Source: a virus
Virus record (IMG/VR): IMGVR_UViG_3300025853_000433
Coordinates: 1 to 30,088 of that record
Direction: 5' to 3' (one strand)
Length of the DNA stretch: 30,088 nt
Shown: positions 1 to 30,088 of the stretch, piece by piece
Numbering within the stretch: the first letter of the stretch is position 1
Layout: each line of letters begins with the position of its first letter
The notes under the pieces: generated by a model
Database searches by the model: none
Told to the model about the DNA's origin: nothing
Seen by the model: the letters and a program-made list of their open reading frames with translations, nothing else
Position numbers and translations under genes: made by a program

Positions 1-184
1 TTACGTAGTTTAGCACATTCATAAACTCATCAATTGTACCACATTCAACAAACTTTTCATCACCTTGATCTCCAAGAAGAAGAAAGGAACGAGAGCAGAT
101 GTCAATTACAATACCTTGGACGCATTCGGTGTTGTTCATGGTGTGTGTGGTGCTTCCCTTGATTACCTTAATATTATAGGGCAT
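1..184 (-). CDS. Small conserved-looking phage protein, 3' end beyond window
   Basis: I do not recognise a function. Reading leftward from an ATG at 184, the frame is open to the window edge and gives at least 61 residues, starting MPYNIKVIKGSTTH and containing VIDICSRSFLLLGDQGDE. No signal peptide or membrane segment is visible. The gene follows the LamG-domain gene by 43 bp on the same strand, so it may share its transcript. The reading frame is also open upstream of the ATG, for 13 codons back to a TAG, and that stretch reads like protein (SPTGTLDTPAQ). The true or ancestral start may therefore have lain further upstream. No clear ribosome binding site precedes the ATG. The region looks less AT-rich than its neighbour. 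Confidence 0.6.
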   Translation of the reverse strand, partial: MPYNIKVIKGSTTHTMNNTECVQGIVIDICSRSFLLLGDQGDEKFVECGTIDEFMNVLNYV

Positions 185-227
185 CTGAGCAGGGGTGTCA
201 AGTGTGCCAGTTGGAGATCTGTACTAA

Positions 228-1871
228 TTAAAAAAATCTTGATCTATCGTAATTAAAATTTGTCGAAACTTCTTGTTCAGATAATACTTTACCATAAACT
301 CTAACTAATCCTATTTCTCCTCTAAAATCTTGAAGAATATGATTTTCCATAGATCCTACTATAAGTTCAGAAACAGTAGAAGTTAAAGGAGGAAGTGTAC
401 TTTGAGAATCTAAAGATCCATTAATATAAATTTTTGCCTCTCCTCCTTGATTTCTAGAACATAAAACATGATACCAAATATTTGTATTAAAAGTTGATTG
501 TGAATCAAAATCTATACCAAAAATACCATTTCTATTTCCAAAATTCAATCTAACATTATCTGGTTTATATAACTGAATACCATATCCGTAAATGTCATTT
601 GTTCCAACTAAATTTGCACCATCAGTTGTTCTATCAACACCAAGATTAGTATCATCATAAAGTTTAAACCAAATTTCTAAAGTATAAGAAGAAGAATCTC
701 CAATAGATATTTCACTTCCAATATAATTATCCTCAGATTTTATATTTTGATTTGAGTATTCTGGATATTCTTGATATTGATTGAAAACAAATGATAATTC
801 ATTGTTATAAAATGGATTGGTAGGAGTTTTTAATATTTTTGACCCATCACCAATGTTTTGTACAGAATTTATTTCTTTAACACCATATTGATTATAAACA
901 GAATAATCTACTGAATACTCTTTAGATGCATCAATCCAGAAAAGTAAAGATTCTAAAATTATTTCATCAGAGTAATTAGATACATTTGAAATGTTTGCTG
1001 CTAATGTATTTTTTCTACTTTCGATTGGTGCAGAAGATTGATTAGAACCCCATCTTCTAACTTCTTCACCATTTTTATCCTCTTTTAATTTATTAATTCT
1101 TACAAGATTTTGATCTCTTAATGCTCTCAATTCAGAAATTTCTTGTGCAAGTTGAGTAATACTACTTGAAAATGAAACACAAGTGTTCTGAAAACCATCT
1201 GGTGCAAGTGGTGGGGGAATATGAGCATTCGGATCTGAAGGTATGTACTTATATACTTCTGTTAATATTTCACCAGAATTATTTTCGGAATAATTTTTAT
1301 ATCCTTTGCCAAAGTTTGAAGGAGAAATGTTTTCATCCGAATCTGGGTCAAAAGGATTTTCTGAGTTATAATTATCTATATTAGGATATCTTTTTACGAT
1401 TGCTCTATCTTTAAAAACAGTTGAACCAATACCAACAGAAACACCACCAATATCATCTGCTCCTGGTGTTAATCCTAAACCAATAGGAGAAGGAGGACTA
1501 TAAGTACAACCCAATGATATGGCATTCTCCATATATTCCAAAATTAATTGCTTTTTTTCATTTATTTGTTGATTATAATCATAAAATTCACTATCAAAAG
1601 GTATAACTAAATTTTCATAGTTACTAATTACACTATTTCTTTCTTGTATTTTTTTATTTGTAATTTCATTGGGTGTAGAATGTGGTTTATTTTCAACAAA
1701 ATCTATTTTTCCCCATGTTCCATCACCATTTTCAACAATTTTAGATTTTTTTACAGTTTCTGGTAATGGATATTTACTGGTATCCTTACCATAATTGTTT
1801 TCAATAAAATTTAATTCATTATAATAGTAGAACTGAATCTGATTTGCTGAATTTTGATTTTGATTTGCCAT
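228..1871 (-). CDS. Virion structural protein with C-terminal LamG/concanavalin A-like lectin domain
   Basis: This 547-aa protein probably sits on the virion surface and binds glycans or another host-surface ligand. Residues about 385-545 look like a LamG/ConA-like jelly roll: strand patterns SYTLEIWFKL, then WYHVLCSR, then AKIYINGSLDSQ, and a closing GEIGLVRVYGKVLSEQEV, the usual end of LamG_3-type domains. The N-terminal half is Asn/Ser/Pro-rich. It includes a GVSVGIGSTVF segment (about residues 143-153) of a type found in marine T4-like structural proteins, and a short helical stretch around residues 235-265 (ITQLAQEISELRALRDQNLVRINKLKED) that could be a coiled coil. It starts at an ATG 42 bp after the 86-aa gene. 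It is the last large gene of the fibre cassette. The lectin call rests on pattern only; the ligand is unknown. Confidence 0.7.
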   Translation of the reverse strand: MANQNQNSANQIQFYYYNELNFIENNYGKDTSKYPLPETVKKSKIVENGDGTWGKIDFVENKPHSTPNEITNKKIQERNSVISNYENLVIPFDSEFYDYNQQINEKKQLILEYMENAISLGCTYSPPSPIGLGLTPGADDIGGVSVGIGSTVFKDRAIVKRYPNIDNYNSENPFDPDSDENISPSNFGKGYKNYSENNSGEILTEVYKYIPSDPNAHIPPPLAPDGFQNTCVSFSSSITQLAQEISELRALRDQNLVRINKLKEDKNGEEVRRWGSNQSSAPIESRKNTLAANISNVSNYSDEIILESLLFWIDASKEYSVDYSVYNQYGVKEINSVQNIGDGSKILKTPTNPFYNNELSFVFNQYQEYPEYSNQNIKSEDNYIGSEISIGDSSSYTLEIWFKLYDDTNLGVDRTTDGANLVGTNDIYGYGIQLYKPDNVRLNFGNRNGIFGIDFDSQSTFNTNIWYHVLCSRNQGGEAKIYINGSLDSQSTLPPLTSTVSELIVGSMENHILQDFRGEIGLVRVYGKVLSEQEVSTNFNYDRSRFF

Positions 1872-1913
1872 TTTATATTAATTTTTACACTATTTAAAAA
1901 TTAGTACTAGAAT

Positions 1914-2174
1914 CTATAAGGTAGGGGGATTCAGAGAATCCACATCATTATTATTAGGATCTGTAAACTTAATTAATCCAAGTTTCTCTTTATAATTACA
2001 ACCTCTAATCTGTCCAATAATTATCTCATTAAATTCCTCCACATTTACTCTACCATCTTCAGTGTGAGGTATATTGATACTCTTCTTAAAAATGTATCCT
2101 TGTTCATTAAAAAATGTTACTTGGGCAGTATTATCAGATTGGTCAAAATCAGATATGTTGTGAGTAGTAATCAT
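1914..2174 (-). CDS. Small hypothetical protein of the fibre cassette (86 aa)
   Basis: I do not recognise a named family. The protein is acidic, lacks signal or membrane segments and has an alternating pattern (TAQVTFFNEQGYIFKKSINIP) suggesting a short beta-sheet, followed by a helical part (VEEFNEIIIGQIRGCNYKEK). It lies between the 2432-aa collagen-like fibre and the LamG protein. A perfect T4-type late promoter motif lies 31 bp upstream of its ATG, so it probably heads a two- or three-gene transcript with the LamG gene. A role as fibre chaperone or small virion protein is possible but unproven. Confidence 0.65.
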   Translation of the reverse strand: MITTHNISDFDQSDNTAQVTFFNEQGYIFKKSINIPHTEDGRVNVEEFNEIIIGQIRGCNYKEKLGLIKFTDPNNNDVDSLNPPTL

Positions 2175-2205
2175 GGATATTTTTTAAAAAACCTTTTTGG
2201 TAACT

Positions 2206-2213
2206 TATTTATA
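2206..2213 (-). promoter_or_regulatory. T4-type late promoter (TATAAATA)
   Basis: On the minus strand these eight bases read TATAAATA, the T4 late-promoter consensus recognised by the phage sigma factor gp55. The motif ends 31 bp before the ATG at 2174, in the only intergenic gap of about 100 bp in the window (2175-2274). It would drive the 86-aa gene and the LamG gene. The rest of the gap is A/T-rich and shows no gene or clear terminator. Confidence 0.65.
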
Positions 2214-2274
2214 TATTCTCGTTTTTTTTCATGATTATTGATTCTCTAATGCGATTTTATTTAAAATATTTGTT

Positions 2275-5200
2275 CTAATTAATTCTAGTGTTCAAATCAT
2301 CAATAGTTTTTTGCATATTCTCTATAGTTTCTTGCTGCTCCTGAATGGCCTTTGTAAGAACTGCAATTATTGCACCAAATTTTAATGACTGAATTGTATC
2401 GGGATCGTCCTTTTCACCATTAACAGCACTTGGAATCACTTCAGCCAATTCATGTGCAATAAATCCTTCATGTATTTCATCAGTAGATTTATAGATACCA
2501 TAATCTTTAAATTGATATTTTATTGGTCTTAATTTTTTCACACGGTCGATTGCAGATTCAGTTATAGTTTCCACATTACGTTTTATCCTGTAATCGGAAG
2601 ACTGTTGAATAGGACCAATATTACTATTGTCAATCCACAAATTTGCAGTATTATTATTGGCCCAATGGATATTAAAAATATTATTAAATCCACTAGCATT
2701 CGTGCCTGCTCTGCTCGCATAACCTAGGGCATGACTAAATCTTTGGTAAATATCACCTACATTAGTTCTTAATGCAACTGTATTTCCAACAACTGCAAAG
2801 TTTGGTAGAAGACCATGAAGTCTATCAGCATCAAGACCACTACCAGCACCATCATTACCTGCGTGCCAAACTACACTGCCTCTTGCATAAACAGTTCCAG
2901 TTGAGTATTGATTTAAATAAAGGTTTCCATTAGCACCACTATCTAGATGTAAATTTGCATTTGAATTCCTAATTCTAGAAATACCATTAGTATTTGCTGA
3001 AGTCCATCCCCCAATATAAAGATAGTTTCCAGTATAAGAACTATTTTGGAATGAAAGACCATGTGTATTATTTGGTCCCCAAGAAAGTGTTCCACTCCAA
3101 GAGTCTGCTGCATTAGACCTTAAGAAACCACCACTATTAATCCCATCAAGTAAATCAGCATCAAGACCAGACCCAGAACCATCATTACCTGCGTGCCAAA
3201 TTTTATATTTGGCAGCACCCTTACTCCAACCACCTACAAATAGATCGTTTGTTTCTCGGTCTAATCCAAAGTAAGTAGCATGTCTTCCAGCAATATGGAA
3301 GGTCATTGCCGCATCGGAATTAGTGACATTAGAATTCTGATAAACTTGTAATGGGAACAAACCCCCTGTCGAATTTGCTGCATTTCTACCATCTACACAT
3401 CTAAATGTAAGTACTCTTCCAGCTGTCTGTCCATTATATTGATCAGAGGCATCAGATCTTAATAAGGTTCCATAGTCAGATGCACCAGCAATTGTGCCAC
3501 CAATGAAGTTACCAGAACCATCAATACCCTTAGTTGTACCATCAACAAAGAAACCAGCATCAGCACGAATGTAACGTGGTGTGTAAATGTTCTTATTGGT
3601 TACCTGGTTGATTCTTAACCACGTAGTATCTTGAGTTCCAATTTCACCCATCCGTGTTCCAGTTCCATTCCAGAACTGAATGTGATCAGCAACATTGTTA
3701 TCCGTCTTCTTCATGATAATTCTTGCAGATCCAGAAGAGGTCAGATCTCCAGAGAATATATCATCAGTATTAGATCTTAAGAAGTTTGAACCTTGAACAC
3801 CATCAAGAGTATCAGCATCTAAACCTGACCCAGAACCATCATTACCTGCGTGCCAGACTTTACTTGAGGTATTAATATAAGCTTCTGTGCCTTCCGTTAC
3901 AAGAACTCCTGTCGGAGACAGCGACATCCTTAAAGTTGGACGCAAGGAACTCCCATTAGATTTTGACGAGTCACTGTAAAAATAGATATTTCCATCTGGA
4001 GATAAATCAATTTCAGAAGCGCCAGTATTTCCACCAGCATTTAGCGAAGTCCACTGATTGCTACTATTTCTATATCCATTGGAGACAATTGTTGTATAAA
4101 AAGCTCCGCTGGTATAAAAAGCTCCGAGGCCACTAATACCATAATACTGAGAAGTCCAACTATTACTTGGCTTATAGGAATTCATACCGCCATCAAAGGA
4201 GACAAATTGAGTCGCGGTATCAGCAGCATCAGATCTTAAGAATTGAGAACTATCAAGATTATCAAGAGTGTCTGCATTACCAACATTTACTCCAGACAAT
4301 TCAGTCCATTGAGGAGCATTTGTAGTATTATTATATGTAAGAACCCTGTTATTAGCATTTGGTTCTGATAAAAATGCTGTTGTATCTGCTGCTGATTGAT
4401 AAGGAAGACTTCCTGCTGCTCCTCCTGAAAGATTTCCCACACTACCATTACTTAAAACAGATTCTCTCTTATAATCCCTTATGTAGAGAGCATTGTTTCC
4501 AAGTCCACCCCAGTTTAAAACAACAACAGATGCCCATACAGCACTAGAGTTTGGTACATGATCAAATGTTATAGTTTGCCAATTAATATTTCCGCTTTGG
4601 TTTTCGTAAGAGAATGTAGTATTAGTTCCTATAACACGTTTTACCCCATTTCGTGTGTCTTCTTCTACTACAGGATTGGTTGCACTATTTGATACATGCG
4701 TTTTTCCATTAGAAAGTTCCGAATCATATTCATAAACCCTAATATAAACACCACCAGTAGTGGTAACACTTGCACGAATCTGAACACTGATTCTAAATAT
4801 TTCACCAGGATTAGTATTGCAACGATATGCGGGAAATGCCATTCCAATATTATCATCTATATCAGATTGCAATTGAATTGCTGATTCAACAGTATTCCAA
4901 TAAATTGTATCGTAATCAGAATTACTATATGTCGGAACTGCATCATATGGATTTCCTAAGTAAGCACCAGCAGAAAAATCTCCTGTTACCAAAGCACCAT
5001 CTGAAGTAGTTTCAAATTTCTTTACATTATCATAATATAATTCTACACTAGAATTTCTTTTGAACATCGCAAACTTTTCATCACTCAATGTTCCGAATTC
5101 CAATCCATAGTTATTATCAGAACCATTAAACTGGATATATCCCATCTCCGTGGAATCAACAACCTTTTGAATTCTCGTAAAAGCAGTAGTCCAAGTATTT

Positions 5201-8200
5201 CCACTAGTATCTCTTTCTTCAATTACTTTTAAATATGAATTATTGGTATTATCACCAATTAAATTTAAAAGTTGTACCGTGTCTCCGACATTACTACCTA
5301 AACTAAAAGTACTATCACCAATGGTAAGACCCTGATTTATACTAAAAGTAAATCCACTATCAATATATAAAGATTGAGATCCAGTGCCAGAAGCAAATGT
5401 GGGATAAAATACAGTTCCAGTTGGAGAACTCGTGTTTGCTATTGAAACTTTATTAGCATTATCTGATGTGGGAACATTTACATTTCCACCATTAATACTA
5501 TCTACATAGATAGTGCCCCATCTATTACTAGGACTTCCAAGATTTACATTTCCTGAACTAGCTATTGTTGGAATAAATTCGGTTCCTTGTAATTTAACAC
5601 CAGCACTAAAATTAACTACATTACCAGCACTACCAGTTGGTGCAACTTTTAAATCAATAGTACCATTCGTATTATCACTATTTAGAATTATTGCTGCTGC
5701 TCCATCACCAGTATCAACATACCTATCAGAACTTGAAGAAAAAGAATGTCCACCTCTAATATTAAAGTTTCCAGAACCATCATTCCAAGATATTCTCTTT
5801 TGTCCTAGATCATCAATAACAATGGCTCCGCTTGTACCAGATAACCGCAATGCTCCTTGAGTAGTGGTACTGGGTAGTATTAATCTATCAGTATTTGTAT
5901 CATAAGCAATACCACCATCAGTATATAAATCCTCATAACCTCTTGAAGTATTATTACTATCAACAAAAGTCAGATAATAATTAGAAGTTCCAGTTGTAGT
6001 TCCTGTTGAAACTTTATTAGCATTATCGATAGCACCAGTTACTGTAGACAATTCAGTCCATTCAGGAGCATTTGTAGTATTATTATATGTAAGAACCCTG
6101 TTATTAGCATTTGGTTCTAATAAAAATGCTGTTGTATCTGCTGCTGATTGATAAGGAAGACTTCCTGCTGCCCCTCCTGCAAGATTATCTGCACTTCCTG
6201 AGGATAAACTTCCAGGATTTACCCAATCAACACCAGTACTAGTAGAAGATAATACTTGACCAGAAGATCCTAAAGAATTTCCAGCATCACGAATTCCTGC
6301 ATTAAATCTTGGTCCGTATGTGAACGTTATTGATCCTCCAGATAAAGCACCTATAATACCTGCACCAGCAAAATAAAGTTCATTACTATCCATAGTAATT
6401 CCAAGAGTAGAATTACCGATTTGTAACCAACCATTAGTAAAAGTATTTCCAGCAATAGTTCCAGGTGTAGATGGAATAATCAATCTTCCACCTGAAAGTT
6501 TCAATTCATTGCTAGAAGGATTATAAGCAATACCACCATCAGTATATAAATCCTCATAATCTCTTGAAGTATTATTAATATCAACAAAAGTCAGATAATA
6601 AGTACCAATTCCAGTTGTAGTTCCTGTTGAAACTTTATTAGCATTATCAATAGATCCTGTTATAGTTGCTCCATTAATATTGTTTACATAAATATTATCC
6701 CATCTACGAGAACTAGAACCCAAATCGTAAGAATTGGTGATGGTAGGAATTACATTACCATCAATGTCTAATTTGCCTTGTGGAGCACTAGTCCCTATGC
6801 CAATATTTCCATCAGTGTTTAAAAATAGTTGATTAGCATTTGATCTAGTTTCGGAACCAGGTGCTACTTGTGTTTCAATTGATAGTGGAAGAGCATCAAC
6901 ACCAGTAGAAGAAGAAGTATCAATTCTAATGTGTGAATTTGATTGTTGGGGGGTGGAAACTATTCTTAAATTTTTCCAAGATGTAACATTATTATCATAA
7001 TCATTGGCAAAAAATTCAAATTGACTTTTTCCGGTTCCGTTAGGAATAACTCTTAATATTGTGTCTGCATTTGTAAGTGTATTCTTAAAGGTTGGACTGC
7101 CTTTGGTATCAATATCAGAATCTGAGAAGGCATAAAAATGCGTGTCACCTACCAGAATACCATTCGTATTTCCATATCCAACTATATGTACTGGAAACTC
7201 TGGATTATCAGTCCCGATACCTAAACGATTAGTATTTGGATTATAAGCAATACCACCATCAGTATATAAATCCTCATAACCTCTTGAAGTATTATTACTA
7301 TCAACAAAAGTCAGATAATAATTAGAAGTTCCAGTTGTAGTTCCTGTTGAAACTTTGTCCGAATTTGAATTTGAAGAACCCGCAATTCCCTGTAAACCTT
7401 GAACACCCAGATTACCTTGGAGACCTTGTAATCCTTGATTTCCTTGAGTACCTTGAGTGCCTTGCCCACCATTTTGACCAGAAATTCCCTGATTACCTTG
7501 TAATCCTTGATTTCCTTGAGTACCTTGAGTGCCTTGAGTGCCTTGCCCACCATTTTGACCAGAAATTCCCTGATTACCTTGGAGACCTTGTAATCCTTGA
7601 TTTCCTTGAGTACCTTGAGTGCCTTGCCCACCATTTTGACCAGAAATTCCCTGATTACCTTGGAGACCTTGTAATCCTTGATTTCCTTGAGTACCTTGAG
7701 TACCTTGCCCACCATTTTGACCAGAAATTCCCTGATTACCTTGTAATCCTTGATTTCCTTGAGTACCTTGAGTGCCTTGTCCAGCATTTTGACCAGAAAT
7801 TCCCTGATTACCTTGGAGACCCTGATTACCTTGATTTCCTTGGAGACCTTGGTTGCCTTGGTTGCCTTGTAATCCCTGATTACCCTGGTTACCTTGAAGA
7901 CCTTGGTTGCCTTGAAGACCCTGATTTCCTTGGTTACCTTGTAATCCTTGATTTCCTTGGTTACCTTGTAATCCTTGATTTCCTTGAGTACCTTGAGTGC
8001 CTTGCCCACCATTTTGACCAGAAATTCCCTGATTACCTTGGAGACCTTGTAATCCTTGAGTACCTTGAAGACCTTGATTTCCTTGAGTACCTTGAAGACC
8101 CTGATTTCCTTGGTTACCTTGTAATCCTTGAGTACCTTGAAGACCCTGATTTCCTTGGTTACCTTGTAATCCTTGATTTCCTTGGTTACCTTGTAATCCT

Positions 8201-9573
8201 TGATTTCCTTGAGTACCTTGAGTGCCTTGTCCACCATTTTGACCAGAAATTCCCTGATTACCTTGGAGACCCTGATTACCTTGATTTCCTTGGAGACCTT
8301 GTAATCCCTGGTTTCCTTGGAGTCCTTGATTACCTTGATTACCTTGATTACCTTGTAATCCCTGGTTTCCTTGATTACCTTGGAGACCCTGGTTACCTTG
8401 ATTTCCTTGGTTACCCTGGTTACCCTGATTGCTTAATCCCTGGTTTCCTTGATTGCCTTGTAAACCTTGATTACCTTGATTACCTTGTAAACCTTGGTTA
8501 CCTTGATTTCCTTGGAGACCTTGTAATCCCTGGTTTCCTTGAAGTCCTTGATTACCTTGGTTGCCTTGTGTACCTTGGATTGTTATATCACCAATATTAA
8601 TCCATACCCCATTTTCCTGTAACACCCAGAGATCTTTGGTTGCATCATCAATAACACCATTTCCAGGAGAAGCACTGGGAAAAGAAGTACTTAAAAGAGT
8701 TTGAGGATTTCCCGTCCCATTTACATCGTTAACACTTCCAATAATGATAATAGAAGTACCTATTATTCCCTGGTTTCCTTGAAGTCCTTGTAATCCCTGG
8801 TTTCCTTGAAGTCCTTGATTACCTTGGTTACCTTGGAGACCCTGATTACCTTGGTTTCCTTGGAGACCTTGGTTACCTTGGTTTCCTTGGATTCCTTGGT
8901 TACCTTGATTTCCTTGAAGTCCTTGATTACCTTGGTTTCCTTGAAGTCCTTGATTACCTTGGTTACCTTGGTTTCCTTGAAGTCCTTGATTACCTTGGTT
9001 TCCTTGGAGACCTTGGAGACCTTGTGTACCCGATCCTTGTAATCCCTGATTTCCTTGTATACCTTGGATTGTTATATTTCCAATATTAATCCAATTCCCA
9101 GATCCTTGATATATCCAAAAATTATTAGTAGTATCATCAATAACAGCATTTCCAGGAGAAGCACTAGGAAAAGAAGTACTTAAAAGAGTTTGGGGATCTC
9201 CAGTCGCATTTACATCTGCAACATTTCCAATAACGATAATGGTATCACCAACTCTTCCCTGTAAACCCTGAACACCTTGATTACCTTGATTACCTTGTGT
9301 TCCTTGTATTCCTTGTATTCCCTGAGTTGCAATATCTAAAGAAGGAACCCAAAATCTTTCACCTTCATATCCATCAGCAGCAATCAACACATAATGTTGA
9401 ACAGGAACAGTATTTCCCCTTATGAAAGGATTTGTTCCTACAGAAGATACACCAACATTAGGATCACCCAAATCTGGTTCAGCTTGTTCTAAACCAAGAA
9501 ATTCATATCTATCTGAGGTAATACCAGATTGAGGTAGTCTTTCAACTCTTCCAGTAGTGTACTTATTTGACAT
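2275..9573 (-). CDS. Giant collagen-like tail fibre with C-terminal S74 intramolecular chaperone
   Basis: This 2432-aa protein is a trimeric-fibre candidate. Residues 1-80 form the N-terminal attachment part. About 83-730 are mostly Gly-X-Gln collagen-like triplets interrupted by two related ~60-aa modules. The body (about 740-2310) carries repeated fibre motifs such as RLGIGTDNPEFPVHI, GGIAYNP and VWHAGNDGSGSGLDAD. The C-terminus is an S74 peptidase/chaperone: a SSDYRIKR motif with S2326, D2327, R2329 and K2331, then EGFIAHELAEVIP, and a final coiled coil. In the endosialidase/S74 family the Ser-Lys dyad cleaves itself after trimer folding, so about 107 residues would be released here. ATG start, 6 bp after the 115-aa gene. 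It is the longest gene in the window. Confidence 0.88.
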   Translation of the reverse strand: MSNKYTTGRVERLPQSGITSDRYEFLGLEQAEPDLGDPNVGVSSVGTNPFIRGNTVPVQHYVLIAADGYEGERFWVPSLDIATQGIQGIQGTQGNQGNQGVQGLQGRVGDTIIVIGNVADVNATGDPQTLLSTSFPSASPGNAVIDDTTNNFWIYQGSGNWINIGNITIQGIQGNQGLQGSGTQGLQGLQGNQGNQGLQGNQGNQGNQGLQGNQGNQGLQGNQGNQGIQGNQGNQGLQGNQGNQGLQGNQGNQGLQGNQGLQGLQGNQGIIGTSIIIIGSVNDVNGTGNPQTLLSTSFPSASPGNGVIDDATKDLWVLQENGVWINIGDITIQGTQGNQGNQGLQGNQGLQGLQGNQGNQGLQGNQGNQGLQGNQGNQGLSNQGNQGNQGNQGNQGLQGNQGNQGLQGNQGNQGNQGLQGNQGLQGLQGNQGNQGLQGNQGISGQNGGQGTQGTQGNQGLQGNQGNQGLQGNQGNQGLQGTQGLQGNQGNQGLQGTQGNQGLQGTQGLQGLQGNQGISGQNGGQGTQGTQGNQGLQGNQGNQGLQGNQGNQGLQGNQGLQGNQGNQGLQGNQGNQGLQGNQGNQGLQGNQGISGQNAGQGTQGTQGNQGLQGNQGISGQNGGQGTQGTQGNQGLQGLQGNQGISGQNGGQGTQGTQGNQGLQGLQGNQGISGQNGGQGTQGTQGTQGNQGLQGNQGISGQNGGQGTQGTQGNQGLQGLQGNLGVQGLQGIAGSSNSNSDKVSTGTTTGTSNYYLTFVDSNNTSRGYEDLYTDGGIAYNPNTNRLGIGTDNPEFPVHIVGYGNTNGILVGDTHFYAFSDSDIDTKGSPTFKNTLTNADTILRVIPNGTGKSQFEFFANDYDNNVTSWKNLRIVSTPQQSNSHIRIDTSSSTGVDALPLSIETQVAPGSETRSNANQLFLNTDGNIGIGTSAPQGKLDIDGNVIPTITNSYDLGSSSRRWDNIYVNNINGATITGSIDNANKVSTGTTTGIGTYYLTFVDINNTSRDYEDLYTDGGIAYNPSSNELKLSGGRLIIPSTPGTIAGNTFTNGWLQIGNSTLGITMDSNELYFAGAGIIGALSGGSITFTYGPRFNAGIRDAGNSLGSSGQVLSSTSTGVDWVNPGSLSSGSADNLAGGAAGSLPYQSAADTTAFLLEPNANNRVLTYNNTTNAPEWTELSTVTGAIDNANKVSTGTTTGTSNYYLTFVDSNNTSRGYEDLYTDGGIAYDTNTDRLILPSTTTQGALRLSGTSGAIVIDDLGQKRISWNDGSGNFNIRGGHSFSSSSDRYVDTGDGAAAIILNSDNTNGTIDLKVAPTGSAGNVVNFSAGVKLQGTEFIPTIASSGNVNLGSPSNRWGTIYVDSINGGNVNVPTSDNANKVSIANTSSPTGTVFYPTFASGTGSQSLYIDSGFTFSINQGLTIGDSTFSLGSNVGDTVQLLNLIGDNTNNSYLKVIEERDTSGNTWTTAFTRIQKVVDSTEMGYIQFNGSDNNYGLEFGTLSDEKFAMFKRNSSVELYYDNVKKFETTSDGALVTGDFSAGAYLGNPYDAVPTYSNSDYDTIYWNTVESAIQLQSDIDDNIGMAFPAYRCNTNPGEIFRISVQIRASVTTTGGVYIRVYEYDSELSNGKTHVSNSATNPVVEEDTRNGVKRVIGTNTTFSYENQSGNINWQTITFDHVPNSSAVWASVVVLNWGGLGNNALYIRDYKRESVLSNGSVGNLSGGAAGSLPYQSAADTTAFLSEPNANNRVLTYNNTTNAPQWTELSGVNVGNADTLDNLDSSQFLRSDAADTATQFVSFDGGMNSYKPSNSWTSQYYGISGLGAFYTSGAFYTTIVSNGYRNSSNQWTSLNAGGNTGASEIDLSPDGNIYFYSDSSKSNGSSLRPTLRMSLSPTGVLVTEGTEAYINTSSKVWHAGNDGSGSGLDADTLDGVQGSNFLRSNTDDIFSGDLTSSGSARIIMKKTDNNVADHIQFWNGTGTRMGEIGTQDTTWLRINQVTNKNIYTPRYIRADAGFFVDGTTKGIDGSGNFIGGTIAGASDYGTLLRSDASDQYNGQTAGRVLTFRCVDGRNAANSTGGLFPLQVYQNSNVTNSDAAMTFHIAGRHATYFGLDRETNDLFVGGWSKGAAKYKIWHAGNDGSGSGLDADLLDGINSGGFLRSNAADSWSGTLSWGPNNTHGLSFQNSSYTGNYLYIGGWTSANTNGISRIRNSNANLHLDSGANGNLYLNQYSTGTVYARGSVVWHAGNDGAGSGLDADRLHGLLPNFAVVGNTVALRTNVGDIYQRFSHALGYASRAGTNASGFNNIFNIHWANNNTANLWIDNSNIGPIQQSSDYRIKRNVETITESAIDRVKKLRPIKYQFKDYGIYKSTDEIHEGFIAHELAEVIPSAVNGEKDDPDTIQSLKFGAIIAVLTKAIQEQQETIENMQKTIDDLNTRIN
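7380..9327 (-). repeat. Collagen-like triplet repeat tract, interrupted twice
   Basis: The DNA is built from 9-bp units encoding Gly-X-Gln triplets, mainly GNQ, GLQ and GTQ. Longer recurring blocks of the form GISGQNGGQGTQGTQGNQG occur several times between 7430 and 8260. Two non-collagen modules interrupt the tract at about 8577-8766 and 9062-9258. One Gly-phase break (GLSNQG) occurs near 8430. Such tracts form triple helices in phage fibres and are prone to length change by recombination or slippage. Confidence 0.9.
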
Positions 9574-9579
9574 AATTTT

Positions 9580-9927
9580 TTATTGTTTTGCTGTTTCTAA
9601 CACACTTAATATTAATTCCAATCTTCCATTATCACTTGCTTGAATTTTAATGAAATCATTTGTTTCCAAAGCCAATTTTCCATCTGGTATAAGATTGATT
9701 CCATCATTCTGCGGTATATTGATAGCATTCGCAAATTTATAATCTGCTTGAACTTCTGTGCTTCTAGAATGTACTGCTGTTACACTATGAGTGCCAGTCG
9801 AAACATTTGTAACTTGGAATAAAGTTACAATAGATGCGACTCCAATAGGACAAGTGTAAACCGTATCCATATTAGTAGTAATATTTTTTCTTATTGTTCT
9901 AAATTTATTTAAAGCTACTGCTGCCAT
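9580..9927 (-). CDS. Small virion structural protein (115 aa)
   Basis: A short, probably all-beta protein starting MAAVALNKFRTIRKNITTNM and containing VTLFQVTNVSTGTHSVTAVHS. Proteins of this look recur beside fibre genes in marine T4-like phages, but I cannot name a function. No signal peptide or membrane segment. Its ATG follows the stop of the 1243-aa adhesin by 1 bp, and it ends 6 bp before the collagen-like fibre, so it is translationally coupled into the fibre operon. It could be a small fibre-attachment or tip protein. This is inferred from context only. Confidence 0.7.
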   Translation of the reverse strand: MAAVALNKFRTIRKNITTNMDTVYTCPIGVASIVTLFQVTNVSTGTHSVTAVHSRSTEVQADYKFANAINIPQNDGINLIPDGKLALETNDFIKIQASDNGRLELILSVLETAKQ

Positions 9928-9928
9928 T

Positions 9929-12900
9929 TTATTTACTTAAAGCAATTATAAGGGGTGTTACTGTATTTAACAAACTTTGACTAAATGCCCTACCAGAAAT
10001 AGTTCCAGTGAGTTGATTAATTGTAATATCATCCCCAATTTTGAAATTACCTGCTTGATCAGTGCTTGTATAAATTACCTGTCCACCATTTTTCTTAATG
10101 ACTTCGTTATCTGTTTGTACAACCCCACCAAGAGCAGGCTTTGCAAGATTAATATCATTTCCAGATCCAACCCATTCAAAAGAATGTGAAGACGTAATCT
10201 GCAAACTTAATCGACTAAAATAAACTGTGGTTCCAATACTTACTGTACTATTCAAATTTTGTTGTAAAATTACTGTAGAGATTCCAGAAGATGGAGCAGT
10301 AGCACTTTCAATAGTATAATATATAGGTTCTAAAACTGGAATAGCAGAAGCACCAATTCCATTACCACCAACAAATTGAATCGTAGGTGGTTCTGAATAT
10401 TGATATTGACTTCCAACACTTACCATATCAACAGAAACAACTTTCCCATTTTCATCAATAGTGGCAATTGCTTCTGCATTAATTCCAGTTGGACCTGTTG
10501 GAGAAGATATAAAAACACTAGGAGGTTGAGTATATCCACTCCCCCCATCAGTTACGGTAATACTTTGAATATTATAATACAATTCTCCAAAGTAAAGTGC
10601 CTGTCCATCATAAGGGCGGTATGGTCCATTTTGAGCAATAACAATAGTATCTTGTTCTATTTCTGCTTCTTCACCACAAACTGCTGTATATCGATACAAT
10701 GATTTCGTATTAGAATCACCAACACCATCAGCTAAAAGACCAACTCTTCCAAATGAAGAGTTTGAGTTTGTCAAGTCACATTGTCCACCAGATCCAGTAA
10801 AAATTGCAATGTCATCACAAATAGTAAAAATAGAAACTAATTGTGAATAAGCACCATTAGTAATAGAAACTCCAATGCCACCTTGATTATATTGTGTATA
10901 TGAGTCAACACTCATTGTACCAGTAACACCAATATCATCTTTATCTCCAGGTTCTGCTTCAAATCCATCAACTCTCATTCCTACACTTCCAGGAACAAAA
11001 TTTGTACAATTTCTTATATAAGGACCTTGTGTAATTGGACCAACGCCAGGAGAATATGTTGGAAATACTACACCACCTCCTTCGTAGGTATGCGGTATAG
11101 TTGTCCTTCCAGTATTTACAACAAATGTTTGTCCCATCCCAATAACATCCAACACTCTAAAATCATATCCATTATTTCCTGTTGGATAAATTGTTGTTGT
11201 TCCCGCACCACTAGAACAAGAAAATTCTAAATTTCTCAATGAAATAACATCACCAATCTTAACCATCGCTGTTGGTGCTGTAATTGTTGTAATACCAGTA
11301 TTATGATCATATAAAGCACCTGTAATTTCCACTTCACGATTTACTATAAATCCACCAGAAACATATGTATGAGGTAAAGTAGATACACCAACACTTACAT
11401 CAAATGATCCATCATATTGTTTTTTTGTAACTGAAAAATTATATCCATATTTACCGGATGGAAATGCCTGTGTCGATATAAAACCACCAGAAGAACACTC
11501 AAAAAGTAAATCCCTCATTTCTATAATATCACCTTCTTTAACATTCAATCCAGGTGCTCTTATATTTACAATTCCATTTATATTATTATAAACCGCAGAA
11601 GTTACTCCAACAATATTAGAAAATCCAGTTCCCATATTTCCAGGATAACTAGTCGCAATTCCAGAACTATATCCAAGTCCAACAATTGTTGTAACAACTC
11701 CGACACAATTTTCAATAGTTGACACTACGTCACTACAACCATTAATTGCGTTATTAAAACCAGTCTTATAGTCAGGTTGCATAGCAACATCTTTTAGTTG
11801 TCCAATATCATTTTGAAAATTTGTATATTTTTGTACTGTTCCACCTCCTTGATAAGTATGAGGAATAGTTGACTGACCAACAACAACTTCAAATGTATTT
11901 CCATCAATAACATTATTTACGTTAAAAATATATCCAAGATTTCCGGATGGATATATCAAGTTTGGTGGACTATCTGGACAACTGAATTCCAAATCTAAAA
12001 TTTTTACTGGGTCATTTATACTGAGACCATGATTATTTGCAGTAATTGTCGCAATTCCTGTAAGATAATCATAATCAGCATTAATTACTGTTGTGCCAAT
12101 ACCTACAGAAAATCCTCCCCAAGAAACATTATTAATGACTGCTCTAACAATATCAAACGAATAATCAAGAGTTGCAATGGTTTGTTCAACTTCTCCTGGA
12201 TTTTTTAATATTTCGGGTATTAAATTCCAATTTTCATCATAATATGATTTTCCTGCACCAACACACTTAAAATTTCCACCTCTTGTAATATCATGATTAA
12301 TACATTTCCATATATCCTTTAAGTCATCTGCACAATCATCACTCTCCAATGTAACTCCATATATTGTTGTAATACCAGAGAGATTATTAATATCATCAAG
12401 AATACTAGTAACGATTCCAGATAAATTTTCAATTGTCGTAATTGTGTCAGAACATCCACCAACAACTGAGATTGGAATATAACTAGTGGTATCTTGTGAT
12501 AATGAAGTATATGAAGTAGGGTATGATTGGTTATCAACAACATACGTTACTATCCCAACAGAATGTTGAATCGCATCAATTGTTGCTTGTTTAATACTAT
12601 TTCCGTTCGAATCATTTCCAGTGACATGTTGCAGAACTCCATTATCATAATAAGATAATCCCGCACCAATAACTTTTTTATTACTTCCAGATTTCAAATC
12701 ATAAGATAAAGAACGCAAAATATCTTTAATATCATCTTCACAATTAGATGGATCTGTGGAAACACCTAAAGAATTGGTAACAATAAATGGTTGTCCATTA
12801 CTCCCAACATATCCAGTAGTTAAAAATCCAACTGTTTCTGATGCAATGTAATCAATATTTAAATCAATTAATTTTGCAGCATCTTGCTCTCTATGATTAC

Positions 12901-13660
12901 CAGCAAATCCACTAAAACCACTTGTCAGAAACCCTACAGATTCTTTTGCAATGTAATCAAGATTATAACGAATCATTCTTGAGGCATCAAAATATCTGTC
13001 TGTTGATACACCAAGCAAAGGTTGAAGGGCAATAATTGCTGCTCCATTAGTCATGTTTCCACCAATAAAACTCAAATCAGTTACATGACAACTATTATTA
13101 ACATAAAATAAATCTCTATCTAGATTTTTTGGTGTAACAATACAATTTCTAAGTTCTGTACCTTCAACAGAAACTCTCGTTGGTAATGTAATGGGATTAT
13201 CTTCAAGATAAACGCCAGGATATACTTTTATCGTATCTCCTGGAAAAGAAATATATGATGCTGCTTTAATCGTTCTTTTAGAATCATTCTCAGTCAATCC
13301 ACTATTATTATCATTTCCGTTTTGCGTGACAAAAATTGTTTTTCCAATTGGAAAATATGAATCAATATTTACAACTCCCTTTCCAGGATCTTCTGTGCCT
13401 TGAACTCTAATTCCAATGCCAGCAGTGATTTGAGTTACAATACCCGTTAAATTTACTCCATCACCAAAATACTCTAAGGCATCAACTTTTTGATCGACAT
13501 ATAAATCATTATGTACATCTACTCTACCATCAACATCTAGAGCATTGCTTAAATTTACGCTTCCAGATACATCTACATCCAAATCTGTTGGGGATTCTAT
13601 TGTTGGTGTTCCAATTCCAATTAAATTTATTTCTTTTGCACCAAATCCCTTATTTGCCAT
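9929..13660 (-). CDS. Large beta-helix tail fibre/adhesin (1243 aa)
   Basis: A fibre-like protein likely to contact the host surface. Residues about 1-95 form an attachment region with short repeats (LDVDVSGSVNLSNAL). Residues about 108-215 match the start of a right-handed parallel beta-helix (FVTQNGNDNNSG, then DTIKVYPGVYLEDNP, then VSVEGTELRN), the DUF1565/pectate-lyase-like layout. Two similar blocks with DDIKDILRSLSYDL and DDLKDIWKCINHDI follow. Next is a triplicated ~85-aa module ending in PHTYxxGG, a further helix-like region, and two GSGYTQPPSVF/SEPPTIQF segments. The end, GQVIYTSTDQAGNFKIGDD, is a fibre-type terminal domain. No polysaccharide-lyase catalytic set can be assigned with confidence. 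ATG start with a good AAGGA site at 13663-13667. Confidence 0.78.
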   Translation of the reverse strand: MANKGFGAKEINLIGIGTPTIESPTDLDVDVSGSVNLSNALDVDGRVDVHNDLYVDQKVDALEYFGDGVNLTGIVTQITAGIGIRVQGTEDPGKGVVNIDSYFPIGKTIFVTQNGNDNNSGLTENDSKRTIKAASYISFPGDTIKVYPGVYLEDNPITLPTRVSVEGTELRNCIVTPKNLDRDLFYVNNSCHVTDLSFIGGNMTNGAAIIALQPLLGVSTDRYFDASRMIRYNLDYIAKESVGFLTSGFSGFAGNHREQDAAKLIDLNIDYIASETVGFLTTGYVGSNGQPFIVTNSLGVSTDPSNCEDDIKDILRSLSYDLKSGSNKKVIGAGLSYYDNGVLQHVTGNDSNGNSIKQATIDAIQHSVGIVTYVVDNQSYPTSYTSLSQDTTSYIPISVVGGCSDTITTIENLSGIVTSILDDINNLSGITTIYGVTLESDDCADDLKDIWKCINHDITRGGNFKCVGAGKSYYDENWNLIPEILKNPGEVEQTIATLDYSFDIVRAVINNVSWGGFSVGIGTTVINADYDYLTGIATITANNHGLSINDPVKILDLEFSCPDSPPNLIYPSGNLGYIFNVNNVIDGNTFEVVVGQSTIPHTYQGGGTVQKYTNFQNDIGQLKDVAMQPDYKTGFNNAINGCSDVVSTIENCVGVVTTIVGLGYSSGIATSYPGNMGTGFSNIVGVTSAVYNNINGIVNIRAPGLNVKEGDIIEMRDLLFECSSGGFISTQAFPSGKYGYNFSVTKKQYDGSFDVSVGVSTLPHTYVSGGFIVNREVEITGALYDHNTGITTITAPTAMVKIGDVISLRNLEFSCSSGAGTTTIYPTGNNGYDFRVLDVIGMGQTFVVNTGRTTIPHTYEGGGVVFPTYSPGVGPITQGPYIRNCTNFVPGSVGMRVDGFEAEPGDKDDIGVTGTMSVDSYTQYNQGGIGVSITNGAYSQLVSIFTICDDIAIFTGSGGQCDLTNSNSSFGRVGLLADGVGDSNTKSLYRYTAVCGEEAEIEQDTIVIAQNGPYRPYDGQALYFGELYYNIQSITVTDGGSGYTQPPSVFISSPTGPTGINAEAIATIDENGKVVSVDMVSVGSQYQYSEPPTIQFVGGNGIGASAIPVLEPIYYTIESATAPSSGISTVILQQNLNSTVSIGTTVYFSRLSLQITSSHSFEWVGSGNDINLAKPALGGVVQTDNEVIKKNGGQVIYTSTDQAGNFKIGDDITINQLTGTISGRAFSQSLLNTVTPLIIALSK
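11075..12090 (-). repeat. Three diverged copies of an ~85-aa module inside the 1243-aa adhesin
   Basis: Each copy runs from a TGIxTI-type strand through a VxIGDxIxLRxLxFxC segment, then YPSGxxGYxFxV, and closes with STIPHTYxGGG or a close variant. The three closing motifs lie near 11850, 11365 and 11085 on the minus strand. Copies two and three are nearly adjacent, and a non-repeated stretch separates them from copy one. The copies are clearly diverged, so the duplication is old and kept at protein level. Confidence 0.75.
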
Positions 13661-13677
13661 TATCCTTTTTGATTATT

Positions 13678-13684
13678 TATTTAG
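13678..13684 (-). promoter_or_regulatory. Possible late promoter (CTAAATA)
   Basis: The minus strand reads CTAAATAAATA here, overlapping the stop of the protease gene and ending 17 bp before the ATG of the 1243-aa adhesin. The match to TATAAATA is imperfect and the spacing is shorter than at the other candidate late promoters (28-31 bp), so this is a weaker call. An AAGGA ribosome binding site lies between it and the ATG. Confidence 0.35.
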
Positions 13685-15924
13685 AATTTTAAATAAATTC
13701 TTAATGGTACTTGATATTGACTAAGTTCAGTTGAAGCAGATGGTTGATCAGAAGCAGTAATATATTCAGTGGTTGCGATAATATTTCCAGTTATACTAGT
13801 TTCTCTTATTCTAAATCTAAAAATTTCATTACTTTCTTGAAGAGAATCATCTGAAAGAGTTAATTGTACAGTACCAATACCATTTATAATTGAAAAAGAA
13901 CCACTCAGTGAACCTATATTAAAATCCCCAGGTTGAATATTTGAAGATGGTTCTGCTTCTATAGAATAATAATATGTACCATCATTAGAAGAATTTGTAT
14001 TTACTGTGATAATTATATCATCACCCTCATAAACATATGTCTTATTTGGATAAGCTTGAAAATTAGCTGGTGTTGATCCGTCAGTATATGGATTATATGC
14101 AATTTTTTTTGGTGCTCCTCTCATATTGTAGAGACCAGTCCAATAAGATGTAGTTGTATCGTCTGAAATAGGATCTAAGTATTCATTTGCTGTAAGTAAA
14201 GTAGATCCTGTCACACTCAACCAACTTTTAACTTGTGCTGATGTTGCTGTTGGATTTTCTTCCATATAAAGAGCAATTAATCCTGATATTACTGGCGCGG
14301 CAGCACTTGTTCCACCAAACCTAGAATCATAAAATCTATTGTCATCAACTCTTTGATATGTGGCATAAGTAGGTGATCCATTTTTTCCTGGTGCCAATGT
14401 TTCATCAGCAGGAGACCATATATCAATCCCCGAACCATTACTTGAATAGGACGCCTTCCTTTCTTTAGAATTAGATTCAATATACTCATCCATCGCACCA
14501 ACACATATTACAGGATGAAAATCATTTATTGAATCATATCCAATGCCTTGAGGATGTAACCAATCACGATGATTACATGGCACTGTGCCGGATGGAAATT
14601 CTGGTCTTGGATCTGTAGTACCAAAAAAAGAATCACTCATATAATTTAGTTTATCAGGATCTCCGGCACCAATGCCAAGTCTTTGATTACAATTGCCAGC
14701 AGAAGCAACAAATATAACTCCAGAATCTAATAATTCATTTCCTGCTGTTTCTGTAGAATTGCTTCTTGATGAAGTGGACCAAGACTTGTATGCCCCATTT
14801 ATTTGATTAACTAATCCCTCTTTCATTGCCGTAATTTGATTAGATACTGAATCTGATCCAACAAATGTGCCCGTTAATCCACGAAATTTATATTGAACAG
14901 TGCTATTAGTAAAAAATCCTGCTAGATATCCCCAACTTCCATTAACTACTGTTGGATTTTTCACTCCAGTAGATGGATTTGTTGGTTTATTTTGATGCCA
15001 AATTTTTATTAAATCATGACTTGCTTCGACAGAAAGGTTAGTGGAAGATACAATTACTGATATATTCCATATATTTGCTTCAAAAGAAAGACCCATATTT
15101 TTTCCTGCTGATAATCCAGCAACAGCAGTCCCATGACCATCGCTTATTGTGTTACTTCCATCCAACGAAGAACCAAGAGCATTACTTTCTGTATATAATG
15201 ATGGTATCGATACTGTTCCTATTGTAGAAAATCCTGGAGAACGATTTGATGAATTTGACCACCAATTTTTTGCCGATGCTTCCGTAATTCCTGTTCTTCC
15301 ATCCGGTTTAGTAACTGTATATCCATTAGTAACAAAATAAGATGGATCAATATAATAAGGTCCATCTAAAACAATATCACGAACTCTTGATGTTCCATCA
15401 GATTTTAAAAATTCTGGATGATATTGAAGAACTCCATCATCTTGAATGACTATATCAACATTTGCTCCTGTTTTTGTATAAGTTAAATTTCCAATTTGTG
15501 TAGGTGGATTGCCAGTCGTGCTCCAAAAAGTTGTATTATCCTGCAATTCCAATCTTTTTGATGCCCAACTTATCCTATTCAATTCAGCATTAGTTGGATT
15601 AGTTAAAGGAGGTGCATGAAAATCCAAATCTCTATAAATTTTAACACTAGAAGAAAATCTAGTTGCATTTGGAATTGGTTTTGGGTATGAATCAATATTA
15701 TCTGAAGGGGAAAGTTCAATCCATTCTATTTTTTCATGTTTTTTTAATTCTTCCACTTCATTATCAGTTAATTCATAAGTAGATCTTGTAGGACTATGTG
15801 CCTTATCGTCAGAGCAACATACTATTCTATCCGGAATACAATCACAATGCGATTCCTGACATAAAAGATTATGAATTTCTTGCCAATCTTGAGGTCTTTT
15901 AACTTTTAAAGTATATTTCTGCAT
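13681..15924 (-). CDS. Subtilisin-like serine protease (peptidase family S8) in the fibre cassette
   Basis: A 747-aa subtilase with a full set of expected active-site residues: D162 in VIQDDGV, H264 in DGHGTAVAG, oxyanion N411 in ASAGN and S540 in GGTSAAAPV. Residues about 1-75 resemble an I9-type propeptide (STYELTDNEVEELKKHEKIEWIEL) but carry five cysteines within residues 22-37. No secretion signal is present, which suits a virion-bound or intracellular enzyme rather than an exported one. Residues about 635-730 look like a Calx-beta/fibronectin-like beta-domain that may anchor it to the tail. The ATG directly abuts the stop of the repeat fibre gene. Likely roles are cleavage of host surface proteins or maturation of neighbouring fibres. 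Which of the two is unknown. Confidence 0.9.
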   Translation of the reverse strand: MQKYTLKVKRPQDWQEIHNLLCQESHCDCIPDRIVCCSDDKAHSPTRSTYELTDNEVEELKKHEKIEWIELSPSDNIDSYPKPIPNATRFSSSVKIYRDLDFHAPPLTNPTNAELNRISWASKRLELQDNTTFWSTTGNPPTQIGNLTYTKTGANVDIVIQDDGVLQYHPEFLKSDGTSRVRDIVLDGPYYIDPSYFVTNGYTVTKPDGRTGITEASAKNWWSNSSNRSPGFSTIGTVSIPSLYTESNALGSSLDGSNTISDGHGTAVAGLSAGKNMGLSFEANIWNISVIVSSTNLSVEASHDLIKIWHQNKPTNPSTGVKNPTVVNGSWGYLAGFFTNSTVQYKFRGLTGTFVGSDSVSNQITAMKEGLVNQINGAYKSWSTSSRSNSTETAGNELLDSGVIFVASAGNCNQRLGIGAGDPDKLNYMSDSFFGTTDPRPEFPSGTVPCNHRDWLHPQGIGYDSINDFHPVICVGAMDEYIESNSKERKASYSSNGSGIDIWSPADETLAPGKNGSPTYATYQRVDDNRFYDSRFGGTSAAAPVISGLIALYMEENPTATSAQVKSWLSVTGSTLLTANEYLDPISDDTTTSYWTGLYNMRGAPKKIAYNPYTDGSTPANFQAYPNKTYVYEGDDIIITVNTNSSNDGTYYYSIEAEPSSNIQPGDFNIGSLSGSFSIINGIGTVQLTLSDDSLQESNEIFRFRIRETSITGNIIATTEYITASDQPSASTELSQYQVPLRIYLKF

Positions 15925-17742
15925 TTATTCAATACATCCCCTAATAAATTTACAAGTTACTATGCCTGTTATTCCAGATTCTGGTGTCAGTTTTAATTCA
16001 TATGTATTATTAAAAATAGAGACTCCAACAGAAACTATAGGAGAATTATTGAATATAATTCCATATTCTTCACAATAGGCATTATTAAAGTTTTGAAGAA
16101 CAAGAACTTTTTGTGCTTGTATATTTGTACCATTGACAATATTTAGCGTGTACTCTATAGTCTCATATTCTTCATTAAAAAGAGAATAAGTATCTATAAC
16201 TTCACCAACACCAAGTGTTGGTACAAAACTAACTTGCTTTGTAGTGAACTTGTAATTGTTAACAGAAAATGCATTTCCAGATCCAGTATAATTAATTTGA
16301 AGGAGATTATTAGAAGACCCCTGAATATCTACTTTATTTCTAAAAATACTTGTATCAAAAACATCTAATGTACTACTAAGTGTAGTAGCACCAGAAACAT
16401 TTAGTGTATTATTAAGTGTAGTAGCACCAGAAACATTTAGTGTATTATTAAGTGTAGTAGCACCAGAAACATTTAGTGTATTATTAAGTGTAGTAGCACC
16501 AGAGACGTCTAATGTACTACTAAGTGTAGTAGCACCAGAAACATCTAATGTGTTATTAAGTGTAGTAGCACCAGAGACGTCTAATGTACTACTAAGTGTA
16601 GTAGCACCAGAAACATCTAATGTGTTATTAAGTGTAGTAGCACCAGAAACATCTAATGTGTTATTAAGTGTAGTAGCACCAGAAACATCTAATGTAAATC
16701 CAAGTGTAGTAGCACCAGAAACATCTAATGTAAATCCAAGTGTAGTAGCACTAGAAACATCTAATGTGTTATTAAGTGTAGTAGCACCAGAAACATCTAA
16801 TGTGTTATTAAGTGTAGTAGCACTAGAAACATCTAATGTGTTATTAAGTGTAGTAGCACCAGAGACGTCTAATGTATTATTAAGTGTAGTAGCACTAGAA
16901 ACATCTAGTGTATTATTAAGTGTAGTAGCACTAGAAACATCTAATGTAAATCCAAGTGTAGTAGCACTAGAAACATCTAATGTGTTATTAAGTGTAGTAG
17001 CACCAGAGACGTCTAATGTATTATTAAGTGTAGTAGCACTAGAAACATCTAATGTAAATCCAAGTGTAGTAGCACCAGAAACATCTAGTGTACTACTAAG
17101 TGTAGTAACATTAAGAACATCTAATGTGTTATTAAGTGTAGTGGCATCAGAGACATCTAATGTACCATTAATATTAGTATTCTCAGCATAAAATGTTCCT
17201 CTTACATCTAAATTATAAGATGGAGAAGACGTATTAATACCAACTGGAGAAAATCTAAATATTTGCCCAAAATTATTATATCCCCAAAAATCACGAGATT
17301 CTATATCAGCAATACCAGTTGGATTGCTGGGATTTGGTACTGCAGTTACAGATTCTGTACCAAATCCCAAACTATTGACATTTTTAAAATTTATAACAGT
17401 AAAAGATTGTGCAGCACCAACAACTGGTATAAATTCACCGTCGTCTTGTATATAGATTCCTTCGGTAAAAGATGGCGTTAATTCTACCCAACGTATTCCA
17501 TTTTCATCCCTACTCAAATACCCACCATTAGCGCCAGGTGAATTTGCAGAATCATATATTTGACTATCAATTTTAATACTTCCAGCAACATCTAATCTTT
17601 GTTGTGGAATATTTGATCCGATACCAATTTTATTATCAACTACTAAAGTATCTAATATTTTTAGATTATCAAATCTTACATTAGAAATTTCTGTTGGTGG
17701 TCTATCCGTATAATATATTCTTATCGGATCATATACTGGCAT
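15925..17742 (-). CDS. Tail fibre with ~22 tandem 12-residue repeats (605 aa)
   Basis: N-terminal residues 1-190 contain fibre motifs (KIGIGSNIPQQRLDVAGSI and VGINTSSPSYNLDVRG) like those at S74-type fibre bodies. Residues about 192-455 are about 22 tandem 12-residue units of the form TLDVSGATTLNN, in which the last two positions are NN, GF or SS and the sixth varies between G and S. Such regular beta-repeats are expected to form a trimeric shaft. The last ~150 residues form a compact beta-rich tip (VSFVPTLGVGEVIDTYSL, later YELKLTPESG). No catalytic motif is visible. The gene starts at an ATG 1 bp after the 293-aa gene and abuts the protease gene. Host-range fibre or shaft is the likely role. 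Confidence 0.8.
   Translation of the reverse strand: MPVYDPIRIYYTDRPPTEISNVRFDNLKILDTLVVDNKIGIGSNIPQQRLDVAGSIKIDSQIYDSANSPGANGGYLSRDENGIRWVELTPSFTEGIYIQDDGEFIPVVGAAQSFTVINFKNVNSLGFGTESVTAVPNPSNPTGIADIESRDFWGYNNFGQIFRFSPVGINTSSPSYNLDVRGTFYAENTNINGTLDVSDATTLNNTLDVLNVTTLSSTLDVSGATTLGFTLDVSSATTLNNTLDVSGATTLNNTLDVSSATTLGFTLDVSSATTLNNTLDVSSATTLNNTLDVSGATTLNNTLDVSSATTLNNTLDVSGATTLNNTLDVSSATTLGFTLDVSGATTLGFTLDVSGATTLNNTLDVSGATTLNNTLDVSGATTLSSTLDVSGATTLNNTLDVSGATTLSSTLDVSGATTLNNTLNVSGATTLNNTLNVSGATTLNNTLNVSGATTLSSTLDVFDTSIFRNKVDIQGSSNNLLQINYTGSGNAFSVNNYKFTTKQVSFVPTLGVGEVIDTYSLFNEEYETIEYTLNIVNGTNIQAQKVLVLQNFNNAYCEEYGIIFNNSPIVSVGVSIFNNTYELKLTPESGITGIVTCKFIRGCIE
16378..17169 (-). repeat. 36-bp tandem repeat array encoding the fibre shaft
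   Basis: About 22 contiguous 36-bp units, each encoding TL(D/N)V-S-(G/S)-A-T-T-L plus NN, GF or SS. Many neighbouring units are identical at DNA level, which points to recent expansion or gene conversion. There are no unique spacers, so this is not a CRISPR array. Confidence 0.92.
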
Positions 17743-17743
17743 T

Positions 17744-18625
17744 TTATCTTAAATCGTAATCTTTTCCAACAATAGATCGTGTAGAATTATCTCCAGGATA
17801 ATCATTCCAAGTACCTTCATATTCAGGAATATTCTTTTCAGTATCTATTCTTTCACCCATAATATAATAATCACAATTGACAATAGAATCTCTATTGTTT
17901 TTTATTATTATTTCTTCTGTATTATTTATTGAATATACAAATAATTCTTGATATTTACCAATTGGAGTAAGATTTACTGTAATTGTTTCAGGATCTACTA
18001 ATCCTTTCCAATATTCGGGCAATTTAATTGAATTACTATTTCTTAATTTTCCTCTTAAATACACATCTGCAGTTGGACCTTCGACACAAACATGTGAAAC
18101 ACGCCATCCTTCTTTTGTAGGGTGTGGAATATCAAAACCTTTTTTACTATTAATTACTACTGCAAGATCTCCAACACCATCAACCACTACAGAACCATTA
18201 ATTTTTGTCTGTACTCCAGAAATAATATTTAAAGGTGCTATAAATCTATTTTCTTTTGCTGAAGTAAAACTATTTTTAGATGCGGCAACAAAATTATTTG
18301 AAACTGCATCCAGTTCATTACTAACAACATATGTTTTAAATTCAGTACCAACAACTAAACTTTGCCCAATAGTTTCATGAACTCCTTGTTGAATTGTAGT
18401 TCCGTTGGAAAGGTTTAAACCTGTAGAGTAAAATGAATAAGCAGCAGACGCAGAAGGTCCAGAAACTAAAGATGCAAAAAATGGAGTTGCAGTTGAACCT
18501 TGTCCAAAATGACCCTTATGTGCAGACAATGATCCTGGTTCCCAGAAACCTTTTGGGAAATTCAATCCACCACCAAGAACATTACTGGTAACATCAATAG
18601 AACCACTATCTAAAGTATCAAACAT
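17744..18625 (-). CDS. Fibre-like virion structural protein (293 aa)
   Basis: Residues about 130-235 contain a fibre-tip-like region found in marine T4-like phage structural proteins: KGFDIPHPTKEGWRVSHVCVEG, then VYLRGKLRN, LPEYWKGLVDPETITV and NLTPIGKYQELFV. The N-terminal part is Gly/Ser/Ala-rich with short strands, and the C-terminal 60 residues are charged. No enzyme motif is visible. The gene has the clearest ribosome binding site in the window, AGGAGA at 18631-18636, overlapping the stop of the beta-helical spike gene. It sits between the hub/spike genes and the fibres, so it may be a fibre-attachment protein or short fibre. Confidence 0.72.
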   Translation of the reverse strand: MFDTLDSGSIDVTSNVLGGGLNFPKGFWEPGSLSAHKGHFGQGSTATPFFASLVSGPSASAAYSFYSTGLNLSNGTTIQQGVHETIGQSLVVGTEFKTYVVSNELDAVSNNFVAASKNSFTSAKENRFIAPLNIISGVQTKINGSVVVDGVGDLAVVINSKKGFDIPHPTKEGWRVSHVCVEGPTADVYLRGKLRNSNSIKLPEYWKGLVDPETITVNLTPIGKYQELFVYSINNTEEIIIKNNRDSIVNCDYYIMGERIDTEKNIPEYEGTWNDYPGDNSTRSIVGKDYDLR

Positions 18626-18630
18626 TTTTT

Positions 18631-18636
18631 TCTCCT
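18631..18636 (-). promoter_or_regulatory. Strong ribosome binding site for the 293-aa fibre-like gene
   Basis: The minus strand reads TAGGAGA followed by an A-run and ATG at 18625. The first bases belong to the TAG stop of the preceding gene, so termination and initiation are coupled. Most other genes here lack such a clear site. Confidence 0.75.
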
Positions 18637-19240
18637 ATTTACAAGTTTCAAGAATACTTGAAATTAAATCTGCAACTGGTCCTGGAAGAAATAATTTAGA
18701 AATATCACCTAAAGGAGAACCTTTGTTAATATCTGAAACTAAAAGATGAAGAAGACCCTTAGCATTCATTGTAATGCTATCCGAAGAAACCATACAAATT
18801 TTACCACCAGCAAAACTAAGTTGCTCATCAGCTTTGATTGTGATGTGGTCATTTGCCTTCATCAATATAGAACCATCATTATCAGATCCTTCAGTTTCAA
18901 TATATATGTTATTTGCTTTCAGTTTTATATTACCATCTTCAGCAATTATCACAATATCTCCCGTTTCTGCTACGATTGATTTAGCAACTATTTCACTTTC
19001 AATATCATTTCTACCTTGGGATAAATTAATTCCGACAATTTCATGAGATGATCCAGGAATAATTTCACCTTTGTTGCCATTTAGCAGATAAGTTTGATTA
19101 TGCCCTCCTTTTAAAGACAAAACCAGATTTGTACCTAGTTTTTCGCCAATTTTATCATCCTCTCCAGAAGGACCCATAAAAATTGTCCCGTATTCTGGAT
19201 GATCTGCTATAATTTGTTCTGGTTTTATATTTTTTGGCAT
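18635..19240 (-). CDS. Beta-helical spike-like protein (gp5 C-terminal domain type, 201 aa)
   Basis: Residues about 88-160 show short alternating strands in register (GDIVIIAEDGNIKLKANNIY, then GSILMKANDHITIKAD, then SSDSITMNAKG), the pattern of the triple-stranded beta-helix at the C-terminus of T4 gp5 and in VgrG-type spikes. There is no lysozyme or OB domain. The ATG lies 1 bp after the stop of the SleB-domain gene. With the OB-fold protein at 22177-22680 and the hydrolase between them, it would complete a gp5-like spike from separate polypeptides. The final ~40 residues (ISKLFLPGPVADLISSILETCK) are hydrophobic and could dock to a partner or tip. Confidence 0.72.
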   Translation of the reverse strand: MPKNIKPEQIIADHPEYGTIFMGPSGEDDKIGEKLGTNLVLSLKGGHNQTYLLNGNKGEIIPGSSHEIVGINLSQGRNDIESEIVAKSIVAETGDIVIIAEDGNIKLKANNIYIETEGSDNDGSILMKANDHITIKADEQLSFAGGKICMVSSDSITMNAKGLLHLLVSDINKGSPLGDISKLFLPGPVADLISSILETCK

Positions 19241-19241
19241 G

Positions 19242-22139
19242 TCAGTTTATACAATCTACGATTCGAATAACGTCTTTTCTTGTAAAATCTTGTTTCTCTG
19301 TAATGATTTTTTTTCCTCGTAATGTTTTAATGAGACCTGGAACATCATTATCTACAATTTGTGCCAAAGTAATAGAATCTAAATTAAAATCTACTATTAA
19401 AGAATCAGTAGTGTCGGCAGTCGCGGGAGTTCCACCAATTCCTCCTACAGTTACAGGAGTTCCACCAGTTCCACCAGCAGTTACAGGAGTTCCACCAGTT
19501 CCACCAGCAGTTACAGGAGTTCCACCAGTTCCACCAGCAGTTACAGGAGTTCCACCAGTTCCACCAGCAGTTACAGGAGTTCCACCAGTTCCACCAGCAG
19601 TTACAGGAGTTCCACCAGTTCCACCAGCAGTTACAGGAATTCCACCAGTTCCACCAGCAGTTACAGGAATTCCACCAGCAGTTACAGGAGTTCCACCAGC
19701 AGTTACAGGAGTTCCACCAATTCCTCCTACAGTTACAGGAGTTCCACCAGCAGTTACAGGAGTTCCACCAATTCCTCCTACAGTTACAGGAGTTCCACCA
19801 GTTCCACCAGCAATTACAGGAGTTCCTCCAGCAGTTGTAGGAGTTTCAGTTAATTCATCTGGTTGAGTTGGATCAAAATCTTGAATTGGTAAAAATTCCA
19901 ATTCCGGTTCTATTATTGCACCATTACCTGTTAAACTTTCCACGGAAATTTCAGGATACTCTTGAATGCCACAAACATTAGTTAAAACATCAATACCTAT
20001 AATTTGCCCATATTCTGTCATTTTTACACTTGCCTCAAGATTGGGAATATCAGGAGAAATTTTAATATTATCATTTATAGTATATCCAATTCCTGTACTT
20101 TTAATTCTGAACCCCTTTAAACAAACAACATAGTCTTTTTCAGCAGGAAGAGAATTCTGAGGGATATTTGATAAAAGTTCAAATTCAGTTCTACCATCTC
20201 TAGATGGAACTACTGGAGTGGATGTCATCACAATATTTATTACGTGCCCATCATCATCTATTTCACAATATCCACTAGTAAAAGTATCTTCACAACTGTC
20301 AATAAAAGATACAAACGGAGGTCTACTATAATTATTTCCACCATTAGATAAACTAACACCAATTACTCTACCAATATTATCTACAACAACTTCTCCAGTT
20401 GCACCAATACCACCTCCACCAAAAATTTCAACTCTTGGTGGTCCACATTCAAATAAATTTGAATCACATTTCAATGTGCTTGATGGGGAATCTCCCAACT
20501 TTTCACCAAAAATCTCAAAACCATCAATCCACCCAACAGCACCCTCAACCACTTGATCAGATTTTGGTGCAGGTAAGAACTTATTAAACGCATCAATTTG
20601 TGCTTGAGATGGTCCTGCCCAAGGACTTGCCTTAAACGCTTTAATTTCTGGGCAGTTTGGTTTTGCACATAAAAATGACTCAAATCCAAGTATAAAATCA
20701 AGTGCCTCAAATACACTTCCAACAATTCCAGAAAATCCTTTTAATAAATCATTTATATTATTTAAAATAGGACCGATAGTCTTATCTATTGTTGCTGCTA
20801 AATTATTGATTAACGCATTTGTAAACTGTTCAGCAACACAAAACGGAACATTGATGACTTTTCCAACCAACTCAAAAAGAAAGTCTGTAATTAAATTAGG
20901 GATAGATTTTACAATATTTTTAAGACTACAAAATAAATTATCAACTATAATCTGAATGATGGAATTTTTAATAGATTTTGTGATTGTGGGGAGAATCTTA
21001 TCGAGAAGGTCTTGAATTCCAGTTCTAATCTTATCAATTAAAAAATCTCGCAATCTAGTTACTAAAGTTTTTAATACTGCACCAATTATTTTAGATGTTT
21101 GTCTTATTAAACTAACAATATTTTGCAATTTATTAATAGAACCATTTACATATAAATCAGTATATTTTTTAATTCCTTTTATAATTATAAAAAATTTTTT
21201 AAGTGCTGTATTAATTTTCGATATTTCAGATGTTCCACACGGATTCGGTAATGTCCTTTCTTTATTATAAGTTTGTACTGCTTCACCAAGAGCAACAGAT
21301 TTAGCAAATTTTTCACAATCGGGGGTATTATCTAAATTAAACCCCTTTGCAGTTTGACGAGAATTACATTCTGTATTTTCTTTTATTAATTTTGCTTCAT
21401 AAAGTCTATCCAATTCACTTTTAATCTGTATATATCTTTTTCTTTCTTCATCATCCCATAAATCAGAACTTTTTTTATTTAATTCTTCTATTTCTATATT
21501 TAATTCATTAATTCTATCAAGAATTACATCTTCTCTTAAACTAGAATATATATTTTCAATAAAGATGGGTTCGTCAGGAACAACAATAGGTTCTTCTTCA
21601 TTTGTTGTTATTTCAGTTACGGGGTCTTTTACTTCGGATGTTTTTGTAATTGACACATCAATTGAAGATTTGTATATAGAATCTCCAGTAACACCAAAAT
21701 TATTGATATTTTCTACAAAAACATGATTTTTATATGTTATCGCGTCAGGTCTACCCTGCCCACCAAGAGAATCAAAACCAGTAGATAATACTAAATTTCT
21801 TGCTATGATTGAACCATATCCATCATCTTGTATTTTAGATTGAAGTTCTGAAGGGTTAAGTGCTAATCTATATGCTTCTTCTGCTATTAATAATTGCTGA
21901 TTGCTGAATGGTTGATCAATAGAATTTCTACTATCTCTCGTTGGTTGATATTGATTTTTAGCATAAACAATATCATAAATGTCAGTACTTGTAGTATTAA
22001 AATTAGCACCATTTCTTATCGCTTCTCTTCGATTTAAAACGGATCTAATTACAAGTGCTTGTCCAACAACACCTTCTCCCCTTGCCTCTGCTAGTGCCAA
22101 TCTTTTTAAAAGTTCTTTATCTTGAGAAGAAATAGACAT
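19242..22139 (-). CDS. Large hub/tail protein with N-terminal SleB-type cell-wall hydrolase domain (965 aa)
   Basis: Residues about 8-150 match the SleB/Hydrolase_2 cell-wall hydrolase pattern: LALAEARGEGVVGQALVIRS with the probable catalytic E18, then VLNRRE, and later QPFSNQQL and TYKNHVFVE. This family cleaves peptidoglycan. A helical region with coiled-coil and amphipathic segments spans about 205-500 (for example IIGAVLKTLVTRLRDFLIDKI). Beta modules with GGNNYSRPPFVSF follow, then a Gly-rich repeat linker (about 765-905), and a helical C-terminus (DFTRKDVIRIVDCIN). ATG start, 37 bp after the OB-fold gene, preceded by a promoter-like motif. Its position between OB-fold and beta-helix genes suggests it replaces the lysozyme domain of gp5. 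Confidence 0.75.
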   Translation of the reverse strand: MSISSQDKELLKRLALAEARGEGVVGQALVIRSVLNRREAIRNGANFNTTSTDIYDIVYAKNQYQPTRDSRNSIDQPFSNQQLLIAEEAYRLALNPSELQSKIQDDGYGSIIARNLVLSTGFDSLGGQGRPDAITYKNHVFVENINNFGVTGDSIYKSSIDVSITKTSEVKDPVTEITTNEEEPIVVPDEPIFIENIYSSLREDVILDRINELNIEIEELNKKSSDLWDDEERKRYIQIKSELDRLYEAKLIKENTECNSRQTAKGFNLDNTPDCEKFAKSVALGEAVQTYNKERTLPNPCGTSEISKINTALKKFFIIIKGIKKYTDLYVNGSINKLQNIVSLIRQTSKIIGAVLKTLVTRLRDFLIDKIRTGIQDLLDKILPTITKSIKNSIIQIIVDNLFCSLKNIVKSIPNLITDFLFELVGKVINVPFCVAEQFTNALINNLAATIDKTIGPILNNINDLLKGFSGIVGSVFEALDFILGFESFLCAKPNCPEIKAFKASPWAGPSQAQIDAFNKFLPAPKSDQVVEGAVGWIDGFEIFGEKLGDSPSSTLKCDSNLFECGPPRVEIFGGGGIGATGEVVVDNIGRVIGVSLSNGGNNYSRPPFVSFIDSCEDTFTSGYCEIDDDGHVINIVMTSTPVVPSRDGRTEFELLSNIPQNSLPAEKDYVVCLKGFRIKSTGIGYTINDNIKISPDIPNLEASVKMTEYGQIIGIDVLTNVCGIQEYPEISVESLTGNGAIIEPELEFLPIQDFDPTQPDELTETPTTAGGTPVIAGGTGGTPVTVGGIGGTPVTAGGTPVTVGGIGGTPVTAGGTPVTAGGIPVTAGGTGGIPVTAGGTGGTPVTAGGTGGTPVTAGGTGGTPVTAGGTGGTPVTAGGTGGTPVTAGGTGGTPVTVGGIGGTPATADTTDSLIVDFNLDSITLAQIVDNDVPGLIKTLRGKKIITEKQDFTRKDVIRIVDCIN
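19420..19845 (-). repeat. Gly-rich 30-bp tandem repeats (GGTGGTPVTA type)
   Basis: About 14 units encode GGTPVTA with or without an extra GGT/GGI, giving 30-bp and 21-bp steps. Many units are identical, suggesting recent slippage. They form a flexible linker near the C-terminus of the SleB-domain protein. A long opposite-strand frame across the repeat is a by-product of its composition. Confidence 0.88.
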
Positions 22140-22167
22140 TTATATTTTTACCTTATCCCTAACTTAA

Positions 22168-22175
22168 TATTTATT
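22168..22175 (-). promoter_or_regulatory. Candidate late promoter (AATAAATA)
   Basis: The minus strand reads AATAAATA, one mismatch from TATAAATA, in the 37-bp gap before the SleB-domain gene. It ends 28 bp before the ATG at 22139, the same spacing as the exact motif before gp26. It would start a transcript for the SleB, spike and fibre genes. Confidence 0.5.
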
Positions 22176-22176
22176 G

Positions 22177-22680
22177 TTAAATAGTAAATTTTGAATCTTT
22201 AAATTCTTTATTAGAAATTTCTAATAAACCTTTAGGAGACTTTGCCCCTATGAGACGATGTGGACCAGATACGATTCCCCCAGTATAAGAAGAAACTCTT
22301 TTTCCAAGAGTCGTTCCATTTATAGAATCTATAAGTTCATACTCACTATCATTATTTCCCAAAATTTGTGTAATAACTGGTATTTGACACTCCTCATCAA
22401 GAAAAAATCCAATTACCCATTCTCCACCCCATATACCAGAGGATTGAAAGTTACGATTTCCGGCAGTAGTTGGTTTTGCTACAATTGCCCATGGTAAAAG
22501 TGAATCTTCAACTTCTGTTGAATCTTCATTACCAGACATTGGATGCATTCCTGGTATCCTAACTTTAACTCTATCACCATGACTATCAGACCAAGAAGCT
22601 TTTTTTATTTGTTGATTTTGATTAGGAGGAACTTGACCTAAAAACCATTTATTATTACCAATTGCGTATCCTAGCGCCAT
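22177..22680 (-). CDS. 5: Baseplate hub OB-fold protein, gp5 N-terminal domain type (167 aa)
   Basis: The sequence has the hallmarks of the gp5/VgrG OB-fold: GYAIGNNKWFLGQVPP, then HGDRVKVRIPGMHP, then LLPWAIV and GEWVIGFFLDEECQIPVITQILG. It lacks both the lysozyme and the beta-helix of T4 gp5 (575 aa). I place the start at the ATG at 22680, 1 bp after the stop of the gp27-like gene. An in-frame TTG at 22722 would add 14 residues overlapping that gene and is less likely. In T4, gp5 binds the gp27 trimer, and here the gp27-like gene is immediately upstream, which supports the assignment. The last ~30 residues (GPHRLIGAKSPKGLLEIS) may lead into the spike. The gp5 label refers to the OB part only. 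Confidence 0.72.
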   Translation of the reverse strand: MALGYAIGNNKWFLGQVPPNQNQQIKKASWSDSHGDRVKVRIPGMHPMSGNEDSTEVEDSLLPWAIVAKPTTAGNRNFQSSGIWGGEWVIGFFLDEECQIPVITQILGNNDSEYELIDSINGTTLGKRVSSYTGGIVSGPHRLIGAKSPKGLLEISNKEFKDSKFTI

Positions 22681-22681
22681 T

Positions 22682-23971
22682 TTAGTTTTTATTAGTATAT
22701 AGTCCGTAAGTGTCGCGGACAAGTGTCATTGATGTAAAAGATCTTTTAGTATCATAGTGGTGACACAAATCTAATATTAAATATTTACCACTCTGAACTG
22801 GATCGGAACCTTGTGCTTTATCACCAATTGTAATTGTCTCAAAATTGCAAAGTATAACATCACCAGCATTAAGTCCTGGATTACAAGGAACTTGAATTTT
22901 AACGACTTGTGTAAATAAAAAATTATATCTCATCTGAGAAAGACCTTGCCAATCTTTTGGTTCTCCCGATGTATTTTTTTCCGAAACTTCTGGAGATAAT
23001 GCCCCAACATCTTTAATACTATAAAGAATTCTGCTATATTGTGTATTTTCTAGTTTTGAAATATTTTTTTTACCCAAAGTTTTTTTCATATCAATAGTGA
23101 GTGTATATTCTTCTTCTTTAAATGTTCTGGGATTAAAAATTACATGACGACTTGAATATACTCCCGATTTTAAAGCATTAATGAGATTCTGATTTTTATC
23201 AACTCTAAAGCTCAGTATTTTGTAATTTGTAGGTGCATTAATACTCGATATATTTGCACCAGAATAAAAATATGGAAAATCTTTGTTTATCGGTTCTTTG
23301 GATATAAGTTCATCAATTGATTTAAAATAGTATTTTTCCTTAGTTTCATAAAAGAAAAATCCTGGATTCCCAATTAGTGGAACTGATTTTGAAGCGAGTA
23401 TCATAATAATATCAAAAGGAGATTTCATATTTCCAATAAATGGATACTTATTAGAAGTCTCTTCAATATCAATTCTATTATCTGGTATTTTTAATATGTC
23501 TTTGGTTATTGACTTAACCGATTGTGAAATTTTCGCGAATTTAGAATAATTTTTCTTTACATGAGTTTCTTGATTTGTTATTGCCGTTTTTGATATTAAA
23601 CTCAATATAATAGATTCTCTTTGAGACTCTTGATTTGGATTCACAGCACCATTAACATACAATGGAGTATTAGAAAAATCTAATGTTCCGAGAGAATTTG
23701 AAATTTTAAACCTAACCTTTTCTGTACCATCTCCCATAAGAGGAAGAGCATTATAAACACCACCAATCCTTTCTTGAGAATCATATTCACTACTATATTT
23801 CAAAGAAGATCCTGTATCAACAAATGACATGGTAGCAGTAATGTTTGGAGACAATAAACTCTCATAATAATCAAAAGTAGTCGTCTTTCCATCTAATCTA
23901 ATAACTTTTTCATCCTTTATAATCTCAATTAACTCATAAATTGAAGGTAATGATGCAGATGTATTTGCCAT
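22682..23971 (-). CDS. 27: Baseplate hub protein, gp27-like (429 aa)
   Basis: Probable hub protein linking tail tube and spike. The N-terminal region (IYELIEIIKDEKVIRLDGK, then SLLSPNITATMSFVDTGSS) resembles the first tube-like domain of gp27/gpD-type hubs. The middle (IGNMKSPFDIIMILASKSVP, then GFFFYETKEKYYFKSIDELI) is typical of the hub fold. The C-terminal part has the second barrel-like segment (VVKIQVPCNPGLNAGDVILCNF, then SGKYLILDLCHHYD). T4 gp27 is 391 aa, so the length fits. ATG start, 3 bp after the M23 gene. Order matches T4, where gene 27 follows 26 and 51. No enzyme motif is visible. Confidence 0.75.
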   Translation of the reverse strand: MANTSASLPSIYELIEIIKDEKVIRLDGKTTTFDYYESLLSPNITATMSFVDTGSSLKYSSEYDSQERIGGVYNALPLMGDGTEKVRFKISNSLGTLDFSNTPLYVNGAVNPNQESQRESIILSLISKTAITNQETHVKKNYSKFAKISQSVKSITKDILKIPDNRIDIEETSNKYPFIGNMKSPFDIIMILASKSVPLIGNPGFFFYETKEKYYFKSIDELISKEPINKDFPYFYSGANISSINAPTNYKILSFRVDKNQNLINALKSGVYSSRHVIFNPRTFKEEEYTLTIDMKKTLGKKNISKLENTQYSRILYSIKDVGALSPEVSEKNTSGEPKDWQGLSQMRYNFLFTQVVKIQVPCNPGLNAGDVILCNFETITIGDKAQGSDPVQSGKYLILDLCHHYDTKRSFTSMTLVRDTYGLYTNKN

Positions 23972-23974
23972 TTA

Positions 23975-25735
23975 TTAAGTCCTCCATATTTCAGGAAGTT
24001 GTGGTTGTGTTGACGAAAAAGATCTTTGATTGTTTGAAACTGGTATTGGCATCATATATGGAACATATTGTATAGTATTTACTCTCTGAAAGGCAATAGT
24101 TGTTGTTGCTTCATCGTCCATCGGTTGGTTTATAGTAGCAATTTTTTCCTTAGGAGTAGATGCTATAGGAGAAATAACTCCACCTTGACCATCAGAAGTT
24201 TTATTTGGTTGAAAAGAACCAAGTCTTAATAATTTTGAGTAGTTCTTTGGATTACCAGATCCACCATATTCACCCGATCCTTTCCGAGTATCTGCCTCAA
24301 AATGGAGGTGTGGACCTGTTGATGTTCCTGCACCTCTAGATCCTGCCGCTCCACCAGTTTTTCCTAGCATTTCATTTGCTTTAAAAGTTCCACTATTCTT
24401 TATAATTTCTGATAAGTGTGCCAAACGAATTTGAACTCCAGAATTTGGCAACCACGCATCAATCATATAACCATATCCACCATACTCACCAGCAGCAACA
24501 ATTTCACCGTCCTCAGTAAGAGAAACTGGTGTTCCTTGCGATGTTCCAATATCAATACCACCATGAAGTTTTCCTGCTTGTCCCGTAACTGGATGTGTTC
24601 TATACCCATAGTCACTTGTTATGGGATAACCAGAAATTTTATTTCCAGTAGTTTCCCCTGCAGAGGAAACAGATCCATCTGGATAATCAGTCCCTGAAGT
24701 TGAGGAGATTTCCTCACTTTCAAATTTTTCTCTCTCCGCAGAAGTCCACTGCCTTTGAGTAAATTTTCCAGTTTCTGTATTTACAAATCCTTCTTTACCA
24801 TCTCTTTTCTCAAGTTTCATTTTTGTTGATGCTTTTTTAAGTCCTAGAATATCTCTAAATTTATCGATAGCACCTTTGAGTAAATCGATTGCTCCACCAA
24901 ATGGACCTAATTTTTCTTTTATCTTATCAAGTAGACCACCTTTTCCTTGGATATTCTGGATACCATCATCAAATCTTTTCTTGTCAACATCAAGTTGACC
25001 TTGATTTATGTCATCACTAAAGAAAGACATAATAACATTAAATCCACTTTGAATTGGTGTAAGAAAATTAACAATGCTATCAATTACTTCCTTAACTTTT
25101 TCTATGATTTTTGGTAATGCATTAACAGCAATTCCAAGTAATATCGTTTGAGCAAATTTTATTATCCTATCAAATACACTACCAGCAAAAGGATTTTTTA
25201 TATTTTTAAAATTGGGTTTAGAATCTTCTGGAGATTTTGTTCCTAATCTTTTTTCTGCTCTTTGTAAATTTGCTTCACTTTGTTGAGACCTTTCATTTCT
25301 TCTTGTATTTTTTTGTTGCTTATCATATTGTTTATTTGATTTAACCAAAAACCTATGAATATTAGTTACGTTTATCTTTAGTTTTTCAACCTCAGATTTT
25401 GAATTTGGTGCAGATTTAATTTTTATTTTATTTGTAGTTCCTGTGAGAGTTGGAGTTAATCCTAATCCCCCTCCACTCATCGAACTATATTCTAATTTTT
25501 TCTCTTGCTGATTACCTTCTGAAGAAATCAGTCCAGATTCCTTAGACAATTTACCCTTTACCTTTTCCTTTACCTTTTTTTTAATCTTATTCTTTGTGGC
25601 AGATTTTGCCTTTCTTACAGCAAGTTTTTTTGCACTTCTGGCAGATGCTCTAGCAGCTGCTCTTGCTCCAGTTGCCGCAGACCTACCTACAGTTGCTCCT
25701 ACTCTTGCTAATCCTGCTAATATCTGTACTGCCAT
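23975..25735 (-). CDS. Tail protein with C-terminal M23 (LytM-type) endopeptidase domain (586 aa)
   Basis: Residues about 372-500 form an M23 zinc endopeptidase domain that would cleave peptidoglycan cross-links. The expected residues are present: H391 and D395 (HGGID), H440 (LAHLS), and H476 and H478 (PHLHFE). The N-terminus is Ala/Arg/Lys-rich (residues 1-65, very basic). A charged helical region follows, then a hydrophobic segment at about 182-215 (FDRIIKFAQTILLGIAVNAL) that closely resembles a segment of the 689-aa neighbour. Residues 215-300 are amphipathic. No signal peptide, so delivery is presumably with the tail. ATG start, 4 bp after the 689-aa gene. The layout resembles a tape-measure or hub-associated protein with an enzymatic domain. 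Confidence 0.85.
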   Translation of the reverse strand: MAVQILAGLARVGATVGRSAATGARAAARASARSAKKLAVRKAKSATKNKIKKKVKEKVKGKLSKESGLISSEGNQQEKKLEYSSMSGGGLGLTPTLTGTTNKIKIKSAPNSKSEVEKLKINVTNIHRFLVKSNKQYDKQQKNTRRNERSQQSEANLQRAEKRLGTKSPEDSKPNFKNIKNPFAGSVFDRIIKFAQTILLGIAVNALPKIIEKVKEVIDSIVNFLTPIQSGFNVIMSFFSDDINQGQLDVDKKRFDDGIQNIQGKGGLLDKIKEKLGPFGGAIDLLKGAIDKFRDILGLKKASTKMKLEKRDGKEGFVNTETGKFTQRQWTSAEREKFESEEISSTSGTDYPDGSVSSAGETTGNKISGYPITSDYGYRTHPVTGQAGKLHGGIDIGTSQGTPVSLTEDGEIVAAGEYGGYGYMIDAWLPNSGVQIRLAHLSEIIKNSGTFKANEMLGKTGGAAGSRGAGTSTGPHLHFEADTRKGSGEYGGSGNPKNYSKLLRLGSFQPNKTSDGQGGVISPIASTPKEKIATINQPMDDEATTTIAFQRVNTIQYVPYMMPIPVSNNQRSFSSTQPQLPEIWRT

Positions 25736-25739
25736 AATA

Positions 25740-27809
25740 TTACACCGTTATTCCATATAACATTGGGCTCAATTGACGATATGGATCTGCCATATTTGTA
25801 CTGGAAATATCAGGAACTTCAGTTTCTTCTCCACCACCACTCATGTTTGGTAATGGTGGTGGTGGTAACTGATTTGTAATTGGAGGAAAATTAATCATAT
25901 TAATACCACCACGACCTCTTCTACCAGAAGAAATCATTTGATATATTTTTTCCGTCCTCATATTATTAACGATAGATCCATTAATATTTGGAGAGAACAG
26001 TTCTGGTCCCCCTTCACCCACAAGATATGGTTTTCCTGCGGCAACAGGACCACCCTTTTCTCTTGCTTCAATATTTAATGGAACAATCTGAGTTATTTTT
26101 TCTGCATATTTTGCTCTAATTTCTTTTTCTGCTGCAGACTTATTTTCATTAAACTTATTAACCTCATCTTGAGAAGAAAATCCACTCAACCCGGAATTTT
26201 TATCCATGTCTGAGTGCTTTTTTCTAATCTCGCTCCTCATATCATCTCTCATACTATTAAGTTGTTCTCTCTTTGCCAAAACATCTGATGCAAGTTTTTT
26301 CTCAGCATCAGTCATTTCAACTTCTTTTCTTCCTATTCCAAGGAATCCACCCTCTCTCTTTTTGCCGTCTAGATCAAGTCCGGCATCTCTTAATTTTTGA
26401 TCAAGCACATCATGTGCTTCACTATATTCGGATCCACCTGTGGTAGCATTTCTTACAGCATTAAATCCTGCTTCTAATCCTTTATATGCAAGAACTATAC
26501 CACCAACAATAGCCAATGCTTTTAATAATAGTGGAGCAATTGGAATAAGAACTGGTGCTAGCAATGATAATGTGCCGATTATTGTAGTAATGACTCCAAC
26601 TAAAGGCGCCAGTGCAATAGCACCAATTGCAGCAACTGCCCATCCCCAATTTTCTTTAATCCAACTAAACCATCCCTTCACTTTTTCCATATTTTCTGGA
26701 TTCTTCAACCATCCAAATATGGCATTACCTGCAATACCCAAAGCAAGAGTTTGCACAAAATCCATAATACGACCAAACATACCTTTTACAGGTGCCACAG
26801 TTTCCTCTGCTTTTTCACCTACAGAACTTTTTATGTTTTTGGAAGATTTTTCTAACTGACTTTCTTCTATGCCAAGTTTTGCTCTAGAAGAACTTCTCTT
26901 TGCTCTATCAGATTTTGCCTTTTCTTCTCTTGATCTAAGTGCAGAAGATCTCATCAGTTCTTTCTGAATTAGAACAAGAATTTGATTAGTTTCTTTTAAA
27001 GATTTTTCTATATCACTTTTACCTTCACCTTGACCAAAAGATTTATTTTTCTCGTTCTTTTTTTCAATTTTCTCAATTACTTTTTCCGTTTTTATAAGTC
27101 TTTCATTTATTTTTCCAATTAAAGTTTTTTCAATTTTCTCATTTACTTTTTCCGTTTTTGTAAGTCTTTCATTTATTTTTCCAATTAAAGTTTTTTCAAT
27201 TTTCTCAATTACTTTTTCCGTTTTTATAAGTCTTTCATTTATTTTTCCAATTAAAGTTTTTTCAATTTTCTTAATTACTTTTTCCGTTTTTATAAATCTT
27301 TCATTTATTTTTCCAATTAAAGTTTTTTGAATTTTCTTAATTACTTTTTCCGTTTTTATAAATCTTTCATTTATTTTTTCATTTACTTTTTCCGTTTTTA
27401 TAAGTCTTTCATTTATTTTTTCATTTACTTTTTCCGTTTTTATAAGTCTTTCATTTATTTTTCCAATTAAAGTTTTTTCAATTTTCTCAATTACTTTTTC
27501 CGTTTTTATAAGTCTTTCATTTATTTTTCCATTTACTTTTTCCGTTTTTATAAATCTTTCATTTATTTTTCCATTTACTTTAGATTGAAATACTAAACTT
27601 TTTTCTATATCAAAAAGTTTTTTTTCTATAAAACCAATTCGAGTAAATAATTTTCTAATATGAGCAAAAATTTTGCCCATGGTTTTATGGATATCTTTTA
27701 ATGGAGATTTAATACTAAGATCACCTTTTTTAATAAAAGATGTAGATTTTATTTTAGTGTTATTTAATTTTAATCTATTACTAGATGGTAAATTTAAATT
27801 AGATTCCAC
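25740..27809 (-). CDS. Tape-measure candidate with coiled-coil repeats and hydrophobic segments (689 aa)
   Basis: No direct family match is clear. Residues 81-256 are nine coiled-coil repeats of the KINERLIKTEKV type. Residues about 341-367 (RIMDFVQTLALGIAGNAIFGW) and 386-445 (WAVAAIGAIALAPLVGVITT onward) are strongly hydrophobic, like the membrane-active regions of tape-measure proteins. The C-terminus has a Pro-rich tail (PPITNQLPPPPLPN). It lies right after the gp26/gp51 frameshift pair, where tape-measure genes usually sit, and close to where gene 29 lies in T4 (gp29 is 590 aa). The start is a GTG overlapping the end of the gp51-like gene by 11 bp; the first in-frame ATG would be at residue 44. 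The role is inferred from shape and position. Confidence 0.6.
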   Translation of the reverse strand: MESNLNLPSSNRLKLNNTKIKSTSFIKKGDLSIKSPLKDIHKTMGKIFAHIRKLFTRIGFIEKKLFDIEKSLVFQSKVNGKINERFIKTEKVNGKINERLIKTEKVIEKIEKTLIGKINERLIKTEKVNEKINERLIKTEKVNEKINERFIKTEKVIKKIQKTLIGKINERFIKTEKVIKKIEKTLIGKINERLIKTEKVIEKIEKTLIGKINERLTKTEKVNEKIEKTLIGKINERLIKTEKVIEKIEKKNEKNKSFGQGEGKSDIEKSLKETNQILVLIQKELMRSSALRSREEKAKSDRAKRSSSRAKLGIEESQLEKSSKNIKSSVGEKAEETVAPVKGMFGRIMDFVQTLALGIAGNAIFGWLKNPENMEKVKGWFSWIKENWGWAVAAIGAIALAPLVGVITTIIGTLSLLAPVLIPIAPLLLKALAIVGGIVLAYKGLEAGFNAVRNATTGGSEYSEAHDVLDQKLRDAGLDLDGKKREGGFLGIGRKEVEMTDAEKKLASDVLAKREQLNSMRDDMRSEIRKKHSDMDKNSGLSGFSSQDEVNKFNENKSAAEKEIRAKYAEKITQIVPLNIEAREKGGPVAAGKPYLVGEGGPELFSPNINGSIVNNMRTEKIYQMISSGRRGRGGINMINFPPITNQLPPPPLPNMSGGGEETEVPDISSTNMADPYRQLSPMLYGITV
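27042..27569 (-). repeat. Nine coiled-coil repeat units (22- and 14-residue forms)
   Basis: Units begin KINER(L/F)IKTEKV. Six are about 22 residues (66 bp, with IEKIEKTLIG) and three are 14 residues (42 bp). The DNA of adjacent units is almost identical, so copy number could change by recombination. The 14-residue form equals two heptads and the 22-residue form two hendecads. Confidence 0.88.
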
Positions 27810-27978
27810 TTTGTTGCTGCGCTTTTAGATTTTCTTCTTCAATATATTGTTGAAGTAATGAAATATATATTTCTCTTTCCCATGGAATCATATTTTCTAA
27901 CTCCGTCAATGAATATTTATGATGCTGTAGTAATGCAAAATTAATTTTATAGTATGACTCAAGAGTTGTGTGAGCCAT
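27799..27978 (-). CDS. 51: gp51-like hub assembly protein; probable T part of a frameshifted tail chaperone (59 aa)
   Basis: A short helical protein (YYKINFALLQHHKYSLTELENMIPWEREIYISLLQQYIEEEN). The gp51 label rests mainly on its position after gp26; T4 gp51 is 249 aa, so length does not match. The ATG at 27978 lies 2 bp after the gp26 stop, and the frame is also open upstream through the end of gp26. A -1 frameshift at the slippery site in gp26 would enter this frame with no stop in between, giving a fusion of about 301 aa. The sequence style (short helix-turn, TELENMIPWERE) resembles the second ORF of G/GT-type tail chaperones. It may be made both ways, or only as the fusion. No convincing ribosome binding site precedes the ATG. 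Confidence 0.7.
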   Translation of the reverse strand: MAHTTLESYYKINFALLQHHKYSLTELENMIPWEREIYISLLQQYIEEENLKAQQQSGI

Positions 27979-27993
27979 ACTCAACTGAAAAAA
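27951..27993 (-). promoter_or_regulatory. -1 programmed ribosomal frameshift signal (gp26 to gp51)
   Basis: On the minus strand, bases 27993-27987 read T TTT TTC in the phase of gp26 (codons GCT TTT TTC), a canonical X XXY YYZ heptamer. Five bases later begins an 11-bp stem: AGTATGGCTCA (27981-27971) pairs with TGAGTCATACT (27961-27951), with one G-U pair and a 9-nt loop. A -1 slip places the ribosome in the frame of the 59-aa ORF, reading Phe-Phe-Gln-Leu-Ser-Met-Ala-His, and bypasses the gp26 TGA at 27983-27981. Heptamer, spacer length, stem and target frame all agree. I infer function; none of this has been measured. Confidence 0.8.
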
Positions 27994-28703
27994 GCTGCTA
28001 ATCCCTCAAGAACAACTTCAGATTCAACGCCAGTATTTGGATTCTTTACTGCAATCGTATGAGAGAGTTTTGGCATTGTGGTGAAGAACTTCTCAATTTG
28101 TTTGAACTGTTTTGTGTTCATTTGCTCAATAAATTCATCAAGTTCTTTCTTAGAAAAATCTGCTGCTTCCCAAGTTTCTTCCTCATTATAGATCATATCA
28201 ATACACGATGTAATCATTGAGAGTGATTGTCCAACATTACTTAGAACCTCCGCAGTTTCAAAATTGCTCTCAACAAACTGATCTATTGAAGGATAACGAA
28301 GTTTCATAGAAAGATTATCATCCAGTTTGATAATATTCTTATGTCCTCTAGTTTTTTGAATTTTGATTGAATCAATATCAATCGTCATTTCAACCTGTGT
28401 TTCATTATCATCAGGGCAGGTAACATTTACATCAACAGTTTCTCCAACAGACCTTGCTCTGACATTTAGGAACAAATATTCAATATCAAAAGTTGCAAGA
28501 GATTCTACCTTGACATTCTCAGTAAGAATACAATCTGAAAGAATTTGAACGATAGAATTTGTAATATCCTTCATATTTTCAGTTTCCATTGCCATAATTA
28601 AAATCTTTTCTTCTCTTACAAGAAAAGGTCTGTATTTGATTTTTTTTCCCGTTGAAGGCACTGTCAACTCATAGGTTGGGGTATTAATCTTAGGTAATGG
28701 CAT
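27981..28703 (-). CDS. 26: gp26-type baseplate hub assembly protein (240 aa)
   Basis: The sequence MPLPKINTPTYELTVPSTGK, then YRPFLVREEKILIMAME, resembles the T4 gp26/T4_baseplate family in marine T4-like phages (T4 gp26 is 208 aa). A beta-sandwich-like middle (VDVNVTCPDDNETQVEMTID) and a helical C-terminus (KKELDEFIEQMNTKQFKQIEKFF) follow. I start it at the ATG at 28703; a TTG at 28715 would add four residues but the ATG gives the family-like N-terminus. An exact late promoter lies 28 bp upstream. The last three codons carry a -1 slippery heptamer, so this is also the G part of a probable G/GT chaperone pair. In T4, gene 26 is needed for hub assembly. Confidence 0.82.
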   Translation of the reverse strand: MPLPKINTPTYELTVPSTGKKIKYRPFLVREEKILIMAMETENMKDITNSIVQILSDCILTENVKVESLATFDIEYLFLNVRARSVGETVDVNVTCPDDNETQVEMTIDIDSIKIQKTRGHKNIIKLDDNLSMKLRYPSIDQFVESNFETAEVLSNVGQSLSMITSCIDMIYNEEETWEAADFSKKELDEFIEQMNTKQFKQIEKFFTTMPKLSHTIAVKNPNTGVESEVVLEGLAAFFS

Positions 28704-28731
28704 AATAATTTGCAATAATATTAATTATTGA

Positions 28732-28739
28732 TATTTATA
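28732..28739 (-). promoter_or_regulatory. T4-type late promoter (TATAAATA) before gp26
   Basis: The minus strand reads TATAAATA exactly, immediately past the TGA stop of the tail-tube-like gene and ending 28 bp before the gp26 ATG. It would start the hub-gene transcript (gp26 through the OB-fold gene). Confidence 0.7.
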
Positions 28740-29483
28740 TCAGATAATACGACCTTGTTCATATATAAAAGGAAGTGGTTCCTGTTTAGTACCTTCACCT
28801 TGACGAAGTTGTGAATTTTTTTGCTCACCTGAGGAAAAAGTTTCAGTTCTATCTACAACATATCTATCATAAACAAAAGATACACCAACTTTTAAAATAT
28901 CAGCACCACCATAAGAAACAGGAACTGCGTTTAATAGCTTTGGAAATGCATTGAGGAATGAATATTTAATCGTTTTTGTATCTGTGTTTCTTTCAAATTT
29001 TATAATAGATAAAGACTGACACTTATAAGTATCTGGATATCTCATTCTACGATAGTAATTTGCATCCATAATATTTTGCGAATTTCCACTAGAAATATAA
29101 TCAATCCACCCCTCAAAAAACCTCAAATTGTTATAATTATTATCAACGTAAAATGTACAATCAAATGGTGCATAGACTCTACTATGAGCAAATTCCTCAG
29201 ATATGCCCATAAAATTACCTTTTACTTCAGAAGTTGCTAAAGTTGATCCGGGTAAAGATGCTTCTGAGCACAAAAGACCAGAACTTCTAGAAATAAAATC
29301 TAAGTTAACATTAAAATTATCTTTCAAATGTTTTATAAGTTTTTTATTTGGAGAAAAAGTTCCAAGAGAAGAAAAATCTAATTGATAATAATTTGTTTGT
29401 GATAAATTCCCAAACAAAAGTTGAGGATCTACAACATTATCTTCACCACCTTTATTATTTCTACTAAATTTTTGTATTGGCAC
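28740..29483 (-). CDS. Tail-tube-like baseplate protein (gp48/gp54 type, 247 aa)
   Basis: The fold signature is that of a tail-tube relative: SSGLLCSEASLPGSTLATSE, then CTFYVDNNYNNLRFFEGWIDYI, then a strand-rich segment (TIKYSFLNAFPKLLNAVPVSYGGAD) ending in VSFVYDRYVV. In T4, gp54 and gp48 are tube-like proteins that start the tail tube on the hub (320 and 364 aa), and this protein is shorter than both. It is the first leftward gene, beside gp26. I cannot tell gp48 from gp54 by eye. The start is a GTG at 29483; no ATG lies near the N-terminus. A CTAAATAA motif lies 29 bp upstream. Confidence 0.65.
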   Translation of the reverse strand: MPIQKFSRNNKGGEDNVVDPQLLFGNLSQTNYYQLDFSSLGTFSPNKKLIKHLKDNFNVNLDFISRSSGLLCSEASLPGSTLATSEVKGNFMGISEEFAHSRVYAPFDCTFYVDNNYNNLRFFEGWIDYISSGNSQNIMDANYYRRMRYPDTYKCQSLSIIKFERNTDTKTIKYSFLNAFPKLLNAVPVSYGGADILKVGVSFVYDRYVVDRTETFSSGEQKNSQLRQGEGTKQEPLPFIYEQGRII

Positions 29484-29484
29484 T

Positions 29485-29491
29485 CTAAATA
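29485..29491 (+). promoter_or_regulatory. Candidate late promoter (CTAAATA) for gp4
   Basis: Plus-strand CTAAATA ends 29 bp before the gp4 ATG at 29521, within the 37-bp divergent gap and starting 1 bp past the GTG of the leftward gene. It differs from TATAAATA but has the same distance to its gene as the exact motifs elsewhere in this window. Confidence 0.5.
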
Positions 29492-29512
29492 GTGTATAGA
29501 CTTTGTTATTAA

Positions 29513-29520
29513 TTATTTAG
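29513..29520 (-). promoter_or_regulatory. Candidate late promoter (CTAAATAA) for the tail-tube-like gene
   Basis: Minus-strand CTAAATAA ends 29 bp before the GTG at 29483. It directly abuts the gp4 ATG, so the two divergent promoters lie face to face, each at the far side of the gap from its own gene. Confidence 0.5.
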
Positions 29521-29952
29521 ATGTCATATAAAGGAAAATATCAACCTTCTTATCCTAAAAAATATAAGGGAGATTATACCAATATCATCTATCGTTCTTT
29601 ATGGGAAAGAAAATTTATGAGATATTGTGATCTGAATGAAAATATATTGGAGTGGGGAAGTGAAGAGATTGTCGTCCCCTACCGATCACCAATCGATAAT
29701 AAATATCATCGATATTTTCCAGATTTTTACATTAAGGTCAAAGAATCAACTGGGAAAATTAAAAAAATGATAGTTGAAATTAAACCATATAAGCAGTGCA
29801 TCGAACCTAAAATCCAAAAGAGAAAGACAAAAGGTTACATCTATGAAGTTGTTGAATATGCCAAAAACCAAGCAAAATGGGAGGCAGCAAAAGAATGGTG
29901 CTTAGATCGTGGTTATGAGTTTAAAGTATTAACTGAGAATGAATTGTTTTAG
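29521..29952 (+). CDS. 4: Head completion nuclease gp4 (PD-(D/E)XK fold, TnsA-like N domain)
   Basis: T4 gp4 (also called gp50/gp4, 150 aa) completes the DNA-filled head so that the tail can join. This 143-aa protein has the nuclease-like pattern shared with TnsA N domains: E29 in RSLWERKFMRYCD, D68 in YFPDF, and E86 and K88 in VEIKP. The C-terminus (YAKNQAKWEAAKEWCLDRGYEFKVLTE) is the usual helix plus strand that closes the fold. ATG start at 29521. It is read rightward, divergent from all other genes except the partial one that follows 10 bp later. The candidate promoter lies at 29485-29491. Confidence 0.88.
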   Translation: MSYKGKYQPSYPKKYKGDYTNIIYRSLWERKFMRYCDLNENILEWGSEEIVVPYRSPIDNKYHRYFPDFYIKVKESTGKIKKMIVEIKPYKQCIEPKIQKRKTKGYIYEVVEYAKNQAKWEAAKEWCLDRGYEFKVLTENELF

Positions 29953-29962
29953 ATATAAATAA

Positions 29963-30088
29963 ATGCCAAGAAAGACACTCAAACAGAGAAGAAATCCAAC
30001 AGACGACCAAGAAAATCGTGTGCGTGGTGTTGTTCGTGATTTAATAGGCACAGAAAGTGCAGATGATATTATGCAAAATCTCCTAAGT
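29963..30088 (+). CDS. Partial gene downstream of gp4, 3' end beyond window
   Basis: An open frame of 42 codons runs from the ATG at 29963 to the window end, starting MPRKTLKQRRNPTDDQENR. The N-terminus is basic, then acidic and helical (VVRDLIGTESADDIMQNLLS). It lies 10 bp after the gp4 stop on the same strand and is probably co-transcribed. In T4 the gene after 4 is 53 (baseplate wedge), but I see too little sequence to support that name. Confidence 0.6.
   Translation, partial: MPRKTLKQRRNPTDDQENRVRGVVRDLIGTESADDIMQNLLS

Follow-up and report, generated by a model that had tools for sequence, protein, structure and literature searches.

Do the gp26 homologue of a marine T4-like virus and the small open reading frame (ORF) behind it encode two separate proteins, or are they the short and long forms of a single tail assembly chaperone, the latter produced by -1 ribosomal frameshifting? 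This question arises from a 30,088-nucleotide stretch of viral DNA (hereafter, the window), for which a first-pass annotation had proposed a complete frameshift signal joining gp26 to a gp51-like ORF, in the layout of the G and GT tail chaperones. We find the second answer very probable. The features on which the argument turns are as follows:

28740..29483, minus strand: tail tube protein gene, just upstream of gp26 (PF23849, E 6.2e-21; phrog_45, E 7.4e-37)
27981..28703, minus strand: gp26 homologue, 240 aa, putative short tail assembly chaperone (G / TAC-N; PF12322, phrog_150)
27987..27993, minus strand: slippery heptamer T_TTT_TTC in the gp26 phase (kept in relatives as T_TTT_TT(C/T))
27951..27981, minus strand: putative stimulatory stem-loop, 11 bp with a 9-nt loop, 5 nt past the heptamer (fold of L001; stems in relatives)
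27799..27987, minus strand: region encoding the T (TAC-C) domain in the -1 frame, with a 59-aa ORF inside it (phrog_634; C-terminal end of phrog_150)
25740..27809, minus strand: 689-aa gene immediately downstream, probably for the tape measure protein (weak profile matches and position)

The gp26 junction and its neighbourhood

Read on the minus strand, the gp26 homologue ends ...GCT TTT TTC AGT TGA, with the stop codon at 27983-27981, and the heptamer T TTT TTC is indeed present in the gp26 phase at 27993-27987. It is followed by the spacer AGTTG (27986-27982) and by a stem-loop, in which the 5' arm AGTATGGCTCA (27981-27971) and the 3' arm TGAGTCATACT (27961-27951) form an 11-bp stem containing a single internal G-U pair and close the loop CACAACTCT (27970-27962). 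Spacer, stem, and loop thus lie where the first-pass annotation had placed them, and exactly the same fold was obtained (-13.8 kcal/mol, z -2.83) for locus L001, which carries an identical copy of this sequence. From about 28005 onward, the -1 frame has no stop until 27801-27799 and, as proposed, enters the 59-aa ORF without interruption. The predicted fusion comprises 239 aa of gp26 and 62 aa of the -1 frame (QLS plus the 59-aa ORF), 301 aa in total.

The gp26 heptamer on its own is weak evidence, and its conservation is decisive. Canonical X_XXY_YYZ heptamers are common in the AT-rich window (98 in phase per 9,682 codons); in-phase U_UUU_UUY occurs twice, and only the copy in gp26 is near a gene end. 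A T_TTA_AAA heptamer (TTTAAAA) is also found four codons before the end of a 747-aa gene (13681-15924); it was rejected as a frameshift site, as its -1 extension spans only about three codons, and is probably due to chance.

The gp26 homologue is readily identified by PF12322 (T4_baseplate; E 4.9e-74, 249 bits against a curated cut-off of 24.5 bits) and phrog_150 (E 3.2e-81). The 59-aa ORF is recognized by phrog_634 (E 3.5e-28), a profile labelled 'baseplate hub assembly catalyst', and by the C-terminal end of phrog_150 (E 4.9e-07), which is long enough to accommodate fused members. The 689-aa gene overlaps the T ORF by 11 nt and is probably the tape measure, judging from its position and from weak matches (E 1.9e-5 to 1.7e-4) to three profiles of tape measure proteins, phrog_934, phrog_1538, and phrog_5062; HTVC008M has a gene labelled 'putative tail tape measure' in the equivalent place. 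In its order of tail tube, gp26, 59-aa ORF, and tape-measure-like gene, the window follows the placement typical of G/GT genes, and it shares with them a slippery site in phase shortly before the first ORF ends and a second ORF that is open in the shifted frame. Further along the cluster, the 586-aa gene after the tape-measure candidate (23975-25735) encodes a domain of the M23 peptidases (PF01551, E 1.9e-13), which suggests a tail-borne cell-wall enzyme. Two neighbouring genes (22177-22722 and 19242-22139) match different parts of phrog_1922, a gp5-type tail lysozyme (segments 18-120 and 184-579 of 932), as if one hub lysozyme gene had been split.

Structural comparison points in the same direction. 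The best PDB matches to an AlphaFold model of gp26 (pLDDT 86) were the HK97 tail assembly chaperone (2ob9, Z 7.8) and YqbN (3klu, Z 7.2), with the next matches at 4.9 and 2.8; residues 1-86 superimpose on 2ob9 with 84 residues aligned and an rmsd of 3.8. Foldseek alone gave no significant match and, because its E-values are not significant, the structural resemblance is supportive only. A PDB sequence search with gp26 and T4 gp51 as queries returned no match. In a VIA-align second look at the PDB, a T4-like gp51 model had no match above Z 4.8 and none to a tail assembly chaperone; this second look re-ranks Foldseek candidates only, and the null result for gp51 is not counted against the chaperone reading.

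Conservation of the slip site and the stem

The first-pass annotation had staked its proposal on conservation of the heptamer, its phase, and the stem in related phages, and that conservation was found. All 79 near-relative loci on viral contigs with a complete junction (79-100% amino-acid identity) keep the heptamer, the phase, and an uninterrupted -1 frame, even though their zero-frame gp26 stop (TGA, TAG, or TAA) and the codon preceding the heptamer vary. A wider set, which combines close relatives with S-PM2-, S-SM2-, HTVC008M-, KVP40-, phiM12-, and Aeromonas-type sequences, spans cyanophages, pelagiphages, KVP40-like, Aeromonas, and rhizobial phages. In-phase T_TTT_TTY is present at 142 of its 143 unique junctions (T_TTT_TTC in 134, T_TTT_TTT in 8), counts that do not represent independent events, the sequences being related by descent. 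The heptamer is retained even in phages whose gp26 is only ~25-40% identical, and conservation among relatives rules out a chance heptamer in an AT-rich genome.

Could the site simply reflect a conserved Phe-Phe pair in the protein? Internal Phe-Phe pairs in the same genes are most often TTC-TTT (TTCTTT 66, TTTTTC 31, TTTTTT 30, TTCTTC 15; TTT-TTY 43%), so protein conservation cannot explain the site. Moreover, the codon before TTT-TTY is AGT, TCT, AAT, GCT, GAT, or GGT (Ser, Asn, Ala, Asp, or Gly), switching amino acid while its final T is invariant, and T4-type gp26 keeps Phe-Phe in codons with no preceding T. Conservation of Phe-Phe alone was therefore ruled out.

Poly-T slip sites followed by an open -1 frame were also found in Xanthomonas X1, Cronobacter S13, Agrobacterium Atu_ph04, Rhizobium RHph_Y68 (TTTTTTG), and the single-cell marine viruses AG-345-L05 and AG-345-D19. 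As a separate observation, the Ackermannviridae and the Vibrio D528 group retain gp26 and, in the -1 frame, the T domain, without T_TTT_TTY; CTT TTC, GTT TTC, or GTT TTT replaces the heptamer in Vibrio D528 (L086), Serratia 3M (L200), and Vibrio SD25 (L202).

The region downstream of the heptamer is predicted to fold more stably than expected in most relatives, with a mean folding z of -2.76 over 88 unique 52-nt sequences and z < -1 in 77 of them. Stems of the window type are 91% paired at their position (20 sequences) versus 26-40% when slid. The G-U pair becomes A-U in some relatives, and formal covariation is weak because the stem scarcely varies. The compensatory change that the first-pass annotation had called for appears in the S-PM2-type stem, unrelated in sequence to that of the window, where C-G is replaced by U-A in 4 of 12 sequences. 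Other clades have stems of unrelated sequence at the same position after the heptamer. Downstream folding revealed no clear stem in L127, L134, L141, L160, and Aeromonas Ahp1 despite their heptamers, and thus the stem is not essential everywhere. At L065, an insertion directly past the gp26 stop (~2770) duplicates the stem and the beginning of the T domain; the -1 frame is longer there, and a G-C pair replaces G-U in the stem.

The long form might also arise from RNA polymerase slippage on the T-run instead of ribosomal slippage. The homopolymer comprises six T in the window and eight in HTVC008M; for slippage during transcription six T make a short run, and a stem at ribosomal spacing past a heptamer of fixed phase is a ribosomal signature. 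We give this origin almost no credence.

The second ORF as a probable fused domain

More serious is the possibility that the 59-aa ORF is a gene in its own right, with translation by termination-reinitiation at an ATG at 27978, the heptamer and stem being incidental. This ATG lies 2 nt past the gp26 stop in the window and in most close relatives, KVP40-like phages have TAATG-type overlaps, and GenBank records annotate separate genes. Yet the first 16 codons of the -1 frame contain no ATG, GTG, or TTG in 21 of 142 relatives, a -1 stop directly abuts the slippery pair in 13, and at least six combine both features, so that in several relatives the second domain is reachable only by slippage. In HTVC008M, the annotated gp51 start sits ~50 nt beyond the gp26 stop, within the conserved domain. 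Separate genes would also leave the invariant T ahead of TTT-TTY unexplained, and in the window the ATG at 27978 is buried within the stem. We therefore judge a separate gene very unlikely as the general explanation, while the ATG so close to the gp26 stop makes a separate small product possible in the window.

The original proposal of a G/GT pair upstream of the tape measure, made by frameshifting, is supported in that heptamer, phase, and stem are conserved, the genes lie in the G/GT order, and gp26 resembles the HK97 chaperone in structure. We infer that slippage occurs, at some rate, as follows. Most ribosomes would terminate at the gp26 TGA, yielding the 240-aa short chaperone. A minority would be stalled by the stem-loop, whereupon both Phe tRNAs would slip back one base on T_TTT_TTC and translation would proceed in the -1 frame to the 301-aa long form, which includes the T domain. 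If the lambda gpG/gpGT model applies here, the tape measure protein would be coated by the short form, and the long form, the rarer of the two, would bring in tail tube subunits through its T domain.

Known chaperones and the separate genes of T4

The slippery heptamer of lambda is GGGAAAG, as opposed to T_TTT_TTC in the window phage, whose G domain is of the gp26 type and larger (240 aa); no direct sequence similarity between the two has been shown. Lambda likewise makes a short chaperone and a -1 long form from genes located between those for the tail tube and the tape measure (Xu, Hendrix and Duda 2004). The TAC locus of Vandenendeviridae and Andersonviridae, which encodes a myovirus chaperone like that of the window but in another phage family, has an invariant GTTTTT, a poly-T -1 frameshift, and a -1 frame open family-wide (PMC12846349).

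The first-pass annotation knew of no standard description of this kind for the group. However, the central idea of a frameshifted T4-like tail chaperone is already published, since Vladimirov, Gautam and Davidson (2022, Virology 566:9-15) identified the T4-like chaperone genes. Those genes belong to the same family as the window's, in which gp26 is the short form and the long form bears a gp51-type C-terminal domain. In the passages citing that work, PMC12846349 refers to poly-T sequences that signal a -1 frameshift in T4-like TAC-N genes, and PRFect (PMC10885494) to T4-like phages with a short TAC gene and a fused long gene. As late as 2016, a review still counted T4 among the exceptions to G-T frameshifting (PMC5009743). 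The present analysis adds detail for the window's clade, evidence from start codons and adjacent stops, and a comparison of stems.

T4 itself is arranged differently: gene 25 follows gp26, and gp51 is divergently transcribed. The abstract by Vladimirov, Gautam and Davidson reportedly describes the frameshift as conserved across several T4-like groups and names genes 26 and 51 as those that T4 uses. T4-type gp26 ends in TTC-TTT or similar, and T4 lacks a slippery site; among phages with a separate gp51 (T4, Karamvirus), gp26 ends mostly in non-slippery TTC-containing codons. L188 is the sole separate-gene relative with TTT-TTT, which is not preceded by T and is accompanied by a -1 stop.

T4 gp26 is homologous to the window gp26 along its whole length. 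Residues 1-201 of T4 gp51 (249 aa) also match PF12322 (E 3.9e-52), its C-terminus matches the family of the 59-aa ORF, with phrog_634 matching both, and an HMM built from virtual fusion products could be aligned to T4 gp51 straight through the junction (i-E 7.6e-12, search of 13 sequences). T4 gp51 is thus a gp26-like domain plus a T domain, and T4 therefore encodes the short and fused long forms as two separate genes, in contrast to the predicted frameshift of the window phage. The window locus belongs to the T4 gp26/gp51 (PF12322) family by its gp26 profile match and by a predicted long form combining a gp26-like part with a gp51-type C-terminal domain. The pairing of 'gp26 and gp51' in the first-pass annotation needs one correction: gp51 of the window's group is the C-terminal T domain only, whereas T4 gp51 is the complete long form.

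A broader proposal, which we consider speculative and rather unlikely as a whole, is that the marine T4-like clades (the window's, HTVC008M-like pelagiphages, and cyanophages) form an uncatalogued extension of T4-like frameshifting, with stems rebuilt at the same place independently of sequence, and that T4 gp26 and gp51 arose by duplication and fusion of an ancestral frameshift locus.

T4 gp26 and gp51 have long been described as hub proteins of unclear function (PMC3004832), and the frameshift reading supplies a testable account of both. Most cyanophage and pelagiphage records still call the first gene or the pair 'baseplate hub' and 'hub assembly catalyst', and some give the second ORF no annotation at all. 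Reading the two ORFs as one frameshifted chaperone corrects the annotation across hundreds of genomes and points to the downstream gene as the tape measure.
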